Below, piece after piece: positions 1-64,000 of a DNA stretch of 64,000 nucleotides. Numbering within the stretch: position 1 is the first letter of the stretch; every line of letters begins with the position of its first letter. The notes beneath the pieces are model-generated. The model saw only the letters and a program-made list of their open reading frames with translations. It searched no databases and was not told the origin of the DNA. Both the position numbers and the translations under genes were made by a program. This DNA is from an uncultured Rhodospirillaceae bacterium (GTDB lineage: Bacteria; Pseudomonadota; Alphaproteobacteria; Dongiales; Dongiaceae), in contig CADEFF010000005.1 of the NCBI GenBank assembly GCA_902826565.1, positions 13,148 through 77,147 of the forward strand, in the 5' to 3' direction.

Positions 1-1391
1 CCGGTCGCGAGCGCGAGACGCCCGTCGAGCTCGGCCAGCGCCAGCGCCGCCATGGCGCGGCCGCTATTGTTCGGCCCGTAGGTCACGGTCTCGGGAATCG
101 TCGGCACCAGGGCCGCGAGCGCCGCCCGCTCTTCCTCCGCATAAGGCAGGGTGCGCTTCCCGATATAGGCGACGCCGCGCGCATAGTGCCAGAAGGCGGC
201 CGCGACCATGGCACCGGCCGGCGGCGCCTTCAGCGCCAGCACCCGGTCCCAATCCTGGAACCGCACCGCCATCAGCGCCGGCTGCATGCCGAAATAATCG
301 ATGACGAGGCTGGTGAGCTCGGGGATGTCGCCCTGATGGGCGGCGACATGCGCGGCCAGCGTCCCGACCGCCGCTAAGGTGGCGGCCTTCCGCCCCGCCA
401 TCTGATCGCAGAAGGCGAGGAAATGCATGTTGTGGGCGGCATACATTGTGGCGTAGAGCCCGGCCGCCCGGCTCGCCGCGAGATAGGCCTCGTCGGCGGC
501 GATGGCGGCCTCGTTGCTCGCCGAGCAGGCGGCGAAATCGCCGGTGTTGGCCTGGATATGGGCCGGCATATGCAAAAGATGCCCGGCATGGCCGGCGCGC
601 GCCGCGAGGCGCTCGGCCGCCGCCTTCGCCCGCGCCGGGTCGGGCGAGGCTTCGAGCGCATGGATCAGCAGATGGTTGGCGCCGATATGATCCGGCGCGC
701 TTTCCAGCACGGCGCGCAGTTCCGCGATCACCGCCTCCGTTCCGGGTGCCGGCTTGCCGTCCGGCTCCCACCAGCGCCAGGGACGGAGATCGAGCACCGC
801 CTCCGCATGCAGCACCCGGGCGTCGAGATCCTCGGGGTATTTCTCGGCGAGCGCCGCCATCGCCTCCGCATAGGCGAGGTCGAGCGGTGCGCGTTCGGCG
901 GCGGGATCCTCGCCATAGCGCGTTTCGAGCGCGGCAATGTAGTCGCGCTCCCGCTCCGAGCCGTTCCCGGCACGCGCCTTCGCCTCGCCCAGAGCTGAGA
1001 TCGCCAGCATCAGCATGTGCGGGTCGGCTTGCATGTTGATATTGGGCCCGAGCGCATAGGCGATGCCCCAATAGGGCATGGGCGAATGGGGATCGGCCCG
1101 CGATGCCGCCTCGAAGGCCCGGATCGCCGCCTCGTGGTTGAAGGCCCAGACCAGCGCCAGCCCCTGGTCGAACAGGTTTTGCGCCTCGGGGACGAAGGTC
1201 TCGATCGGATGATGGATCGCGTCCGCGGGCGGGCCTGCGAGATCGAGAAGGATCGCCTGATCGTCCGCCGCGGCGGGCGCGGCGAAAGCGAGGACGAAAA
1301 CGAGAAAGAGCGCCAGCGCCCGGCAGACGCAGTGCGGGGCGCCGTCCTGCAACGGCGCCCCGCCCGAAGCCTTCCGCCGCCCGGCCCTCAC
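1..1391 (-). CDS. Secreted TPR-repeat protein of unknown function (partial, C-terminus off the left edge)
   Basis: The reading frame is open from about 1391 to the left edge, so the 3' end is missing. After an N-terminal region it shows a hydrophobic stretch (ALALFLVFVLAF) and an AAPAAADD cleavage-like site, so export is likely. The mature part is alpha-helical with TPR-like segments, for example NLFDQGLALVWAFNHEAAIR and a following PMPYWGIAYALG, and a histidine-rich HLLIHALE...HLLHMPAHI stretch typical of a widespread uncharacterised TPR family. No ATG is available: GTG at 1391 or TTG at 1352 are the possible starts, and I used GTG. It lies a few bases after the stop of the 1398-2117 gene and is probably cotranscribed. 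No enzymatic role can be read from it. Confidence 0.75.
   Translation of the reverse strand, partial: MRAGRRKASGGAPLQDGAPHCVCRALALFLVFVLAFAAPAAADDQAILLDLAGPPADAIHHPIETFVPEAQNLFDQGLALVWAFNHEAAIRAFEAASRADPHSPMPYWGIAYALGPNINMQADPHMLMLAISALGEAKARAGNGSERERDYIAALETRYGEDPAAERAPLDLAYAEAMAALAEKYPEDLDARVLHAEAVLDLRPWRWWEPDGKPAPGTEAVIAELRAVLESAPDHIGANHLLIHALEASPDPARAKAAAERLAARAGHAGHLLHMPAHIQANTGDFAACSASNEAAIAADEAYLAASRAAGLYATMYAAHNMHFLAFCDQMAGRKAATLAAVGTLAAHVAAHQGDIPELTSLVIDYFGMQPALMAVRFQDWDRVLALKAPPAGAMVAAAFWHYARGVAYIGKRTLPYAEEERAALAALVPTIPETVTYGPNNSGRAMAALALAELDGRLALAT
1334..1363. repeat. Perfect 12-bp inverted repeat at the start of the TPR gene
   Basis: Arms GCGGGGCGCCGT (1334-1345) and ACGGCGCCCCGC (1352-1363) are exact reverse complements around a 6-base loop. 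There is no T-run after it in the minus direction, so it is not a standard terminator. It lies between the upstream gene and the signal-peptide region of the next gene and could slow transcription or sequester the TTG start at 1352. Confidence 0.6.
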
Positions 1392-1397
1392 GGACGC

Positions 1398-2117
1398 TCA
1401 GGCGTCGAGATGGAGGACCGGCGCTTCCTTGCCTTCGCCCTTGCGATAGACGGCGGAATACATGTTCCACCACATGTTCCGCCCCTCCAGCGCCGCGCGC
1501 CGGATCCGCTGCTTCTGCGCCTCGTCGGCGCAATAGGTCCGCGCGGCTTCCCATCCGGTGTCGGAATGCACCTCGTCGGCGCCGACATGGACGGTGAAAT
1601 ACTGCGTCTGCCGGTCGTCGAAGCCGTAATGCTTCTTCAGCCCCTTCGCGACCCCGTCGCAGAAGGGCGGAAAGAGGTCCTCGATGCCGAGCGCCACGAA
1701 GCTGAGGGCTTCGAGCCACATGCCGCGGATCGCATAGGCGGAGACCGTGTCCGGATAGATTTTCGTCTCGGGAAGCATCGGCCGCTTGTCGATCGCCTTC
1801 TCGCTGAAGCCGGCCGCGGCGCCCGCGCGGAGCGCGAGCTCCCAATGCGACGGCTCGCGCTTGGTGCCGGTGAGCTCGCCGAAGAGATTGCCGCCGAGCT
1901 CGCGCTTGATGTCGCGCGGCGCCTGCGGAACGATGAGCGCCAGCGAGCCGATGCCGTCGAGCACGGTGTATTTGAGCTGCGCACAGAGCTCCGCGATGGT
2001 CTCGTGTTTGAGCTTACCCTTCACCAGATCGGCGAAGACGGGGTGCGCGGTCAGCGGCTTCTGGTTGACCTCGCGACGCAGCTTGTCCCAGTACGCGCCA
2101 TGTGACTTTCGGCTCAT
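1398..2117 (-). CDS. PqqC/TenA-like (heme-oxygenase-fold) possible di-iron oxidase
   Basis: A 239-residue all-helical protein of the TenA/PqqC/heme-oxygenase-like superfamily. Candidate metal ligands are visible: E81, H91, E136 or E146, and the block HVGADEVH at 177-184, which fits the HxxxDxxH signature of heme-oxygenase-like di-iron oxidases such as CADD and UndA. The order E...H...E...HxxxDxxH is that of the family. No pqq or thiamine genes are nearby, so neither PQQ synthesis nor thiamine salvage is supported by context. The only partner in sight is the downstream secreted TPR gene. The substrate is unknown; the fold is fairly sure, the di-iron assignment is inference. Confidence 0.8.
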   Translation of the reverse strand: MSRKSHGAYWDKLRREVNQKPLTAHPVFADLVKGKLKHETIAELCAQLKYTVLDGIGSLALIVPQAPRDIKRELGGNLFGELTGTKREPSHWELALRAGAAAGFSEKAIDKRPMLPETKIYPDTVSAYAIRGMWLEALSFVALGIEDLFPPFCDGVAKGLKKHYGFDDRQTQYFTVHVGADEVHSDTGWEAARTYCADEAQKQRIRRAALEGRNMWWNMYSAVYRKGEGKEAPVLHLDA

Positions 2118-2398
2118 CGGTCGTCCCTCTCCCGTTTATGGTCGCGAAGGCCGGGTCGAGCCGGCCTGGTGACCATAGCAGGGCCGGACATGATCCGCGA
2201 AGTCAAGCCGGGCAGCGAGGGCGGAACGCATCGCGCCTCGCCTTGCCAGAACCGGGACGCAATCGCAGGATGGCGCCCGCCACCGGGCACCGCCGAGCTT
2301 CCTCGCCGGTGCCGGGGCGAGGAAGAGCCGAAAGGGCAGCAGACCATGGCGAGACGGGATCGGGACGAGCGGCGGTTTTCCACGCCGGGGAGCCGCGC

Positions 2399-3145
2399 AT
2401 GAGCGCGCTCGAGGGCAGGCGCGGACTCGTGACCGGCGCCGGCAGCGGCATCGGCCGCGCCGCGGCGATCGAGCTCGCCGCGGCCGGCGTCGAGGTGATC
2501 GTGCAGGATCTCGTGCACGAGCGCGCGGCCGAGGTCGCGGCGACGATCCGCGGCAAGGGCGGCAAGGCCGCGGCGGCCGCCTTCGACGTGGCCGACGAGG
2601 CGGCGATGCGAAAGGCGGTGGCGGCCGCCGGCGGACCGGTCACGCTCCTCCTCAACAATGCCGGCATCGCCGGCGGCAATATCGAGTTCGAGCGGGTGGA
2701 TCGCACCGCCTATATGCGAATGTTCGATACCCATGTCTGGGGCTCGCTCAATGCGCTCCATGCGGTGCTCCCCGGCATGAAGGCCGAGCGCTTCGGCCGC
2801 GTGATCAACATCGCTTCCAACCGCGGCCAGGTCGGGTTCGAGCGCTCCTGCCACTATAGCGGCGCGAAGGCGGCCCTCCTCGGGTTCACCAAGGCCTGGG
2901 CGCGCGAGTTCGCCGGGTGGGGCATCCTCGTCAATGCGATCGCGCCGGGCGTGATCCGCACCGGCATGACCCTCGCCTTCGGCGAGCAGGCCGTGCATGA
3001 CGAGGCGCAGCTCAATCTGCTGAAGCGGCCGGGCGCGCCGGAGGAGATCGCGGCCTGGGTCCGCTTCCTCATGGAGCCGACCGGCAACTTCACCACCGGG
3101 CAGTTGCTCTGCCCCAATGGCGGCGATCCGATCGTCGGCGTCTGA
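2399..3145 (+). CDS. Short-chain dehydrogenase/reductase (SDR)
   Basis: A 248-residue classical SDR, predicted to be a cytosolic NAD(P)-dependent oxidoreductase. It has the nucleotide-binding TGAGSGIG motif near residue 12, the NNAG motif in LLLNNAGIAG, the catalytic serine in NIASNRG, and the YxxxK pair in HYSGAKAAL. The C-terminal CPNGG resembles the CVDGG end of many family members. I chose ATG 2399 because GGGGAG stands just upstream and the family motif begins at the right distance; an upstream in-frame extension to 2102 lacks family similarity. The substrate is not predictable. The next gene, 50 bases downstream, encodes an amidinotransferase-fold hydrolase and may be cotranscribed. Confidence 0.88.
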   Translation: MSALEGRRGLVTGAGSGIGRAAAIELAAAGVEVIVQDLVHERAAEVAATIRGKGGKAAAAAFDVADEAAMRKAVAAAGGPVTLLLNNAGIAGGNIEFERVDRTAYMRMFDTHVWGSLNALHAVLPGMKAERFGRVINIASNRGQVGFERSCHYSGAKAALLGFTKAWAREFAGWGILVNAIAPGVIRTGMTLAFGEQAVHDEAQLNLLKRPGAPEEIAAWVRFLMEPTGNFTTGQLLCPNGGDPIVGV

Positions 3146-3194
3146 CCCGCAGCACCGGTCGCCGGGCTTCAAGGGCGGCCGCAGGGAGAAAGCC

Positions 3195-4199
3195 ATGGGC
3201 GTCATGACCGAAGAGGAATGGCGGTACAACCAGCTCATCAAGGCCTTCCCCTCGGAGGCCGAACCGCCCTTCGAGGACGAAAGCGAGCTCACCCGCGGGT
3301 GGGGCCGCAACTGGGGCTGCAGCTCCGATGTCGGCCGGTTGCGCGTCGTGCTGATGCATCGGCCGGGCGAGGAGCTCCGCATCGTCGACACCTCGAAGCG
3401 GCTCGAGATCGGCGCCTTCGGGGACCAGCAGACCGGCTGGTACTGGCGCGGCAAGGAAGGACCGGACCTCACCGCGATGCAGGCGCAGCATGACGGCTTC
3501 GTCGCGGCCCTGAAGGCGGAAGGCGTCGAGGTGGCGTTTCTCGACGCCGTCGCGAAGGGCCGGATGAAATCCTGCTATACGCGGGATTCGGTGGTCGCGG
3601 TCGGCGGCGGCGCCATCGTGCAGCGGCTCGGCGCCCGCATCCGGCGCGGCGAGGAGCTGCCGGCGACGCGGGCGCTCGCGAAGCTCGGCTGCCCGATCCT
3701 GCGGACGCTCTCCGGCAACGCGATCTCGGAAGGCGGCAGCTTCGCCTGGCTCAATGCGAGGACCGCCGTCATCGGCCTTTCCAGCAGGGTCAACGAGGAG
3801 GGCGCGCGGCAGGTCGAGGACGTGCTGCGCGCGCAGGGCGTCGAGCTCATCCGCATCGCCCTCACCGGCTACCGGCTCCATATTGACGGGGTGTTCCTCA
3901 TGCTTGCCCCCGACCTCGCCCTCATCAATCCGGCGCAGCTTCCCTTCTGGTTCCTCGAGAAGCTGAAGGATCTCAAGATCCATGCGATCGAGGTGCATCA
4001 CGAGGACAACCCCTGGATCATCAACAGCCTCGCCGTGGCGCCGGGCCGGGTGCTGATGGCGGAGGGCTGCTCCGACAACACGCTCGAACGGCTGCGCCGG
4101 CACGGGGTGAGCGTCGTGACCCTGCCCTACGACAAGGTCTGCCTCGGCGGCGGCGGAATGCATTGCTCGACCGCGCCGCTGATCCGCGATCCGGTCTGA
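3195..4199 (+). CDS. Amidinotransferase-superfamily hydrolase (DDAH/arginine deiminase-like)
   Basis: A 334-residue protein of the guanidino-group-modifying pentein fold (arginine deiminase, dimethylarginine dimethylaminohydrolase). Visible family features are the N-terminal WGCSSDVGRLRVVLMHRPG, the CYTRDS strand, GNAISEGGSF with an acidic substrate-binding residue, the catalytic His in LHIDGVF, and the nucleophilic Cys324 in GGGMHCSTAPL near the C-terminus. It probably hydrolyses a guanidine or amidine, releasing ammonia or an amine. ATG 3195 is favoured because AGGGAGA lies 8 bases upstream. It follows the SDR gene closely, so the two may act on one amino-acid-like substrate. DDAH and other guanidino hydrolases cannot be told apart here. 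Confidence 0.85.
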   Translation: MGVMTEEEWRYNQLIKAFPSEAEPPFEDESELTRGWGRNWGCSSDVGRLRVVLMHRPGEELRIVDTSKRLEIGAFGDQQTGWYWRGKEGPDLTAMQAQHDGFVAALKAEGVEVAFLDAVAKGRMKSCYTRDSVVAVGGGAIVQRLGARIRRGEELPATRALAKLGCPILRTLSGNAISEGGSFAWLNARTAVIGLSSRVNEEGARQVEDVLRAQGVELIRIALTGYRLHIDGVFLMLAPDLALINPAQLPFWFLEKLKDLKIHAIEVHHEDNPWIINSLAVAPGRVLMAEGCSDNTLERLRRHGVSVVTLPYDKVCLGGGGMHCSTAPLIRDPV

Positions 4200-4236
4200 C
4201 CGATGGCGCAAACGCGGCTCCGCCCGTCAGCCGGGC

Positions 4237-5244
4237 TCAGTGGATCGTGCAGCCGGCGGTGTCAGGGTGCGGTGCCGCATGAGGCTCGGCGGCAAGCCGG
4301 TTGAGAAGCTCGAAATCCCAGCGGCGGAGCGGCAGCTCGACCTCGGCCCGCCGGAGCGCGCGGGAAATGCCGGCGACGGCATCGAGCGTGAGCCGCGCCG
4401 CCGTCGGCGGCAGCCAGGCGGACAGCGCGTCATAGGCCTCCGCCGTCCGCGCCCGCTGGCCGCAGGCGATCGCATGCAGCATCAGCGCCTCGTCCGGCGA
4501 CAGCAGCCGGCAGGGCGGGCAGCGCACATCGACCGGCCGTTCGGCGGCGACTGCCGTGTGATGCAGGATCGCATGGAGGCTGGGGGCGGCATCGGCGATC
4601 GCATGCGCCTGGAAATGCTGCTCGATGCGCTCGAAGCCGCAGAGCCGCATCTTGACGCAGCCGACCCAAAGCCGGATCGCCTGCAGCAGAAGCGTCTCGC
4701 CCGCGGCGAGATCCTCCGTCATCACCGCAGCCGGCGCGCGCTGCGGCTCGGGCGCCGGGCCTGACGATCCGGCCATGGGCGACCGCCCGGTCGGCGTGAG
4801 CGCAGGCCGATCCTCCGTCAATCCGAAGCCGGCATCGTTCAGCAAGGTGGCGAAGCCGCCGGCGACCGCGATGAGATCGTCGGCGCCCTCGCTTCCCGCC
4901 ATCAGCACGGCGACGATCCGTGCGCGACCGCGGTCGGCGCGCTGCAGCGCCGTCATCAGCTCGAGCAGCATGGATTCGATCGCCGAGAGATGCTGGTCCA
5001 TGAAGCCGGCCCCGTTGCCGCGCGGCAGGCGATTCAAGCGGTCGATCAGATGCGAGAAGCTTTCGAGCGCAGGCGGCGTGTCCTGCGGCCCGAAGATGCG
5101 CTGGAACATGGGTGCCAGCGGCTCGAGCCCGGCGCGCGCCGCCTGGTATCGGCGAAGGCCCCAGACCACGATCTGCTCGGCGAGCGTGAGGCTGGCCACG
5201 GAACGACGGCGTCCGCTTCTCGACGCCCTCATATCCGCCCCCAT
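4237..5244 (-). CDS. Conserved-looking protein of unknown function, possibly iron-regulated
   Basis: 335 residues, cytosolic by appearance (no signal peptide or membrane segment). An N-terminal helical part (LTLAEQIVVWGLRRYQAA, about 20-37) is followed by two more helical stretches, a proline/alanine-rich linker near residues 150-175, and a C-terminal helical domain with CPPCRLLSPDEALMLHAIA, resembling a duplicated helical module. I do not recognise the family. It ends in TAGCTIH with a lone cysteine. Divergent from the glycosyltransferase operon. A Fur-like palindrome lies 72-94 bases ahead of its ATG, so the gene may respond to iron. ATG 5232 is an alternative start. Confidence 0.75.
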   Translation of the reverse strand: MGADMRASRSGRRRSVASLTLAEQIVVWGLRRYQAARAGLEPLAPMFQRIFGPQDTPPALESFSHLIDRLNRLPRGNGAGFMDQHLSAIESMLLELMTALQRADRGRARIVAVLMAGSEGADDLIAVAGGFATLLNDAGFGLTEDRPALTPTGRSPMAGSSGPAPEPQRAPAAVMTEDLAAGETLLLQAIRLWVGCVKMRLCGFERIEQHFQAHAIADAAPSLHAILHHTAVAAERPVDVRCPPCRLLSPDEALMLHAIACGQRARTAEAYDALSAWLPPTAARLTLDAVAGISRALRRAEVELPLRRWDFELLNRLAAEPHAAPHPDTAGCTIH

Positions 5245-5309
5245 GCCAGCCTCCGTCGCCCTTGCGCGAGACCGGCCGTTTGCGGGTGCCGCAACTGGCC
5301 GGACGCACC

Positions 5310-5338
5310 ACCTTATTGCAACTAATTCTCAATTGCAA
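5310..5338 (-). promoter_or_regulatory. Promoter with Fur-box-like palindrome
   Basis: On the minus strand TTGCAA (-35-like, 5338-5333), 17 bases, then TAAGGT (-10-like, 5315-5310). The span 5316-5338 reads TTGCAA-N11-TTGCAA with an internal GAGAATTAG core on the minus strand, similar to Fur boxes, which often contain GAGAAT flanked by TGCA. The site would overlap the promoter, so binding would repress the 4237-5244 gene. This is an AT-rich patch in otherwise very GC-rich DNA. Confidence 0.5.
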
Positions 5339-5775
5339 CATCCCGTCGCGGGCGAGAATCGGTGCGAGGGACCCGCGGCGCAAGGAAGCGAGCTCGGACG
5401 GGCGTCAGCGACACCGGCAACGGTCATGAAGGTGCAGGATCGCCGGTGGCGGCGTGCCATCGAGCGGATCGTCGGTGCCGACAGCATGAGCGTCCCACGA
5501 GCGCAGGCCCGTCCTCGACCTTGCATCCCGGAGCCGTTCGTCGTCGGCAGCAGGAGCGCCTCACGGCGGATGCCGCCAAGCGCCTATCCAGGGTCGAAGC
5601 TCATGGCCTACCATGGCCTTCCCTTCACGCATGGACTGGCGCTTTACTTGTCCGACCCGGCGGCTTCCTCGCGGCTCCCTCGCCCCGCCCATCGCCGCGC
5701 GATGGGTGCGTCCCGCGGCTTGCGGGCAGCGCAGGACGGGAACGGCGCCATGCCGCAAGACGGCGATCATCCGGA
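5339..5775. other. Intergenic stretch with nothing recognisable
   Basis: Between the Fur-like promoter and the glycosyltransferase operon. Long open frames run through it on both strands but none has a family-like sequence, a good ribosome site or homology to its neighbours. It may carry the promoter of the plus-strand operon, but I could not identify one. Confidence 0.4.
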
Positions 5776-6957
5776 ATGACCCTCGTCGCCAAGCTGCAGC
5801 GGGCCGGCATGCTGCTGCCGCATCTCGCGCGTGCCGTTCTGGTGATCGCGATCGACGAGGCGGCGCTCGCCGCGGCCTATCCCGCGCTCGACGCCGCGCT
5901 GATGCAGCGTCCAGGCTACCCTCTCGTCGCCGCCCTGCCGGCGGGACCCGACTTCGCCCGGCATGTGGCGCGCTACGAGCGCGAAATCCTGCTGCCGCTG
6001 CCTTATGAATGGGCGCTGATGCGGATGCTGGGCGCGCTCAGGCCGACTTTGATCCTGCTGCTCGGCCCGGCCGGCGCCTGGCGCGAGGGCTGGCGGTCGA
6101 AGCTGCGGCAGCATGGCGGTTGCGTCGTGACGGCGGGCGACGGCGCAGAGGCGGCGACGGCGGCGCTGCGGCACCTGCCGACCCTGCCCGACGGCCGGGG
6201 CTTGCGGGAATCCGTGCGCCGGCCGCGGCGTCTCGCGCGCATCGTGCGCTCGCGCGCCGGCGCCCTGCTCTCCTGGATGTTCCGCGGCCGCCGCATCGAT
6301 AGCTGGGACGAGCTTCGCGAACGGCTGGGCAAGCCGGACACCATCCTCTGCCTCGGCAACGGCCCTTCCTCGGAAGATCCTTCGCTCGGCAACCGGCGTT
6401 TCGATTGCCTCTTCCGGGTCAATTGGCGATGGCGGGATCGCGGCCTCCTGACTGCGCCCCGGATGGTGTTCGTGGGCGATCCGCGCACGCCGAACCGGAT
6501 CTCCAACGCCATCCTCGCCTTCCGCGTCGAGGAAGAGGCGAACTACGTGCTGGTGCGGCAGTGGCTCTCGCTCAAGATCCCCCGCTTCCGTTATCTCGTC
6601 TTCGACCGCCTCTCGCGGGTCATGCCGGACGCGAGCTGGCGCGCGCGCCCGACCAACGGCGCGATCATGGTGGCGGCCGCGGTCGCGTTGCGTCCGCGCC
6701 GCATCATCGTCGGCGGCATTGACCTCTATCAGCACCCCGCCGGGCGCTACCCCGGCGACAAGAGCACGCTCGACGGCTATGTCCGCGTGCATGAGCGCGA
6801 GGTCGAGATCGCGGTGATCCGCGAGGCGCTGGAGCGCTTCGAGGGCGAGGTCGAAATCCTGAGCCCGATTCTCGCGGCGGCGATCGCGGGCCGCGCGGCA
6901 GGCGAATGCGACACAGCGGGCGAACGCGACGCGGCGGGCGCCACGGCGGCCAGATGA
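5776..6957 (+). CDS. Glycosyltransferase family 29 (sialyltransferase)-like protein
   Basis: 393 residues. Residues about 190-217 read LCLGNGPSSEDPS...FDCLFRVNW, resembling the L-sialylmotif of GT29 (glycine-rich NGPS followed by a hydrophobic RVN strand), and residues about 292-317 (PTNGAIMVAAAVALRPRRII followed by VGGID) resemble the S-sialylmotif with its PT-G and G-D elements. The first 170 residues are a separate domain I do not recognise. It is the first gene of a four-gene operon with two GT9 and one GT4 enzyme and ends in a 4-base overlap with the next gene, so it likely adds a sugar to an outer-membrane glycan. ATG 5776 was chosen because family-like sequence starts only there; the frame extends to 5362. 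The donor need not be sialic acid. Confidence 0.65.
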   Translation: MTLVAKLQRAGMLLPHLARAVLVIAIDEAALAAAYPALDAALMQRPGYPLVAALPAGPDFARHVARYEREILLPLPYEWALMRMLGALRPTLILLLGPAGAWREGWRSKLRQHGGCVVTAGDGAEAATAALRHLPTLPDGRGLRESVRRPRRLARIVRSRAGALLSWMFRGRRIDSWDELRERLGKPDTILCLGNGPSSEDPSLGNRRFDCLFRVNWRWRDRGLLTAPRMVFVGDPRTPNRISNAILAFRVEEEANYVLVRQWLSLKIPRFRYLVFDRLSRVMPDASWRARPTNGAIMVAAAVALRPRRIIVGGIDLYQHPAGRYPGDKSTLDGYVRVHEREVEIAVIREALERFEGEVEILSPILAAAIAGRAAGECDTAGERDAAGATAAR

Positions 6958-8009
6958 GGCGGGACGCTGCCGACTATCGCCGCATCCTGCTGGTGCGGCT
7001 CTCCGCCCTCGGCGACGTGGTCAACATCACCGGCTTTCCCGACGCGATCCGGGCCCGTTGCCCCGGCGCCGAGATCCTGGTCGCGACGGGCGCCGCCAAC
7101 GCGCCCGTGCTGCGCCGCGCGCCCGGCATCGACCATGTCGTCAGCCTCGGCCCGCAGCGCCGCCTCCACGGCCTCTGGCTCGCGGCCCGCAAGGCCCTGG
7201 CGCCGCATCGCGCGGGAAGCGGCATCGATCTCGCCGTCGATCTGCAGGGGATCCGGGCGAGCGCCGCTGTCGCCTATGCAAGCGACGCCCGCATCAAGGC
7301 CGGTCGCGGACGCTGGCGCCCCGGCTGGCGCTTCGCGGTTCGCCCGGACTATCGCATCCATGACGTGGCGGAAAACGCCGCCATCCTGGAACGGCTGGGC
7401 ATTCCCCTCGCCGACCCGTCGCCGCAGCTCAGCCCCGACCCGGCGGCCGAGGCCGCGGTCGCGAAGCTTCTGGCCGAGGTCGGGGTGCCGCCTTCCGGAT
7501 ATCTCGCCGTCAATCCCTTCAGCCGCTGGCCGGCGAAGCAATGGCCGATCGAGCGCTTCGCCGCGTTGCTGCCCCGGCTCAAGGCGGCGGCCGGCATTCC
7601 GGTCGTGATCACCGCCGGGTCCGACGAGGTCGCCCAGGCGACGCGGCTGATCGAGGCGATGCCGGCCGGCACCGCCGCGTCGCTCGCCGGGCGCCTCTCG
7701 CTCGACCAGCTTTTTGCGTTGCTCGCGCGCGCCCGCGCGCTGCTCACGGTCGATAGCGGGCCCATGCATGCGGCGGCGGCGCTCGGCCGTCCGGTGATCG
7801 CGCTCTTCGGACCGACCTGGCCCGAACGCGCCGGGCCCTGGGGCAAGGGCCATACCGTGCTGCAGGCGCGCCGGGCCGACGAGTATCACGCCTACCACGC
7901 GCCTTCGGCCGTCGCCCTCGTCGCGGCGATCGAGGTGGCGGAGGTGGAGCGCGCCGTGCTGGCCGAGCTCGGGCGATCCTCTGCGCGCGCCGAGGGACGC
8001 GTCGAATGA
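6954..8009 (+). CDS. Glycosyltransferase family 9 (ADP-heptose:LPS heptosyltransferase-like)
   Basis: 351 residues in the heptosyltransferase family that transfers heptose (or a related sugar) from ADP-sugar to the inner core of lipopolysaccharide at the cytoplasmic face. It has the N-terminal ILLVRLSALGDVVNITGFP motif (phosphate-binding RxSxxGD), the VDLQGIRAS strand, AVNPFSRWPAKQWP, and the donor-binding LLTVDSGPMHAAAALGRPVIALFGPT segment, which is diagnostic of GT9. It most resembles the WaaC branch. ATG 6954 overlaps the previous stop, and the gene overlaps the next by ATGA, so translation is probably coupled through the operon. Confidence 0.88.
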   Translation: MRRDAADYRRILLVRLSALGDVVNITGFPDAIRARCPGAEILVATGAANAPVLRRAPGIDHVVSLGPQRRLHGLWLAARKALAPHRAGSGIDLAVDLQGIRASAAVAYASDARIKAGRGRWRPGWRFAVRPDYRIHDVAENAAILERLGIPLADPSPQLSPDPAAEAAVAKLLAEVGVPPSGYLAVNPFSRWPAKQWPIERFAALLPRLKAAAGIPVVITAGSDEVAQATRLIEAMPAGTAASLAGRLSLDQLFALLARARALLTVDSGPMHAAAALGRPVIALFGPTWPERAGPWGKGHTVLQARRADEYHAYHAPSAVALVAAIEVAEVERAVLAELGRSSARAEGRVE

Positions 8010-9037
8010 GGCTTGCCCTCCTGCTGCCGAACTGGGTCGGCGACGCGGTCATGGCGACCCCCGCCTTGCGCGCGCTGCGGCGCCATTTCGCGCATGACGA
8101 GCTGGTCGGGATCGCCCCGCCCGCCATCTGTGCCCTGCTCGAGGGGCATCCGTCGCTCGACCGCCTCCTGCCGATGCGCACGAGGCGGTCATTCCCGCTC
8201 GCGCGGCTTCGCGCCCTGACCCGGCTGCTGCGCGAGGAGCGCTTCGACCTGCTGGTGCATTTCACCAACAGCCTCGGCAGTGCCGCGGCCGGCGCGCTCG
8301 CCCGCGTGCCGGTCCGCATCGGCCATGTGCGGCGCGGTCGCGGGCCGCTGCTGACCCGGCGGCTGCCGGCAGAGGCCGCGAACGGCGCGCCGGTCCCGGC
8401 GATCGACCATTATCTCGCCCTCGCCGCGGCGCTCGGCGCCGGACCGGAATCGCCGCAGATGGAGCTCGCCACCTCGGCCGCAGACGAGGCCGCCGCCGAC
8501 CGGCTCTGGGAAAGCTTCGGGACGCGCCGCAGCCGCCCGACCATCGCGCTCAACAACAGCGGCGCCTTCGGTGCGGCGAAGCTCTGGACCGAGGACGGCG
8601 TGACATCGCTCGCGGCGCGCATCCTGGAGGAGCTCGACCACAATGTGCTGCTGCTGGCGGGCCCGGCGGAAGCGGAAGCCGCCGCGCGCATCGCCGCGGC
8701 GCTGCCCCGGCCCGGCATCCTCAGCACCGCCGCCATGCCGACGCTCGGCCTCAGCAAGGCGGCCGTCCGGCGGTCCCGCCTGATGGTCAGCACCGACAGC
8801 GGCCCGCGCCATTTCGCGCCGGCCTTCGGCGTTCCGGTGGTGAGCCTCTTCGGTCCGACCGACCCGCAGCGCACCGCGCTTCATACGCCGCTCGATCGCT
8901 GGGTGCGCCTCGATCTCGATTGCCAGCCCTGCCAGCAGCGGGTCTGCCCGCTGGGCCACCATCGTTGCATGCGCGCGCTCGAGGCCGATAGGGTCTGGGC
9001 CGCGATGACCGAACAGCTCGAGCGATTCCCGCGATGA
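8006..9037 (+). CDS. waaF: Lipopolysaccharide heptosyltransferase II (GT9)
   Basis: 343 residues. It begins MRLALLLPNWVGDAVMATPA, the typical start of WaaF (acceptor/donor loop PxWxGD), has a donor-site VSTDSGPRHFAPAFGVPVV segment with FGPTDPQRT, and ends with a cysteine-containing LDCQPCQQRVCPLGHHRCM block characteristic of heptosyltransferase II. It should add the second heptose to the LPS inner core. It is translationally coupled to the GT9 gene before and the GT4 gene after (ATGA overlaps). Confidence 0.88.
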   Translation: MRLALLLPNWVGDAVMATPALRALRRHFAHDELVGIAPPAICALLEGHPSLDRLLPMRTRRSFPLARLRALTRLLREERFDLLVHFTNSLGSAAAGALARVPVRIGHVRRGRGPLLTRRLPAEAANGAPVPAIDHYLALAAALGAGPESPQMELATSAADEAAADRLWESFGTRRSRPTIALNNSGAFGAAKLWTEDGVTSLAARILEELDHNVLLLAGPAEAEAAARIAAALPRPGILSTAAMPTLGLSKAAVRRSRLMVSTDSGPRHFAPAFGVPVVSLFGPTDPQRTALHTPLDRWVRLDLDCQPCQQRVCPLGHHRCMRALEADRVWAAMTEQLERFPR

Positions 9038-10179
9038 AGTTCGCCGTGCTTACCGACCGTCACGAGCCCGGCCGCGGCGGGCTCGAGCGTCAGGTCGATG
9101 GCTGGGCGCGGTGGCTCGCCGGCCGCGGGCACGAGGTGCATCTCTTCGTCTTCCACGCACCTGCGCCGGCGCCTTCCACCCTCACGGTCCATCGCATCGA
9201 TCCGGCGGGGTCGGCGCTCGATCGCGCGCGGCGGCTCGAAGCGGCGGCGCGCGCGATCGATGGCGCCTTCCTGCATGATTTCGGCGCCGGCATCGGCGGC
9301 GACCTCTTCATGCCGCTCTATGGCGCGCGCTGGGCCGGGCGCGACGGCCAGCTCCGGGCGCGGAGACCACTTCGCCGGCTGCGCCTCTCGCTCCATCCGC
9401 GATGGCGGCGTCAGCAGCGGGAGGCGAGCGCGCTCGAGGCGGCGCAGCTCGCCGGCACCAGCCTGATCGTCGCCTGCTCGGGCCGCGTCGCCGCCGATCT
9501 GCGCAAGGCGGGCGCGCGCTGCCCGATCGAGATCCTGCACAACCCGGTCGACCCGGATCACCACCGGCCGCCCGACAAAGCGCTGCGCGCTCGCCGGCGC
9601 GCCGAGCGCGGCTGGGGCGAGGACGCCACCGTCTTCCTGCAGGTGGCGCATGATTTCCACCTCAAGGGCGTCGCCAACTCGATCCGCGCCCTGGCGCGCG
9701 CCGCGCGCACCGGCGCCGACCTGCATCTCGCCATCGCCGGACGCGGCCCGGACCCGGTGCCGTTCCGTGCGCTGGCGCAGAGGCTCGGCATCGACGACCG
9801 CGTCCATTTCCTCGGCGCCATGGCCGACACGCGCGAGGCCTACGAGGCCGCCGACGTGCTGCTGCATCCCGCCCTCTACGACGCCTGCAGCCTTACCCTG
9901 CAGGAGGGGATGGCCTGCGGGCTGCCGGTCATCGCCAGCATGGCGGACGGGAGCGCGGAGCTGGTCACCGAGGGGGTGCAGGGCTGGCGGGTTTCCGATC
10001 CGCGCAACCTGCGCATGATCGCCGGCGCGATGCGCGGCATGCTGGAGCCCGGGCTACGCCGCGCCATGGGCGCGCAGGCGCGCCGGCTCGCCGAGCAGAA
10101 CGACATCGGCTCCAATTTCTCACGGCTGGAGGCGATCTGCCTCGCGAAGGCCGGCCGTCAGGTCTCGGTCGCCGGATAG
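9034..10179 (+). CDS. Glycosyltransferase family 4 (GT-B), LPS-core type
   Basis: 381 residues with a GT-B fold. N-terminal MKFAVLTDRHEPGRGGLERQ carries the glycine-rich acceptor-side loop (GGLE) seen in WaaG-like enzymes. The C-terminal half has the donor-site features of GT4: VFLQVAHDFHLKGV, IAGRGPDPVPFRA, VHFLGAMADTREAYEAADVLLHPALYDACSL and an E-x7-E element (LQEGMACGLPVIAS). Its place after two heptosyltransferases suggests hexose addition to core heptose. Its last 22 bases overlap the convergent sulfotransferase gene, an unusually tight convergence. Confidence 0.85.
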   Translation: MKFAVLTDRHEPGRGGLERQVDGWARWLAGRGHEVHLFVFHAPAPAPSTLTVHRIDPAGSALDRARRLEAAARAIDGAFLHDFGAGIGGDLFMPLYGARWAGRDGQLRARRPLRRLRLSLHPRWRRQQREASALEAAQLAGTSLIVACSGRVAADLRKAGARCPIEILHNPVDPDHHRPPDKALRARRRAERGWGEDATVFLQVAHDFHLKGVANSIRALARAARTGADLHLAIAGRGPDPVPFRALAQRLGIDDRVHFLGAMADTREAYEAADVLLHPALYDACSLTLQEGMACGLPVIASMADGSAELVTEGVQGWRVSDPRNLRMIAGAMRGMLEPGLRRAMGAQARRLAEQNDIGSNFSRLEAICLAKAGRQVSVAG

Positions 10180-11006
10180 CCGAGCTCGGCCTGCAACGGC
10201 CGGATGAGATCGAGCACCGCGCGGCGCCTCGCGAGGGGCTGGCTGCGAAACTTGCCGATCGAGCCGCGGCTGATCTCGCCGCTCGCCGCGGCGATCGCAG
10301 GCGCCGGGTCGAGGCCGAGGAAGGCGAAAAGGCGCTCGGTGGCGCCGGGGAAATCCTCGCAGAGATCCTCGTAGCGGATCTCGCGATAGCGGTCCCCGAG
10401 CGACCGCCCCGCCCGGCGCGCCGCCCCGACACTCGCGATCCAGTGCTGCGCGTTGAAGAGATGCGACTTCCGGCGATAGGCGCCGCCGTCGAGCGCCATC
10501 CCGTTCCAGCGTTCGATCGCATCCGTGCCGAAATAGATCTTCCGCCAGAAGGCGCTGGTCGGGCCGATATGGTCGGAGAAGGCGACGTCCCGCCCGTCGC
10601 GCAGCAGATGCACGAACCGGCCCTGCGGGAACAGCGCCGCGACAACCGGCAGGATGTGGGTGGTTTCGCAGAGCTTCCAGCCCCAGGGGCCGCTATTCGG
10701 GTCATAGCCTTCGAGATGGCAGCCGAGCGCCGTCGCGATCATCGGCTCGACCAGCCGGTCGCTACCGTCGAGCGCCGGCCCGTATTCCGGGTAGTAACGC
10801 GTCACGAGGTAGTGGACGACCGGCAGCAGATCCCAGCTATCGCGCGATTCGTTCAGGTTCGCGCCCATGAAGACACCGGCGGCCTGCAGCATCGAGGCCA
10901 GCAGCCGGCTTCCGGAATGGGACTTGTTGAAGACCACGATCGGCGGCGGCAGGCGCGCGACGAGTTGCGCCAGCTCGGGCGTGCGCGGAAACCCAGCGGC
11001 CGTCAT
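10158..11006 (-). CDS. Sulfotransferase (PAPS-dependent)
   Basis: 282 residues. The N-terminal FNKSHSGSRLLASMLQAAGV has the 5'-phosphosulfate-binding loop of sulfotransferases, and FVHLLRDGRDVAFSDH carries the 3'-phosphate-binding motif. RYEDLCEDFPGATERLFAFLGL is the usual C-terminal helix pair. It would move sulfate from PAPS to a hydroxyl of a glycan, lipid or small molecule. It follows a methyltransferase with a 4-base overlap and converges on the LPS-core operon, so a cell-surface glycan is a reasonable acceptor, by inference only. Confidence 0.82.
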   Translation of the reverse strand: MTAAGFPRTPELAQLVARLPPPIVVFNKSHSGSRLLASMLQAAGVFMGANLNESRDSWDLLPVVHYLVTRYYPEYGPALDGSDRLVEPMIATALGCHLEGYDPNSGPWGWKLCETTHILPVVAALFPQGRFVHLLRDGRDVAFSDHIGPTSAFWRKIYFGTDAIERWNGMALDGGAYRRKSHLFNAQHWIASVGAARRAGRSLGDRYREIRYEDLCEDFPGATERLFAFLGLDPAPAIAAASGEISRGSIGKFRSQPLARRRAVLDLIRPLQAELGYPATET

Positions 11007-11629
11007 CGGGCCGTCTTCGTCCCGGGCATGCGCGCCCAGCCGAGAAAGCGCGGCGGGTCCAGCAGACGCCGCACGGCCGGCCGTTCGAGATCGGCGAGAA
11101 GCACCTCGCGCATGGCCTGCTCGCTGAAGCGATAATAGTCGCCGGGGAAATCGTGGCGGCCGAGCGTCGAGGTGCCGGCCTGCAGCGCCCCGATATGCCG
11201 GTGCAGCGACCGTCCGACGACGGGGAGATGCGGCACGAACCGCCGCAGCCGGGGAAAGGGCAAGCGGCGCATATCCGCATAGCCCGGCACGCCGATCGCG
11301 ATCAGCGCGCCCGGCCGCGCCACGCGCCGGATCTCGGCCAGGGTCAGCCAGAAGCGCCGGTCATGCTCGAGCATCGAGTTGCTGAGCACGAGATCGAAGC
11401 TGTCGTCCTCGAACGGGGTCAGCGCATTGGCGTCCGTCTCGATGATCTCGAAATCCGGGCCGCGCGAAGCGGGGGCGAGATTGACGCCGATCTTGCGGCT
11501 CGCCCCCGCGAGGCTCGGCAAAGCGAGCAGCGTGTCGCTCGTGGGAACGGCGCCGATCTCCAGCACGCGGCCGCCCGCCTTCTCCTGGCGGCAGATCGCA
11601 TCGAAGGCGTCGAAGATCGCGGGATGCAT
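11003..11629 (-). CDS. SAM-dependent class I methyltransferase
   Basis: 208 residues with the Methyltransf_11 pattern: VLEIGAVPTSDTLLALP (motif I region, with GAVP rather than the usual GxGxG), an acidic IIETDAN, the post-I LTPFEDDSFDLVLSNSMLEH motif and a hydrophobic RVARPGALIAIGVP strand. The C-terminal half has the HDFPGDYYRFSEQAM signature common in surface-polysaccharide methyltransferases. The frame runs on upstream past 11629 to 12427, but that part is antisense to unrelated features; ATG 11629 gives a normal-length enzyme. Coupled by ATGA to the sulfotransferase. Probably decorates a surface glycan. Confidence 0.8.
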   Translation of the reverse strand: MHPAIFDAFDAICRQEKAGGRVLEIGAVPTSDTLLALPSLAGASRKIGVNLAPASRGPDFEIIETDANALTPFEDDSFDLVLSNSMLEHDRRFWLTLAEIRRVARPGALIAIGVPGYADMRRLPFPRLRRFVPHLPVVGRSLHRHIGALQAGTSTLGRHDFPGDYYRFSEQAMREVLLADLERPAVRRLLDPPRFLGWARMPGTKTAR

Positions 11630-11709
11630 GGCTTCCGGCCGGCTCGTCGCGGGCAAGATCGCGCCTCGCCCGGCGCCTGTCCAGCCCCGCCGGCGCGGGT
11701 CCCGCGAAT

Positions 11710-12234
11710 CTAGCCCGGCGTCCCGTTTCCCTCGCTCCGCGCGGCCGCTTTCTGGAGCCGATAGGCGATGTAGCCGAGCACCGTGAGAATGATGAGGGCG
11801 AGCGCCACGTTGATGACGGCGAGCACGTAGTAGCCCGCGCCGCAAGCGACGCCGATCGCGCCGGCGAGCCAGATGCTGGCCCCCGTCGTCATGCCCTGCA
11901 CGTCGGCCCCGGAGCGAATGATGCTGCCGGCGCCGAGGAAGGCGACGCCGGCCGTCACCGCTTCGATGATGCGCACCGGGTCGGCCGAGCTGGTTCCGTC
12001 GCCGCGCTCGGTCACGACATAGAGCTCCATCGCGAGGATGGTGAAGGTCGTCGCGGCAAGGCAGACCAGCATGTGGGTCCGGATGCCGGCCGGCTTGTGC
12101 TTCCATTCCCGGTCGAGCCCGATCAGAAGGCCGCAGAACACGCTGGCGGTGAGGCGGACGACGATCTCCCAGGCGGGAAGCGAGGTGGCGATCCAGGGCA
12201 CGATGGCCGTCATATTCACGTCGATGGCTTCCAT
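11710..12234 (-). CDS. mgtC: MgtC/SapB family membrane protein
   Basis: 174 residues. The conserved MgtC core is plain: LTASVFCGLLIGLDREWKHK, AGIRTHMLVCLAATTFTI, VTAGVAFLGAGSIIRSG, and TTGASIWLAGAIGVACGAG, giving four or five inner-membrane helices. MgtC proteins aid growth under low magnesium and modulate the F-type ATPase in pathogens. ATG 12234 was chosen over 12255 because GAGGGG stands just ahead of it. A terminator-like hairpin ends only about 16 bases before this start, so expression may be controlled by a leader RNA. Confidence 0.88.
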   Translation of the reverse strand: MEAIDVNMTAIVPWIATSLPAWEIVVRLTASVFCGLLIGLDREWKHKPAGIRTHMLVCLAATTFTILAMELYVVTERGDGTSSADPVRIIEAVTAGVAFLGAGSIIRSGADVQGMTTGASIWLAGAIGVACGAGYYVLAVINVALALIILTVLGYIAYRLQKAAARSEGNGTPG

Positions 12235-12249
12235 AAAACCCCTCGGAAT

Positions 12250-12283
12250 CGACAAAAGAAGACCGGGACCCGCCGGGCCCCGG
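12250..12283 (-). terminator. Terminator-like hairpin in the mgtC leader
   Basis: Read on the minus strand, CCGGGGCCC (12283-12275) pairs with GGGTCCCGG (12271-12263) across a 3-base loop, with a single G-U pair, followed by a pyrimidine run TCTTCTTTT (12262-12253 region). This is the form of an intrinsic terminator pointed at mgtC and lies before its start codon, so it looks like an attenuator. A second copy of CCGGGGCCC lies further upstream in the leader (about 12321-12329), offering an alternative pairing. Confidence 0.5.
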
Positions 12284-12734
12284 CCAGTTCACAGGGAGGT
12301 TGATATCCACGTCCCGAGGGAGGGCCCCGGCGGCCCAGGAGCGGCCGCATCGGGAAGGAGTACGGGGCGTCGATATCAGCGGCCCCCACCGCGCCGCCCG
12401 GAGATGCGGGCAGCCTTGCGGCTGCAAACGGGACCGAACGCCCCATCAACCCCCGCGCCGAGTTGAGGGTTCCCCCGTCGATTTCCCGCCGCTATCCCGT
12501 CGATTTCCTTGACATCCCGCCCGAAAGCGCCCATATGAGCGGCGCCGTCATTCGAACGGCCGCTGGCTCCCGGCCGCGTGAGCGTCGAACGCAGAAAGCG
12601 GATCGGACGCACTTCCGGGCCTCCACGTCACCTTTGCCAAGCCCAGATCACGCGGGGCATCCGCCAAGCCGACAGAAATCTGTCCGGCCGGAGCCGATCG
12701 CCTGGGCCGTGCAACCCAAGAAAGCAGAGTTACT
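12284..12734. other. Divergent intergenic region between mgtC and the helicase gene
   Basis: About 450 bases. The left part is the presumed mgtC leader (GC-rich, with repeated CCGGGGCCC-type elements). The right part is a long untranslated region ahead of the DEAD-box helicase; long 5' leaders are common for cold-shock helicases. No clear promoter hexamers or named riboswitch were recognised. Confidence 0.4.
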
Positions 12735-14384
12735 TTGACCGACTTTACCAACCTCGGCCTTGCCGCGCCGATTCTGAAGGCGCTGGCGAGCGAAGGTTAT
12801 GCCACGCCCACGCCGATCCAGGCGCAGGCGATCCCCCAGATCCTCCAGGGCCGCGACCTCGTGGGCATCGCCCAGACCGGCACCGGCAAGACGGCGGCCT
12901 TCGCGCTGCCGATCCTCCATCGCCTCGCCGCCGACCGGCGCAAGGTCGAGCCGCGGAGCTGCCGCACGCTGGTGCTGAGCCCGACGCGCGAGCTCGCAAG
13001 CCAGATCGCCGACAGCTTCCGGACCTATGGTCGCCATATCGGCCTTTCCGTGGCCGTCGCCTTCGGCGGCGTCTCGATCGCGGGCCAGATTCGCGCGCTG
13101 GCACCGGGCGTCGACGTCCTCGTCGCCACCCCGGGCCGACTTCTCGACCTGGTCAGCCAGCACAAGGTCCGGCTCGACCGCCTCGAGATCTTCGTGCTCG
13201 ACGAAGCCGACCGCATGCTGGACATGGGCTTCATCCGCGACATCCGTCGCCTGGTGCGCGCCTTGCCGCCGGTGCGGCAGAACCTGTTCTTCTCGGCGAC
13301 CATGCCGCAGGAGATCGGGCAGCTCGCGAGCGAGCTGCTGCGCGACCCGGTCAAGGTCGCGGTCGCACCCGTCGCGACCACGGCCGAGCGCGTCGAGCAG
13401 CGCGTGATCTTCGTCGATACGGCGCAGAAGCGGAGCCTGCTCGTCACGCTGCTCCGCGACGACAGTTTCGGCCGCACCCTCGTCTTCACCCGGACCAAGC
13501 ACGGGGCCGACCGCGTGGTGCGCCATCTGACGGGCGCCGGCATCGGCGCCGAGGCGATCCACGGCAACAAGAGCCAGGGGCAGCGCGAACGCGCGCTCTC
13601 GAACTTCCGCAGCGGCCACGCCCGCGTGCTGGTCGCGACCGACATCGCCTCGCGCGGCATCGACGTCGACGCCGTCACCCATGTCGTGAATTTCGACATC
13701 CCGGCCGATCCGGAGAGCTATGTCCATCGCATCGGCCGCACGGCGCGCGCCGGCGCGGCCGGCATCGCGATCTCGCTTTGCGGCGGCGAGGAGCGCGCCA
13801 ATCTGCGCGACATCGAGAAGCTGATCCGCCAGCCGATCCCGGCCATGCGCCACGGCGCCGCAGATCATGCCGCCGGCCCCGAAACGGAAGCGCCGGCGCG
13901 CCGCGAACTGCAGGCGGCATCGCCCCCGCCGCAGCGCCACGGGCGCGGCCATGGCGGCCCGCATCGTCAGGCCGGCCATTCCAAGGGCGGGCATCGCGAC
14001 AAGCCGGCGCGCGAGAACGGCCATCGTCCCGCCGAGGGTCATCGCGCGGATCATGACGGCAATCGCCGCAACGGCAAGGCACGGGGCGAGCATCGCCCCG
14101 CCAACGGCGCCGCCAACAGCCATGGCAACGGCCAGCCGCGCCGGGACCATGCGCCGGAGAAGCATCGCCGCGACGGCGAGGCCGCGCATGGCCATCGTCA
14201 CGGCAAGGGCCGCCCGCGCGAGGAGGCCCGCCGCGAGCAACCGGCCGCGCCGCGCGAGGCCGGTCGCCCGCATCGGGAGCCGGAACCCCGCGCGCTGGCA
14301 TCGGTCGCCTTCATGCAGGCGAAGCCGCAGGGCGGCGATCGCCCGTTGACGCGCAGCCGGCCGCGCCCGATCGCCGGCCGCTGA
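12735..14384 (+). CDS. DEAD-box ATP-dependent RNA helicase (RhlE-type) with a basic, His-rich tail
   Basis: 549 residues. The complete set of helicase motifs is present in the first 370: Q motif GYATPTPIQ, Walker A AQTGTGKT, PTRELA, TPGRLLDL, DEAD (LDEADRMLDMGF), SAT, then domain 2 with LVFTRTKHGAD, ATDIASRGIDVD and HRIGRTARAG. The remaining about 175 residues are low-complexity and rich in His, Gly, Arg and Lys, probably an RNA-binding disordered tail. It should unwind structured RNA in ribosome assembly or cold adaptation. The start codon is TTG (12735); the family-like MTDFTNLGL begins exactly there, and no upstream ATG fits. Confidence 0.92.
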   Translation: MTDFTNLGLAAPILKALASEGYATPTPIQAQAIPQILQGRDLVGIAQTGTGKTAAFALPILHRLAADRRKVEPRSCRTLVLSPTRELASQIADSFRTYGRHIGLSVAVAFGGVSIAGQIRALAPGVDVLVATPGRLLDLVSQHKVRLDRLEIFVLDEADRMLDMGFIRDIRRLVRALPPVRQNLFFSATMPQEIGQLASELLRDPVKVAVAPVATTAERVEQRVIFVDTAQKRSLLVTLLRDDSFGRTLVFTRTKHGADRVVRHLTGAGIGAEAIHGNKSQGQRERALSNFRSGHARVLVATDIASRGIDVDAVTHVVNFDIPADPESYVHRIGRTARAGAAGIAISLCGGEERANLRDIEKLIRQPIPAMRHGAADHAAGPETEAPARRELQAASPPPQRHGRGHGGPHRQAGHSKGGHRDKPARENGHRPAEGHRADHDGNRRNGKARGEHRPANGAANSHGNGQPRRDHAPEKHRRDGEAAHGHRHGKGRPREEARREQPAAPREAGRPHREPEPRALASVAFMQAKPQGGDRPLTRSRPRPIAGR

Positions 14385-14463
14385 GCCTGGCGAACGCGAC
14401 CGCCGGGCCGCGGGCCTGCCCCGAGGTTGCGGCGGCCGCTTCGTCGCGGTTTAAAGTCTCGCC

Positions 14464-15129
14464 ATGACGGACATCGCCGGCCCTCGACGCTTCGCGGCGG
14501 CCGAGCGGCGAGCCGATCGCTGGGTGCACGGAGCCGGCCTCGCCGCGGGCCTTATCGCGTCGCTGGCGATGGTTCCGCTCGTCGCCCGCCATTGCGGCCC
14601 GCATCACCAGGCGGCGATCGCCCTTTATCTGGCGACCTTGCTGGCGATGCTCGGCTGCTCGGCGGCCTACCATGTCTTCGCCGCCTCGCCGCATCGCGAA
14701 TGGCTGCGGCGCGTCGATCATGCGGTCATCTATCTGCTGATCGCCGGCACCTACACGCCGTTCGCCGCCGCCCATCTCGACGAGGCGCGGCCCCTCCTCC
14801 TCACGCTCCTCGTCTGGCTCATCGCCGGCCTCGGCTTCGCGACGAAGCTCGTCTTCCCGCGGCGGTTCGAGGGGCTGGGCATTCTCGCCTATCTGCTGCT
14901 CGGCTGGCTCGAATTCCTCGGGCTCTCGCCCTATCTCGGCGGGCTCGGGACAGATGTCCTATGGCTCCTCGCCGCGGGCGGGCTGCTCTATTCGGGCGGC
15001 GTCGTCTTCCTCCTCTGGCGCCGTCTTCCGTTCCACATCGCGCTCTGGCACCTACTGGTATTGATCGCCGCCGGCTGCCACTATCTCGCCGTGCTCGAAG
15101 GGGTTGTGCTCGCCCGTTGTCAGACGTGA
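14464..15129 (+). CDS. Hemolysin III / YqfA (PAQR-like) membrane protein
   Basis: 221 residues with about seven transmembrane helices. Family marks are the N-terminal DRWVHGAGLAAGLIA, the SAAYHVFAASPHREWLRRVDH segment, AVIYLLIAGTYTPF, and the final LWHLLVLIAAGCHYLAVL; the histidines and aspartate in these are the putative metal-binding residues of the CREST/PAQR superfamily. The E. coli homologue TrhA is linked to membrane energetics; hemolytic activity is not implied. It starts 79 bases after the helicase gene and may share its transcript. Confidence 0.87.
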   Translation: MTDIAGPRRFAAAERRADRWVHGAGLAAGLIASLAMVPLVARHCGPHHQAAIALYLATLLAMLGCSAAYHVFAASPHREWLRRVDHAVIYLLIAGTYTPFAAAHLDEARPLLLTLLVWLIAGLGFATKLVFPRRFEGLGILAYLLLGWLEFLGLSPYLGGLGTDVLWLLAAGGLLYSGGVVFLLWRRLPFHIALWHLLVLIAAGCHYLAVLEGVVLARCQT

Positions 15130-15163
15130 GCGGAGCGCCAGCCCAAATCAGGGGGATGGAACG

Positions 15164-16177
15164 ATGGGAACGGACGCAACGCAGGATCTCGGTGCCTGGC
15201 TCGACGGCTCGATCATGGCGAAACGCGGGCTGATGCGCGGCAAGGTCGGCAAGACCCATGAGCTGACCGAGGAAAAGCAGGGCGTCTTCCATTACACGAT
15301 CGGCCCCTATTCCGAACCCGTCATGACGGTGAAGCCGGGCGACCGGATCGTGGTCTGGACCAAGGATGCCTTCGAGGGCCGCATCAAGAGCGAGAAGGAC
15401 AAGCCTTCCGACATCCTCGAGGTGCCGTTCCTCAACCCGCAATGCGGCCCGATCATGATCGAGGGCGCCGAGAAGGGCGACGCGGTCGCGGTCTATATCG
15501 AATCCATGCTGCCGCGCGGCGAGAACCCCCGCGGCACCTGCTGCCTCATCAAGGAGTTCGGCGGGCTCGTCGGCACTACTTACACGGCCATGCTGAACGA
15601 CCCGCTGCCGGAGATCGTCAAGAAGATCGATCTCGATACCGAGAAGGTCTATTGGAGCGACCGCGTCACGCTCCCCTACAAGCCGCATATCGGGACGCTG
15701 AGCTGTTCGCCGCAGATCGATTCGATCAACTCCCTCACCCCCGACCAGCATGGCGGAAACATGGACATGCCCGACATCTGCCCGGGCCACGTCTGTTTCC
15801 TGCCGGTGAAGGTGCCGGGGGCGCGGCTCTTCGTCGGCGATTGCCACGCCTGCCAGGGCGAGGGCGAGATCTGCGGGGTGGCGGTCGAATACCCCGCCGT
15901 CATCACGCTGCGGGTCGATCTCATCAAGGGCTGGAACATCGACTGGCCGCGGATCGAGACGCCGGAGCTCATCATGACGGTCGGCAGCGCCCGCCCGCTC
16001 GAGGACGCGATGCGGATCGCCTATCGCGAGCTCGTCTTCTGGATGATGAAGGAATACGGATTCGACAAGTACGATGCCTACATGCTGCTGAGCCAGGTCG
16101 GCAAGGCGAAGCTGGGCAACGTCGTCGATCCGAAATACACGATCGGCGCCGCCATCAGCAAACGCCACCTCGCCTGA
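15164..16177 (+). CDS. Acetamidase/formamidase family amidohydrolase
   Basis: 337 residues of the FmdA/AmdA family, which hydrolyses formamide, acetamide or related short amides to the acid and ammonia. Typical elements are GPYSEPVMTVKPGDRIVVWT, the FLNPQCGPIMIEGAEKGD region, KPHIGTLSCSP, HGGNMD, and LFVGDCHACQGEGEICGVA, which contain the conserved metal-binding His, Asp and Cys residues. ATG 15164 is preceded by GGGGGATGG; the frame opens earlier inside the previous gene. No amide transporter or regulator is adjacent. The next gene on the plus side is absent; a minus-strand SDR converges on it. Confidence 0.88.
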   Translation: MGTDATQDLGAWLDGSIMAKRGLMRGKVGKTHELTEEKQGVFHYTIGPYSEPVMTVKPGDRIVVWTKDAFEGRIKSEKDKPSDILEVPFLNPQCGPIMIEGAEKGDAVAVYIESMLPRGENPRGTCCLIKEFGGLVGTTYTAMLNDPLPEIVKKIDLDTEKVYWSDRVTLPYKPHIGTLSCSPQIDSINSLTPDQHGGNMDMPDICPGHVCFLPVKVPGARLFVGDCHACQGEGEICGVAVEYPAVITLRVDLIKGWNIDWPRIETPELIMTVGSARPLEDAMRIAYRELVFWMMKEYGFDKYDAYMLLSQVGKAKLGNVVDPKYTIGAAISKRHLA

Positions 16178-16190
16178 AGAGCGGGCCGTT

Positions 16191-17003
16191 TCAGCCGGCG
16201 CCCGTCGCGAAGGACGGATAGAGCGACATGCCGCCATCCACCACGATCGTCGCGCCCGTCACATAGTCCGACGCGTCGGAGACCAGCCACAGCACCGCGC
16301 GCGCCACGTCCTCGGGCGCCCCGATTCGACCATAGGGAATGAGGCGGAGCAGTGCGGCGCGCGCCGTCTCGTCCGTCCAGGCGGCGCGGTTGATCGGCGT
16401 CCGGATCGCGCCGGGCGCGACCGCGTTCACCCGGATCCGTTGCGCCGCCAGCTCTTGCGCCAGCGATTTGACCAGCAGCATCACGCCCCCCTTCGAGGCG
16501 GCATAGTTCGCATGGCCCGCCCAGGGAATCGTCTGATGAACCGAGGACATGCAGACGATCTTGCCGCGCGCCTTGCCTTCCGGGAGCTCCCCCCGACGAC
16601 GCAGGAACTCCCGGATGGCGCCGCGGGCGCAGAGGAACTGGCCGGTGAGATTCACGTCGATGACCTGCTGCCATGCGGCGAGCGACATCTCGTCGATCGG
16701 GTGGTTGCGCTCGATACCGGCATTGTTGACCAGTATCTGCAACCCGCCGAGGCGCTCGCGGATCCGGTCGAACAGCCGGTCCACTTCCGCCTCGATGCCG
16801 ATATCGGCATCGATCGCGATGGCGGAGCCGCCGGCCTTCTCGATCTCGGCGACGACCGCGTCCGACTTCGACCGCGCCGCATCGAGGTCATTCACCACCA
16901 CGCGCGCGCCCGCAGCCGCAAGTTCGATCGCCACCGCGCGACCGATGCCGGAAGCGGCGCCGGTGACGAGGGCGATTTCGCCGTCGAGGTCGACGCGATG
17001 CAT
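16191..17003 (-). CDS. SDR-family oxidoreductase (glucose 1-dehydrogenase-like)
   Basis: 270 residues. Motifs: VTGAASGIGRA (cofactor site), NDLDAA after the second strand, LVNNAGIERN, catalytic Ser in CMSSVHQTIPW, YAASKGG, and the PG motif VNAVAPGAIRTPIN. The C-terminal ATIVVDGGMSLYPSF closely matches the glucose/aldose 1-dehydrogenase branch, though that assignment is not certain. ATG 17003 is preferred over the adjacent TTG at 17006. It precedes, 118 bases away, the convergently unrelated GH15 gene on the same strand; a sugar-metabolism link between the two is possible. Confidence 0.85.
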   Translation of the reverse strand: MHRVDLDGEIALVTGAASGIGRAVAIELAAAGARVVVNDLDAARSKSDAVVAEIEKAGGSAIAIDADIGIEAEVDRLFDRIRERLGGLQILVNNAGIERNHPIDEMSLAAWQQVIDVNLTGQFLCARGAIREFLRRRGELPEGKARGKIVCMSSVHQTIPWAGHANYAASKGGVMLLVKSLAQELAAQRIRVNAVAPGAIRTPINRAAWTDETARAALLRLIPYGRIGAPEDVARAVLWLVSDASDYVTGATIVVDGGMSLYPSFATGAG

Positions 17004-17121
17004 CAAGCAAATGCTCCGTCTTCGACAGAAAGCAGCGCGCCGAGGGCGGCGCGGATCCGCTTCCCCCGCGAATAAAACGCCGGGGAAACGCGGCCGTTCC
17101 CCGAACTTGCCTGCCGGCGGC

Positions 17122-18984
17122 TCAGCTTATCTCCGCACGCTCGCGGGCCGGACCCTTCCGGCTCGAAAGGTTGCGGGCGGTGTTGATAACGCCGACATGC
17201 GAGAAGGCTTGCGGGAAATTGCCGAGCTGCCGGCGGGCGACCGGGTCGAACTCCTCCGCCAGCAGCCCCACATCGTTCCGCACCGCGAGCACCCGCTCGA
17301 AGAGCGTCCGCGCCTCGTCATAGCGTCCGATAAGCGCGAGCGCGTCGGCGAGCCAGAGGGTGCAGGCGAGGAAGGCGCCTTCGCCCGGCGGCAATCCGTC
17401 GTCGTTCTCGTGGGTGTGATAGCGTTGCACGAATCCATCCACCATCAGGTCGCGCTGGATCGCCTCGATCGTGCTCACGATGCGCGGATCGTCGGGCGGC
17501 AGGAATCCGACTTCCGGAAGAAGCAGCACCGACGCATCGAGCGTGGTGCCGCCGAAATGGCGCGTGAAGGCGTTGCACCCGGCGTTGAAGCCGTGCTCGC
17601 AGACTTCCCTGTGGATGGTTTCGCGCATCGCGCGCCAGCGATCGGCCGGCCCCTTGAAGCCGAACTGCTCCACCGCCTTGACCGCGCGATCGGCCGCGAC
17701 CCAGCTCATGACGGCGGAGAAGACATAGCGTTGGGGCGGCGCGCGTTGTTCCCAGATTCCGGCGTCGGGGTCTCGCCAGTGGTCCTCGAGATAGCGCATC
17801 AGCTCGAGCTGCACGCGCCATCCTTCGTTGCCCCATTCGAGCTCGTGCTTCCGCGCGGAATGGAGCGCGTCCATCACCTCGCCATAGACGTCGAGCTGAA
17901 GCTGCTGATGGGCGGCGTTGCCGATCCGCACGGGCAGGCTGCCTTCGAAACCGCCGAGCCAGGGCAGCTCCAGCTCGTCGAGCCGCCGCTCGCCGCCGAG
18001 CCCATACATGATCTGCAGCTTGGAGGGCTCGCCCGCGACAGCGCGCACCAGCCATTCGCGCCAGGCCAGCGCTTCCTCGTCATAGCCCGTCACCATGAGG
18101 GCGTAGAGCGTGAAAGTCGCGTCGCGCAGCCAGCAATAGCGATAGTCCCAGTTGCGCACGCCGCCGATGAATTCCGGAAGCGAGGTGGTCGCAGCCGCGA
18201 CGATCCCGCCGGTCCGCTGGTGGGTCAGCGCTTTCAGGGTGATGGCGGACCGCGTCACCGGCTCGCGCCATTCTTCCGGCGCCTTGCAGCGACTGCTCCA
18301 TTTCCGCCACCACGCAACCGTTTCGTCGAGGAGGCCCTTGATGTCGCGCACCGGCGGCGGCGGATCATAGGACAGTTTCCAGGTCAGGATGGACGGAACC
18401 GATTCGCCCTTGCGGATGGTGAAGTCTGCGACGCTGTTGAAACCCTCCGCCTCGAGCACCAGCGGTGTGCGGAGCCGCACCAGATCCGGACCGGCGACGG
18501 CCCTGAGCCCATCCTCGGTGCGGCGGACCCAGGGCACCACGCGCCCGTAATCGAAGCGGAAGCGGGCCTCGAACCGCATGGCCACTTCGCCTTCGAGTCC
18601 GGTCACGGTGCGGACGAGATCGACGGCGTCACGACGCGGCAACGGCATGAAATCGGTTACCGATACGCTTCCAGTCTCGGTCTCGAAGACGGTTTCCAGC
18701 ACCAGCGTGCCGTCGAGATAGCGACGGCGCACCGCGCGGGGTGCGTTCCGCGGCGCTATCTTCCATTGACCGTTGTCGGGCGTGCCGAGCAGTGCGGCGA
18801 AACAGGCGGGCGAATCGAAACGCGGCAGGCAGAGCCAATCGACCGATCCGTCGCGACCGACGAGCGCGGCCGTCTCCGTATTGCCGATGAGGGCATAGTC
18901 CTCGATACGCCGGCCCGAGGGGCGGGCCGAGACACGGCCCGTCGCGCCGGCGGGCCGATCGGCGGCGACGTTATCGTTGGGCAT
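17122..18984 (-). CDS. Glycoside hydrolase family 15 (glucoamylase/trehalase-like)
   Basis: 620 residues. The N-terminal beta-sandwich begins IEDYALIGNTETAALVGRDG with SVDWLCLPRFDSPACFAALLG, the standard opening of bacterial GH15 proteins. The (alpha/alpha)6 catalytic domain has GGVRNWDYRYCWLRDATFTL, KALTHQRTGGIVAAATTSLPE, an acidic DPDAGIWE motif (likely general acid) and ending LLAEEFDPVARRQLGNFPQAFSHVG (likely base). Cytosolic by lack of a signal peptide. It hydrolyses alpha-glucosidic bonds of oligosaccharides or trehalose; family members acting on trehalose look the same. No trehalose synthesis genes are nearby. Confidence 0.9.
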   Translation of the reverse strand: MPNDNVAADRPAGATGRVSARPSGRRIEDYALIGNTETAALVGRDGSVDWLCLPRFDSPACFAALLGTPDNGQWKIAPRNAPRAVRRRYLDGTLVLETVFETETGSVSVTDFMPLPRRDAVDLVRTVTGLEGEVAMRFEARFRFDYGRVVPWVRRTEDGLRAVAGPDLVRLRTPLVLEAEGFNSVADFTIRKGESVPSILTWKLSYDPPPPVRDIKGLLDETVAWWRKWSSRCKAPEEWREPVTRSAITLKALTHQRTGGIVAAATTSLPEFIGGVRNWDYRYCWLRDATFTLYALMVTGYDEEALAWREWLVRAVAGEPSKLQIMYGLGGERRLDELELPWLGGFEGSLPVRIGNAAHQQLQLDVYGEVMDALHSARKHELEWGNEGWRVQLELMRYLEDHWRDPDAGIWEQRAPPQRYVFSAVMSWVAADRAVKAVEQFGFKGPADRWRAMRETIHREVCEHGFNAGCNAFTRHFGGTTLDASVLLLPEVGFLPPDDPRIVSTIEAIQRDLMVDGFVQRYHTHENDDGLPPGEGAFLACTLWLADALALIGRYDEARTLFERVLAVRNDVGLLAEEFDPVARRQLGNFPQAFSHVGVINTARNLSSRKGPARERAEIS

Positions 18985-19415
18985 GGCGCATCGCCTGTCG
19001 ACGCAGCAGGAACGCCCCTGCGCCCTGCATGCCGGGCCTCCGCGACTTCGTCGAACTCATTTCCGGGGGATCCTCGCCGCCGAACAGTTCAGAAAACCGG
19101 CACAGCGAGGCGAAGGCACGCAAGGCCAAGCCGGAGGAAACCTGCTGCTACCAATTTGGGGATGGCGGCGCGCCACGCCAATGGCGGCATCCCGACGCAC
19201 GGCCGAACCGTCGAAGGTCCGCTCGGCGACACGGCACAAACCAAGGATATCTGCCCACCGCTCTCCCTGCCGGGCTTGTGAGATTTTTCGGACCCGCACC
19301 GCCCTGCCGACGCCCGTCCGCAGGATTGCGCCGGCCGCCGCGTGGGATGAAACCGCGGAGGTGCGATCGGGCTGCCGTGCCTGTCCGCGTTCGCGAACTG
19401 GAAGGGGAGAGAACG
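18985..19415. other. Intergenic region, no gene recognised
   Basis: Divergent space between the GH15 gene (minus) and the small secreted protein gene (plus). Open frames exist on both strands but none looks like a protein family. No clear promoter or structured RNA was identified. Confidence 0.4.
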
Positions 19416-19751
19416 ATGAAGAGAGCATATCCGGCGCCGGGCCGGATCGCCGTCGGGCTGATCGTTGCGATCGGGCTGATGGCGACCGCCGCCACCGCCG
19501 AAGCCGGCAAGGGCAATGAGGGCTGGCGCAAGCATCATGGCCCCGGCTGGAAGCACGGGCCCTACGTCTATTACGACGCCTATCCGGCCTATGGCTATGT
19601 GCCGCCGCCGGGCTATGTGGTGGTCCCGCCGCCGCAACCGGTCTATGTCCAGCCCGCCCCGGTCTACGTCCAGCCGCAGCCCGTCTATTACGAGCAGCGG
19701 TCGTACGAACGGCCGTCGCTGAATTTCGTGTTCCCGATCCGGATCGACTGA
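19416..19751 (+). CDS. Small secreted Tyr/Pro/Val-rich protein
   Basis: 111 residues. A signal peptide is evident (MKRAYPAPGR, hydrophobic IAVGLIVAIGLMATAATAEA, cleavage after AEA). The mature part has a His/Lys/Trp patch (GWRKHHGPGWKHGP), then repeated Tyr- and Pro-rich units such as YPAYGYVPPPGYVV and tandem VYVQPAPVYVQP. Such proteins are common in Alphaproteobacteria as periplasmic or surface-associated proteins of unknown role. The ribosome site GAAGGGGAGAG precedes ATG 19416; the frame also opens upstream without any signal peptide. Function not known. Confidence 0.72.
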   Translation: MKRAYPAPGRIAVGLIVAIGLMATAATAEAGKGNEGWRKHHGPGWKHGPYVYYDAYPAYGYVPPPGYVVVPPPQPVYVQPAPVYVQPQPVYYEQRSYERPSLNFVFPIRID

Positions 19752-19799
19752 CGGGACGGCGCAATCTGCAAGGACGAAGCGATGTGCCGGCTGCGGCGC

Positions 19800-19833
19800 A
19801 TCACTTCGACTTGCGCATCACTTCGACTTGCGC
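19800..19833. repeat. 17-bp tandem duplication across a stop codon
   Basis: The 17-base unit ATCACTTCGACTTGCGC occurs twice in a row (19800-19816 and 19817-19833). The right copy supplies the last codons and stop of the small minus-strand gene; the left copy repeats them just downstream. It looks like a recent slippage or duplication event and does not alter the protein. Confidence 0.8.
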
Positions 19834-20024
19834 AGGTCCGATGCCATCTCGGCTTCGATGGCGCGCTCGAGCTTGACGAGATCCTCCGGCAGGGGCTGGC
19901 CGGTCGCGCGCCAGGCGTTGAGCTGTTCATGGAGCTGCAGGTAGAGCTCGTGCTTGTCCTCGGGCTGATGCTCCATCTGGTCGAGCAATAGCGAGATCTG
20001 CGCCTTGATGGCTTCGAAGGCCAT
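19818..20024 (-). CDS. Small hypothetical helical protein
   Basis: 68 residues beginning MAFEAIKAQISLLLDQMEHQ. It is predicted to be two amphipathic helices (IKAQISLLLDQMEHQ and HELYLQLHEQLNAWR), the second followed by a PLPEDLVKLERAIEAEM helix, with a charged KSK end. No membrane segment or known motif. ATG 20024 follows AAGGGTGGAG; an upstream ATG at 20075 has no ribosome site. It converges with the secreted small protein gene. Function unknown; probably a real gene on grounds of start signal and clean helical pattern. Confidence 0.6.
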   Translation of the reverse strand: MAFEAIKAQISLLLDQMEHQPEDKHELYLQLHEQLNAWRATGQPLPEDLVKLERAIEAEMASDLRKSK

Positions 20025-20181
20025 GAAACTCCACCCTTGAATGATCGCGGCCGCGCCGGCGTCGCTGGCAGCCAATTCTGCCGGGGCCCAATTCTACCGG
20101 GGTGATCGCGGCGCCAGCAAGCAACGCCCGGGACGCGGGCGCGAACGCCATCGGGGGTTGCGACCCTTTGCCGCCGCTCCC

Positions 20182-20286
20182 TGGAGCATTTTCCGGCGAA
20201 GTGGGCACCGGTTCGCGGCAGAAAATGCGACCAGACTCATGAATCTGGAGCGCGTTCCGATTCAACCTCGAGGAAACGCGCTCCAG
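20182..20286. repeat. Palindromic intergenic repeat (alphaproteobacterial REP-like element)
   Basis: Two stem-loops in tandem. The first pairs GCATTTTC with GAAAATGC around a loop containing GAAGTGGGCACCGGTTCGCG; the second pairs GGAGCGCGTTCC with GGAAACGCGCTCC. The GAGCATTTTC...GAAGTGG.CACCGGTTCGCG...AAAA pattern matches a dispersed intergenic element I know from many Alphaproteobacteria, present in many copies per genome. It marks the left side of the TetR/EamA island. Confidence 0.65.
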
Positions 20287-20452
20287 GCCGTGAATACATA
20301 AACACGTTGCGCGGTGGCTGACGAGAGTCCGCTTCGGGTTGAACGCCGGAAGTCGGTCAGGGTCGGAGCCACTTCCGGAACGCGCTACTTCCGGACCTTT
20401 GCCAGTCATACCGCGAGCGTCGCGTCTCGACCCTAAGCGGACGCTCAACATC

Positions 20453-20475
20453 GTCGCGAAATGCTATTTTGCGAC
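20453..20475. repeat. 10-bp stem hairpin
   Basis: GTCGCGAAAT (20453-20462) and ATTTTGCGAC (20466-20475) pair with one G-T mismatch around a 3-base loop. No T-run follows on either strand. It lies 50 bases beyond the stop of the EamA gene and could protect its mRNA 3' end or be an element end. Confidence 0.45.
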
Positions 20476-20526
20476 GTTGCAAAAGTTGGATGCGAAACCG
20501 TCTCTTTAATCCGGATTTGCAACGGA

Positions 20527-21363
20527 TCATGATTGGTAGCCGAGGCAGATCGCGCCGATGGCCACGGTACCGCAGGCCATGATGCGCCGAGCGGTTAAGG
20601 TTTCCCCAAGGAACAACCATCCGATGAGAACCGCGAACACGACGCTCGTTTCCCTCAGCGCCGCAATTGGACCTGCCGGCCCCAATGCAAAAGCTGCCAC
20701 CACGACGCCATAGGCGATCATTGCGAAGAGGCCGCCGCCGAGCGCCTTCCACATTTCGGGCGAACGAACGTTAACGGCAAGCTTCCCTCGCATAAGCATG
20801 AACGTGACGGGGAGCAGGCTTCCGTAGAGAACGAGCACCCAAGCCGTGTATGCGCCGCTATGGCCGGCCAGCCGAACGCCGACCGCATCGACGGTTGCGT
20901 AGCTGGCGATGATCGCGCCCGTCGCCAGGGCAAACAGGATTGAGGAAGTCGAGGCCCTGCTCTTGCCGAGCGAAAGGCTCATGATGCCCACCGCGACAAG
21001 GGCGACGCCGGCCATCTGGTATGCGCCGAGGCGCTCTCCGGCAAGTAGGTATCCCCCGAGCGTGACCAGCAGCGGCACGGTTCCCCGACCGATCGGGTAG
21101 ACCTGCCCCAATTCTCCATATCGGTACGCGGCGACGAGAAAGACGCTGTACCCAACCTGGAGGGCGGCGGAGAGCGCGACATACGGCCAGGCCGAAGCGG
21201 TGGGCAGTGGAAATACGAAGATAAACGGAAGCGCGAGGACCGTGCTGGAAAAGCTCATGACGGTCACGGTCCACAGGCGGTCAGCGCCGTTGCGGAGAAA
21301 GGCGTTCCAGGCCGCATGAAGGATCGCCGCAAAAAGTGCGAGGCCGACGACAAGCGCACTCAT
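20527..21363 (-). CDS. EamA/DMT-superfamily exporter
   Basis: 278 residues with about ten transmembrane helices in two repeated EamA halves. The first half starts LVVGLALFAAILHAAWNAF and includes YRYGELGQVYPIGRGTVPLL; the second includes FALATGAIIASYATVDAVGVR and ends with FAVLIGWLFLGETLTARR. EamA proteins export metabolites, amino acids or drugs. It is coupled to a TetR-type gene by an ATGA overlap, so this is probably an inducible efflux pump. Base composition looks less GC-biased than the flanking genes, hinting at acquisition by transfer. Confidence 0.87.
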   Translation of the reverse strand: MSALVVGLALFAAILHAAWNAFLRNGADRLWTVTVMSFSSTVLALPFIFVFPLPTASAWPYVALSAALQVGYSVFLVAAYRYGELGQVYPIGRGTVPLLVTLGGYLLAGERLGAYQMAGVALVAVGIMSLSLGKSRASTSSILFALATGAIIASYATVDAVGVRLAGHSGAYTAWVLVLYGSLLPVTFMLMRGKLAVNVRSPEMWKALGGGLFAMIAYGVVVAAFALGPAGPIAALRETSVVFAVLIGWLFLGETLTARRIMACGTVAIGAICLGYQS

Positions 21364-21944
21364 CGGAGTGCCTTGCGCACAGCAAGAATCCTCTCTGCCG
21401 CTGCGCGCGCATTCTCGATGGCTGCCTTTCCCTGTCCCATTTGAGCAAGAAGGGTTGCGCCTTCGATCAGCATGAAAAGCGCCGATGCCGTGCTTTCAGC
21501 CTGGGCGGCAGGCATCCTCGCTTCGAGGATTTCCTGCATCCGCCGCTTCAAACCGTCCTTTTGCCGGGCGACAGCCTTGAACACCGGATGCTCGGGATCG
21601 CCAAACTCGGCCAACGCGTGCTGGAACAGGCAGCCGTGGAAATTCGGCCTCTCGAACCAACGCCCGTACCAGTCGAAGATGGTTGCGATCTTCCGTTGCG
21701 GTGTCGTGGCGGCTTCCGCGAGGCCATCGAGCTGCCGCTCGAACCTTCCCGCCCGCCAGTCCAGAACTTCGACGATGAGGCCGTCCTTGCTCGGAAAATG
21801 ACGATACATCGTCATCTTGGCGACCGCGGCCTCGGAAATGATGCGGTCGATGCCGGTAGCGTGGAAACCGACGCGCTTGAACAGGCCGTAGGCCGTTTCA
21901 ACGATGTGCTGCCGCTTTTCGGCGGCGTCGGCGCGGAGCACCAT
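21360..21944 (-). CDS. TetR/AcrR family transcriptional regulator
   Basis: 194 residues. N-terminal helix-turn-helix: KRQHIVETAYGLFKRVGFHA followed by TGIDRIISEAAVAKMTMYRHFPSKD, the canonical TetR DNA-binding domain. The C-terminal part (FERPNFHGCLFQHALAEFGD) belongs to the YxaF/LmrA-like effector domain, which has the conserved GC-F motif. It should repress itself and the downstream EamA exporter; an 18-base palindrome lies just ahead of its start. Confidence 0.9.
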   Translation of the reverse strand: MVLRADAAEKRQHIVETAYGLFKRVGFHATGIDRIISEAAVAKMTMYRHFPSKDGLIVEVLDWRAGRFERQLDGLAEAATTPQRKIATIFDWYGRWFERPNFHGCLFQHALAEFGDPEHPVFKAVARQKDGLKRRMQEILEARMPAAQAESTASALFMLIEGATLLAQMGQGKAAIENARAAAERILAVRKALR

Positions 21945-21958
21945 GACGAGATCCTATA

Positions 21959-21976
21959 TGAGACAGACCTGTCTCA
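21959..21976 (-). promoter_or_regulatory. TetR-type operator palindrome
   Basis: TGAGACAG-AC-CTGTCTCA is an inverted repeat with 8-base arms and a 2-base centre, starting 15 bases ahead of the tetR-like ATG. AT-rich TATATAAG-like sequence flanks it on the upstream side and can serve as -10. AGACNNNNNNGTCT-type palindromes are common operators of this TetR branch. Autorepression of the regulator/exporter pair is inferred. Confidence 0.65.
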
Positions 21977-22062
21977 CTTATATATTGACCGTCGAGCTCG
22001 GTCAACGTGAGATCACGCGGGCAGCGGGAACCGCATAATCTCTGAAGTTTCGCGATCAATTT

Positions 22063-22496
22063 TTGCGAAGACTGCTTACCACCCTTCTTCACGCGGTCGT
22101 GGACGCCGCTGGTTTGCCAACACGCCTTGGCCTCGCGCCCGGTGAAGCACACGACAATTGGCTGTGTTCGGTTCTCCTGGCGGAACTGCAACCCCGAGCA
22201 ACTTTGCTCGCAGATCGCGGATATGACGCCGACGGGATTAGGGAGTTCGCCAGCCAGAACGGCGCGTGGGCAAACATCCCGCCAAAACGAAATCGCAAGG
22301 AGCCGATCTGCTTCAGCCCTTGCCTTTACCGATCGCGAACTTGGTCGAGCGGTTTTTCAACAGGATCAAGCAGTGCCGGCGTATCGCCGCCCGTTACGAC
22401 AAGCTCGCCGCCAACTATCTTGCCTTCGTCAAGCTTGCGTCTATCCGTCTATGGCTGCCCGTCTATGGCTGCCCGTCTATGGCTGCGCGCTTATGA
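22063..22496 (+). pseudogene. IS5-family transposase fragment (truncated and frameshifted)
   Basis: The first frame (22063-) reads HAVVDAAGLPTRLGLAPGEA, LLADRGYDADGIREFA and PPKRNRKEPICFSPCLYR, the DDE core of IS5-group transposases. Near 22335 the similarity moves to another frame that continues NLVERFFNRIKQCRRIAARY and DKLAANYLAFVKLASIRLWL to 22496. The join fits loss of one base. The N-terminal half of the transposase is absent, as are recognisable terminal inverted repeats. It is a decayed insertion sequence at the right border of the TetR/EamA island. Confidence 0.8.
22446..22487. repeat. Three tandem copies of a 14-bp unit
   Basis: CGTCTATGGCTGCC occurs at 22446 and 22460 and as CGTCTATGGCTGCG at 22474. 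It lies inside the C-terminal codons of the transposase fragment. Because 14 is not a multiple of three, each extra copy shifts the frame. It ends four bases before the stop codon of the PfkB kinase gene. Confidence 0.8.
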
Positions 22497-23381
22497 GTCC
22501 ACGCCCTGGTTGCGCTTCAACGCGGCCCATTCGGCCGGCGCATCGGCGGGCCAGGCGACGAGCTCGGCCGGGAAGGCGCCGATCGACCCGACCGTACGGG
22601 CGGCGGCCGCAGCGCCGTTTCGCAGCGCGGCCTCGAGGTCGCGGCTCAGGACATAGGCCGCGAGAAAGCCGGCGGCAAAGCTGTCGCCGGCGCCGGTCGT
22701 ATCCATCACCTGCGCGACGGGTGCAGCGGGGCAGACGATGCGGCGTTTTCCGTCGAGGACGAGCGCGCCGGCGGGACCGAGCGTCACGACGAAGAGCTTG
22801 CCGTTCTCCTTAGCCAGCGCTTCGAGCGCATCGACCAGCGCGGCATCGCCCGCCGGGATACCGAAGAAACCGAGATCGAACCGGGCGGCATAGCGGCGCA
22901 CATAGCGGAGCGGATCCTGCCTGGTGCCGAGGTTGCAATAGTCGAGCGCCCGCAGACCCGCCCCCGGCGCCGACGCCACCGTCTCGAAGAAATCGAGGAT
23001 CTGGGTGAAGACCGTGGCGATCATGAGATCGCTCGCGGCGATCTCGACCCGTTCGGCGGCCGTCACCCGATGCAGCGCCAGCGCACCCGCCTCGTACCGG
23101 ACGAAGAGACGCTCGCCGCTCGCGTCGCGGTCGATATATTGCACCGGCGTTGCCGCGTTCTTGCGCGCAATGCCGGCCTCGATGCCGAGCCGCGCGAGGG
23201 CGCCTTCCACGATCGCGGCTTCGCGATCGCATCCGAGCGCGGTCAAGACGCCGATGCGGTCCGCGGGCGCGAAATGATCCTTCGCATTGGCGGCGAAGTT
23301 GAGCGAGATCCCGCCCGGCCGGTCGGCACGGATATCGACATAGCGGTCGATCCCGCAATCGCCGACGGCAAGCACCTTCAT
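22491..23381 (-). CDS. PfkB-family carbohydrate/nucleoside kinase
   Basis: 296 residues. Starts MKVLAVGDCGIDRYVDI with RPGGISLNFAANA, the N-terminal GG signature region of PfkB kinases, and ends with DTTGAGDSFAAGFLAAYVLS, the second signature carrying the catalytic Asp and anion hole. It phosphorylates a sugar, sugar-amine or nucleoside with ATP. ATG 23381 overlaps the stop of the BtpA-like gene (ATGA), so the two are translationally coupled and probably consecutive in one pathway. The last few residues abut the IS5 remnant, so its C-terminus may have been altered by that insertion. Confidence 0.85.
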   Translation of the reverse strand: MKVLAVGDCGIDRYVDIRADRPGGISLNFAANAKDHFAPADRIGVLTALGCDREAAIVEGALARLGIEAGIARKNAATPVQYIDRDASGERLFVRYEAGALALHRVTAAERVEIAASDLMIATVFTQILDFFETVASAPGAGLRALDYCNLGTRQDPLRYVRRYAARFDLGFFGIPAGDAALVDALEALAKENGKLFVVTLGPAGALVLDGKRRIVCPAAPVAQVMDTTGAGDSFAAGFLAAYVLSRDLEAALRNGAAAAARTVGSIGAFPAELVAWPADAPAEWAALKRNQGVDS

Positions 23382-24196
23382 TCGCCAGCCTGGCATCCGT
23401 CGGCCCGGACGCCGCGCGCAATGCCGACGAGCGCCGCCACGCGCCCGGAATCGATCCGATCGCCCCGCTTCAGGCTGGTGCCGACCACGGCGCCGTCCGA
23501 CGCCGCCAGCAGCCGCGCCGCATTGCCCTCGTCGAGCCCGCTGCCGATCAGGATCGGCAGGCCTGCGGCGCCGCGTTTCGCCTCGGCAAGATCGGCCGGC
23601 TTCGGCGGATCGCCGGTGGCGTCGCCGCTGACGATGGCCGCCGCCGCGCCATGTCGGCCCGCGAGACGCGCCGATTCGTCGAGACCCCGCGGGATGGTCA
23701 TCCGCGCATATTTGACCTGGATGTCGGCGAGCACCAGCACGTCTGACGCGCCGATGCGCTCGCGACAGGCCATGACGGCCTCGGGATCGATGCGCATCGC
23801 GCCGCCATGCTCCGGCCGCTCCATCGGATCGACGAAATAGTCGGTGCGAATGAAGCGCGCGCCCGAAGCCCGCGCGACCGCGAGCGACGCCTCCGGATCG
23901 TTGAGCAGGATTTCGACCCCGACCACCGAGTGCCGCGCCGCCACCACCACCTCACGCGCGATCCGCGTCATGCAGGCGGTGGTTTCCGGCGCCGAGAGCA
24001 CCGCATGGGGCCGGTCATACTCGTTCTCGACCAGCACCCCATCGGCGCCGCCGCGTTCGAGCGCCGCGAGATCGGCAAGCGCCTGCTCGATCGCGAAATC
24101 GAGCCCCCGGGACTGCGGAAAGCCGGGCAAAGCCGGAAGATGGATGACGCCGATAATCGGCTTCGGGACAGGGAACAGCGCGCGAAAGGTCGCCAT
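23378..24196 (-). CDS. BtpA/SgcQ family TIM-barrel protein
   Basis: 272 residues. The family's start is clear: PKPIIGVIHLPALPGFPQSR, then ALADLAALERGGADGVLVENEYDRP, VGVEILLNDPEASLAVA, FIRTDYFV, LADIQVKYA and a phosphate-binding-like C-terminal PILIGSGLDEGNAARLLAAS with DGAVVGTSLK. BtpA was described in cyanobacterial photosystem I accumulation and SgcQ in an E. coli sugar operon, but the catalytic role is not settled. Here it is coupled to a PfkB kinase and follows a LysR regulator, favouring a role in degrading a phosphorylated sugar or nucleoside. Confidence 0.85.
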   Translation of the reverse strand: MATFRALFPVPKPIIGVIHLPALPGFPQSRGLDFAIEQALADLAALERGGADGVLVENEYDRPHAVLSAPETTACMTRIAREVVVAARHSVVGVEILLNDPEASLAVARASGARFIRTDYFVDPMERPEHGGAMRIDPEAVMACRERIGASDVLVLADIQVKYARMTIPRGLDESARLAGRHGAAAAIVSGDATGDPPKPADLAEAKRGAAGLPILIGSGLDEGNAARLLAASDGAVVGTSLKRGDRIDSGRVAALVGIARGVRADGCQAGE

Positions 24197-24280
24197 GGCG
24201 GGAGTGTGTCCCGGGCGGCCGCTCTTGTCATTATCGGCAGATCATTATCGGCCGAGCCGGACGCGCCGCCGGGCGGGCCG

Positions 24281-25243
24281 CTAGCGGCCCGCCGCCGAGC
24301 GGATCCTGGGGCGTTCCTTCGGCTGCGACGACGCCGCAAAGGCGGCGCGCGCATAGTCGTCCTCGGCCACCTGCTGGAAGAGCCAGTCGCGGAAGGCGCG
24401 GACGACCGGACGGCTCAAGGCGCCTTCCGGATAGAGCACGTGATAGGTGAATTCGACACCGTAATCGGCGCCGAAGGGCATGACGAGCCGCTTGCGATCC
24501 ATGAGCTCGCTATAGATCGAGGTCAGCAGCAAGGCGATGCCCTGTCCTTCGACGGCGGCCTGCACCAGCACCTGGTAATTGTCGACGATGGTGCCGCGTC
24601 GCGCACCCGCCGGGTCGAGCCCATGGGTGTCGAACCAGCGCTCCCAGTCCTGATGATCGAACTCGTGAAGCAGCGCATAGGCCTTGAGGTCGTCGGGCTG
24701 GTCGAGCGGCCCGGTGCGTGCGAGCAGGCTCGGGCTGCACATCGGCACCCGGCGCGAGCGGAGCAGCGGCTCGGCGCAGATGCCGGGCACATCGAGCCCG
24801 GTCCAGTGCACGGCGAGATCGACCTTGCCCGAGCTGAAATCGGCGACGTCGGCGGTATGCTCGAGATGGAGCTGGATCTCCGGGAAGTTCTGCAGGAAGG
24901 CGCCGATCCGGGGCGTGAGCCACCAGGCCGAGAAATAAGGCGGAAGCAGCAGCGACAGATGCGGCCGGTTCGCGTCGCGCCGGAGCCGCTCGACCATGAT
25001 GGCGACCTGGTCGAAACAACCCTGCACCGAGGGCAGAAGCTCCTCGCCGTAAGGCGTCAGCAGAAGCTGCCGCGCCTGGCGGGTGAAGAGCTGGAATCCG
25101 AGATAATCCTCGAGCGCCCGCATATGGTGCCCGACCGCGGCCGGGGTCACGCCCAGCTCGTCCGCCGCCTTGGTAAAGCTCAAATGCCGCGCCGCCGCTT
25201 CGAAGGCGCGCAGGGCATTCAAGGGGGGCAGGATTCGGGCCAT
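24281..25243 (-). CDS. LysR-family regulator, GcvA type
   Basis: 320 residues. N-terminal winged helix-turn-helix LPPLNALRAFEAAARHLSFT and KAADELGVTPAAVGHHMRAL are typical of the GcvA branch, whose opening xxLPPLNALRAFEAAAR is near invariant. The remainder is a periplasmic-binding-fold effector domain (DLAVHWTG, YALLHEFDHQDWERWF). It lies 84 bases ahead of the BtpA/PfkB pair on the same strand and may control it, though LysR regulators more often face their targets. No inducer can be named. Confidence 0.88.
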   Translation of the reverse strand: MARILPPLNALRAFEAAARHLSFTKAADELGVTPAAVGHHMRALEDYLGFQLFTRQARQLLLTPYGEELLPSVQGCFDQVAIMVERLRRDANRPHLSLLLPPYFSAWWLTPRIGAFLQNFPEIQLHLEHTADVADFSSGKVDLAVHWTGLDVPGICAEPLLRSRRVPMCSPSLLARTGPLDQPDDLKAYALLHEFDHQDWERWFDTHGLDPAGARRGTIVDNYQVLVQAAVEGQGIALLLTSIYSELMDRKRLVMPFGADYGVEFTYHVLYPEGALSRPVVRAFRDWLFQQVAEDDYARAAFAASSQPKERPRIRSAAGR

Positions 25244-25432
25244 GGCACCTTACGGAACGGAGGTCCGGCGGACGGGCCCGATAAAAGGTCAAAACCCGCA
25301 TCGACGCAAGGGCCGGGCCGCCGGCGGTCGCTGCCCGCCTGCATAGGGTCCCTGTCTCTCCAATACAGCCGAAAGTAGCGGCCCCGATCCCGGCGATCGG
25401 CCGGGCGAGCTCGTGCGGCCCGCGCGCCGCCC

Positions 25433-25867
25433 TCAGCCGACGCGCTGCAGGATGTGCTGCGCCGCGACGGCGAGACGATCGCCGACACGAAGCTCCGCCG
25501 CGCCGAACACGCGCCGCTTCGCTTCGTCGTGGCCGGTGACGGTGAAGCGCGCGTCGATCTCCTCGCCCGCGAACACCGCCGTGATGAAGCGGATGCGGTC
25601 ATAGCCGAGCGACACCACCGGCACGCCCGAGACGGCGGTCAGCCTTACTGACGCCGCCGACAGATAGCCGAGCAGGAGGATCGCCTGCGCGATCGGACGG
25701 CCATAGGGCGTCGTCCGGCAGAATGCCTCGTCCCAATGGATCGGATCGTCGTCGCCGGTGAGGTCGGTGAAACTCTTCAGCTCGGCCACGGCGATGCGGC
25801 GACGGTAGCGGCCTTCCGCGCCGAGGGGGAATATCGTCGAGAGCGGGGTGTCGGAAGCCTGCGTCAT
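25433..25867 (-). CDS. MaoC-like hot-dog hydratase
   Basis: 144 residues with the R-hydratase hot-dog fold. FTDLTGDDDPIHWDEAF carries the catalytic Asp/His of the hydratase 2 motif, and PYGRPIAQAILLLGYLSAAS follows it as in the family. It should hydrate an enoyl-CoA to an (R)-3-hydroxyacyl-CoA. ATG 25867 has GAGG upstream; a GTG at 25915 lies inside an operator-like palindrome and is less likely. It is transcribed away from the BadI/BadH/ligase operon, sharing its regulatory region, so it may supply a hydration step in the same pathway. Confidence 0.82.
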   Translation of the reverse strand: MTQASDTPLSTIFPLGAEGRYRRRIAVAELKSFTDLTGDDDPIHWDEAFCRTTPYGRPIAQAILLLGYLSAASVRLTAVSGVPVVSLGYDRIRFITAVFAGEEIDARFTVTGHDEAKRRVFGAAELRVGDRLAVAAQHILQRVG

Positions 25868-25913
25868 CGGACTGTCGGAACCTCGAAACGAAGGGAAAGA
25901 AACTTCAAAACCC

Positions 25914-25958
25914 ACTAGATAAACTAGTTTGCCCCGATCGCGCCGCCCGTCCTAGGAT
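25914..25958. promoter_or_regulatory. Shared operator palindrome and plus-strand promoter
   Basis: ACTAG (25914-25918), five bases ATAAA, CTAGT (25924-25928) form a perfect interrupted palindrome in the divergent space between the MaoC gene and the BadI-like gene. A plus-strand promoter candidate TTGCCC (25929-25934), 18 bases, TAGGAT (25953-25958) begins right next to it, so a bound regulator could block the polymerase. The CTAG core is rare in such GC-rich DNA. Confidence 0.45.
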
Positions 25959-26002
25959 CGAGACAAGCCGCGCATCCATCCAAGTAATAAGGTGAAGTTA
26001 CC

Positions 26003-26773
26003 GTGCAATACAAGGACATCCTTTACGACGTCAAGGACCGCGTCGCGACGATTACCATCAATCGTCCGGACAAGCTCAACGCCTTTACTCAGAACACCAT
26101 TTACGAATGGGAAGACGCGCTGACCAAGGCGTCGAACGACAAGAAAGTCGGCGTCATCGTCTTCACCGGCACCGGGAACCGCGCCTTCAGCGCCGGCGGC
26201 GACGTGAACTGGGAGAAGGAAGGCGGGAGCAAGACCGAGGACTACAAGACCGCCCATATGCTGATCGCCTGCCCGAAGGTGGTGATCGCCCGGGTCAATG
26301 GCTGGTGCATCGGCGGCGGCAACCATCTCGCCTATTTCTGCGACATCACGATCGCCTCGGAACATTCGCGCTTCGGCCAGAACGGCCCGCGCGTCGGCTC
26401 GCCCGCCGGCGGCTACATGGTGGCGCATCTCGCCAACATCGTGGGCCACAAGCGCGCCCGCGAGATGTGGATGCTCTGCCGCCGCTACAGCGCGCAGGAA
26501 ATGCTGAACTGGGGCCTCGTCAACGCGGTCGTGCCGGAAGCGAACCTCGACGAGGAGGTCCGCAAATGGTGCGACGAGGTCCTGTCGCTTTCGCCGACGG
26601 TCCTGAAGTGCATCAAGAACTCCTTCAAATACATCATGGACGACACCATGAAGAAGGACATGTTCGAGAATCTCAACGAGGTCGCGCCGAACTACTTCGA
26701 CACCGGCGAACAGGAAGAGGGCGCCAGCGCATTCCTGCAAAAGCGCAAGCCGAACTTCGAGCCCTATCGCTAG
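26003..26773 (+). CDS. Enoyl-CoA hydratase/isomerase family, BadI-like ring-cleavage hydrolase
   Basis: 256 residues of the crotonase superfamily. Oxyanion-hole elements are FSAGGDVNW and WCIGGGNHLAYFCDI. Beyond the family, it shares features with 2-ketocyclohexanecarboxyl-CoA hydrolase (BadI, Rhodopseudomonas): FGQNGPRVGSPAGGYMVAHL, GHKRAREMWMLCRRYSAQEM, and the C-terminal YFDTGEQEEGASAFLQKRKP, the last like the DTDESREGVKALQEKRKP end of BadI. BadI opens a 2-ketocyclohexane-CoA ring to pimelyl-CoA; DHNA-CoA synthase (MenB) is related. Start is GTG 26003 with GGTGAAG upstream. It leads an operon with a BadH-like SDR and a PaaK-like CoA ligase. Confidence 0.83.
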   Translation: MQYKDILYDVKDRVATITINRPDKLNAFTQNTIYEWEDALTKASNDKKVGVIVFTGTGNRAFSAGGDVNWEKEGGSKTEDYKTAHMLIACPKVVIARVNGWCIGGGNHLAYFCDITIASEHSRFGQNGPRVGSPAGGYMVAHLANIVGHKRAREMWMLCRRYSAQEMLNWGLVNAVVPEANLDEEVRKWCDEVLSLSPTVLKCIKNSFKYIMDDTMKKDMFENLNEVAPNYFDTGEQEEGASAFLQKRKPNFEPYR

Positions 26774-26947
26774 CCGCGACGGGATCGCGACCGGTCGAAG
26801 GCGCGCCGCCCGGCGAGCGTCGGGACGGCGCGGCCTTCAGGCCGGGAACTCCGAAGCGAACGCCGTTTATCGAACAATGACGGCCGCGCTGCTCGCGGCG
26901 CCCGGGCCGGAGCGATGCAAAGAAGCGAATTCAACAGGGGGAAATCC

Positions 26948-27688
26948 ATGGCTGAGGGAAAACTCGCATTCGTGACCGGCGCGGCGGGCGGCATGGGCCG
27001 CGCGGCGGTGGCGCGGCTGGTGAAGGACGGCTATCGCATCGCCGCGATGGACCGCGACCAGAAGGGCCTCGCCGAGGTCGCCAGGGAGCATGGCAAGGCA
27101 GTCGTCGCCTACCCTTGCGACCAGACCGACGAGAAGGCGGCGCGCGCCGCGGTCGGCGAGGCGATCGCGAAGCAGGGCCCGATCGATGCCTTCGTGAACC
27201 TCACAGGCTGGGCCGGCACCACGCGCTTCTTCGAGGAGACCTCGGACTACTGGCGCAAGGTGATCGGCATCAATCTCGAATCGCTCTTCTTCGTCGCGCA
27301 GCCGATCCTGCTCGACATGATCGAGCGCAAGCGCGGCAAGATGGTGTTCGTCGCCTCCGACGCCGGCCGCGTCGGCACCAGCGGCGAGGCGGTCTATGCC
27401 GCGACCAAGGGCGGCGTGATCGCCTTCGGCAAGAGCCTCGCGCGCGAAAACGCCCGCCATAACATCCATGTGAATGTGGTCTGCCCCGGGCCGACCGAGA
27501 CTCCGCTCCTCAAGGCGGAGATGGAGGAGAATCCGGACCTGATCCAGCGCATGACCCGGATCATCCCGTTCCGCCGGCTCGGCCAGCCGGACGACATGGC
27601 CGGCGTGATCGCCTTCCTTTGCTCGCCCGATTCCGATTACATGACCGGCCAGACGGTCAGCGTAAGCGGCGGATTGACCATGGTCTGA
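26948..27688 (+). CDS. SDR-family dehydrogenase, BadH-like
   Basis: 246 residues. VTGAAGGMGRAAVARL (cofactor), NLTGWAGTTRFFEETSDYW in place of NNAG, VFVASDAGRVGTSGEAVYAA and TKGGVIAFGKSLARENARHN, then VVCPGPTETPLL and SVSGGLTMV. The SDAxRVGxSGEAVYAAxKGG and VCPGPTxTxLL stretches and the SGGLTM end match 2-hydroxycyclohexanecarboxyl-CoA dehydrogenase (BadH), recalled from memory. Note NLTG for NNAG. It would oxidise the alcohol made by hydration to the keto-acyl-CoA that the preceding BadI-like enzyme hydrolyses. ATG 26948 follows CAGGGGGAAAT. Confidence 0.83.
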   Translation: MAEGKLAFVTGAAGGMGRAAVARLVKDGYRIAAMDRDQKGLAEVAREHGKAVVAYPCDQTDEKAARAAVGEAIAKQGPIDAFVNLTGWAGTTRFFEETSDYWRKVIGINLESLFFVAQPILLDMIERKRGKMVFVASDAGRVGTSGEAVYAATKGGVIAFGKSLARENARHNIHVNVVCPGPTETPLLKAEMEENPDLIQRMTRIIPFRRLGQPDDMAGVIAFLCSPDSDYMTGQTVSVSGGLTMV

Positions 27689-27709
27689 CGGCGAGCCCCG
27701 GAAAATCCC

Positions 27710-29047
27710 ATGGAACGGCGATATCAGGACGAACGGTTCGAAAAGGCCGAACCGGCGCATATTCGCGCCTATCAGCTCGAGCGCGTCGGGAAGATGGTGG
27801 CGCATGCCTGGCGGACCAACCCCTTCTACCGCGACCATTGGCTCGCCCGCGGCGGCAAGCGCGGCAAGATCGGCTCCTTCGAGGAGTTTCGCGACAAGAT
27901 CCCGATTGTCCGCAAGAAGGACTATGTCGCGGATCAGGCGGCTTACCCACCCTATGGCAAGCGGCTCGCCAGGGTGATCGACGGCAAGGAGCCCTTCTAC
28001 ATCTTCAATACCAGCGGTACCAGCGGCCAGGGTGTCGAGGTGCACGCCATGACCGAGCGCGAGCGCCGCGCCGGATATGCGGTCAGCGCCTATTGCTATC
28101 GCTGGGCGGGGCTGGAGCCGGGAGACAAGTTCTTCCTCTGCTTTGGAATCTCGATGCTCGGCGGCGGCCGAATCGAGCTTTACGGCCTCGAGAATTACGG
28201 CCTCACTGTGTTCCCGGTCGGCAACTACGACGTCAATCGCAAGCTCGAGCTTATGCAGCGCTTCAAGCCGCAGGCGGTGATGGCGACGACCTCCTACATC
28301 GGGCATCTTGGCGCCGTCGGCGTCGAGAAGGGGAGCCTGCACAGGCCGAAGGTGCTGTTCGGCGGCGGCGAAGGTGCGAGCTTCTCCTGGTTCGAGATGC
28401 AGCAGGAGATCTGGGGTGCGCCCTTCTTCAACCATTACGGCGCGACCCAGAACCGCGTCGATCTGATCTATCCCTGCGAGCGCGGCATCGGCACGCGCGA
28501 CCATCCGGGGATGCTGCACAATATCGACCCCGGCTTCTTCCTCGAGGTGCTGGATCCGGAAACCGGGCGCCAGGTGAAGGACGGCGAGCGGGGCGAGCTG
28601 GTGGTGACCAGCCTCATCCATCCCGACTTCCCGCTGATCCGCTACGCCATGGGCGACGCCGCGGTCTATCACACCCCCAACTACTGTAGCTGCGGCCGAC
28701 CCTTCTGCGGCATCGAGCTCGCCACGGTCGGGCGGATCGACGACATGAAGAAGATCAAGGGCATCAATGTCTGGCCGGATGCGGTCGACGAGGCGCTCTT
28801 CGTGCATGGCGGCGTCGACGAATATCAGGTCGTGCTGAGCCGCGACGCCACGCAGTCCGACGTGGCGACGGTCCGCCTCATGGCGAAACCGGAGCTCGAT
28901 GCAGGGGCGGTCGAAGCGCTGTGCGAGAAGGCCCGCTGCGCGCTTCGCGAGAAGATCGGCATCCGCTTCGAGGTGGTGAGCGTGCCGCAGGGCGGGATCG
29001 CCCGCAGCGAATACAAGGCCCGCCGCTGGATCGATCAGCGGAGCTGA
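27710..29047 (+). CDS. Phenylacetate-CoA ligase (PaaK)-family acyl-CoA synthetase
   Basis: 445 residues of the adenylate-forming PaaK branch. Motifs: FNTSGTSGQGVEVHAMT (ATP phosphate loop), FGGGEGASFSWFEMQQE, HYGATQNRVDLIYPCE (adenine-binding YGxxE-like, with Q), VVTSLIHPDFPLIRYAMGD, a CSCGRPFCGI Cys cluster, GRIDDMKKIKGINVWP, and the C-terminal lysine region ARSEYKARRW. It activates an aryl or cyclic carboxylic acid as its CoA thioester. With the BadI- and BadH-like genes just upstream it probably feeds the pathway; 21-base spacing argues for one transcript, ended by the terminator downstream. Confidence 0.86.
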   Translation: MERRYQDERFEKAEPAHIRAYQLERVGKMVAHAWRTNPFYRDHWLARGGKRGKIGSFEEFRDKIPIVRKKDYVADQAAYPPYGKRLARVIDGKEPFYIFNTSGTSGQGVEVHAMTERERRAGYAVSAYCYRWAGLEPGDKFFLCFGISMLGGGRIELYGLENYGLTVFPVGNYDVNRKLELMQRFKPQAVMATTSYIGHLGAVGVEKGSLHRPKVLFGGGEGASFSWFEMQQEIWGAPFFNHYGATQNRVDLIYPCERGIGTRDHPGMLHNIDPGFFLEVLDPETGRQVKDGERGELVVTSLIHPDFPLIRYAMGDAAVYHTPNYCSCGRPFCGIELATVGRIDDMKKIKGINVWPDAVDEALFVHGGVDEYQVVLSRDATQSDVATVRLMAKPELDAGAVEALCEKARCALREKIGIRFEVVSVPQGGIARSEYKARRWIDQRS

Positions 29048-29072
29048 AACGCGGGGACCTCAAGGATCGAGC

Positions 29073-29103
29073 GAGGGCGCCGGATCCGGCGCCCTCTTCT
29101 TTT
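29073..29103 (+). terminator. Intrinsic terminator after the PaaK-like gene
   Basis: GAGGGCGCCGGA (29073-29084) and TCCGGCGCCCTC (29085-29096) form a perfect 12-bp inverted repeat, followed by TCTTCTTTT. It ends the BadI/BadH/PaaK transcript and lies just before the convergent ABC transporter gene, whose stop is at 29109. Confidence 0.85.
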
Positions 29104-29108
29104 GCGGA

Positions 29109-30275
29109 TCAACCGGCGAGGAAAGCCCGGCAATCCCGCCGGTCCCAGCCGACCGTCACCGTCTCGCCGACGCTCGGCACGCCGTCGATCTCCGAGCGCG
29201 GCACCTTGATCATGAAATCCTGCGACCCGCCGAGAGCGGTCCGCAACCGCACATGGTCGCCGTGATAGATCAGCTCCAGCAGCCTTGCCGACACGCGGTT
29301 CTGGCGCCCCGTCGCGCGCAGGCCGACCGCCACGCTCTCCGGGCGGATCGAGAGCAGCACCCCCTGCCCGGCCGCCAGCGGATCGACCGCCGTGGCGCCG
29401 ACCTCGCTTCCATCCGATGTGCGGATCCTGCAGCCGCCCGCCTCGGCCGCGACCACCGTGCCGGCAAGCTGATTGTTCTCGCCGATGAAACCGGCGACGA
29501 AGACGTTGGCCGGTTCCTCGTAGAGCTGGCGCGGCGTGGCGAGCTGCTGGATGCGGCCGTTGCTGAAGACCGCGATGCGGTCCGACATGGTCAGCGCCTC
29601 GTCCTGGTCGTGCGTGACATAGACGATGGTGATGCCGAGCCGCGCATGCAGATGCTTGATCTCGAGCTGCATATGCTCGCGAAGCTGCTTGTCGAGCGCG
29701 CCCAGCGGCTCGTCCATCAGCACGAGCTTCGGCTCGAACACGAGCGCGCGGGCGAGCGCCACGCGCTGCTGCTGCCCGCCGGAGAGCTCCTGCGGCCGCC
29801 GCTTGCCGAAGCCGCCGAGCCGCACCATCTCGAGCGCCGCCGCCGCACGCATCGCGATCTCCGCCTTCGGCCGCCGGCGCGCAAGGAGCGGGAAGCCGAC
29901 ATTCTCCTCCACCGTCATGTGGGGAAAGAGCGCGTAGTTCTGGAACACCACCCCGATGTCGCGCTTGTGCGGCGGCAGGTCCTTGATGGACTTTCCCTGC
30001 AGGCTGATGTCGCCGCGCGTCGGCACCTCAAAGCCCGCGAGCATCATGAGGGTGGTGGTCTTTCCCGAACCCGACGGGCCCAGCATGGTCAGGAACTCGC
30101 CCTGCCGGATATCGAGATCGAGGTCGCGCACCACCAGGGTTTCGCCGTCGAAGGTCTTCTGGACATCGGCGAAGCGCACGAAGCCCTCGGGCCTTGCTTG
30201 ACCTGCCTGGGCCGGTGGCGGCGTCTCGCGCTGCTGCATGGGGCGTGGGCTCCGTTCTCTCGGTTCGGCCGGCAT
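29109..30275 (-). CDS. ABC transporter ATP-binding protein (PotA-like)
   Basis: 388 residues. After a 40-residue Pro/Arg/Gln-rich N-terminus comes a full ABC domain: Walker A LGPSGSGKTT, Q-loop VFQNYALFPHMTVEENV, signature LSGGQQQR, Walker B LVLMDEPLGALD, and H-loop YVTHDQDEAL. The C-terminal TOBE domain (LSIRPESVAVGL) is typical of CUT1/PotA importers. It powers the permease pair encoded upstream. ATG 30275 lies 5 bases after the permease stop; ATG 30239 is a second candidate giving a protein nearer the usual 350-370 residues. Confidence 0.9.
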   Translation of the reverse strand: MPAEPRERSPRPMQQRETPPPAQAGQARPEGFVRFADVQKTFDGETLVVRDLDLDIRQGEFLTMLGPSGSGKTTTLMMLAGFEVPTRGDISLQGKSIKDLPPHKRDIGVVFQNYALFPHMTVEENVGFPLLARRRPKAEIAMRAAAALEMVRLGGFGKRRPQELSGGQQQRVALARALVFEPKLVLMDEPLGALDKQLREHMQLEIKHLHARLGITIVYVTHDQDEALTMSDRIAVFSNGRIQQLATPRQLYEEPANVFVAGFIGENNQLAGTVVAAEAGGCRIRTSDGSEVGATAVDPLAAGQGVLLSIRPESVAVGLRATGRQNRVSARLLELIYHGDHVRLRTALGGSQDFMIKVPRSEIDGVPSVGETVTVGWDRRDCRAFLAG

Positions 30276-30280
30276 CGGGC

Positions 30281-31111
30281 TCAGCTCGGGCGAACGCCGC
30301 GGAGCCGCTCGCTCCGCCGGCGAAGATATTCCATCGTGCCCATCATGACGATGGAAACGAGGATCAGCACCGTCGCCGCGGCCGCGATGGTCGGGCTGAT
30401 GTTCTCGCGAATGCCGGCGAAGATCTGCCGCGGCAAGGTGCGCTGCTCCGGCGTCGCGAGGAAGAGCGCCACCACGACCTCGTCGAAGGAGGTGGCGAAG
30501 GCGAAGATCGCGCCGGCCACGACCGCGGGCAGGATCAGCGGCAGGGTCACATGGAAAAACACGAAGAAGGGCCTGCCGCCGAGGCTCGAGCCCGCGCGCA
30601 GCAGCGTCCGGTCGAAGCCCTGCAGCGCGGCCGAGACGGTGATGACGACGAACGGCATCGCCAGGACGGTATGGCCGAGGATCAGGCTGAAATAGGTCCC
30701 CACCACCCCGAGCCAGGCATAGAAGAAGAAGAGCCCGACGGCGGTGATGACGATCGGCACCACCATCGGCGAGATCAGCAACGCCATGATGAGGGCCTTG
30801 CCGCGGAACTCGGCGCGCACGAGGCCGAGTGCCGCAAGCGTGCCGAGCACCGTCGCGATCACCGTGGTGAAGCCGCCGACGATCAGGCTGTTCTTCAGCG
30901 GCACCAGCCAGGCATCGTCGGTAAAGAAGGTCACGTACCACTGGTCCGACCAGCCGGTCGGCGGGAAGGTCAGGATCCTGCTGTCGGTGAAGGAGAGCGG
31001 CAGGATGATGAAGAGCGGCAGGATGAGGAAGGTGAGGACGAGCCCCAGCACCAGGAAGAGCAGCCTGCGGAAATGTCGCTGCGAGGGTAGCACGGCGCCG
31101 CTCATGCTCAT
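30281..31111 (-). CDS. ABC transporter permease (PotC-like)
   Basis: 276 residues with six predicted membrane helices. It has the EAA-loop region (LRAGSSLGGRPFFVFFHVTLPLI), which contacts the ATPase, and the ITVSAALQGFDRTLL helix before it, as in polyamine-type permeases. It forms the channel with the PotB-like protein, with which its gene overlaps by ATGA. Substrate probably a small cationic or amino-acid-like compound, judged from family alone. Confidence 0.9.
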   Translation of the reverse strand: MSMSGAVLPSQRHFRRLLFLVLGLVLTFLILPLFIILPLSFTDSRILTFPPTGWSDQWYVTFFTDDAWLVPLKNSLIVGGFTTVIATVLGTLAALGLVRAEFRGKALIMALLISPMVVPIVITAVGLFFFYAWLGVVGTYFSLILGHTVLAMPFVVITVSAALQGFDRTLLRAGSSLGGRPFFVFFHVTLPLILPAVVAGAIFAFATSFDEVVVALFLATPEQRTLPRQIFAGIRENISPTIAAAATVLILVSIVMMGTMEYLRRRSERLRGVRPS

Positions 31112-32370
31112 CAGGCGAGCCTCATCTTGCCGAGCCCGACCAGCCGGCTATAGAGCGCGAAAAGTACGAAGGTCGCGATCAGCAACCAGGCGCCGAGGGC
31201 AGCCGCCTGGCCCCAATTGATCGTCTGGTTGGTGAAGAGCGCGATGAAGTAGCTGACCATCTGGTCGTCCTGACCGCCGACGATCGCGGGAGTGATGTAA
31301 TAGCCGAGCGCCAGGATGAAGACGAGCAGCGCGCCGGCCGCGACCCCCGGCACGGTCTGCGGGAAATAGACCTTGCAGAAGACGAGCAGCGGATGGGCGC
31401 CGAGCGAGCTTGCGGCGCGCGTCTGCGCGGCCGGGATCGCCTTCATCACGCTGTAGAGCGGCAGGATGAAGAAGGGCAGCAGCACATGCGTCATGGCGAT
31501 GAGCACGCCGGCGCGATTGAACATCAGCGGCAGCGGCTCGGCGATGATGCCGGCCCAGAGCAAGGCGCCGTTCACCGGCCCGGATTCCTGCAGCATGATG
31601 GCCCAGGCCATGGTGCGCACCAGGATCGAGGTCCAGAACGGGATCATCACCAGGATCATCAGGAGATTGGTGATGCGAGCCGGCAGGAGACTGAGCGCGT
31701 AGGCGGTCGGATAGCCGAGCAGGAAGCAGAGCGCGGTCACGCAGGCGCTGATCCAGAAGGTCCGGATGAAGAGCAAGACGTAGAGCGCCTGCTCGGGCGC
31801 GACGCGTTCGATCTCCCCGGTGGGTGCGCGCTCGAGGTCGAGCGAGGCCAGCAGATAGAAGGGCGTGATCGCCCCCGACTCCTGCTTGATCGTGGCCCAC
31901 CACTCGTTCTGGCCCCAGCGCGGGTCGATCTCGACCAGCGCCTCGCGCGCGGGCCGGGCCTCGACGGCAGCGAGGTTCCTGCCCGTGCCGAGCACCAGCT
32001 CGCGAAAGCCGGTGCGGCTGTAGTTGAGACGGCGAGCGAGCCGGCCGAGCGCCTGGGTTTCCTTGCCGGCGGCGAGGTCCGCCAGCAGCGCGTCATAGGC
32101 GGCATCGGGCGGCAGGCCGGCGCCGTCCCATGCGGCGAGCGCCGCGGTGGTCTGCGGCATGAGCTCGGGCATGATCGCGTTGTCGATCGCGCGATAGAGA
32201 TAGAGCCCGATCGGCGCGAGGAAGGTGATGGCGACGAGCAGGAGCGCGGGCAACAGCAGGCCGATCGCGCGGCGTTTCTCCTGCCGCTCGGCCTGTCGCA
32301 ACTCGCGTTTCAAGTCCTGACCGTATCCGTCGTCGACCGATCGACGGCCGGCGCCATCGTTTTCCGCCAT
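31111..32370 (-). CDS. ABC transporter permease (PotB-like) with a large extra domain
   Basis: 419 residues, against about 280-300 for PotB. The usual permease begins only near residue 195 (LYVLLFIRTFWISACVTALC) and ends with the EAA loop (SSLGAHPLLVFCKVYFPQTV). Before it stand a basic N-terminus, one membrane helix (IGLLLPALLLVAITFLAPIG, about 36-55) and about 140 residues rich in Ala/Arg/Glu that would sit outside the membrane. Related long permeases exist in alphaproteobacterial polyamine/opine-type systems. TTG 32385 is an alternative start. Confidence 0.88.
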   Translation of the reverse strand: MAENDGAGRRSVDDGYGQDLKRELRQAERQEKRRAIGLLLPALLLVAITFLAPIGLYLYRAIDNAIMPELMPQTTAALAAWDGAGLPPDAAYDALLADLAAGKETQALGRLARRLNYSRTGFRELVLGTGRNLAAVEARPAREALVEIDPRWGQNEWWATIKQESGAITPFYLLASLDLERAPTGEIERVAPEQALYVLLFIRTFWISACVTALCFLLGYPTAYALSLLPARITNLLMILVMIPFWTSILVRTMAWAIMLQESGPVNGALLWAGIIAEPLPLMFNRAGVLIAMTHVLLPFFILPLYSVMKAIPAAQTRAASSLGAHPLLVFCKVYFPQTVPGVAAGALLVFILALGYYITPAIVGGQDDQMVSYFIALFTNQTINWGQAAALGAWLLIATFVLFALYSRLVGLGKMRLA

Positions 32371-32385
32371 GAGGCCTTGCAACAC

Positions 32386-32408
32386 GGGGAGGGCACGGAG
32401 CCCTCCCC
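32386..32408 (-). terminator. Intercistronic hairpin between binding-protein and permease genes
   Basis: GGGGAGGGC (32386-32394) and GCCCTCCCC (32400-32408) pair perfectly around a 5-base loop, without a T-run. A hairpin right after a binding-protein gene commonly stabilises that part of the mRNA or reduces read-through, so that more binding protein than permease is made. Confidence 0.5.
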
Positions 32409-32418
32409 GCGGAGCATG

Positions 32419-33465
32419 CTACTTCGCAGCCCAGGCGTTCAAGCGTTCGGTCAGGCTGTCGTAGTTCTCGGCCCAGAATTCGTCATCGATGGCAACGCCA
32501 TAGGCGACGTTCTCGGGCGACAGCGGCAGGACCGCCCGCCGCTCGGGAGTCAGCAGATCGGCCGCCCCTTCATGCGTGCTGCTGTAGGGCACATGCCGCA
32601 TGAATTCGGCATTCGGCTCCGGCGAGGCCAGGCTCCCCATGAGCGCGTAGGCCTTGTCGACGTTCGGCGAGCCTTTGACGATGACGAGCTGGTCGATCAC
32701 ATAGGTGAAGCCCGCCGGATAAGCGATCTTGAAATTGCGCTTGTCCTGCTCGTTCGCCACCACGATGCGGCCGTTCCAGGCGAAGGTCATCGCATATTCC
32801 CCGGAGGCGAGGCGGTTGATCATCTCGGCGCCGGTATCCCAGAAGAGGAGGTTCGGCTTCAGCTCGTCGAGCTTCGCGAAGGCGCGGTCGATACCGCCGT
32901 CCGAACGAAGCACCTTGTAGACGTCCGCGGGCGCGACGCCGTCCGCCATGAGCGCCGACTCGAGCGTGCCCTTCGGCGTGTTCCAGAAGCCGCGCTTGCC
33001 GGGGAACTTGTTCACGTCCCAGAAATCGGCCCAGCTCGTCGGACCTTCGGGGAAGCGATCGCCGTCATAGGCGAGGATGTTGCCGGCGATGTAGACGCCC
33101 ATGCCGCAGTCGCTCATGGTGCCGGGGAAGAAATCGTCCTTGTTGATGCCGATCTTGGCGTAGTCGAGCTTCTCGTAGAGGCCCTCGTCGCAGCCCGTGG
33201 TCGCTTCCGAGGATTCCTGATCGAGCACGTCCCAGGTGATGTTGCCGGTCTCGACCATCGCGCGCACCTTCGCGAGGCTCGGACTCTCGTCCTCCGCGAT
33301 GTTTTCGCCGGTCGCGGCGGTGAAGGGCTTGAGCCACGCTTCGCGCATGCCGGCCTGCGTGGCGCCGCCATAGGCGACGAATGTCAGATCGCGGTCGGCC
33401 AGGACTTCGCCGGCGATTGCCGCCGCCGCGATGCCGGTCGCCGCCAAAAGCAACTTGAACTTCAT
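32419..33465 (-). CDS. Periplasmic substrate-binding protein (PotD/family 1)
   Basis: 348 residues. Signal peptide MKFKLLLAATGIAAAAIAGEVLA, then DLTFVAYGGATQAGMREAWL, the family opening, ESSEATTGCDEGLYEKLD, GMGVYIAGNILAYD, and FPGKRGFWNTPKGTLESALM. Two cysteines (CDEGL and DCGMG) may form a disulfide. It captures the substrate for the PotBC-like permease. ATG 33465 begins an evident signal peptide; the frame runs on upstream without one. First gene of the transporter, 275 bases after the aldolase gene on the same strand. Confidence 0.9.
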   Translation of the reverse strand: MKFKLLLAATGIAAAAIAGEVLADRDLTFVAYGGATQAGMREAWLKPFTAATGENIAEDESPSLAKVRAMVETGNITWDVLDQESSEATTGCDEGLYEKLDYAKIGINKDDFFPGTMSDCGMGVYIAGNILAYDGDRFPEGPTSWADFWDVNKFPGKRGFWNTPKGTLESALMADGVAPADVYKVLRSDGGIDRAFAKLDELKPNLLFWDTGAEMINRLASGEYAMTFAWNGRIVVANEQDKRNFKIAYPAGFTYVIDQLVIVKGSPNVDKAYALMGSLASPEPNAEFMRHVPYSSTHEGAADLLTPERRAVLPLSPENVAYGVAIDDEFWAENYDSLTERLNAWAAK

Positions 33466-33739
33466 CGAATACCTCCCTGTTGCGTCATCGATCGCGACGT
33501 TGCGCGAACCCGCCCTATCCGGGCCCGTCGATAGCCGTTGCCGCGCGCCAGCGGCCGGCATCGCAGGCCGGATTCTACCCATCGAGCCTAAGGGCCCGTG
33601 CGGCCCCGCCGCAAACGAGCAAATCTACGCATCCCTAAAGTTTAGCTTGGCCGACGCGCGCGATCGGCTGATGGGCGGCATCAAGGCCGCTGATGGCGGA
33701 GGAAATGCGCGGCACCGCGAGCATCGCCCCGACACCGCC

Positions 33740-34492
33740 TCAATCGAGAAAATCGGGCTCGCGCCGCAGCAGCTTCCGTTTCATCGCCGCGAGATAGATG
33801 AAGGGCGCATCGCCCTCGTCCGCATAGTCGGCAAGGACGCTCTCCGCGACATGCGCGGGGATGAGGTTCGGCTCCCGGCCCGAGCAGGCCAGCATGTATT
33901 GCTCTTCGCAGGAAACCTCGAGGTAGTAGAGGTTGTAGAGCGCCTCCGCGACGCTGCCGCCGATCGAGATCGCGCCATGGTTCGAGAGGATCGCGAGATC
34001 GTTCTCGCCGAGTACATTCGCGATGCGCTGCCCCTCGTCGAGATTCGTCGCCATCCCCGGAAAGTGGTCGTCATAGCCGATGCGGCCATAGAAGCGGAGG
34101 TCGTTCTGATGGATCGGCATCACGCGGCCGCCCTTCACCGTGCTGAGCCAGCTCGCATGGCGCATATGGCTATGGAGCACGCAGGCCGCCCGCGGGACCG
34201 TGTCGTGGATCCGCGAATGGATGCAGATGGCGCTGCGCTCCGCATGACCGTCGCCCTCGACGACGTTGCCGTCGCGATCGACGACGAGGAGATTGCTCGC
34301 CGTGATCTCCTCGAACAGCAACCCGTGCCGCTTCACCAGGAAGAGATGCTCGCGGCCGGGCACCCGCAGGCTGAAATGGTTCCAGATCGTGTCGTCGAAG
34401 CCGAGCCAGCCGGCGATGCGGTAGGCGGCGGCGAGGTCGATCCGCGCCTCGCGGACGGGATCCGCGATCTCGGCGAGGGCTGGGCGTGCCAT
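33740..34492 (-). CDS. Class II aldolase/adducin family protein
   Basis: 250 residues. The zinc-site pattern is present: DDTIWNHFSLRVPG, GDGHAERSAICIHSRIH, VLHSHMRHASWLS (HxH) and ILSNHGAISIG. Members cleave or epimerise phosphorylated ketoses, decarboxylate hydroxy acids, or have no known reaction; the HSHM form is common in the poorly characterised adducin-like branch paired with dioxygenases. It lies 11 bases after the TauD-like gene, so both are likely one transcript leading into the ABC importer. Confidence 0.87.
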   Translation of the reverse strand: MARPALAEIADPVREARIDLAAAYRIAGWLGFDDTIWNHFSLRVPGREHLFLVKRHGLLFEEITASNLLVVDRDGNVVEGDGHAERSAICIHSRIHDTVPRAACVLHSHMRHASWLSTVKGGRVMPIHQNDLRFYGRIGYDDHFPGMATNLDEGQRIANVLGENDLAILSNHGAISIGGSVAEALYNLYYLEVSCEEQYMLACSGREPNLIPAHVAESVLADYADEGDAPFIYLAAMKRKLLRREPDFLD

Positions 34493-34503
34493 GGTCCGGC
34501 GCC

Positions 34504-35382
34504 TCAGGCGACTTGCGCCACGCCCGCCTGACGGCGGGCGGCGGCGCGGCGGTCGTCGGCGATGGTGACGCGCTCTACCACGCGATACTGGGGATAGTGG
34601 TCGCCGACGGCGAGATGCTGCGTCGCGTAGTTGTCCCAGACCACCACGGTGTCGGGCTCCCAGTGCAGCCGGAAGGAATAGTGCGGGTTGCTGGAGATCG
34701 CATAGAGGTTCTCCAGAACGCGCCGGCTCTCGACCTCCGGCAGACCAATGATCCGTGCCGTGTATGGGCCGGTCACATAGATCCGCGGACGACCCGTCGA
34801 GGGGTGCGCCATCACCACCGGATGCGGGACGGCGAGCTCTTCCGGCGTTGCGTTGCGCAGCGTCTCGGCGCGGTTGGGGGCCTTGTTCCAGTCGAGCGTA
34901 TGGCCGTAGCTGGCCATAAGCTCGTGCGATGCCTCCAGGCCCTCGAGATAGCGCTTCATCGCGGGCGACAGCGAATCGTAGACCGCGTGCATGCTGCACC
35001 AGAGGGTGTCGCCGCCGATCGGAGGGATCACCCTGCTGCGCAGCACGGAGCCGAAAGGCGGCTTCTTCGTGGCGCTGAGGTCGCTGTGCCACATGTCGTT
35101 CTCGGGCGGGCTGTCCTTCTTATCGGTGATGACGGCGATGGGTCCGTGGCCGTCGACCGAGGGATAGAAGGGGTGGAACGGCACGACCGGGCCGATGCTG
35201 TCGGCAAAGGCGATATGCGCTTCCGGCGTCAGGGCCTGTTTCCGGAAGACGAGCGTGTGATGCTTCATCAGCGCTTCGTAGAGCTCGTCCGCGACGGCCG
35301 CGGTCAGGTCCTTGTTGAGGTCGATTCCCTCCACCGTCGCACCGATCGCCTTGGTGATCGGCTGGATACGCATCGCGCCCAT
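34504..35382 (-). CDS. TauD/TfdA-family Fe(II)/2-oxoglutarate dioxygenase
   Basis: 292 residues. The iron facial triad is visible: HxD in MWHSDLSATKK and the distal His in DNYATQHLAVGDHY, with the 2-oxoglutarate-binding Arg in QYRVVERVTI. Such enzymes hydroxylate the carbon next to a sulfonate, ether or amine group and so release it. TauD-like members with class II aldolase and a polyamine-type importer suggest use of an organic nutrient, but the substrate is open. ATG 35382 has GGGAG at good spacing; ATG 35388 and 35373 are alternatives. Confidence 0.88.
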   Translation of the reverse strand: MGAMRIQPITKAIGATVEGIDLNKDLTAAVADELYEALMKHHTLVFRKQALTPEAHIAFADSIGPVVPFHPFYPSVDGHGPIAVITDKKDSPPENDMWHSDLSATKKPPFGSVLRSRVIPPIGGDTLWCSMHAVYDSLSPAMKRYLEGLEASHELMASYGHTLDWNKAPNRAETLRNATPEELAVPHPVVMAHPSTGRPRIYVTGPYTARIIGLPEVESRRVLENLYAISSNPHYSFRLHWEPDTVVVWDNYATQHLAVGDHYPQYRVVERVTIADDRRAAARRQAGVAQVA

Positions 35383-35521
35383 CGTCATCTCCCTCGCGTC
35401 ATCTCCCTCGAACGTGCCGCGGCCGGGCACTGGCTCGATTGTAATAAACTGTAATCGCTTCACTAAAATGAGACAATAGTGAAATTTTGTCGCCGAATTC
35501 CGCCTTTGCCGCAATCGCCTC

Positions 35522-36172
35522 TCAATAGGTCGGCGGGGTGTGGGTCCAGACCACGACCGTCTTCCGCCGGCCCGGGTTGCCGTAGCGATGCTGCAGCGAA
35601 CCCGGAAAGCCGAAGCTGTCCCCCGCCTTCAGGAGGAAGCGCTTGCCGTTCAGCATGAGCTCGAACTCGCCCTCGAGCACGAGACCGGCATGCTCGCTGT
35701 TGGGCGCGATCTTGGCGTCGCCGCTGAAGGCGCCGGGCGGAAACTCGATGACGAAGAGCGCCAGCGCGCCATTGAGATGCGGCACCAGGAGCTGATCCAG
35801 CATGCCCGTGCCATAGCGAAGCTGACGGCGCCGGTCCGCGCGCACGACGTAGTGGCGCTCGCCCATGAGGTCGCCGTCGCCGGCATGGAAGAACCAGGTA
35901 AGGTTGACGCCGAGCGCCTTGCCGATCTTGTAGAGCGCCGCGACCGAAAGATTGGAGGCGTCGCGTTCCACCTGGCTGAGGAAGCTGACCGACAGGCCGC
36001 ACGCCTTGGCGAGCTCGGCGAGCGTCATGCCGCGCTGCTTGCGCAGAGTCCGGATCTCGGTGCCGAATCTCGGCATCCCCTCCGGCGGCACGGATTCCTC
36101 GGCGAGCGCGGCCCGGGGCTCGCGGCGCCGGAGGTCGGAACGTTTCGGCTTCGGTTTCGGCAGTTTCGTCAT
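35522..36172 (-). CDS. XRE-family regulator with cupin domain
   Basis: 216 residues. A lysine/arginine-rich N-terminus (KLPKPKPKRSDLRRREPR) precedes the helix-turn-helix: GTEIRTLRKQRGMTLAELAK and ACGLSVSFLSQVERDASNLS. The C-terminal cupin has PNSEHAGLVLEGEFELMLNG and DSFGFPGSLQHRYGNPG. This architecture is typical of small-molecule-responsive regulators beside catabolic genes. It is just upstream of the TauD/aldolase/ABC genes on the same strand and is the best candidate for their regulator. Confidence 0.88.
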   Translation of the reverse strand: MTKLPKPKPKRSDLRRREPRAALAEESVPPEGMPRFGTEIRTLRKQRGMTLAELAKACGLSVSFLSQVERDASNLSVAALYKIGKALGVNLTWFFHAGDGDLMGERHYVVRADRRRQLRYGTGMLDQLLVPHLNGALALFVIEFPPGAFSGDAKIAPNSEHAGLVLEGEFELMLNGKRFLLKAGDSFGFPGSLQHRYGNPGRRKTVVVWTHTPPTY

Positions 36173-36311
36173 GATCGGGTCCGGCCGGGAGAAACGGGAA
36201 GGCGCATCGGTCGCCTTCCGAACGCCCGATGCCAGCGAGAATACAGGGAATCCCGGGCAATCCAATGGCGATCCCCGCGACGCCAGGTCCCCGTTTTGGC
36301 GCCAGAATTCC

Positions 36312-36566
36312 TCAGTCCAGTTCCTTCGCCAGCAGCATCGCGCGGAACTTGCGGTCGCGCTTGATGTGCCATTCCCGGCGCATCGCCTCGCTCCGCGTGT
36401 CGAACCGTTCGGCATAAAGCAGGCTCCAGCCGCGTCCGCGCGTCGATCTGGCGCCGAGCCCTGCATTGTGCTGCGCAAGCCGCTTCTCGAGATCGACGGT
36501 CCAGCCGACATAGGTGCGGTGGTCGCGCCCGCGCCGGCTCCCCAGCACATAGACGAAGCAGCTCAT
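36312..36566 (-). CDS. GIY-YIG nuclease superfamily protein (UPF0213-like)
   Basis: 84 residues: a lone GIY-YIG domain. CFVYVLGSRRGRDHRTYVGW supplies the two strands (VYV ... TYVG replacing GIY ... YIG), LEKRLAQHNAGLGARSTRG the helix with catalytic Arg, and LLYAERFDTRSEAMRREWHI the Glu-containing helix ending KRDRKFRAML. Such YhbQ/UPF0213 proteins are presumed DNA nucleases of unclear role. It follows the Uup-like gene region on the same strand. Confidence 0.85.
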   Translation of the reverse strand: MSCFVYVLGSRRGRDHRTYVGWTVDLEKRLAQHNAGLGARSTRGRGWSLLYAERFDTRSEAMRREWHIKRDRKFRAMLLAKELD

Positions 36567-36585
36567 CGGTCCCCTTCGCCGGCGA

Positions 36586-38388
36586 TCAGATCCCCTCGAG
36601 CTCCTCGCGCTTGAGCGCGAGGGCGAGCCATTCCTCCTCCGCGGCGGCGAGCGCGGATTGGGACTGGCGCAGGCCGGCCGCAGCCTTATCGAAGCCGGCC
36701 CGGTCGCGGCCATAGAGCGCCGGGTCCGCGAGCGCCGCCTGCAGCGTCGCGATCTCCGCCTGGAGCGCATCGATGCGGCCGGGCAGCGTCTTCAGCGCAT
36801 GCTCCTCCTTGAAGGAGAGCCTGCGGCGCACGGCGTCCGGGCGCGGCGATCCGGTCGGTTTCGCGCGGCGCGGCCGCTCCGGGGCGGGCGCAGCCGCCCG
36901 GCCGCCGCGCTGCAGCGCCATGTCGCTATAGCCGCCCGCATATTCGCGCCACCGCCCCTGCCCTTCGGCGGCGATCACGGAGGTGACGACACGATCGAGG
37001 AAATCGCGATCATGGCTCACCAGCAGAACCGTGCCGGCGTAGTCCGACAGCATCTCCTGCAACAGATCGAGCGTCTCGAGATCGAGATCGTTGGTGGGCT
37101 CGTCCAGCACCAGCAGGTTCGAGGGGCGCGCCAGCAGGCGCGCGAGGGCGAGCCGGCCGCGCTCGCCGCCGGAGAGCGCGCCGACCGGCGTGTTGGCCTG
37201 TTCCGGCAGGAAGAGGAAGTCCTTCATGTAGCTGACGACGTGGACCGGCGTCTCGCCGACGAAGACCGTGTCGCCGCGGCCCGCGGTGAGGGTCGCGCTC
37301 AGGCTCCGGCTCGGATCGAGGCTGTCGCGCCCCTGTTCCAGCGCGGCGATCTGGAGATTGGTGCCGCGCCTGACGCTGCCGCCGTCCGGCGCCAGGTCCC
37401 CGATGAGGAGCTTCAGCAGCGTGGTCTTGCCGGCGCCGTTGGGCCCGATGATGCCGATCCGGTCGCCGCGCTTGATGCGCGTGGAGAAGTCGGCGACGAC
37501 CGGGGTCGTGCCGTAGGATTTCGCGATCCCTTTCGCCTCGATCACCATCTGGCCCGAAATGTCGCCGGCGCTCGCGACGAGATTGACCTCGCCCACGGCC
37601 CGTCGCTCCTCCCGGCGCCGGGCACGGAGCTCGAAAAGCGCGCGAAGCCGACCCTGGTTGCGCTTGCGCCGCGCCGTCACGCCCTTGTGCAGCCACTCGG
37701 TCTCGGCCGCGATCTTTCGATCGAGCTTGTGCCGGGCGACCGCCTCCTGGGAAACGATCTCGTCGCGCCAGGCTTCGAAACCGGCGAAGCCCTGCTCCCG
37801 CCGGCGCGTCCGACCCTGGGCGAGCCAGACGGTCGCCTGCGACAGGGTTTCGAGGAAGCGCCGGTCATGGCTGATCAATACGAGGGCGGCGCGGGAGGAT
37901 CCGAGCTCCCGCTCCAGCCACTCGATCGCCGGCAGGTCGAGATGGTTGGTCGGCTCGTCCAGCAGCAGAATGTCCGGCGCGGGCGCGAGGCATCGGGCGA
38001 GCGCGCAGCGACGCGCCTCGCCGCCCGAAAGCCGCGACGGCGCCTCCTCGCCGGTGAGGCCGAGCTGCTCCAGAAGATAGCGGGCGCGATGCGGATCGCT
38101 GGCGGGATCGAGGCCGGCCTCGACATAGGCCAGCGTCGTCGGAAAGCCGGCGAGGTCGGGTTCCTGGGGGAGATATCGCAGCGTCGCATCGGGTTGCAGG
38201 AAACGCTCGCCGCCATCGGGCTGCACGGTGCCGGCGGCGATCCGGAGCAGGGTCGACTTGCCGGAGCCGTTCCGGCCGACGAGGCAGACACGTTCCGCCG
38301 CCGACACCGAAAGCTCCGCCGCTTCGAGCAGCGGCGTGCCGCCGAAGGTGAGGCTGATGTCGCGGAGAAGGAGAATCGGCGGCGCCAT
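36586..38388 (-). CDS. uup: ABC-F family ATPase (Uup-like)
   Basis: 600 residues with two ABC domains and no membrane part. Domain 1: Walker A GRNGSGKSTL, signature LSGGEARRCALARCLA, LLLDEPTNHLDL. Domain 2: GPNGAGKTTLLK, LSGGERGRLALARLLA, LVLDEPTNDLDLETLDLL. The linker between them is basic, and the last about 80 residues (KEEHALKTLPGRIDALQAEI ...) form a coiled coil, as in Uup, which binds DNA or acts at the ribosome. Uup affects transposon excision and ribosome function. Ends 19 bases before the GIY-YIG gene start, so both may be cotranscribed. Confidence 0.92.
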   Translation of the reverse strand: MAPPILLLRDISLTFGGTPLLEAAELSVSAAERVCLVGRNGSGKSTLLRIAAGTVQPDGGERFLQPDATLRYLPQEPDLAGFPTTLAYVEAGLDPASDPHRARYLLEQLGLTGEEAPSRLSGGEARRCALARCLAPAPDILLLDEPTNHLDLPAIEWLERELGSSRAALVLISHDRRFLETLSQATVWLAQGRTRRREQGFAGFEAWRDEIVSQEAVARHKLDRKIAAETEWLHKGVTARRKRNQGRLRALFELRARRREERRAVGEVNLVASAGDISGQMVIEAKGIAKSYGTTPVVADFSTRIKRGDRIGIIGPNGAGKTTLLKLLIGDLAPDGGSVRRGTNLQIAALEQGRDSLDPSRSLSATLTAGRGDTVFVGETPVHVVSYMKDFLFLPEQANTPVGALSGGERGRLALARLLARPSNLLVLDEPTNDLDLETLDLLQEMLSDYAGTVLLVSHDRDFLDRVVTSVIAAEGQGRWREYAGGYSDMALQRGGRAAAPAPERPRRAKPTGSPRPDAVRRRLSFKEEHALKTLPGRIDALQAEIATLQAALADPALYGRDRAGFDKAAAGLRQSQSALAAAEEEWLALALKREELEGI

Positions 38389-38554
38389 GGCGCTCGTTTA
38401 CCCGAGCCCGCTGCCAGCCGGCAAGCCGCGCACCGCCGATCGGCGATCCGGATCCGCGGAACCTCCGCAAAGCGCAATGTCGGGCTGTTGCCAGCGGCGA
38501 CGCCGGAACATGCCCGGGTTGAGGACGATGCCGGATTTCACCGTCGTGCCGGGA

Positions 38555-38995
38555 TCAGGCGCGGCGAGGAACGATCGAGCGCATGGTGGCGACCTGGACC
38601 GGCTCGCCATGCTGGTTCAGCGTCTCGATCCGGATGGTCGCGGTCCCGCGCTCGGGTCGCGTCTTCGAGGGCGTCACGGCGATGATCTCGGTTTCCACCC
38701 GCAGCCGATCGCCGGGCCGCGTGGGTCGCGGCCAGGTGATCTCGCCGCCGGCCCCGATCAGCCCGCCGCTGATCGGAAGGCTCGCCACCAGCAGGCGCAT
38801 GGTGAGCGCGGCCGTATGCCAGCCGCTCGCGGCGAGGCCCGCGAACAGCGTGTGTTTCGCGGCCTCGGGATCGAGATGGAAGGGCTGCGGGTCGTATTCG
38901 GCCGCAAAGGCCCGGATCGCCGATTCGTCGAGGACCAGCGATTCGCTCACAAAGCGCTGTCCGACCTTGAGGTCTTCGAGATAGAGCTCTGCCAT
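38555..38995 (-). CDS. MaoC-like dehydratase
   Basis: 146 residues with the hot-dog fold. LEDLKVGQRFVSESLVLDES, then IRAFAAEYDPQPFHLDPEAA (hydratase 2 motif with Asp/His) and FAGLAASGWHTAALTMRLLV. It resembles the bacterial MaoC proteins with the QPFHxDxxAA motif that hydrate enoyl-CoA or act on short acyl-CoA. No pathway partner is beside it; a role alongside the MaoC protein at 25.4 kb is only possible. Confidence 0.87.
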   Translation of the reverse strand: MAELYLEDLKVGQRFVSESLVLDESAIRAFAAEYDPQPFHLDPEAAKHTLFAGLAASGWHTAALTMRLLVASLPISGGLIGAGGEITWPRPTRPGDRLRVETEIIAVTPSKTRPERGTATIRIETLNQHGEPVQVATMRSIVPRRA

Positions 38996-39184
38996 ACCAA
39001 GCTTCCGATGCCGACGTTCCCCCGCAGCTTAGACGAACCTTCTGACGGAATCCCGCGGGGAACGCCCCGCGAGCCCGGCCGTATCGACAGGCCGCAAGGA
39101 AATGGCCGGAGCCCCGATCGGAACCCCGGCCAAGCGTCTTTCGGGTCGGGGCGATCCGCCCGACCGCGTCGGCGTCGAGATCGA

Positions 39185-40399
39185 TCAGTCCCAGATCACC
39201 GGCGTGGTGGTGATGAGCTCGATGCCCTTCTTGGTGACGATGTAGTTCTGCTCCCAGCCGGCCGAGCCGACGCCGTCGCGGGTCATGAAGGACTCCGCGG
39301 AGGCGACCATACCCTCCTCGAAGATCTCGTCCTCGCTGACGGCGCCTTCGCAGATCATCGGATGTTCCCACATCATGCCGTTGCCATGGCCGTTATAGGG
39401 CCATTGCTGGCTGGCGTGGTCGTAGCCGGCACCGACCTTCTTCTTGACCTTGTTCGCCGCGCGCGCGACCGCCAGCACCTTCACCCCATCCTTCACGGTG
39501 TCGAGCACCGCCTGGCAGATGGCGTAGGAATCCTCGAGCAGCGAGCGCTGCGCCGCGCTCGGCTTGCCGCCGCAGACGAGGCTGCGACCGGGGTCGATCC
39601 AGTAGCCCTGATGCACGGGGCCGTAGATCCAGGTGCGGACGAAGTCGCCCCGCTTCGGCGCGTAGTTCGGATAGCCCGGGATATTGTCCCGCTCGAAATA
39701 GATGCTTTCCTTGTCGTTGCCGAAATTGATCGGGGTGCGAAGCCAGGAGGCGCCGCGGAGCGTGAGCTCGTGCGCCGCGTCCGCCGCCGCTTCCGCGCCG
39801 GTCTTGCCGTGATAGAGCCCGTCGCAGAGACGGTAAAGCGCGCTCGAGACGATCTGGCCGGATTCCCGATACATGTCGAGCTCGCGCGGGCTCTTGATGC
39901 GGCGGCATTCGCGGATCAGGTCGTCGTCGAAGACATATTCGATCTTCGGAGTCATGGCCTGGAGCTGCTGGAAGTATTTCACCGGCAGGCAGTCCGAGCC
40001 GACGAAGGCCACGCGGCGATAGCCCCTCGCCTTCAGCGACTTGGCAGTCGTCGCCACGATGTCGTCGCTATAGACGTACTTGCCGCAATGGACCCAGCGC
40101 CGCTTGCCTTCCGGCATCTCGCCATGCAGCTCCGGCGCCTTGCCCGGCTCCATGATCACCGCGCAGAAGGCATGGGCATTCCACAAGGGGGAGTCGGGCT
40201 CCTGCCCGGAACGCTCGCTGAAGAACTGCGTCAGGTAGAGCGTCTCCATGGCGCGCTCGTAGTGACCGCCGGTTTTGCCGAAAACGACGGCGATGTCGTA
40301 TTTCTTCCGCTTCATGGCGGCGTAGGTCTTCTTCCAACGGGCCTCGTACTCGTCCTTCGGAAAATAGCCGTTGGGATAATTCCAACGCTGGATGGTCAT
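39185..40399 (-). CDS. M24 (creatinase/prolidase-fold) protein with an altered metal site
   Basis: 404 residues with an N-terminal creatinase-like domain and a pita-bread C-terminal domain. Where M24 metallopeptidases have GDLVxxDxG, this protein has GDFVRTWIYGPVHQGYWIDP: Trp257 stands for the first metal-binding Asp, while D269, H338 (GHGNG), E369 and E383 remain. Creatinase is a metal-independent M24 enzyme, so a non-peptidase reaction is likely. It is the last gene of the Rieske/ProVWX cluster on the minus strand. Ectoine hydrolase, DMSP lyase DddP and creatinase are all in this family; I cannot choose among them. Confidence 0.85.
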   Translation of the reverse strand: MTIQRWNYPNGYFPKDEYEARWKKTYAAMKRKKYDIAVVFGKTGGHYERAMETLYLTQFFSERSGQEPDSPLWNAHAFCAVIMEPGKAPELHGEMPEGKRRWVHCGKYVYSDDIVATTAKSLKARGYRRVAFVGSDCLPVKYFQQLQAMTPKIEYVFDDDLIRECRRIKSPRELDMYRESGQIVSSALYRLCDGLYHGKTGAEAAADAAHELTLRGASWLRTPINFGNDKESIYFERDNIPGYPNYAPKRGDFVRTWIYGPVHQGYWIDPGRSLVCGGKPSAAQRSLLEDSYAICQAVLDTVKDGVKVLAVARAANKVKKKVGAGYDHASQQWPYNGHGNGMMWEHPMICEGAVSEDEIFEEGMVASAESFMTRDGVGSAGWEQNYIVTKKGIELITTTPVIWD

Positions 40400-40604
40400 G
40401 GTCCGGTGTCCTCCCCTGTGGACATGTTGATGACCTTGCGGGCGCCGATATGGGAACCCCATGCGGCGGCGCGACCGTCATTCTCGATTCGCGCCCGCGC
40501 ATCCTGCCGTCAAGCCTGCGGCCGTTCAAGGCGAGGCGGGATATGCATCGGGCCGGCCATCGCGCACGGCGGCTTCAGGCCCATGCCGCCGCCCGGGAAA
40601 GCTC

Positions 40605-42044
40605 TCAGACCGTCTGAGTGTTGACCGTCTTCACCGAGAAGAACTCGTCGAGCCCTTCGCGGCCGCCTTCATAGCCATAGCCGCTCTCCTTCTTGCCACC
40701 CATGGGCACATCGGCGAAGGCCGGGGCCAGCACATTCACGCAGACCGTGCCCGCCTCAAGCTGCTCCACCACCCGGGAGGCGGTGGCGGTGGCGTTCGAG
40801 AACACATAGGCGGCGAGGCCGTATCGCGTGCCGTTGGCGCGCGCGATCACCTCGTCCGTATCGCTGAACTTCGCGAGCGGAGCGATCGGCCCGAAGATTT
40901 CCTCCTGCATCGGCGTGTCATCGTCCTTCAGGCCAGTGACGACGGTCGGTTGCCAGAAATAGCCCCGGTTGGCGGCCCGCTCGCCGCCATGGAGGATTTC
41001 GGCACCCGCTTCGCGGCTCTGCTGCATCACCTTTTCCATCGCGCCGATGCGTCGCGCGTTCGCCATCGGCCCCATGGTGGTGGCGGTGTCGGTGCCGTCG
41101 CCGAGCTTCACCTTCCTTGCGAGCCCGCACATTTCCTCCACAAAGCGGTCGTAAATCCGTTCATGCAGGTAGAAGCGGTTCGGCGCGATGCAGACCTGCC
41201 CCGCATTGCGGAACTTGAAGGCCGCCGTCTGCTTTGCGACCTCGACGAGGTCGACGTCGTCGAACACGATAACCGGCGAATGGCCTCCGAGCTCGAGCGT
41301 GCATTTCTGCAAGTTGGCGCTCGCGAGACGCGCGATCTCCGCGCCGACCGGAACCGAGCCCGTGAAACTCACCTTGCGCACCTTCGGCGACGCGAGGATC
41401 GTCGAGGAGACGACGGCGGGCACACCGAAGACGAGGTTCACCACCCCGCGCGGCAAGCCGGCATCCTCCAGCGCCCGAACGATCGCCACGGCGCTGCCCG
41501 GCGTTTCCTCCGCCGCCTTCAGGATGACGGAACAGCCGGCTGCGAGCGCAGGCGCGAGCTTCCGCGCCGGCATGAAGGCCGGGAAGTTCCAGGGCGTGAG
41601 GGCGAGAACGATGCCGACCGGCTCCGGGATCGTACGCGGCCGAATGCCGGCACCGCGGATCGGGTAGATCCGGCCCTGGGCGCGCGTCGCCTCCGCCGCA
41701 TACCAGTCGAAGGTTTCCACCACGCGATCGACCTCGAGCCGCGCTTCACCGAGCGGCTTGCCCTGCTCCAGCGTGATGGTGATCGCGATCGCTTCGCGCC
41801 GATCCGCCATCAGCCGCGCCGCCTGCCTCAGGATGTTGGCGCGGTCCGCGGCGCTGGTGGCGCGCCAGACTCGAAAGCCCCGCTCCGCCGAGTCGATCGC
41901 CGCCTCGAGATCCGTCTCGGTCGCATGCGGAAGCCAGGCGATCTCGCGCTCGGTTGCCGGGTTGAGGACGGCCTCGCCGCTCCCGCTCTCCTTTTTCCAC
42001 GCGCCGTCGATCAGCAGCCCAAGGGTCGGATAGCCGTTTTGCAT
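40605..42044 (-). CDS. NAD(P)-dependent aldehyde dehydrogenase (succinate-semialdehyde type)
   Basis: 479 residues. Start YPTLGLLIDGAWKKESGSGE is usual for GabD-like enzymes; PWNFPAFMPARKLAPALAAG, FTGSVPVGAEIARLA, the general base in LELGGHSPVIVFDDVDL and the catalytic Cys in NAGQVCIAPNRFY are all present, as is the C-terminal PMGGKKESGYGYEGGREGLD. It should oxidise a semialdehyde such as succinic or malic semialdehyde, a plausible end step for breakdown of a C4 betaine. Same strand as the ProVXW genes, 38 bases after ProV. Confidence 0.88.
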   Translation of the reverse strand: MQNGYPTLGLLIDGAWKKESGSGEAVLNPATEREIAWLPHATETDLEAAIDSAERGFRVWRATSAADRANILRQAARLMADRREAIAITITLEQGKPLGEARLEVDRVVETFDWYAAEATRAQGRIYPIRGAGIRPRTIPEPVGIVLALTPWNFPAFMPARKLAPALAAGCSVILKAAEETPGSAVAIVRALEDAGLPRGVVNLVFGVPAVVSSTILASPKVRKVSFTGSVPVGAEIARLASANLQKCTLELGGHSPVIVFDDVDLVEVAKQTAAFKFRNAGQVCIAPNRFYLHERIYDRFVEEMCGLARKVKLGDGTDTATTMGPMANARRIGAMEKVMQQSREAGAEILHGGERAANRGYFWQPTVVTGLKDDDTPMQEEIFGPIAPLAKFSDTDEVIARANGTRYGLAAYVFSNATATASRVVEQLEAGTVCVNVLAPAFADVPMGGKKESGYGYEGGREGLDEFFSVKTVNTQTV

Positions 42045-42082
42045 GGCGTCAATCTCCGGTAATGCACGAACAGAGGGGGCGT

Positions 42083-43225
42083 CTAGCCGGCGGTCGAACG
42101 CAGCGCGAGCACGATATCGTCGCGCGACACCGTGCCGATCACGGCACCGGCGTCATCGGTCACTGCGATGGGTTCCGGCGTTTCCGCGAGAGCGTCGATC
42201 ACCTGCTGCAGAATGGTGTCCTGCGAAATCTGGCGAAGCGTCGCGCCGCCATGAGCGACGGCGATCGGACGCATGACATGCGCCGCCGTCAGGATCCGGA
42301 GCGGCGAGATCTCCTTCACGAAGTCCGCCACATAGGCGTTCGCCGGATGCAGCACCACCTCCTCCGGCGTGCCGACCTGGACGAAGGCACCGTCCTTCAT
42401 GATGGCGATGCGGTCGCCAAGGCGGACGGCCTCCTCGAGATCGTGCGTGATGAACAGCGTCGTCTTGCGCATCTGCTCCGAAAGCTTCGCGAACTCGGTC
42501 TGGAGCTGCCGCCGGATCAGCGGATCGAGGGCGCTGAAGGGCTCGTCCATCAACAGGATGTCGGGATCGATCGCCAGCGCACGGGCAAGCCCGACTCGCT
42601 GTTGCATGCCGCCCGAAAGTTCGTCCGCATAACGCTGCTGCCAGTCGATCAGTCCGACCATTTCGAGCTTCTCCCGCGCGACCGCATGGCGCTCGTCGCG
42701 GCCGAGCCCTCGGACCTCGAGTCCATAGGCCACGTTCTCGATGACCGTTTTGTGCGGCAGCAGCGCCACGTTCTGGAACACCATCCCGATCTGGTGCGAA
42801 CGGACATGGCGCAGCTCCGCGGCGTTGAGCCCCGCGAGATCCTTGCCGAACAGCCGCACATGGCCGGAAGTCGGCTGGATGAGCCGATTGACATGACGAA
42901 CGAGAGTCGACTTGCCGCTGCCGGAGAGACCCATGATGCAGAAGATCTCGCCGGTCCCGACGCTGAAGGTCACATCGGCGACGGCCGCGACGCAGCCATG
43001 CGTCCTGTAGGCTTCGCGGGGCGAGATCCGGCCGGCGGCGAGATCGGCCATCAGCGCCGGCGAGGGATCGCCATAGACCTTCCACAGCTTCTCGCATTCG
43101 ATCGGTCGCGTCTCCTGCGCGCCCGAGGGGGAGAGGCCGGCCGTCGGACGCGCCTGCCGCGCCGGATCCGCATTCGGCGCGCCGAGCGACCGAGACGGAC
43201 GTTTGATGTGACGGACGATCGACAT
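42083..43225 (-). CDS. proV: Glycine betaine/proline-type ABC transporter ATP-binding protein
   Basis: 380 residues. ABC domain with the ProV-specific insert (SPREAYRTHGCVAAVADVTF), Walker A GLSGSGKSTLVRHVNRL, signature LSGGMQQRVGLARAL, and DPDILLMDEPFSALDPLIRR. The C-terminal CBS module (VMRPIAVAHGGATLRQ ... AVTDDAGAVIGTVSRDDIVLAL) is the osmosensing part in some homologues. ATG 43225 has GGGGAG upstream. It works with the ProX-like binding protein and ProW-like permease in quaternary-ammonium uptake. Confidence 0.9.
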   Translation of the reverse strand: MSIVRHIKRPSRSLGAPNADPARQARPTAGLSPSGAQETRPIECEKLWKVYGDPSPALMADLAAGRISPREAYRTHGCVAAVADVTFSVGTGEIFCIMGLSGSGKSTLVRHVNRLIQPTSGHVRLFGKDLAGLNAAELRHVRSHQIGMVFQNVALLPHKTVIENVAYGLEVRGLGRDERHAVAREKLEMVGLIDWQQRYADELSGGMQQRVGLARALAIDPDILLMDEPFSALDPLIRRQLQTEFAKLSEQMRKTTLFITHDLEEAVRLGDRIAIMKDGAFVQVGTPEEVVLHPANAYVADFVKEISPLRILTAAHVMRPIAVAHGGATLRQISQDTILQQVIDALAETPEPIAVTDDAGAVIGTVSRDDIVLALRSTAG

Positions 43226-43259
43226 GCCGGCTCTCCCCAACGGGTTCAGCGAAGGATCC

Positions 43260-44303
43260 TCATTGCGCCTTCGCCGCCTCCGCGAGCCAGGCCGATACCT
43301 GCTCCTCATGCGCATCGACCCATTCCTGGGCGTGGCGGCGGACATCTTCGAAGGAATCCTCGCCTTCATGCGCCTTGAGGTTCTCGGCATTCACGTCCTC
43401 GACCGGGACGGTGACCAGCTCGAACCAGGCCCTGGCGGCGGGATTCTCGGCCAAGAACTCGTTGTTGGCCATCACCCGCATCACATTCACCGGATAGCCG
43501 ATATTGCGGCCGTCGGGCAGCTTGGTGTTGAGGTCGAGGTCCTGCTGCTCCTCCGGCAGGTCGGTCCTCGGCACTTCGAGCCACTCGACGTCCTTGCCGG
43601 GGATCAGCACCTGCGAGAGCCAGAGCGGCGTGTAGGTATAGTAGAGGACGCGCTCGCCCGCCTTAAAGCGGGTCACGGTGTCCGCCGCCATGGCGCCGAA
43701 CTGGCCTTGGCGATGGGTGACCGTCTTGCGAAGATCATAGGCGTCCATGTGGTGCTCGACCACGCGCTCGCAGCCCCAGCCAGGCGGGCAGCCGGCGAGG
43801 TCCGCCTTGCCGTCGCCGTCGGAATCGAAGAGCTTGGCGATCTCCGGATCGCGAAGCTGATCGATGTTGGTGATGTGGTACTCGTCGGCGGTCCGCTTGT
43901 CGATCAGGTAGCCCTGCATGCAGCCCTCGACCAGCGTGCCGACCTTGGTCACGGTGTCCGGACCGCCCGCCTGGGTGTAGAAGGCGGTCTGCAGCGGGTC
44001 CCAATGGGCGGCGATGAAGTCGAGGTCGCCCTGGCCGGTCGCCACATGCAGCGCCGGCACGTCCATCAGCTTCATCTCCTCGACCTCGTAGCCGAGGCGC
44101 TCGAGGCCGATGATCACGACCTCTGTCTGGAAGCGCTCCTCGAGCAGGCCCGTGTAACCCGGGCGAACGGTCTTGCCCTCGCCCGGAAGATCGGCCGACA
44201 GGCCGGAACTAGGCAGCGCCAGCAGGGCCGCCGCCATCGCCGACAGCGCCATCGCCGACAGCGCCGATCGACGCGAAGCAAGCACGCCATTCCTCGGTTT
44301 CAT
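43260..44303 (-). CDS. proX: Glycine betaine/proline-type substrate-binding protein
   Basis: 347 residues. Signal peptide (SALSAMALSAMAAALLALPS, cleavage near GLSADL), then an OpuAC-like binding domain: VIIGLERLGYEVEEMKLMDV, GDLDFIAAHWDPLQTAFY, GERVLYYTYTPLWLS and EWLEVPRTDLP. HW and YTYTPLW tryptophans probably line the aromatic box that holds a trimethylammonium group. The residue set is that of ProX-type, not polyamine-type, proteins. Secreted to the periplasm. Confidence 0.9.
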   Translation of the reverse strand: MKPRNGVLASRRSALSAMALSAMAAALLALPSSGLSADLPGEGKTVRPGYTGLLEERFQTEVVIIGLERLGYEVEEMKLMDVPALHVATGQGDLDFIAAHWDPLQTAFYTQAGGPDTVTKVGTLVEGCMQGYLIDKRTADEYHITNIDQLRDPEIAKLFDSDGDGKADLAGCPPGWGCERVVEHHMDAYDLRKTVTHRQGQFGAMAADTVTRFKAGERVLYYTYTPLWLSQVLIPGKDVEWLEVPRTDLPEEQQDLDLNTKLPDGRNIGYPVNVMRVMANNEFLAENPAARAWFELVTVPVEDVNAENLKAHEGEDSFEDVRRHAQEWVDAHEEQVSAWLAEAAKAQ

Positions 44304-44337
44304 GGTCTAGTCCTCCCTAGTCTCGTATGGTTGGCGA

Positions 44338-45276
44338 TTATCGGGCGACGGCGGGTCGCGGCCGCGCCATGAGCGATCGCACGAAGCCGATGGGCCCGCG
44401 ATCGGTCATCCGGATGGAATGCCTCGCCTGCGCGCCGAGCGCCTGGGTGAGCCGGTCAAGGATCATGGCGAGCAGCACGATGCCGATCCCGCCGAGTGCG
44501 GCGAGGCCCATGTCGAGCCGACCGATGCCGCGCAGCACGAGCTGGCCCAGCCCTTCGACGGCGATCATCGAGGCATAGACCACCATCGCCAGCGCCATCA
44601 TGAGGGTCTGGTTGAGGCCCGCCATGATGCTTCGAACGGCGAGCGGCATCTGCACCTTGGTCAGCACCTGCCGGTGGCTGGAGCCGAAAGCATAGGCCGC
44701 TTCCACCGCGGTCGGCGGCACCCCGCGAATGCCGAGGCTGGTAAGGCGGATGATCGGCGGCAGCGCAAAGAACACGGTAACGAACACGCCCGGCACGTTT
44801 CCGATTCCCACCAGCATCACGATCGGCACGAGATAGACGAAGGCCGGCAGCGTCTGCAGCACGTCGAGGAACGGACGCAGTATTGTGTCGAACCGGTCGT
44901 TGCGGCCCGCCATGATGCCGATCGGCACGCCGATCAACGCGCAGACCGATACCGCCGTCAGAATGATGGCGAGCGTGACGAGCGTGTCCTGCCAGATCCC
45001 GATCAGGCCGATCGTAAACATCGCAACCGTCACGAAGATGGCGGTTCCGAAGCCCGCGATCTGCCAGGCGAACAGGAACAGCACGCCGAGGAAGATCGTC
45101 GGCGGCACCGACATCAGCAACGACGTCATGTGATCGAGGAAGAAGGCCACCGGCCAGCGGATCGCCTGGAAGAAGGGACGGAAGTTGCTCGCCGTCCAGT
45201 CGACCGCAATCTGGATCCATTGCTTCAGGGGAAGCGTGTAGTACTGGAACGGATCCAGCAGCATGTCGCTTTCCAT
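44338..45276 (-). CDS. proW: Glycine betaine/proline-type ABC permease
   Basis: 312 residues. A short N-terminal region with a hydrophilic loop precedes the permease. LPLKQWIQIAVDWTASNFRP, six or seven helices, and the loop VPPTAVEAAYAFGSSHRQVL with TKVQMPLAVRSIMAGLNQTL, the ProW signature contacting ProV. Operon order ProW-ProX-ProV differs from E. coli (ProV-ProW-ProX). It forms the channel with ProV and ProX. Confidence 0.9.
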   Translation of the reverse strand: MESDMLLDPFQYYTLPLKQWIQIAVDWTASNFRPFFQAIRWPVAFFLDHMTSLLMSVPPTIFLGVLFLFAWQIAGFGTAIFVTVAMFTIGLIGIWQDTLVTLAIILTAVSVCALIGVPIGIMAGRNDRFDTILRPFLDVLQTLPAFVYLVPIVMLVGIGNVPGVFVTVFFALPPIIRLTSLGIRGVPPTAVEAAYAFGSSHRQVLTKVQMPLAVRSIMAGLNQTLMMALAMVVYASMIAVEGLGQLVLRGIGRLDMGLAALGGIGIVLLAMILDRLTQALGAQARHSIRMTDRGPIGFVRSLMARPRPAVAR

Positions 45277-45309
45277 CGCGTGATCCTCCCTGATGCGCGC
45301 ACGCGGGCG

Positions 45310-45684
45310 CTATTTCAGCGGCTTGTAGGCCGTGACCTCGACTTCGATCTTGCAGTCGAACATGAGATCGGCGCGCACCGTGGCGCGGGTCGGCGAGTTT
45401 TCGGCGAAGAACTCGCTATAGACCTTGTTGTAGCCGATGAAATCCCTCGTATCCTGGAGCCATACCGTCACCTTCACGACGTCGGCGAGCGTGCAGTCGA
45501 CCTCCCCAAGCGTGCGCTTGATGTTCTGCAGCACCTGCCGCGTTTCGGCCTCTATGCCGCCATGGATCAGGATGCCGTCCGGTCCGAGCGCGAGCTGGCC
45601 GGAAAGGAACACGAAGTCGCCGGCGCGTACCGCCTTCGAGTAGGCGTAGGGCGACTTGGAATCGGGATAAGTGATCTGCTTCAT
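45310..45684 (-). CDS. RidA-family (YjgF) protein
   Basis: 124 residues. SPYAYSKAVRAGDFVFLSGQ, LALGPDGILIHGGIEAETRQ, and the C-terminal TRATVRADLMFDCKIEVEVT are RidA landmarks; the active-site Arg stands in ATVRADL, corresponding to position 105 of E. coli RidA. It probably hydrolyses a reactive enamine or imine set free during catabolism, or is a deaminase-like accessory. Its position within the cluster suggests a nitrogen-containing intermediate. Confidence 0.87.
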   Translation of the reverse strand: MKQITYPDSKSPYAYSKAVRAGDFVFLSGQLALGPDGILIHGGIEAETRQVLQNIKRTLGEVDCTLADVVKVTVWLQDTRDFIGYNKVYSEFFAENSPTRATVRADLMFDCKIEVEVTAYKPLK

Positions 45685-45715
45685 CGTTCGCTTGCCTTGC
45701 TGCTGTTGCGTGATC

Positions 45716-46483
45716 TCAGAATCGCGAGCCGCTCGGGAGCGGCGTCTCTTCCTGCTCTTTCCGTATTTGTCGTTTTTCGGAACCGGACGGCTCCCGGTCC
45801 GTGCCGAACATGTTGGCGCGTACCGCGTCGATATGGAGCCGCATCAGCCGCTCGGCGGTGAGCGCGTCGCGTTGCGCGATCGCTTCGACCACGCCGCAAT
45901 GATGCTCCCAGTAACGCCGCGGCCCGTAGGAGGATAGGGCGAGCTTCTGCAGCTTGCCCCAGGCGGTCTGGGTGCGGACCGCATTGATCGCGTCGAAGAG
46001 GGCCAGCATCAGCGCGTTATGCGCGGCTTCCGCGATCAGGCGGTGGAGCGTGCCGTCCCATAGCTCGTAGGTCGATACGTCGACGGCGGCCTCGCTTCGC
46101 CGCAGCGCGCGCTGCATGTTCCGGATCTCGACCGGCGTTGCCCGGATCGCCGCCAGCCGCGCGATGATCGGCTCGAGATAGCCGCGGACCTCCATCAGCT
46201 CCGCCGGGCTCGTGCCGCCGCTGACCATGATGAGGTCGCGCTCGTTCCGGAGCGGCCGGTTGCCGACGAAGGTCCCTTGGCCGACATGGCGCCAGATGGC
46301 GCCCTCGGCCTCCATCAGCGCGAGCGCTTCGCGCAGCGCCGCGCGGCTGACCCCCAGCTCGACCGCGAGCTCGCGCTCCGCCGGCAGGCGGCTATTGAGC
46401 GGCTGATTGTTTCCGATGAGATAGGCACGAAGCTTCGCCAGCGCATCATCGCTTCTGGAGATCCGGCGGCCGGCGGACATCAT
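45716..46483 (-). CDS. FadR-type (GntR) transcriptional regulator
   Basis: 255 residues. Winged helix-turn-helix: NSRLPAERELAVELGVSRAA and LREALALMEAEGAIWRHVGQ. The C-terminal FCD domain is all-helical and metal-binding His/Asp positions are visible (DGTLHRLIAEAAHN, EHHCGVVEAIAQRD). It overlaps the hydratase gene by ATGA and so belongs to the cluster; it probably controls the Rieske/ProVWX genes in response to a small acid. Confidence 0.88.
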   Translation of the reverse strand: MMSAGRRISRSDDALAKLRAYLIGNNQPLNSRLPAERELAVELGVSRAALREALALMEAEGAIWRHVGQGTFVGNRPLRNERDLIMVSGGTSPAELMEVRGYLEPIIARLAAIRATPVEIRNMQRALRRSEAAVDVSTYELWDGTLHRLIAEAAHNALMLALFDAINAVRTQTAWGKLQKLALSSYGPRRYWEHHCGVVEAIAQRDALTAERLMRLHIDAVRANMFGTDREPSGSEKRQIRKEQEETPLPSGSRF

Positions 46484-47289
46484 GCTCTCGCTTTCTCGAA
46501 GGTAGCGAAGACGGGCTCGAAGGCGCGGAAGCGCGCGACGACCGCATCGCCGGGTTCGGCGTGGAAATTGCCCGTGCAGGTGCCGGTGCTGATGATCTGA
46601 CCCTTCCGCAGGAAATCGCCGCGCTTGATCCGGTCGTTCGCGAGCCAGAGCAGGGAGTTCAGCGGGTGGCCGAGCACGCGCCCGCCCGTGCCCTCCGCGA
46701 CGAGCCGGTCATTGACGAAGAGCTGCGTCGGCTCGGCGGCGAGATCGATCGCTTGCCAGTTCTCGACCGGGCTGCCGAACACCATCAAACCGTCCTTGGC
46801 GTTGTCGGCAATGAGCGACGCCACACCGACGCTCGCCCAATCCGCATAGCGTGTATCAGCGATCTCGACGGTCGGGATCGCCGCCGCCACCGCCGCAGCC
46901 GCCGCCTCGCGCCCGATTTCGCCGGGTCCCGTCAGGTCGCGGCCGAGGCGCAGCGCGAACTCGAGCTGCAGCGAGCGCAGGAAGTTTTCCTGAGGCGCGA
47001 TCCTGGCGCCGTTCGGCCGGACCTGGTCCGCGAGTATCCGGCCGGCAAAAGGCTCGGTCGCGCCGACGCGCTCCTGGGCCGTGCGTCCCGTGCTGCCGAT
47101 CTTCCAGCCGAGAACCGGGGCCCCGACGAGCCGTATGAGCTCGTCCTGGATCGCATAGCCCTCGTCCACCGTCGCGGGATGCGCAGGAGCGACGAGCCCC
47201 GGAATGCGCCGGCCCTCGCGGCGGGCGGCGAGGAGCATGCCGGCGGCGGCCCGCCGGTCCAGCGATTCGGTCACACTGGATGGCTGCAT
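46480..47289 (-). CDS. 2-keto-4-pentenoate hydratase family (FAH fold)
   Basis: 269 residues of the MhpD/HpcG/XylJ family. RRIPGLVAPAHPATVDEGYA, VLGWKIGSTGRTAQERVGA, the metal-binding motif region ALRLGRDLTGPG, PTVEIADTRYADW and IISTGTCTG. Members add water to 2-hydroxypenta-2,4-dienoate or decarboxylate 4-oxalocrotonate. In the cluster it could process a ring-opening product of the Rieske reaction. ATG 47289 overlaps the end of the Rieske gene by 19 bases. Confidence 0.85.
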   Translation of the reverse strand: MQPSSVTESLDRRAAAGMLLAARREGRRIPGLVAPAHPATVDEGYAIQDELIRLVGAPVLGWKIGSTGRTAQERVGATEPFAGRILADQVRPNGARIAPQENFLRSLQLEFALRLGRDLTGPGEIGREAAAAAVAAAIPTVEIADTRYADWASVGVASLIADNAKDGLMVFGSPVENWQAIDLAAEPTQLFVNDRLVAEGTGGRVLGHPLNSLLWLANDRIKRGDFLRKGQIISTGTCTGNFHAEPGDAVVARFRAFEPVFATFEKARA

Positions 47290-48494
47290 GCGCGGAGATC
47301 GCCCGGCAGGGCGGCCTCGTCGGGGTCGAGGGGAAGCGCGTTCGTCGATTCCATCATCTTGCTCACCCACCAGGCGGCCATTTGCGGTATGAGCGGCTCG
47401 AGATGCGAGAGGCGCCCAGGCTGCGCGAAAGGCGATTTCAGGCCGAGAAGCTGCTGCTCGGTGATGTCGTTGTCCTCGGAGACGGCGATCTTCCAGCGCT
47501 TGAAGTAGTAGGCGGCGCGCTCTGCGAAATCGGCCTCCGCCATGGATTCGCGCGGGAAGCAGCCGCCGAGCGTGACCCTGGTGCGGTGCGGACCCTGGGG
47601 GCTGAGCTCGACGTACCAGACGCAGTCGACGGTGAGCGCGATCAGGGTCGAGGGAAAAAGACAGACGAAGTTGGTGCCTTCGGCGGCGTGGCCGTAGAGG
47701 CCGGGGATGCGGGGGAGGGCGTGCCGAACGTCCTCGTTCAGCAGGGCGCGCGTGCCGGCATGCCGTTCGCGCATTACGAGCCAGTTGCCGCGCGTCTCGG
47801 GGCTGAAATGCTCGTAGCCGCCTTCGAGCTTGTTCAGCGTGGTCGAGTGGACCATGGGCACATGGAAGTCCTCCACCGAGTTTTCGATATGGTTCTTCCA
47901 GTTGCAGGCGACGTCGAACTCGACGCGATCGGCCAGCACCAGGTTCTCGCAGCGATAGGCGGCAAGCTGCTCGGGCATGTCGCCGAGATGCGCATCGACC
48001 GAGCCTGCCTCCTCGCCGAGCCGCACGAAGATGAAACCGCAGCGGCACTGGGTTTCGAATTCGATGAGCCCGTACTCTTCGGCGTCGAATTCCTGGGTCT
48101 GGTCCATGCCGACGGCGCCACGCAGCCTGCCGTCGAGGTCGTAGTTCCAGAAGTGATAGGGACAGCGGAAGCCACGGCAGTTCCCCGCCCCCTTCGCCAC
48201 CCGGGTACCGCGATGCCGGCAACTATTCGCGAAAGTCTTCACCTGCCCCCCGCGGTTGCGGACGAAGAGCAGCGGAACGCCGAGAAAGGTTTCGCTGAAA
48301 AAATCGCCCGGATTGGGAATCCGGCTTTCGTGACCGAAGAAATTCCAGGTCCGGGCGAACAGATGCTTTAGCTCGGCGTCGTAGAAGGCCTGCGACGTAT
48401 AGGCGGCGGGCGGTAGTGTTTCTGCCTGGAGCAGCGGCTTGAACACATTGGCGAAACGAGCGCCGTTCCCGTCACGCCTGTTGTCTCGCAGCAT
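47271..48494 (-). CDS. Rieske [2Fe-2S] oxygenase alpha subunit
   Basis: 407 residues. Rieske cluster ligands C92, H94 (CRHRGTRV), C111 and H114 (CPYHFW). Catalytic domain NWKNHIENSVEDFHVPMVHS gives mononuclear iron ligands H211 and H216. Between the two centres most Rieske oxygenases use Asp three residues before the first His; here it is Glu208 (E-D-F-H), as in carnitine monooxygenase CntA and related quaternary-ammonium enzymes. No reductase or ferredoxin gene is nearby. With ProVXW adjacent, an N-methylated betaine is the likely substrate class; the exact compound is unknown. Confidence 0.88.
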   Translation of the reverse strand: MLRDNRRDGNGARFANVFKPLLQAETLPPAAYTSQAFYDAELKHLFARTWNFFGHESRIPNPGDFFSETFLGVPLLFVRNRGGQVKTFANSCRHRGTRVAKGAGNCRGFRCPYHFWNYDLDGRLRGAVGMDQTQEFDAEEYGLIEFETQCRCGFIFVRLGEEAGSVDAHLGDMPEQLAAYRCENLVLADRVEFDVACNWKNHIENSVEDFHVPMVHSTTLNKLEGGYEHFSPETRGNWLVMRERHAGTRALLNEDVRHALPRIPGLYGHAAEGTNFVCLFPSTLIALTVDCVWYVELSPQGPHRTRVTLGGCFPRESMAEADFAERAAYYFKRWKIAVSEDNDITEQQLLGLKSPFAQPGRLSHLEPLIPQMAAWWVSKMMESTNALPLDPDEAALPGDLRACSHPV

Positions 48495-48680
48495 CGCGTT
48501 CGTTCCTCGATCATCCTGCGCAAAGCCCGAGGCGATACGCTCCAGAAAAACCGAACCATACGCAAGCCATTGATGACATCGGTGGAAAATTCCAGGGGAT
48601 TGTTTCTTAAATCATTCATATGGCGATATTTTTTGAGACCGAAATTAGAACCAATTATCCGATTGGCATCAAACTCGACA

Positions 48681-48709
48681 TTGACTCCCGGCGCGACGGA
48701 ATGGGATAT
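48681..48709 (+). promoter_or_regulatory. Candidate promoter of the ggt gene
   Basis: TTGACT (48681-48686), 17 bases, then GGATAT (48704-48709) ahead of ATG 48747, in an AT-rich divergent region. A palindrome CCAAT-N6-ATTGG (48651-48666) lies just upstream and could be a regulator site for either the ggt or the Rieske transcript. Confidence 0.35.
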
Positions 48710-48746
48710 GCGAGGGCCTTACGAACGTGACCGAAGCAGGTGGATC

Positions 48747-50516
48747 ATGGGTAGCCGGACGTTTCGCAGCAGAGACACAACGGCGACCACCTACTACCCC
48801 CGGTTGTTTGGACGAAATTTCGCGGTAGCGGCCCATCATTATCTTGCGGCCTATGCGGGTGCTGAAATCCTGCGCGAGGGCGGAAACGCGGTCGATGCGG
48901 CGGTCGCCGCCACGCTGGTCGAAGGATTGGTGGATCCGCACATGCACACGCTCGGCGGCGAGTGTCCGATGCTGATCTATGACGCCGGGGCGGATCGCGT
49001 CTGGAGCGTGAACGGCAACACCGTCGCTCCGGCGCGTGCGACGCCCGATGCCTATCGCGCCCGCGGATACACCGATGTGCCGGACGAGGGCGTGCTCGCG
49101 GCCGGCGTGCCGGCCGCCTTCGGCGCGCTGATAACCGCTCTTCGCCGATTCGGCTCCTTGCCCTTCGCCACGGTCGCAGCGCCGGCAATGGCCCATGCAG
49201 GAGCGGGCTTTCCGGCGCATCGCGGTCTCATCGCGCAGGAGGGTTTCGGCCTTGCCGATCTTGCGCCGCGATTGAGATCCGAGTGGCACGGCGGTGCGGC
49301 GATCTACCTCCCGGAAGGCCGGCTGCCGCGCGAGGGCGAGCTGGTCCGCAACGGGGCGCTTCACGACATGCTGGAGCAGGCCTGCCACGCCGAACGCGCC
49401 GCCGCGTCTCGCGATGCGGGGCTGCAGGCGGTGTTCGACTGCTTCTACAGGGGCGACGTCGCGGCCGCGCTTCATGCCCATACCTCGGCTCATGACGGGC
49501 TGTTCTCGCGCGAGGATTTCGCAGATTTCACGGTCGGGGTCGAGGCGCCGGTCGCTTACGGGTTTGGCGGGTACGAGGTCTACAAATGCGGTCCCTGGAA
49601 TCAGGGGCCGGCGCTGCTGCTCGCTCTTGGGATGCTGGAGCGGTTCGAGCTCGAAAGGCTCGGCCACAACTCCGCCGACTACATCCATGTCGTGCTCGAG
49701 GCGATCAAGCTCGCCTATGCCGACCGCAACCAGTATTTCGGCGATCCGAGCTTCATCCAGGTGCCGATCGCGGAGATGCTTTCCCGCCGCTACGGCGAAC
49801 TCCGCGCCGGCCTGATCGACATCGAGAGAGCGAGCGCCGAGATCCGCCCAGGCGACCCCGCCCGCGGCGCGGCGGCCCTCGCCGCGACGCGCACGCCCTT
49901 CCTCAGCCACGGCTCACCCGGCACGGTCCATGTCGACGTGATCGACGCCCAAGGCAACATGGCGGCCTTCACGCCGAGTGGCGGCTGGCTCAAATCCTCG
50001 CCCGTCGTAGCGACGCTGGGCTTCCCTATGACCAACCGGCTGATGACCTTCTATCTCGGGCCGGACGACCATCCGAACCAGGTGCGTCCGGGCAAGCAAC
50101 CGCGCACGACGATCAGCCCCTCTCTTGCCTGCGGGAAGCATGCGCGCATGGCGTTCGGCAGCATGGGTGGCGACCAGCAGGACCAGTGGCAGCTCCAGTT
50201 CCTGCTGAACATGATTGTATTCGGGATGAACATGCAGGCCGCCATCGAAGCGCCGAAATTCAGCAGCTCGCATTTCTCGGCGTTTTTCGCGCCCCACGAC
50301 AGCGCACCCAAGGCGGTCCGCATGGAGCCTCGTATAGCAGCCGCCTCCATCGACGAGCTCCGTCGGCGTGGCCATGAGATCGAGCTCGCCGCCGACTGGA
50401 CAGAGGGCTTCATTCTGGGCGCCCGGCACGACCTCGAGACCGGATCGCGCGAGGCCGCCTGCGACCCGCGCTGCGCCAAGAGCGAGATCTTTGCCGCCGC
50501 GGCGTTGAGCTGGTAG
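48747..50516 (+). CDS. ggt: Gamma-glutamyltransferase (GGT) family protein
   Basis: 589 residues of the Ntn-hydrolase GGT family. Large-subunit marks: AAYAGAEILREGGNAVDAAV, VDPHMHTLGGECPMLIYDA, GVPAAFGALITALRRFGSLP. Autoprocessing would occur before the Thr in HGSPGTVHVDVIDAQG; in E. coli GGT this site is TTH, here TVH. The small subunit has GMNMQAAIEAPKFSSSHFSA. No clear signal peptide is visible, so a cytosolic location is possible. GGT members hydrolyse gamma-glutamyl amides or, in some branches, act as cephalosporin acylase-like enzymes. Start ATG 48747 (AGGTGG upstream) rather than 48570. Divergent from the Rieske gene. Confidence 0.86.
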   Translation: MGSRTFRSRDTTATTYYPRLFGRNFAVAAHHYLAAYAGAEILREGGNAVDAAVAATLVEGLVDPHMHTLGGECPMLIYDAGADRVWSVNGNTVAPARATPDAYRARGYTDVPDEGVLAAGVPAAFGALITALRRFGSLPFATVAAPAMAHAGAGFPAHRGLIAQEGFGLADLAPRLRSEWHGGAAIYLPEGRLPREGELVRNGALHDMLEQACHAERAAASRDAGLQAVFDCFYRGDVAAALHAHTSAHDGLFSREDFADFTVGVEAPVAYGFGGYEVYKCGPWNQGPALLLALGMLERFELERLGHNSADYIHVVLEAIKLAYADRNQYFGDPSFIQVPIAEMLSRRYGELRAGLIDIERASAEIRPGDPARGAAALAATRTPFLSHGSPGTVHVDVIDAQGNMAAFTPSGGWLKSSPVVATLGFPMTNRLMTFYLGPDDHPNQVRPGKQPRTTISPSLACGKHARMAFGSMGGDQQDQWQLQFLLNMIVFGMNMQAAIEAPKFSSSHFSAFFAPHDSAPKAVRMEPRIAAASIDELRRRGHEIELAADWTEGFILGARHDLETGSREAACDPRCAKSEIFAAAALSW

Positions 50517-50581
50517 GGCGGCGCGATGGTCCGCAGGCGCCGGCGCTCATGCGTCGACGAGCCGCTGCGGATTGCCGACGC

Positions 50582-51391
50582 TCAGTCGTCGAGCGCTGCG
50601 GCGGCGAGCGCGGCCACCTGAAGATCGACCACGGGATCCTCGCCGTCGCCGATGATCCAGGCTGCCGACAGGCCGGTCCAAGCGAGGATCCACTGCAATA
50701 GCCGAACGCGATCCTGGCCGGATCGCGCGATCACGATCTCCAGCCGTCGCCGGAAGCGCTCCGGCCGCGTGGCGACCGGCCGCGACGGATCCTCCATGTC
50801 CGGATTGCAGAAGAGGTTCGCATAGTCGAACCCGCGCTCGCCCCAAAGGCGCTTCGGGTCGATCGCGAGCCAGCCGCGTTCCTCGAAATCGAGGACATTG
50901 TCGTGATGGATGTCGCCATGGAGCACGCCCGTCTCCTGCGGGGTCGAGAGCAGCAGCCGTGCCGTCTCCCCTGCCCGACCCAACAGACCGCCCTCTGCGT
51001 TCGCGACCGGCTCGAGCGCCGCGAACCAGACCGGCAAAGGCACGAGTTTCGGCAGCGGCTTCGCGCGCGGCGCGTGGAGCGCCGCGATGGCGTCGCAGAG
51101 AATGATCGTCGCCTCGTCGTCGCGACCTTCGCGCGCATAGGCGGAAAGCGACCGCCTGCCGAGGGCGCGTTCGAGCAGGATCGCCGCCCCATCCTGTTCC
51201 AGCAGGCGGACGGCGCCCTCGCCTTCCCACCAACGCAGCAACAGGCCGCCGAAGCCCTCCTCCGCCTCTGTCGCGATCTTCAGCATCGCCGCCCGGCCCT
51301 GCCGCCGCACCGGCAGGAGGCGCGCCCGCGGCGTCGCCACGGGATCGCCGTCAGGCACGAGATTCCACAGCGAGAGATAGCGATCGAACAT
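50582..51391 (-). CDS. APH(6)/hydroxyurea-type phosphotransferase
   Basis: 269 residues of the aminoglycoside phosphotransferase fold, StrB/SpcN-like branch. Kinase catalytic loop VLHGDIHHDNVLDFEE and metal-binding AIDPKRLWGERGFDYANLFC are clear; the N-lobe Lys in AAMLKIATEAEEGFGG would bind ATP. The true substrate may be an endogenous metabolite; many such chromosomal genes give no resistance. ATG 51391 was chosen because family-like sequence begins there; the frame opens from 51589. Divergent from the LLM gene with its operator between them. Confidence 0.85.
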   Translation of the reverse strand: MFDRYLSLWNLVPDGDPVATPRARLLPVRRQGRAAMLKIATEAEEGFGGLLLRWWEGEGAVRLLEQDGAAILLERALGRRSLSAYAREGRDDEATIILCDAIAALHAPRAKPLPKLVPLPVWFAALEPVANAEGGLLGRAGETARLLLSTPQETGVLHGDIHHDNVLDFEERGWLAIDPKRLWGERGFDYANLFCNPDMEDPSRPVATRPERFRRRLEIVIARSGQDRVRLLQWILAWTGLSAAWIIGDGEDPVVDLQVAALAAAALDD

Positions 51392-51525
51392 GAAAGGGGC
51401 TTTGCGACACGACCCAAGACGAGAAATTCGGGAGCGACACCGTGCCCTCAGACGGGAGAGTGCCGCGGTCGATCCGGCCCCGGACGATGCGCGGCGCGCT
51501 TTACCTGTCCGCCGGGATATGGTAA

Positions 51526-51541
51526 TTGTATGATTGTATGA
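51526..51541 (+). promoter_or_regulatory. Putative operator: direct repeat TTGTATGA x2 before the LLM gene
   Basis: TTGTATGA is repeated exactly in tandem, TTGTATGATTGTATGA, ending 49 bases ahead of the LLM gene ATG. The same 16 bases, in the same orientation relative to the gene, precede the transporter binding-protein gene at 58913-58928. Such an exact match of an AT-rich 16-mer in this GC-rich DNA is unlikely by chance. Confidence 0.7.
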
Positions 51542-51590
51542 CAGAACAGGTTTCCGACGGCGCGTCTCTCGGTCCGCGAAGGCATGCACA

Positions 51591-52784
51591 ATGAAGATCG
51601 GCTATTTCTGCAATCCCAGCAATCCGGGGCATCAGCGCGACTATCGCAGCGTGATGAACGAGGTGCGCAACCTCTCGATCTTCTGCGACAGGGCTGGCTT
51701 CGACAGCATCTGGTACGCCGAGCATCATTTCAGCATCTGGGGCCGCGAGGTTCTGCCCAACCCGCTGATCATGGCAGCCGATATCGCGGCGCGCACGCAA
51801 CGCATCCGGATCGGCCTCGCGGCGGCGATCATCACCTTCTGGCATCCGCTGCGGCTCGCCGAAGACCTCGCGCTGCTTGACCAGCTCCTGGACGGTCGGC
51901 TCGAGATCGGCCTCGGGCGCGGCAATTACGGTATCGAAGGCACGAACCTCAATCCGAAGGCGGATCCGCGGAACCCCAAGCAGAACTTCGAGGTGTTCGC
52001 CGAGACGTTGCAGATCCTGAAGAAGGCTTTCACGGAGCGGCTCTTCAACCACCAGGGCACGCACTACACGGTGCCGACGCCCGGCTTCCAGTGGGACCGT
52101 GCGCATCCGGTCGACGACGCCGACTATATCGATGCGGCGACCAAGGAACTGAAATACATGTCGGTCTATCCGCGGCCGCTGCAGCAGCCCTACCCGCCGC
52201 TCTGGCAGGTGGTGGATTCGCCGCTCGCGATCGAATATGCGGCGCAGAACGACATGGGCATCATCATGTGGCGGCCGCCGGTGGAGACGCTGAAGGAGCG
52301 CTTCCGCCTCTATCAGGAAACGGCGGCCAAGGCGACCGGCAAGCCGGTGGCCTGGGGCGCCCGCACCAGCGTCGTGCGCGATACGTTCGTCGCGGACACC
52401 ATGGAGCAGGCGCGCGACATGGCCGAACGCCATGTGATGCGCTACCTCAACTGGAGCAACTGGCGCGGGCCCAAGATCTATCTGAAGCCGGGCGAGGTGC
52501 TGACGCCGGCGCAGGAGCAGCAGCAGGTGAAGGAGCTCACCTTCGAGTTCGTGAAGGAGCGCTCGCTGCTCTTCGGCACGCCGGACTATGTGGTCGACAA
52601 GATCGCCGAGCTGGAGGAGGAGCTCAGCATGGAGCAGCTCCTCGTCAACTCGACCTGGCTCGACATTCCGCACGATATCGCGATGCGCAGCATGCAGCTC
52701 TTCGCCGACAAGGTGCTGCCCCGCGTCCGGGGCGGCGCGCAGCCCGCGGCGATATCGCAGAAGATCGGCGCCGCCGCGCGGTAG
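51591..52784 (+). CDS. LLM-class flavin-dependent oxidoreductase
   Basis: 397 residues, luciferase-like TIM barrel. MKIGYFCNPSNPGHQRDYRS, GFDSIWYAEHHFSIWGREVL (the AEHHF FMN motif of bacterial-luciferase relatives), IRIGLAAAIITFWHPLRLAE, LDGRLEIGLGRGNYGIEG and LFGTPDYVVDKIAELEEELS. It uses FMNH2 and oxygen to attack a substrate. ATG 51591; the frame opens upstream over the operator without family sequence. It begins a run with an amidohydrolase and a GFA protein. The needed flavin reductase is not in view. Confidence 0.88.
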   Translation: MKIGYFCNPSNPGHQRDYRSVMNEVRNLSIFCDRAGFDSIWYAEHHFSIWGREVLPNPLIMAADIAARTQRIRIGLAAAIITFWHPLRLAEDLALLDQLLDGRLEIGLGRGNYGIEGTNLNPKADPRNPKQNFEVFAETLQILKKAFTERLFNHQGTHYTVPTPGFQWDRAHPVDDADYIDAATKELKYMSVYPRPLQQPYPPLWQVVDSPLAIEYAAQNDMGIIMWRPPVETLKERFRLYQETAAKATGKPVAWGARTSVVRDTFVADTMEQARDMAERHVMRYLNWSNWRGPKIYLKPGEVLTPAQEQQQVKELTFEFVKERSLLFGTPDYVVDKIAELEEELSMEQLLVNSTWLDIPHDIAMRSMQLFADKVLPRVRGGAQPAAISQKIGAAAR

Positions 52785-52851
52785 AATCCCCGGCGAGCGA
52801 CCGGAAGCGTCGCGCCACCGCCTTCGCGCGGGCCCGCAACGGAGGCAAAAC

Positions 52852-53721
52852 TTGGCTATGGCCGGCAATGCCCGCGCACTGATCGACTGGCACAGCAATC
52901 TGTGGCTGCCCGAGCATCTGGGGCCCGAGCAGCGCGCCGAGATGGGTAGCAAGACCGGACGCAGCGTCGATGCGAGCCCGGCTGCCCACAAGCGGCACGT
53001 GGCCGACATCTGCGAGAAGTTCGTGCTGGTCGCGATGCGGTGGAACCGGCTCGGCATCCATATCCCGAACGAGTTCGTCGCCGAGTATGCCGCCGACTAC
53101 AAGGGCCGCGCCGTGGGCTTCGCCTGCGTCGATCCGCACGACGCGAACGCCCCCACCGAGCTCGAGCATGCGGTGGTCAAGCTCGGACTGCGCGGCCTCA
53201 AGCTCTCGCCCGTCTATGCCGGGTTCGATCCCTGGTCGCCGGAAGCCTGGCGGCTCTACGAGGTCGCGAACGCCCTCAAGGTGCCGCTGCTCTGGCACCA
53301 GTCGGCCGCCTATGCGCAGCAATCGATGCTCGAGTACGGCAACCCGATCCTGGTCGACCGGATCGCGCGGGCGTTCCCGCATCTGCGCATGATCCTCGCC
53401 CATGTCGGCCAGCCCTGGACTGCCGAGACGGTCGTGCTGCTGCGCAAGCACAAGCAGATCTATGCCGATCTCTCGGCGCGCTACTATCGCAAATGGCAGT
53501 GCTACAACGCGCTGATGCTGGCGATCGACTATGGCGTGACGGGCCAGCTTCTGTTCGGCTCCGACTTCCCCATCCAGACGCCGAGCGCGGCACTCGACTC
53601 CTTCCGCGCCATCAACGACTGGGGAGAAGGCGTCACCATGCCGCGGATCCCGGACAGCCTCATCGACGACATCGTCTATAACCGTCCGCTCGAGCTGCTC
53701 TGGCCGGACGGGATCGGATGA
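52852..53721 (+). CDS. Amidohydrolase family 2 (TIM-barrel) with an altered metal motif
   Basis: 289 residues. NARALIDWHSNLWLPEHLGP: at the usual DxHxH metal motif the second His is Asn (H14-S-N16 from the TTG start). Later elements GLRGLKLSPVYAGFDPWSPE, PLLWHQSAAY, RMILAHVGQPWTAETVVLLR, and LFGSDFPIQTPSAALDSFRA with the catalytic-type Asp are normal. It would hydrolyse or decarboxylate a lactone or amide-like product of the LLM enzyme. Start: TTG 52852 sits 6 bases after GGAGG; ATG 52858 is the alternative. Overlaps the next gene by ATGA. Confidence 0.85.
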   Translation: MAMAGNARALIDWHSNLWLPEHLGPEQRAEMGSKTGRSVDASPAAHKRHVADICEKFVLVAMRWNRLGIHIPNEFVAEYAADYKGRAVGFACVDPHDANAPTELEHAVVKLGLRGLKLSPVYAGFDPWSPEAWRLYEVANALKVPLLWHQSAAYAQQSMLEYGNPILVDRIARAFPHLRMILAHVGQPWTAETVVLLRKHKQIYADLSARYYRKWQCYNALMLAIDYGVTGQLLFGSDFPIQTPSAALDSFRAINDWGEGVTMPRIPDSLIDDIVYNRPLELLWPDGIG

Positions 53722-54143
53722 CGGACGAAACCGAATGGCGGGGCGGCTGTCTCTGCGGCCATATCCGGTTCCGGGCGACCGGCACGCCCGTTCGCGTCGC
53801 CCATTGCCATTGCAGCATGTGCCGAAAGGCGAGCGGCGCCGTCGCCCTGACCTTCGCGACCTTTCCTGTGACTGCCGTCGTCTGGGAAAGTCCGCCGGCA
53901 CGGCACGAGTCGAGCAAGGTCGCCTGGCGGGGTTTCTGCAGGCGCTGCGGCGGCACCCTCAGCTACATCTTCCGCCACCGCCCGACCGAGGTGATGCTGA
54001 CCGTCGGCAGCTTCGACGAGCCCGAACGCCTGCCGCCGGCGCAATATCACTCCTGGACCTCGGAGCGGATCGGCTGGGCGCATCTCGATCCCGAGCTTCC
54101 GGGCCATGAGCGCTGGCGCTACACCCCGAGCGCGCTCACGTGA
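53718..54143 (+). CDS. GFA/CENP-V family zinc protein
   Basis: 141 residues. GGCLCGHIRF, AHCHCSMCRKASGAV and FCRRCGGTLSYIF give the cysteine pattern for the two zinc sites of the glutathione-dependent formaldehyde-activating (GFA) family. Coupled by ATGA to the amidohydrolase. It may help capture formaldehyde set free by oxidation, a guess based on family name; real activity of most members is not proven. Confidence 0.87.
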   Translation: MTDETEWRGGCLCGHIRFRATGTPVRVAHCHCSMCRKASGAVALTFATFPVTAVVWESPPARHESSKVAWRGFCRRCGGTLSYIFRHRPTEVMLTVGSFDEPERLPPAQYHSWTSERIGWAHLDPELPGHERWRYTPSALT

Positions 54144-54148
54144 GCGGG

Positions 54149-54568
54149 TCAGCGGGCGAGCGCCGCCTCGTTCTCCAGGATCGCCTTCTCCATAGAGGCG
54201 GAGTCGGTATAGGCCCTGACCTCGACCACCTTCCCGCCGGCGAAGCGGCAGATCCAGACATAGTTATTCTCGATCGGCTTGCCGTTCAGCGCTTCGGAGA
54301 TCGAATGCATCTCGACGATGCCGTGATCGCCGGAGACGAACACGTTGCGGAGCGTGATCTTGAGCGGCACGTTCGGATTGCGGATCCTGTTGATCCGGCC
54401 ATGCGCCTTGGCGAGGAACTCCTGCTTGCCGTTGTAGGTGGCGGCGAGCGTGTGCCTGCCCATGATGGTGACCTGGACGTCGTCGGAGAGCCCGGCGAAG
54501 TAGGCCTCGCGATTACCGGCTTCCAGATTGCGGAACAGGGCTTCGACATGGTCCTTGGTAAGGGTCAT
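54149..54568 (-). CDS. NTF2-like/SnoaL-like protein
   Basis: 139 residues with the cone-shaped NTF2 fold: VEALFRNLEAGNREAYFAGL, SDDVQVTIMGRHTLAATYNG, KQEFLAKAHGRINRIR, VFVSGDHGIVEMHSISEALN and VWICRFAGGKVVEVRAYTDS. Family members are isomerases, cyclases or binding proteins for small hydrophobic compounds. It ends 5 bases from the convergent GFA gene, and stands divergent from the alpha/beta hydrolase gene that follows. Confidence 0.85.
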   Translation of the reverse strand: MTLTKDHVEALFRNLEAGNREAYFAGLSDDVQVTIMGRHTLAATYNGKQEFLAKAHGRINRIRNPNVPLKITLRNVFVSGDHGIVEMHSISEALNGKPIENNYVWICRFAGGKVVEVRAYTDSASMEKAILENEAALAR

Positions 54569-54615
54569 CGATCGGGGTCCTTTGCGAGTGGCGGAGAAAG
54601 GCGGATGGAAGCGGC

Positions 54616-55491
54616 ATGACGGAGCTCGAGGCGCCCGAGGGGAAGTTCATCGAGGTGGCGGGCTACCGCACCTTCTATATCGATCGGGGCGAAGGACCGG
54701 TGCTGCTGCTCCTGCATGGGGCATCGGTCGCGATCGACGCCTATTCCACCTGGCATTCGCTGATCGAGGCGCTCGCGTCGCGCTTTCGCGTGGTCGCCTT
54801 CGACCAGCCCGGTTTCGGCCGCAGCGACATGGTGAAGGACCGGCGCTACGTGAACCGCCTCGGACGCGTGCCGCACGCCCTTGGCTTCCTCGATGCGCTC
54901 GGCATCCGGCGCGCGACCCTGGTCGGGCATTCCGAGGGCGCCTTCATGGCCACCCGCATGGCGATCGAACGGCCGGCTCTCGCGGCGGGTCTCGTCATCG
55001 TCACCAGCGGCGGCACGGCGCCGCGGCTCGGCGGTGCGCTCGACCGCGGCTGGATGGAGGCGAGCAAATCCGCCTACGACTATGGCGGCGGCGCCGACAC
55101 CGAGGACGGATTCATCCGGGCGAACGGCAGTCTCAGCCGCGCCGCCGATCCCGCGCTGGAGCGGCTGCTGCGCGGGAACTACCGACGCGCCGCGGCGGCA
55201 GGGCAGATCGAGATGTTCCGCAACCTGTCGGCGGACGAGCGCGACCTCGATCTCTATGTCCGGCTTCAGGAAACCCATATCCATCCGCATCTTGCCGCCC
55301 TCGAAACCCCGACCCTCATCGTCTGGGCCTCGAGCGACCCGACCGTGCCGGTCGAGCGCGGCGTCGCGCTCATGCGGCTCTTTCCGCGGGCGGACTTGCA
55401 TGTGTTCGGCGGCGCGTCGCATATGGTGATGCTCGACCGCGCCGAGGGCTTCAATCGGTTGCTCGCCGGCTGGTGCGCCGGGCGCCGCTAG
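54616..55491 (+). CDS. Alpha/beta hydrolase (first of two)
   Basis: 291 residues. Oxyanion region LLLLHGASVAIDAYSTWHSL, nucleophile elbow VGHSEGAFMATRM (Ser in GHSEG), a cap domain between about 130 and 215, acidic residue in IVWASSDPTVPV and His in GGASHMVMLDRAEG. Probably an esterase or C-C bond hydrolase of a catabolic pathway. Its stop codon shares the four bases CTAG with the stop of the convergent hydrolase gene. Confidence 0.88.
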   Translation: MTELEAPEGKFIEVAGYRTFYIDRGEGPVLLLLHGASVAIDAYSTWHSLIEALASRFRVVAFDQPGFGRSDMVKDRRYVNRLGRVPHALGFLDALGIRRATLVGHSEGAFMATRMAIERPALAAGLVIVTSGGTAPRLGGALDRGWMEASKSAYDYGGGADTEDGFIRANGSLSRAADPALERLLRGNYRRAAAAGQIEMFRNLSADERDLDLYVRLQETHIHPHLAALETPTLIVWASSDPTVPVERGVALMRLFPRADLHVFGGASHMVMLDRAEGFNRLLAGWCAGRR

Positions 55492-56285
55492 CGCGCGCAT
55501 CGCCCGGCGAAGTCGCGCAAGGTCGCGACGAGCGTGTCGGCCGCTTCCAGCGGCAGCATATGCCGGATTCCCGGCAGGATGATCCGTTCGGCGCCCGCGA
55601 TCCGGGATTGCATCGCTTCGGCCATGCGGGGCGTCTGGCCGGCATCCTCGTCGCCGGTCAGGATCAGGGTCGGTGCCTTGATGTCGGACAAGCGGTGCAA
55701 TAGCTGGCGGTCGTTGTCGGCATAGAGCCGATAGACATCGACATAGGATTGCGGATCGTTCGCGAGTGTTTTTGCGCGCCAGTAGGCGACGACCTCGGGG
55801 TGCGCGGCCGCGTAGCCGGGCCCGAACCAGCGGCCGAGGGCACCATCGACCACGGCCGGCGCACCGCCGGCCGCAACCTGCTCGACGCGGAGATCGACGC
55901 GGGCCTGTTCCTCCGGCATGCGGGCGCAGGCCGATGCGGCGATCGCGAGCCCCGCGCAGCGCGCTGGGTAATCGAGGGCGAAGCACTGGGCGATGTTGCC
56001 GCCGAGCGAGAAGCCGCAGACCGTCGCCCGCTCGATGCCGACGTGATCGAGCAGGCCCGCGAGCTGCGCCGCGAACTGCGTGAAGCACCAGGGCGCCGGC
56101 ACCCGCCCGCTGCGGCCATGGCCCCAGATATCGTAGCGGATGACCCGAAACCGGTCCTCGAGGGCGGCGGCATGCCGATCCCAAAGCGTGGCGTCTCCAC
56201 CCATGCCGTGGATGAGCACGAGCGCGGGTCCCCGACCCGCGCTTTCGAAATAGGTCGGTCCTTGCGGCAGCGCTGCGACGGGCAT
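55488..56285 (-). CDS. Alpha/beta hydrolase (second; 3-oxoadipate enol-lactonase-like)
   Basis: 265 residues. VLIHGMGGDATLWDRHAAAL, RYDIWGHGRSGR, nucleophile CGFSLGGNIAQCFALDYPAR, acid in LTGDEDAGQTPRMAE and His in IILPGIRHMLPLEAAD. The overall pattern resembles PcaD/enol-lactone hydrolases but no pca genes are nearby. It follows the FadR-type regulator gene on the same strand by 76 bases and may be its partner. Confidence 0.87.
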   Translation of the reverse strand: MPVAALPQGPTYFESAGRGPALVLIHGMGGDATLWDRHAAALEDRFRVIRYDIWGHGRSGRVPAPWCFTQFAAQLAGLLDHVGIERATVCGFSLGGNIAQCFALDYPARCAGLAIAASACARMPEEQARVDLRVEQVAAGGAPAVVDGALGRWFGPGYAAAHPEVVAYWRAKTLANDPQSYVDVYRLYADNDRQLLHRLSDIKAPTLILTGDEDAGQTPRMAEAMQSRIAGAERIILPGIRHMLPLEAADTLVATLRDFAGRCAR

Positions 56286-56361
56286 CAGGAGACGGTCCGG
56301 AAAGGGAACGGGGTCGGGGTCCGATCGGGCACGGGCGGCGTGCCCAAGCCCGGGGCCGAAG

Positions 56362-57072
56362 CTAGGCCTTCGCCAGGGCGGCTTCGCTTCGAAGCAATTC
56401 GAGCGCGATCGCGCCCGCATGATCGACCTGCGCCACGCAGGCCGCCGCCGCCGCATCGGGATCCTTCGCCTTGATCGCCGCCACGATGCACCGGAAATTC
56501 TCCACCGATCGGTGCTGGTCCTCGGCGGTATAGCGAAGCGTCGTGGTGGTGCGGAGATACTGCATGCGGGCCCGGAGCGAGCGGATCATCGCGGCGGCCA
56601 GGTCGTTGCCGCAGCCGTCGAACATGATGTCGTAGAATGTGATCAGCGCCTCCAGGACCGTATCGACGTCGCGCGCCTTGATCGCCGTTTCGTAGCGCTT
56701 CGCCGCGTCCGCGAGGGCCGCCTGCTCGGCCGCCGTCGCCCGCTCCGCGAAGAGCCGTCCGACGAGCCCTTCGATCGCGCCGCGGAGCTGATAGATCTGC
56801 CGCGCATCGTCCACCGTCACCGTCGCCACCACCGTGCCGCGATGGGGAATGTTCTGCACCAGCCCCTCGGCCTCGAGATGCCGCAGCGCCTCGCGGAGCG
56901 AGGTCCGGCTCACCCCCGTGAGGTCGCAGAGCTCGCGCTCCACCAGCCGGTCGCCCGGCTTGAAATGCTGATCGAGAATCGCCTTGCGAAGCGCGTCGAC
57001 GGTACGCTCGCGCGTCGTGGTGGTGGTGCCCGCAACCCGATAGGCATTTCTGTCCGGTGCGCCGGTCGCCAT
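56362..57072 (-). CDS. FadR-type (GntR/FCD) transcriptional regulator
   Basis: 236 residues. Winged helix-turn-helix: LRKAILDQHFKPGDRLVERE and LCDLTGVSRTSLREALRHLE, then AEGLVQNIPHRGTVVATVTV. The FCD domain follows (IYQLRGAIEGLVGRLFAERA; His/Asp in FYDIMFDGCGND and EDQHRSVENF). It sits between the LLM-side genes and the transporter genes. FadR-type factors bind short repeats containing TTGTAT-like sequence, so it is the natural candidate to bind the TTGTATGA operators. Confidence 0.88.
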   Translation of the reverse strand: MATGAPDRNAYRVAGTTTTTRERTVDALRKAILDQHFKPGDRLVERELCDLTGVSRTSLREALRHLEAEGLVQNIPHRGTVVATVTVDDARQIYQLRGAIEGLVGRLFAERATAAEQAALADAAKRYETAIKARDVDTVLEALITFYDIMFDGCGNDLAAAMIRSLRARMQYLRTTTTLRYTAEDQHRSVENFRCIVAAIKAKDPDAAAAACVAQVDHAGAIALELLRSEAALAKA

Positions 57073-57249
57073 GACCCCGTGTCTCTCCAGATTGCAATCC
57101 GCTCATAATGCCGGCTTCCGAGGCGATGCGAAACCGTCGCGCGTGAAGCGCACGGGTCATTCTTGTGCCCGACGGCATCGAAATTTCCGACGGGCGCGCC
57201 AGGCGGGCGACGGGACCTGGGCCGCCGACCCGCCGAGGCGAGCGCAATG

Positions 57250-58827
57250 CTAGCTCGTGAAGTGGAGCTGCTCGCCGATCCGATAGCCGGTGAAGACGAG
57301 CGTCGGGATCAGGCCCTTCAGGTTGCTGGCGCTGGCGAACAGAAAGTTGTTGAAGGCCGGGATCATGACGCCGCTGTCCTCCGACATCATGAGCTGCAGC
57401 TCGCGATACATCTGCTTGCGCTTGGCATTGTCGAGCTCGGCGCGCGCCTGAAGCACCAGCTTGTCGAAATCGTCCCGGCGCCAGTGCGATTCGTTCCAGT
57501 CGGCGCTCGAGATGAACATCAGCGACATGATCATGTCGGCCGTCGGCCGGCCGGCCCAGTAGGAACCGCAGAACGGCTTCTTCATCCAGACGTCCGACCA
57601 GTAGCCATCCTCCGGCACCTTGTCGACGGCGATCTCGATGCCGGCCTTGGCCGCGCTCTCCTTGAAGAGCAGCGCGGCATCGACGGCACCGGGGAAGGCG
57701 GCATCGGCGATGGTGAGCGTTACCGGACCGCTATGGCCCGATTTCTCGAAATGGAACTTCGCCTTGTCGGGGTCGTAACTGTGTTGCGGCAGGTCGTCGG
57801 CATAGAAGCGGTCGAGCGAGCTTACCGGCTGGTCGTTGCCGACCACGCCATAGCCGCCGAGCACCTTCTCCAGGATCTCCTCGCGGTCGAGCGCCCATTT
57901 CATCGCGAGGCGCATGTCGGCATTGTCGAACGGCTTGGCGTCGCAGAGCATCGACAGGGTGTAGAAGCCCGCGCTGGGGATATCGAGGATCGTCAGGTCC
58001 GGGTTGTTCTTCAGCAGCCCCACGGTCTTCGGATCGACGCGGTTGATGAAATGCACCGTACCGGACTGCAGCGCGCTGGTCCGCGAGGTGAGGTCGTTGA
58101 TGCCGACCGTCTCGACGCTGTCGACGAAACCGCGATTCTCCTTCCAGTAGTTCGGATTGCGCTTGGTGATCGCCCGAACGCCCGGATCGAAGGATTCGAT
58201 CACGTAGCCGCCGGTGCCGATGCCCGCCTTCGGATCGCCACCCGCCGGCAGGATCAGCAGATGATAGTCCGTCAGGATGTAGGGCATGTCGGCGTTCGGC
58301 CCGTTCAGCGTAATGGTGACCTCGTGCGTATCGGTCGCCTTCATCTCCGTGACCGGCTCGAAGAAGGCCTTGGCGGCGGAGGTCGAATCCGGCTTGCGGT
58401 GATAGTTGAGGGAATCGATGACGTCTTCCGCCGTCAGCTCCTTGCCGTTGTGGAACTGCACGCCCTTGCGGATCTTGAAGACCCACTTGGTGGCCGTCGC
58501 ATCGGTGTCCCAGCTTTCGGCCAGCTCCGGATCGAGCTCGCCCTTCTCGTTCAGTTCGACCAGCGAGTTCGCGAACTGATAGCCGAGGGTGTATTGCGCC
58601 GTGCAGCAATAGCTCATCGGGTCGAGCGTGTCGGTCGAGGATGAACCATCGAGACCGAGCACGAGATGCCCGCCCTTCTTCGGCGCGTCGTCGGCGAAGG
58701 CGGCGTTGCCGGCGAGCGTGCTCGCGAGCGCGGTCGAGACGCCGAGCGCCGCGGCGCGGCCCATGAACTCGCGGCGCGTCACGCGACCATGCGTGGCGAG
58801 CCATTTCAGTTCGTCATGCCCAGACAT
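57250..58827 (-). CDS. ABC transporter substrate-binding protein, family 5 (DppA/OppA-like), Tat-exported
   Basis: 525 residues. N-terminus has a twin-arginine signal (VTRREFMGRAAALGVSTALA, cleavage near AAFADD). Binding-domain marks: TDTLDPMSYCCTAQYTLGYQ, FANSLVELNEKGELDPELAE, VFKIRKGVQFHNGKELTAED, GTGGYVIESFDPGVRAITKR, and MRLAMKWALDREEIL. It captures a peptide or opine-like compound for the DppBCDF-type system encoded just upstream. ATG 58827; the frame opens from 58920 through the operator without a signal sequence. Confidence 0.9.
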   Translation of the reverse strand: MSGHDELKWLATHGRVTRREFMGRAAALGVSTALASTLAGNAAFADDAPKKGGHLVLGLDGSSSTDTLDPMSYCCTAQYTLGYQFANSLVELNEKGELDPELAESWDTDATATKWVFKIRKGVQFHNGKELTAEDVIDSLNYHRKPDSTSAAKAFFEPVTEMKATDTHEVTITLNGPNADMPYILTDYHLLILPAGGDPKAGIGTGGYVIESFDPGVRAITKRNPNYWKENRGFVDSVETVGINDLTSRTSALQSGTVHFINRVDPKTVGLLKNNPDLTILDIPSAGFYTLSMLCDAKPFDNADMRLAMKWALDREEILEKVLGGYGVVGNDQPVSSLDRFYADDLPQHSYDPDKAKFHFEKSGHSGPVTLTIADAAFPGAVDAALLFKESAAKAGIEIAVDKVPEDGYWSDVWMKKPFCGSYWAGRPTADMIMSLMFISSADWNESHWRRDDFDKLVLQARAELDNAKRKQMYRELQLMMSEDSGVMIPAFNNFLFASASNLKGLIPTLVFTGYRIGEQLHFTS

Positions 58828-58912
58828 CGAGAATCCTCCCCTTCTTCTTTGAGTCGTGCCCGTCGCGACACCCGCTGCCGCTCGGAAGTCGGCCTTCCAT
58901 GATGGTTTATAA

Positions 58913-58928
58913 TCATACAATCATACAA
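58913..58928 (-). promoter_or_regulatory. Putative operator: direct repeat TTGTATGA x2 before the binding-protein gene
   Basis: Minus-strand TTGTATGATTGTATGA, 85 bases ahead of the binding-protein ATG, is identical to the site at 51526-51541. It is followed by TTATAAACC, which could be the -10 of the same promoter. It lies in the 193-base space between the dual ATPase gene and the binding-protein gene. Confidence 0.7.
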
Positions 58929-59020
58929 TCCTGGCCTGGCAAGCTAAATCGGGGCCGGGGCCGGCTTTGCCGGTCGCTCCCGGTTTTGCGCGCCGAAGGC
59001 GCCGCACCCGAGCGTGAAAC

Positions 59021-60688
59021 TTACGGCCGGGGGGCGGGGAGGCTGGCCGCGGGCTCGGGCGCGGTCGATGACACCTCGCGGGCGGCGAGGAGCCGGTCGA
59101 GCCAGCGCACATCCATCTCCGGAACCGAGGACAGCAGGAGCTCGGTATAGGGATGCCAGGGCGGGCTCAGGAGCTGCCGCTTGGCGCCGCGCTGCACGAT
59201 CTCGCCCCGATACATCACGACGATCTCGTCGGCGATCGCCTTCACCGTCGCGAGATCGTGGGTGATGAAGAGATAGGAGAGGCCGGACTCGTTCTGGATG
59301 CGCAGCAGCAGCTTCAGGATTCCGTCGGCAACCAGCGGATCGAGCGCGCTCGTTATCTCGTCGCAGATCACGATCTCGGGCTCGGCCGCGAGCGCGCGGG
59401 CGATGCAGACGCGCTGCTTCTGCCCGCCCGAGAGCTCACCGGGCAGCCGTCGGACGAGGTCGCGCGGCAGCTCCACCATCTCGAGCAGGCCCTCGACCTT
59501 GCGAAGCTGCTCGGCGCCGCGCTGCCCGAAATAGAACTCCAGCGGGCGACCGAGAATCTCGCGGACAGTCTGGCGCGGATTGAGCGCGATATCCGGCATC
59601 TGATAGATCATCTGCAGGCGCCGCAGCTCGGATTTCGACCGGCGCTTCAGCCGCTTGGCGAGCGGCCGTCCGTCGAGCAGGCATTCCCCCGCTTCCCACG
59701 GCAGGAGCCCGGTGAGCACGCGGGCGAGCGTCGATTTCCCCGATCCGGATTCGCCGACGATCGCAAGCGTGGTACCGCGATGCAGCTCGATCGAGACGTC
59801 GCGCAGCACCCTTATGCCGTTTCCGTAGCTCGCCGTGACATGGCGCGCCTCGAGCTGGGGCGGCGTGGCGGGCTCGGGCTTTTCCGGCGCCATGGCGCGC
59901 CGCACATTGACGAGCTCGCGCGTGTAAGGCTCGGCCGGTTCCCGCAGAATCCGCTCCGCGGGGCCGGCCTCCACGAGCTTCCCGTGGCGCAGCACCATGA
60001 TGCGGTCCGCGACCTGGGCGACCACCGCGAGATCGTGGCTGATATAAAGCGCCGCCATCCCCTCGCCCCGCATCGCCTCGCGGATCGCGGCCAGCACCTC
60101 GATCTGGGTGGTGACGTCGAGCGCGGTCGTCGGCTCGTCGAACACGATGAGGTCGGGCTTGCAGATCATCGCCATGGCGGTCATCGCCCGCTGTAGCTGC
60201 CCGCCCGACACCTGATGCGGGAAGCGCCGGCCGAAATGCTCCGGATCCGGCAGGCGCAGGCGGCGATAGAGGCGCTTTGCCGTCGCCAGTGCCTGCTCCG
60301 CCGACATGAGCCCGTGCGAAACCGGCACCTCGCAGATCTGCCGGTCGATGCGATGGGCGGGGTTGAAGGCGGCGGCCGCGCTCTGCGCGACATAGGCCAT
60401 CCGCACGCCCCGCAGCCGCCGGAGCTCGTCGCGGTCGGCGCCCGCGAGCTCCTGCCCGTTCGCCACGATCGAGCCGCCGGCGATGCGGCAGCCGCCGCGG
60501 GCATAGCCCATCGCCGCGAGGCCGATGGTGGATTTCCCGGCGCCGGATTCGCCGATCAGCCCCAGCACCTCGCCGCGATCGAGCTCGAGCGAGACGCCCT
60601 TGACGATCCCGTGCCACTGGCCCTGGCTGTCCTGTGCCTCGACATGCAGGTCCGCAATGCGGAGCACCTTGGCGTCGGCGGCCGTCAT
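59021..60688 (-). CDS. ABC transporter fused dual ATP-binding protein (DppD-DppF type)
   Basis: 555 residues with two complete ABC domains. Domain 1: GESGAGKSTIG, the signature VSGGQLQRAMTAMAMI, LIVFDEPTTALDVTTQIEVL and SHDLAVVAQVAD. Domain 2: GESGSGKSTLARVLTGLLPW, LSGGQKQRVCIARALAAEPE, CDEITSALDPLVADGILKLL and THDLATVKAIADE. Such fusions replace separate DppD and DppF. It energises the DppB/DppC-like permeases, and its start overlaps the DppC-like stop by ATGA. Confidence 0.92.
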   Translation of the reverse strand: MTAADAKVLRIADLHVEAQDSQGQWHGIVKGVSLELDRGEVLGLIGESGAGKSTIGLAAMGYARGGCRIAGGSIVANGQELAGADRDELRRLRGVRMAYVAQSAAAAFNPAHRIDRQICEVPVSHGLMSAEQALATAKRLYRRLRLPDPEHFGRRFPHQVSGGQLQRAMTAMAMICKPDLIVFDEPTTALDVTTQIEVLAAIREAMRGEGMAALYISHDLAVVAQVADRIMVLRHGKLVEAGPAERILREPAEPYTRELVNVRRAMAPEKPEPATPPQLEARHVTASYGNGIRVLRDVSIELHRGTTLAIVGESGSGKSTLARVLTGLLPWEAGECLLDGRPLAKRLKRRSKSELRRLQMIYQMPDIALNPRQTVREILGRPLEFYFGQRGAEQLRKVEGLLEMVELPRDLVRRLPGELSGGQKQRVCIARALAAEPEIVICDEITSALDPLVADGILKLLLRIQNESGLSYLFITHDLATVKAIADEIVVMYRGEIVQRGAKRQLLSPPWHPYTELLLSSVPEMDVRWLDRLLAAREVSSTAPEPAASLPAPRP

Positions 60689-61494
60689 CGGACCCTCTTC
60701 AGGCCGGAACGGCTGAGCTGCCAGTCCACCAGCAGGTTGACGGCGATGGTGAGGGCGAAGATCGCGCCGGCCGGGATCAGCGGCAGCACGAGCCCGAAGC
60801 CGATGGCGTTGGCGTTTTCGCGCACCATGCCGCCCCAGTCGGCCTGCGGCGGCTGGACCCCGACGCCGAGGAAGCTGACGGCGCTGAGGAAGAGGATGAT
60901 GAAGCAGAAGCGAAGACCGAACTCCGAGATCAGCGGCGGAAGAGCGTTCGGCAACACCTCGCGACGCATCACCCAGCCGAGTCCTTCGCCGCGGAGTCGC
61001 GCGGCCTCGACATAATCCATCACCGCGATGTCGAGCGCGAGCGCACGGGCGAGACGGAAAACGCGCGTCGAATCGAGGATCGCCATGACGAGGATCAGGA
61101 TCACGGCCGAGGACGGCAGCAGCGCGAGCACGACGAGCGCGAAGATCAGCATCGGAATCGACATGAGGACGTCGACCGCCCGGCTGATGATCTGATCGAC
61201 GAATCCGCCCATCACGGCGGCAGTGAAACCCAAGGTCATGCCGATGGCGAAGGAAAGCAGCGTCGCGATGAGGGCGATGGAGATGGTGGTACGCGTGCCG
61301 TAGAGGAGGCGGCTCAACACGTCGCGGCCGAGACTGTCGGTCCCCAGCAGGAACTCGTGCGAGAAGGGCAGCCAGACGTCGCCTGCCGCCTCCGATTCGC
61401 CGTAGGGCGCGATCCAGGGGCCGATGACCGCGATCACGAGGAAGAACCCCACGATCGAGGCGCCGAACCAGAAGCTGAGTGATCGCAAGGTCAA
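60685..61494 (-). CDS. ABC transporter permease (DppC-like)
   Basis: 269 residues, six membrane helices. LPFSHEFLLGTDSLGRDVLS and RLLYGTRTTISIALIATLLS are the DppC entry motif (GTDxxGRDxxSR-like), and AIMDYVEAARLRGEGLGWVM is its EAA loop, which binds the ATPase. It pairs with the DppB-like permease encoded 10 bases upstream. Confidence 0.9.
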   Translation of the reverse strand: MTLRSLSFWFGASIVGFFLVIAVIGPWIAPYGESEAAGDVWLPFSHEFLLGTDSLGRDVLSRLLYGTRTTISIALIATLLSFAIGMTLGFTAAVMGGFVDQIISRAVDVLMSIPMLIFALVVLALLPSSAVILILVMAILDSTRVFRLARALALDIAVMDYVEAARLRGEGLGWVMRREVLPNALPPLISEFGLRFCFIILFLSAVSFLGVGVQPPQADWGGMVRENANAIGFGLVLPLIPAGAIFALTIAVNLLVDWQLSRSGLKRVR

Positions 61495-61504
61495 ACCCCG
61501 TCTC

Positions 61505-62461
61505 CTACTTCGGGTGTCGCAGCCGCGGATTGGCGAGGGTCGAGAGGATGTCGGCGATCATGTTGAGCAGCGTGTAGGTGCCGGCGAAAACGAGGCCGCA
61601 GGCCTGCACCACCGGCAGGTCGCGCTTGGCGACGTTGTCCACCATGAGCTGGCCGACGCCCGGATAGACGAACACCACCTCGACCACCACCACGCCGACG
61701 ATCAGATAGGCGAGGTTGAGCACCACCACGGTGATGATCGGCGCCAGCGCGTTCGGCAGCGCGTGCCACATCACGATCCGCGAGGCCGTCGCGCCCTTGA
61801 GCTCCGCCATCTCCACATAGGGGCTCGACATGACGTTGATCACCGCGGCGCGGGTCATCCGCATCATGTGCGCGAGCACCACCAGCGTCAGGGTCGCGCA
61901 GGGCAGGATGATGAGGACCAGCTTGTCGCCGAGCGGCATGCTCGGCGACAGCTTGGCGAGGGACGGCAGCCAGCGCAGCTTGACCGCGAAGACGAAGATG
62001 AGGATGTAGCCGACGAAGAACTCCGGCATCGAGATGGCGGCAAGCGTCGAGATCGAGATGGTCTTGTCGAGCCAGCTACCCTGGAAACGTGCCGCCACGA
62101 GACCGAGCCCGATCGCGAGCGGGACGGCGACGAGCGCCGCGGTGCCGGCGAGGAAGAGCGTGTTCTCGAGCCGCGGCGCGATCATCTCGATCACCGGCTT
62201 GCCGGTGGTGAGCGAAGTGCCGAGATCGCCCTGCAGCAGGGACCCGAGCCATTGCAGGTAGCGGATATGGGCCGGCAGATCGAGGCCGAGCAGCTTGCGG
62301 AGGTTGTTGACCGTCTCCTCGGTGGCGCCCTGCCCCAGCACCGCCTCGGCCACATCGCCCGGAAGAATCTCCGTGCCGACGAAGATGACGAGCGAGACCG
62401 CCAGCAGCGTCAGCGCGCCCAGCGCCAGGCGATGCAGGATGAGGCGAACGACGCCGTTCAT
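61505..62461 (-). CDS. ABC transporter permease (DppB-like)
   Basis: 318 residues. First helix LILHRLALGALTLLAVSLVI, LPAHIRYLQWLGSLLQGDLG and TSLTTGKPVIEMIAPRLENT are the DppB family features, followed by the EAA loop YVEMAELKGATASRIVMWHA and LVDNVAKRDLPVVQACGLVF. It starts 49 bases after the GMC gene on the same strand. Confidence 0.9.
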   Translation of the reverse strand: MNGVVRLILHRLALGALTLLAVSLVIFVGTEILPGDVAEAVLGQGATEETVNNLRKLLGLDLPAHIRYLQWLGSLLQGDLGTSLTTGKPVIEMIAPRLENTLFLAGTAALVAVPLAIGLGLVAARFQGSWLDKTISISTLAAISMPEFFVGYILIFVFAVKLRWLPSLAKLSPSMPLGDKLVLIILPCATLTLVVLAHMMRMTRAAVINVMSSPYVEMAELKGATASRIVMWHALPNALAPIITVVVLNLAYLIVGVVVVEVVFVYPGVGQLMVDNVAKRDLPVVQACGLVFAGTYTLLNMIADILSTLANPRLRHPK

Positions 62462-62510
62462 CGCCCGCTCCCGGCTCGCGACGGTGCGCGGAGCGCTCTC
62501 CGTCCGGCGG

Positions 62511-64000
62511 TCACGATGGCGTCTCCGACGCCAACGGCATCCTGCCCCGGATGCGATCCGCGAGCTTCTCCGCGATCATGATGGTGGGGGCGTTGATGTT
62601 GCCGCTGGTGATGGCGGGCATGATCGAGGCGTCGATGACGCGGAGCCCGCGAATACCATGCACGCGTCCCTCGCCGTCGACCACGGCATCGGGATCGGTC
62701 CCCATCGCGCAAGTCCCGCAGGGATGATGGGTCGATTTGCCGGTCGCGCGGATATAGGACTCGAGATCGCCGGCGCCATCGCCCGGCGCCAGCTCGGCGC
62801 CGCGATAGGGATCGAGGGATTTCTGGCGGATGATCCCCCGCAGCGCCTCGAGCCCCTCGCGAAGCTCGGCAAGGTCCTCGGGCCGGGAGAGGTAATCGAA
62901 ACGGAGCAGCGGCGCCGCCTTCGGATCGGCGCTGGCGAGGGAGAGCCGCCCCCGGCTCTTCGGCTGCAGCGTCATCACGGTGATCTGGAACCCGTGCGCG
63001 TTCGACGCGGCGGAGCCGTCATAATGCACCAGCAGCGGCATGAAGCAGAGCTGGACATTGGGCTGCCGGAGCTCGGGACGGGTGCGGATATAGCCGGCCA
63101 TCTCGAACTGGTTGGTAGCGCCGGGCCCGGTCTTGAACAACAGCCATTCGAGGCCGATCAGGAATTTCCGCACAGGCCTGAGGAGCGGGCTCGCCGAGAT
63201 CGGCCGGGAGCAGAACTGCTTCAGGCTGACATCGACATGATCCTGCAGATTGCCGCCGACGCCGGGCAGGTCCTGCAGCACGGCAATGCCGTGGCGGGCG
63301 AGCTCGGCCGCGGGCCCGATCCCGGACAGCATGAGGAGCTGGGGCGAGTTGATCGCTCCGCCGCTGAGAATGACCTCGCCGCCCGCCCCGGCGCGGACGA
63401 GCGCGCGGCCTTGCGCATATTCGACACCGACCGCGCGATCGCCTTCGAAGAGGATCCGGGTCGCAAGCGCGCCTGTCGCCACCGTCAGGTTGGGGCGCGC
63501 CATCGCCGGCCGCAGATAGGCGCGCGCCGTGCTGCAGCGCCGCCCGCCCGCGATGTTCTGGTCCATCGGACCGAAGCCTTCCTGCTGCGCGCCGTTGGTG
63601 TCGATCCCGGTCGGATAGCCGGCCTCCGCGCAGGCGCGTCCGAAGATTTCGTAGAGCGGGTTGGTATAGGGCGGCGCCACCACCGCTGTGGGGCCGCTGC
63701 CGCCCCGGTAGGCGCTTTCGCCGCCGCTGAACCGTTCGAGCTTCTTGAAATAGGGCAGGCAGTCCGCGTAGCGCCAGCCTTCCAGCCCGCGCGCGGCCCA
63801 GCCGTCGAAATCCAGCCGATGACCGCGCACGATGGCCATGGCGTTGATCGAGGAGGAGCCGCCGAGCACGCGGCCGCGCGGACAGAGGATCGACCGGCCC
63901 TCGAAGCCCGCTTCCGGGGCGCTCGCATAGCCCCAGTCGAAGCGCTTGCTCTCGATCGCGAAGGCGAAGGCCGCCGGCATGTCGAGGAAGAGGTCCCGCT
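62511..64000 (-). CDS. GMC-family FAD oxidoreductase (choline dehydrogenase-like), N-terminus missing at the right edge
   Basis: At least 496 residues in the window; the dinucleotide-binding GxGxxG start lies beyond 64000. Seen: PRGRVLGGSSSINAMAIVRG (FAD-binding loop), GGAINSPQLLMLSGIGPAAE (GMC signature 2), STHHPCGTCAMGTD with the catalytic His region, and VIDASIMPAITSGNINAPTI with MIAEKLAD. It probably oxidises an alcohol, with BetA/AlkJ among its relatives. Same strand and just ahead of the Dpp-type importer, so an alcohol-bearing substrate of that system is plausible. Confidence 0.9.
   Translation of the reverse strand, partial: RDLFLDMPAAFAFAIESKRFDWGYASAPEAGFEGRSILCPRGRVLGGSSSINAMAIVRGHRLDFDGWAARGLEGWRYADCLPYFKKLERFSGGESAYRGGSGPTAVVAPPYTNPLYEIFGRACAEAGYPTGIDTNGAQQEGFGPMDQNIAGGRRCSTARAYLRPAMARPNLTVATGALATRILFEGDRAVGVEYAQGRALVRAGAGGEVILSGGAINSPQLLMLSGIGPAAELARHGIAVLQDLPGVGGNLQDHVDVSLKQFCSRPISASPLLRPVRKFLIGLEWLLFKTGPGATNQFEMAGYIRTRPELRQPNVQLCFMPLLVHYDGSAASNAHGFQITVMTLQPKSRGRLSLASADPKAAPLLRFDYLSRPEDLAELREGLEALRGIIRQKSLDPYRGAELAPGDGAGDLESYIRATGKSTHHPCGTCAMGTDPDAVVDGEGRVHGIRGLRVIDASIMPAITSGNINAPTIMIAEKLADRIRGRMPLASETPS

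Follow-up and report, generated by a model that had tools for sequence, protein, structure and literature searches.

The residue that bridges the two metal centres of Rieske oxygenases has been described as 'aspartate or glutamate' (PMC9508527). In CntA, an inter-subunit electron path through E205 is supported by EPR, the E205 mutants made, including E205D, were reported as inactive, and Tyr203 is the pi-cation residue (PMC7948474). A pair of cysteines beside the iron belongs to both CntA and the stachydrine demethylase Stc2 (PMC10952381), and the iron ligands of Escherichia coli YeaW are His211, His216 and Asp325 (PMC9508527).

The window analysed here is the whole stretch of 64,000 nucleotides from a contig of an uncultured Rhodospirillaceae bacterium. 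On its minus strand it carries an intact open reading frame (47271..48494; ATG at 48494, stop codon at 47273-47271) for an alpha-type Rieske non-heme iron oxygenase of 407 aa. Pfam placed a Rieske domain (PF00355) at residues 50-135 with 58.3 bits against a cut-off of 20.3, and a ring-hydroxylating catalytic domain (PF00848) at residues 184-380 with 101.3 bits against 24.9. The CxH...CxxH pattern is present, and its residues C92-x-H94 and C111-xx-H114 are the predicted ligands of the Rieske cluster. Further landmarks are N198-W-K, E204-N205, E208, H211, H216 and E340-D341. H211, H216 and D341 are the predicted ligands of the mononuclear iron, the last because it does not vary across 12 aligned rows, YeaW among them; H211, H216 and E340 are equally constant there. 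With a Rieske domain, a His-His-Asp catalytic domain and an acidic bridge all present, the protein is, as judged from its sequence, a Rieske oxygenase. The segment E208-D-F-H211-V-P-M-V-H216 had been read correctly in the preliminary description, in letters and in numbering, though the strand (minus) was not given there; its codons lie at 47847..47873 (-), residue n beginning at 48494-3(n-1).

The preliminary description also proposed that Glu takes the bridging place three residues before the first iron-binding His, as established for CntA, and this is upheld by alignment. The window sequence NWKVIVDNYMECYH and CntA NWKNHIENSVEDFH were aligned by HMMER without a gap, pairing E208 with Glu205, D209 with Cys206, H211 with His208, V212 with Cys209 and S206 with Tyr203. 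The likeness is thus to a residue whose role rests on EPR and mutation (PMC7948474). E208, H211 and H216 likewise align with Glu208, His211 and His216 of E. coli YeaW, the shared number of the bridge being an accident. In an alignment of 84 Rieske oxygenases only two residues occur at -3, Glu (64 rows) and Asp (20); an acidic residue in every row is no chance feature. The neighbouring D209 is itself acidic, and the distance from bridge to His is not fixed across the family, since in spinach choline monooxygenase Asp283 stands four residues before His287, the iron ligands there being His287, His292 and Asp398 (PMC6157903). A bridge at D209 was named in the preliminary description as the finding that would speak against E208, but the alignment contradicts it: the -2 column contains 13 residue types in the same 84 rows, and the four nearest relatives, although acidic at -2 as well (Glu in three, Asp in one), all keep Glu at -3. 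A link through D209 is accordingly rejected on column conservation and is highly improbable. Because the -3 residue is always Glu or Asp, the -2 residue varies and the match to CntA is gapless, E208 is assigned by alignment as the bridge and D209 is not; the role of E208 in electron transfer is assigned by homology.

The 84 rows are a non-random set made up of the Rieske matches of the bacterium's own genome, the best-scoring P0001 matches of the genome searches that came with a locus, together with L021-L023 and six additions (an own-genome paralogue, two GbcA-like proteins, YeaW, NdoB and HcaE). Removal of identical cores had reduced 115 motif-bearing frames to 79, after which a 188-aa fragment lacking the iron motif was dropped. 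The preliminary description took Asp to be the bridge of most Rieske oxygenases and by implication Glu to be uncommon. Neither the rows examined nor the organism's own genome bears this out, and Glu as a rare bridge was rejected. PF00355 is matched 29 times in the 4.2 Mb draft genome, and an oxygenase-type iron motif is present in no fewer than 23 cases: 21 carry [N/D]WK, two more, both with Asp, were recognised by a looser pattern, and six have no such motif. Seventeen of the 21 have Glu and four Asp. Glu also stands at -3 in Stc2 (ENNRECYHC), in YeaW and in the two GbcA-like rows. The window protein is a further Rieske oxygenase of familiar type, and its glutamate bridge is ordinary for the family.

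On a tree of the 84 rows, a quick one with long branches meeting and deep forks unsure, at least six changes between Glu and Asp are required, where 200 shuffles gave 14 or more and averaged 18. Changes are few against the shuffles and yet number six, which indicates inheritance of the bridge state together with repeated switching. The window protein is one of five rows, each with Glu, that form a clade (SH-aLRT 99). Immediately ahead of the first iron His it has Phe210, and Tyr stands there in 80 of the 83 other rows. Two correlates of an Asp bridge were considered and are unsupported: a bulky partner at -5, an idea formed post hoc (six independent pairs, median sign-test p 1), and likewise a residue other than Tyr at -1. 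Separately, similar Rieske oxygenases, roughly 350-370 aa long, were observed on several contigs of the IMG/VR viral collection (L195-L206); they have Glu at -3 and WKI[A/L]VENTLEAYHVGHVH motifs.

A fold model built from a 14-row alignment reached a mean pLDDT of 70.8 and a pTM of 0.76; an earlier model from a 4-row alignment (pLDDT 35.3) was set aside. In the model a helix at residues 199-208 ends at E208, and residues 209-213 are under pLDDT 50. The best match of the modelled fold was stachydrine demethylase (4qur; Z 36.5, rmsd 2.6, 348 residues aligned), followed by CntA (6zgp_I; Z 36.1, rmsd 2.8, 339 aligned) and then by aromatic dioxygenases, with naphthalene dioxygenase at Z 34.2 (rmsd 2.9, 358 aligned); Foldseek ranked CntA at the top. 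The lead of the quaternary-ammonium oxygenases in this predicted fold is small, only about 2 Z over aromatic dioxygenases, excludes no family and comes from a model whose alignment contained a YeaW-like row (L194).

The protein has features in common with the well-studied quaternary-ammonium oxygenases and others that set it apart. It shares with CntA and YeaW the Rieske and catalytic domains, the Glu at -3 (E205; E208) and the His-His-Asp iron site, and its modelled fold matches that of CntA (Z 36.1); it differs in being only 24% identical to YeaW, in having Ser206 at the place of the pi-cation Tyr203, and in having neither the Cys pair nor a linked CntB-type reductase. Stc2 resembles it in the Glu at -3, in being the top fold match and in lacking an aromatic residue at the Tyr203 place, but has the Cys pair (ECYHC) where the window protein has D209 and V212, and identity over the structural alignment is about 24%. 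That Cys-x-x-Cys pair is reported as unique to some members of group V and is not required of all; the aromatic residue at the Tyr203 place, a feature of the CntA-like subgroup (group Va), is replaced by Ser206 in the gapless alignment. GbcA is represented by NF058607, the top NCBIfam match of the window protein; its 152.6 bits lie far under the equivalog cut-off of 670 and cover only residues 20-224. NdoB and other aromatic dioxygenases are alike in domain order and in fold (Z about 32-34), whereas NdoB and HcaE have an Asp bridge with one residue more between NWK and the first His. No family of small (beta) subunits was found among the 20 window proteins scanned with Pfam.

The Rieske gene heads a compact minus-strand operon. 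Directly downstream lies a gene for a 264-aa protein like 2-keto-4-pentenoate hydratase or 2-oxo-3-hexenedioate decarboxylase (MhpD/DmpH-like; 46480..47274), whose GTG start shares bases with the stop codon of the Rieske gene; a longer frame, from an in-frame ATG, is possible. It scored about 100 bits against each of four NCBIfam hydratase/decarboxylase models, all under cut-off, and 94.6 bits against PDB 2wqt. The next gene (45716..46483), with its start overlapping the hydratase stop (ATGA), encodes a GntR/FCD-type transcription regulator (Pfam FCD and GntR), and is followed by a RidA-family (enamine/imine deaminase-like) gene at 45310..45684 (PF01042, 102.7 bits; TIGR00004, 99.8 bits, slightly below the cut-off of 106.25). 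Three genes for a transport system come after these. The ProW-like ABC permease (44338..45276) scored 385 bits against NF008196, under its cut-off of 439. The ProX-like binding protein of glycine betaine/proline type (43260..44303) scored 430.9 bits against NF008334 (cut-off 215), and was aligned over its full length with E. coli ProX (PDB 1r9l, 335 bits) with its Trp residues matched; these we take to be the betaine box. The ProV-like ABC ATPase (42083..43390) reached 348 bits against TIGR01186 (cut-off 326.6), and, because the listed frame overlaps proX, translation probably starts at a point downstream of 43260. An aldehyde dehydrogenase gene (40605..42044; PF00171, 530 bits; PDB 5x5t, 429 bits) has 2-oxoglutarate semialdehyde and succinate semialdehyde dehydrogenases as its closest solved relatives. 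A gene for an M24-family metallopeptidase-like protein (39185..40462, minus strand; PF00557, 64.6 bits) is perhaps the last member, its membership unsure because at least 142 bases separate it from the aldehyde dehydrogenase gene.

Elsewhere in the window, at 50582-51589 (-), is a distant homologue of APH(6)-type aminoglycoside phosphotransferases (PF04655); since its 271 bits are under the equivalog cut-off of 325, resistance is not implied. A luciferase-like monooxygenase gene (51534-52784) followed by an amidohydrolase-2 family gene (52588-53721), both on the plus strand, may form a separate catabolic pair.

With ProX over its curated cut-off, and with ProW, ProV and an aldehyde dehydrogenase in the same operon, we propose that a quaternary ammonium compound is imported and oxidised, as the neighbours and the predicted fold together suggest. 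The pocket residues give betaine no support, CntA Tyr203 being replaced by Ser206 and the Cys pair of CntA and Stc2 by Asp209 and Val212. One joint explanation, to which we give about an even chance of being right, is a single-subunit oxygenase bridged by Glu208 within a betaine import and oxidation operon, its electron donor being encoded elsewhere. The enzyme would be of the alpha3 kind, with Glu208 carrying electrons that leave the Rieske cluster of a subunit across to its neighbour, where His211, His216 and Asp341 would hold the mononuclear iron. ProX-ProW-ProV would import the quaternary ammonium compound, and the Rieske enzyme would oxidise it, either by N-demethylation or by hydroxylation next to the nitrogen with C-N cleavage. 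Imine and enol intermediates may then fall to RidA and the hydratase, and the aldehyde dehydrogenase would yield the acid; the order of these steps is putative. The electron donor would be a reductase whose gene lies apart from the operon, the BenC-like one at G000:C56:3804-4835 being the most likely. As a tentative and rather doubtful further step, this may be an undescribed betaine route, one that would combine a Glu-bridged Rieske enzyme lacking the Cys pair and pi-cation aromatic of CntA with a ProU-type importer, a 2-oxo-acid hydratase, RidA, a semialdehyde dehydrogenase and a reductase borrowed from a paralogous system.

The hydratase also groups with meta-cleavage hydratases and decarboxylases, which would suit a substrate of another class, with enzyme and bridge unchanged. 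That substrate would be aromatic or N-heterocyclic, such as a methylated pyridine carboxylate, and its ring-cleavage product would go to the hydratase and the aldehyde dehydrogenase. RidA fits the imine intermediates of opened N-rings, and ProU-type transporters can carry ring betaines. Against this, no ring-cleavage dioxygenase family was found among the 20 window proteins scanned (the luciferase-like monooxygenase is on the opposite strand), the modelled fold is closest to the quaternary-ammonium oxygenases, and a ring betaine as substrate would be nearly a sub-case of the betaine explanation. An aromatic or heterocyclic substrate is a possible but unlikely alternative. A homarine-type pathway would be a sub-case of it; no paper on a homarine operon was found in a limited literature search.

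The operon gene set is not conserved among the loci examined. Twenty-eight loci around Rieske relatives (11 and 17) were surveyed, picked from the best-scoring places rather than covering every relative, and the hydratase, RidA, ProW and ProX were all without a counterpart at 1e-8, both in these and in L021-L023. Of the 28, 11 have an ABC ATPase belonging to the ProV cluster, and six have an aldehyde dehydrogenase that clusters with the operon's; the gene order aldehyde dehydrogenase, ATPase, Rieske was seen at L049, L050, L051 and L054. In searches of the class, where the best four to six candidates per genome were scored, the hydratase was matched in 14 of 385 genomes at 1e-50 and the M24 protein in five of 385 at 1e-90, the bacterium's own genome being included both times. 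No second copy of the operon gene set was found in the stretches around six hydratase and seven M24 matches. Partial combinations do occur: a 42% identical hydratase and a 39% identical Rieske protein lie about 7.7 kb apart within a 20-kb stretch (L177, G231:C11), an M24 protein and a 30% identical Rieske protein about 2.6 kb apart at L186, and an M24 protein within 10 kb of ProV- and ProW-like matches at L188 (own genome, C2).

Other relatives have as neighbours a 2-hydroxyacid dehydrogenase-type gene, an MttB-family methyltransferase gene, or glutamine synthetase-like and PhyH genes; neighbours so varied indicate that this Rieske family is functionally diverse. At L097, L099 and L100 (genomes of family f35) a Rieske relative directly adjoins an MttB-family methyltransferase gene (recognised by Pfam at L097, and by membership of the same clusters at the other two), bringing two kinds of methylamine-type chemistry into one gene cluster. 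It was also observed that a single 710-aa frame at L177:16086-18218 (G231:C11) combines a xylose isomerase-like TIM barrel (PF01261) with a Rieske oxygenase (PF00355/PF00848); it is a possible fusion enzyme and adjoins a MOFRL/DUF4147 gene. A protein cluster present in 11 of the 28 loci, mostly adjoining the Rieske gene, was considered as a reductase and rejected, both members that were scanned with Pfam being of D-2-hydroxyacid dehydrogenase type.

The remark of the preliminary description that no reductase gene is nearby, so that the donor is encoded elsewhere or shared, agrees with the wider survey. The window has no match at 1e-10 to five reductase queries, and the genome has 10 PF00111 (Fer2) matches, each of them on a contig other than the window's. 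The same five queries at 1e-10 found no reductase in 27 of the 28 relative loci, some of which are short (the shortest 4.2 kb), so that a reductase gene lying shortly beyond their ends could have escaped notice. The sole exception (L053) is contig C56 of the bacterium's own genome (G000). Two candidate donors were found by a search of this genome: a BenC-like Fer2-FAD-NAD reductase at G000:C56:3804-4835 (194 bits to the BenC model, under cut-off), about 3 kb from the nearest own-genome Rieske paralogue (43% identical), and a CntB/YeaX-type reductase at G000:C61:4981-5973, 44% identical to YeaX. Co-occurrence was scored in 384 other genomes of the class, with a Rieske relative called at 1e-85, thresholds set by the authors and p values that ignore kinship. 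On these terms the BenC-like reductase (1e-60) is present in 7 of 18 genomes with a Rieske relative and 44 of 366 without (p 0.005), three of the seven positive genomes belonging to one genus. For the C61 type (1e-60) the counts are 4 of 18 and 42 of 366 (p 0.25). Eight of the 18 have neither at 1e-60, and these eight include the genomes of three of the four closest Rieske relatives on the tree (G129, G320 and G395).

The donor might instead be the CntB/YeaX-type reductase, common to several oxygenases. Besides its likeness to YeaX, its contig has no PF00355 match, and pairing can be loose, as YeaX is reported to drive CntA fully in vitro (PMC9508527). It shows no clear co-occurrence with the Rieske relative, however, and it is the C56 reductase, not this one, that lies near the closest own-genome paralogue. 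We see the C61 enzyme as a real candidate whose chance falls short of even. The BenC-like C56 reductase is the leading candidate donor, a pairing that is only a suggestion because kinship was ignored, the thresholds were author-set and eight of the 18 genomes have neither enzyme.

As a finding in itself the bridging residue matters little, aspartate or glutamate in that place being already established, and the putative betaine-import operon is of more interest. It offers a testable guess at the substrate class of an oxygenase otherwise given a family name only. With at least 23 oxygenase-type proteins and two recognised candidate donors, a count that leaves aside other Fer2 proteins and HcaD-type reductases, the pairing of oxygenases with reductases becomes a question within this one genome. 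For the family, since the bridge has switched repeatedly in nature although CntA E205D is inactive, natural Glu/Asp pairs could show what fixes the bridging residue and what else must change with it.

Follow-up and report, generated by a model that had tools for sequence, protein, structure and literature searches.

The predicted operator of a regulator linked to a luciferase-like monooxygenase cluster is probably a FadR-type palindrome plus an accessory half-site

Operators of FadR-subfamily regulators are built from boxes of the form TKGT...ACMA, with GT and AC set 2-3 nt apart and with additional, weaker half-sites 7-12 nt from the centre (PMC4494728). Such sites occur before the regulator's own operon and before nearby catabolic operons (PMC4494728). 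A different arrangement is known from E. coli NanR, whose 8-bp direct-repeat unit is TGGTATAW (PMC4494728, PMC8012715) and whose (GGTATA)3 operator is bound cooperatively by three dimers, a property that depends on an N-terminal extension of ~32 residues (PMC8012715). The ingredients of the site described here, namely FadR boxes with extra half-sites and direct-repeat binding by NanR, are already published (PMC4494728, PMC8012715). However, we found no literature report of the present regulator group in connection with a regulon of luciferase-like monooxygenase (LLM) and solute-binding protein (SBP) genes.

An earlier note on this DNA had drawn attention to a 16-mer, TTGTATGATTGTATGA, that occurs before two distant genes, and our search of the 64,000-nt stretch under analysis (the window) bore this out. 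Exact copies lie at 51526-51541 (+; copy 1) and 58913-58928 (-; copy 2), both share the same orientation relative to the gene downstream, and the window holds no other match even at ≤3 mismatches. The number of copies expected in the window is 0.03, and two copies arose in 0/100 dinucleotide shuffles. Copy 1, which belongs to a conserved stretch at 51525-51544 (ATTGTATGATTGTATGACAG), is located 49 bp upstream of the LLM start codon (ATG 51591), and copy 2 is located 85 bp upstream of the start codon of an SBP_bac_5 gene (ATG 58827).

The earlier note saw no third copy, which is true of the window, but the genome has one. Copy 3 (CTGTATGATTGTATGA, one mismatch to TTGTATGATTGTATGA) was found at C5:81131-81146 (-), which is equivalent to window positions ~67984-67999, ~4 kb beyond the window edge. 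It lies 11 bp upstream of the start codon (ATG) of a gene for a PhyH-type dioxygenase and is inverted relative to that gene. The search of the whole 4.19-Mb genome thus returned three copies at ≤1 mismatch rather than many random ones, all of them before genes and all inside 16.5 kb around the regulator gene described below. The sole other genomic match to the 16-mer, on contig C2, carries three mismatches and looks like a chance occurrence. Furthermore, the 10-mer ATCATACAAT is confined to copies 1 and 2 across the whole genome.

Copy 1 heads three plus-strand genes, which encode an FMN-type LLM of 397 aa (51591-52784; Pfam Bac_luciferase, 172 bits), an Amidohydrolase_2 protein (52858-53721) and a GFA-family protein (53718-54143; Pfam, 83.6 bits). 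For the amidohydrolase we favour a start at 52858 (or TTG 52852) over the mechanical ORF start at 52588; in the long ORF the Pfam match starts only at residue 99, the homologue in the related genome G004 can be aligned over 279 residues only, and GGAGG is present immediately upstream. Among the nearest solved relatives of the LLM protein are bacterial luciferase and 3,6-diketocamphane monooxygenase. With the latter (4uwm), a type II Baeyer-Villiger/LLM enzyme, it aligns over residues 28-378, nearly its full length, although the likeness is low (E 6e-15), and bacterial luciferase alpha outscores 4uwm over shorter stretches. This likeness would fit the oxidation of a ketone followed by the action of the hydrolases, which is only a lead. 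The intergenic region that holds copy 1 is shared with a divergent gene (50582-51391, -), whose product belongs with the aminoglycoside/hydroxyurea resistance kinases (Pfam APH_6_hur, 268.6 bits).

Beyond the GFA gene, a gene had been proposed at 54140-54619 (+), where there is probably none; the conserved gene is instead a SnoaL_2-like gene on the opposite strand (54149-54568, -; Pfam, 35.9 bits), whose G004 homologue likewise scores on the minus strand. It is followed by alpha/beta hydrolase 1 (54616-55491, +; Pfam Abhydrolase_1).

Copy 2 heads a series of minus-strand genes. The first encodes a family-5 (Dpp/Opp-type) SBP (57250-58827; Pfam SBP_bac_5, 250.8 bits), the second a GntR/FCD regulator of the FadR subfamily (56362-57072; 236 aa), and the third, which follows the regulator gene on that strand, alpha/beta hydrolase 2 (55488-56285). 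The Pfam match of this hydrolase runs from residue 77 of an ORF at 55488-56456, which contains an in-frame ATG at 56285. Genes for a fused ABC ATPase (59021-60688, -), two permeases (60685-61494 and 61505-62461, -), a GMC oxidase and an aldehyde dehydrogenase (ALDH) lie on the upstream side of copy 2 and are transcribed in its direction. No operator copy is present at the head of this permease/ATPase/GMC/ALDH1 run (divergent region L006:3201-3490), nor was one found for the permease/ATPase/GMC operon elsewhere in the genome. The proposal of a regulon that joins uptake and oxidation is sustained in so far as the SBP is linked to the LLM, but membership of the permeases, ATPase and GMC oxidase is unproven because no copy stands at the head of their run.

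The GMC oxidase gene (choline-dehydrogenase-like; 62511 to ~64118, -) crosses the window end, such that its 489-aa window ORF is truncated, and the protein in the genome has 535 aa. The closest transporter homologues encountered reside in another genome (L147, G137:C5:32500-52400), with identities of 43% for the SBP, 56-58% for the permeases and 61% for the ATPase, and of 51% for an adjoining LLM; neither an FCD gene nor an operator core is found nearby.

When each site in this genome is read as its reverse complement, TNGT-CAT-ACAA appears first and is followed by TCATACAA. Specifically, copies 1 and 3 read TGTCATACAATCATACAA, and in copy 2 AAT replaces TGT. The core corresponds to an 11-bp FadR-type palindrome, TNGT-N3-ACNA, with a further CATACAA half-site 8 bp on. 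Compared with TNGT-N2/3-ACNA, copy 3 is a full match (TTGTCATACAA), copy 1 has one end base off (CTGTCATACAA) and copy 2 has a degenerate left arm (TAATCATACAA; TAAT versus TNGT), and the relatives carry TGGTATACCA. The motif agrees with the published FadR-subfamily consensus and with the published spacing of the extra half-sites (PMC4494728). Its boxes, the GT/AC spacing of 2-3 nt, the extra half-site and the location ahead of the regulator's operon and of neighbouring catabolic genes are all shared with that subfamily, and it differs in that the extra half-site nearly equals the core in all three copies of this genome, which produces the look of a direct repeat.

The earlier note had described each site as two direct copies of one unit. 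The 8-bp repeat is real, and all three copies in this genome hold the tandem almost perfectly, but what relatives conserve is the palindromic core (TTGTATGAC or (T)GTATAC) and not a perfect tandem. When relatives' sites were picked on the core alone, with the flanks disregarded, an ATAC-like half-site was enriched at exactly +8 (2.44 versus 1.41 matches of 4; 0/400 shuffles). Because of this enrichment, the apparent tandem would most simply be read as a palindrome with an accessory half-site.

The site is conserved together with both the LLM gene and the regulator. The closest orthologous cluster (L038/L050) belongs to G004, a genome of the same family and another genus, with identities of 62% for the FCD protein, 70% for the LLM, 76% for the amidohydrolase, 62% for the SnoaL region, 64% (hydrolase 1) and 60% for the hydrolases, 62% for the ALDH and 26% for the SBP. 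A search of G004 with the 16-mer from the window (≤4 mismatches) located it before the LLM gene and, in a weaker form, before the SBP gene (GGATTGTATGAC, the counterpart of copy 2); the exact core ATTGTATGAC is intergenic and lies before exactly these two genes. In the 200 bp upstream of the two LLM genes, the longest exact match overlaps copy 1 and is the operator itself at 16 nt, a length reached in 0/400 shuffled pairs, whose maximum was 11 nt. Upstream of the SBP genes the longest match is 11 nt, and matches as long arose in 6/400 shuffles. The G004 result came from the 16-mer of the earlier note and is thus free of post-hoc pattern choice.

A wider comparison was made by scanning the LLM alignment against genome contigs, which yielded 80 relatives. 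The core GT(C)ATAC(A/C)A occurs ≤300 bp upstream of the LLM gene in all four loci with an adjacent FCD gene (L050, L055, L057 and L058); where no FCD gene is nearby, it occurs in 1/8 non-SAR11 and 0/68 SAR11 upstream regions. This core pattern was picked after those upstream regions had been viewed, and the count is accordingly descriptive and not blind. GTATAC-type palindromes of the form TATGGTATACCA/TTGTATACCA, also written TATGGTATACCATA or TTGTATACCA, are found in the more distant relatives L055, L057 and L058 before the LLM gene and by the SBP and/or FCD gene. The exception is L054, in which the site is present although its record, from a metagenome-assembled genome whose completeness is not stated, yields no FCD relative at E≤1e-25.

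The protein encoded at 56362-57072 carries an N-terminal GntR winged helix-turn-helix (HTH) domain (69.2 bits, cut-off 27) and a C-terminal FCD domain (81.8 bits, cut-off 24.3). A branch with support 91/93 separates the FCD proteins from LLM clusters, this one among them, from the others in the tree. The few genomic copies of the site and its occurrence with the same regulator clade in relatives agree with the earlier proposal that the 16-mer is an operator whose most likely partner is the FadR-type gene between its copies. We therefore consider it probable that the repeat is a FadR-type palindrome plus an extra half-site, that it is the operator of the 56362-57072 protein and that this protein is an autoregulated repressor. 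Points against this reading are the poor left arm of copy 2, the divergent gene that borders copy 1 and locus L054, with its site but no FCD relative at the threshold given above.

Could the same regulator instead read the site as NanR does, with one dimer on each head-to-tail 8-bp repeat and cooperative assembly? The locus shares with E. coli NanR an FCD-type GntR protein as the presumed repressor, a GTATA-type unit, direct repeats in this genome and an association with uptake and breakdown genes. The 8-bp period and the TTGTAT unit resemble the NanR repeats TGGTATAW and (GGTATA)3 (PMC4494728, PMC8012715), the tandem is near-perfect in all three copies, and the NCBIfam NanR model (NF003011) is a distant match to the regulator, at 64.8 bits against a curated cut-off of 260. 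Nevertheless, the site has two units rather than three, and in the G004 copies and in L055, L057 and L058 the palindromic core is kept and the perfect tandem is lost. Moreover, the HTH match starts at residue 21 of 236, which leaves no space for the 32-residue N-terminal extension that cooperativity needs. The loss of the tandem in relatives and the short N-terminus weaken this explanation, and we regard it as unlikely.

Another regulator might own the operator, given that the genome has 10 GntR/FCD matches. One of these proteins (45716-46483) is encoded ~10 kb away, in a separate catabolic cluster (45716-48494, -) near a Rieske ring-hydroxylating oxygenase; a further candidate is the paralogue on contig C3 (G000:C3:50318-50968). 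The C3 gene is a member of a group of paralogous FCD genes (L041-L044) that lie by a second, distant LLM gene and are preceded by another palindrome, TAATACCGTATTA or near variants of it. The different palindrome before the genes of this group argues against cross-talk, and the site in question travels with the clade of the 56362-57072 protein in relatives, such that ownership by another regulator appears quite improbable. Finally, there are only three copies and their likeness is limited to ~17 bp, but coincidence, or descent from a duplicated or mobile stretch that has no regulatory role, can be set aside as an explanation with near certainty, given an expectation of 0.03 in the window, conservation in another genus ahead of the same genes although the LLM proteins differ by 30%, and the lack of likeness outside the operator, unlike what a duplication leaves.

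The identity of the sites, their rarity, their position and their co-conservation with genes and regulator are observations. For the preferred reading, a palindromic operator of the 56362-57072 protein, we infer binding by that protein, repression and a ligand from the pathway. An FCD dimer would occupy the palindrome, with the extra half-site adding to its affinity. The ligand-free protein would repress the LLM, amidohydrolase and GFA genes through copy 1, the SBP, regulator and hydrolase 2 genes through copy 2, and hence its own synthesis, and the PhyH gene through copy 3. The imported compound, or one of its breakdown products, would then release the repressor. Autoregulated repression that a pathway compound lifts is the most likely mode of control. 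We base this on the placement of the sites 49, 85 and 11 bp before start codons, on the location of the regulator gene, which follows copy 2 on its strand, and on how members of the subfamily usually act. A scan for sigma-70-like promoters passed none at any of the three sites, and repression by promoter overlap is therefore not claimed.

In SAR11, where no FCD gene was found near the LLM loci, the orthologous LLM gene (L059-L129) has a strongly conserved leader, RCGATACATAACTC-GT-CG-(6-33 nt)-CGRAAGYGGGAT-NNN-TCGY, shortly before the ATG (e.g. L060:9940-9985 and L073:5325-5372). Written as RNA, the pattern is RCGAUACAUAACUC-GU-CG-N6-33-CGRAAGYGGGAU-NNN-UCGY. Exactly one copy per genome is present in 24/24 genomes, and no match to the pattern elsewhere turned up in 398 sampled genomes of the phylum. 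The leader is unlikely to be coding because the length of the 6-33 nt spacer is not restricted to multiples of three.

A short outer stem in this leader is favoured in register, where 75% is paired, against 20-52% once the strands are slid; at one pair of the stem G-C, A-U and G-U all occur. RNAalifold applied to the SAR11 alignment gave a weak energy and no double-sided changes among 10 pairs, and folding of single sequences was no better than for shuffles. Rfam returned no match above gathering for six SAR11 loci and nothing meaningful at relaxed E for L060, and the LLM gene is unmentioned in the main texts of the papers on SAR11 motifs that were examined. The leader is possibly a riboswitch, a candidate that is not established. 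A tentative and rather doubtful extension of this idea is that one LLM unit answers to the same signal through two unrelated controls: in large-genome Proteobacteria through an FCD repressor acting on a three-half-site operator, and in SAR11 through a hitherto undescribed structured leader RNA.

These findings predict the regulator, the operator and the target genes of an uncharacterised but widespread catabolic unit centred on an LLM. They also illustrate how a FadR-type palindrome, when joined by a further half-site, can pass for a direct repeat. Furthermore, the substrate of the unit becomes searchable, as the ligand that frees the FCD protein from its 30-bp site would be the compound or a derivative of it. 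Should the leader in SAR11 prove to be a riboswitch, an abundant ocean clade might sense the same compound.
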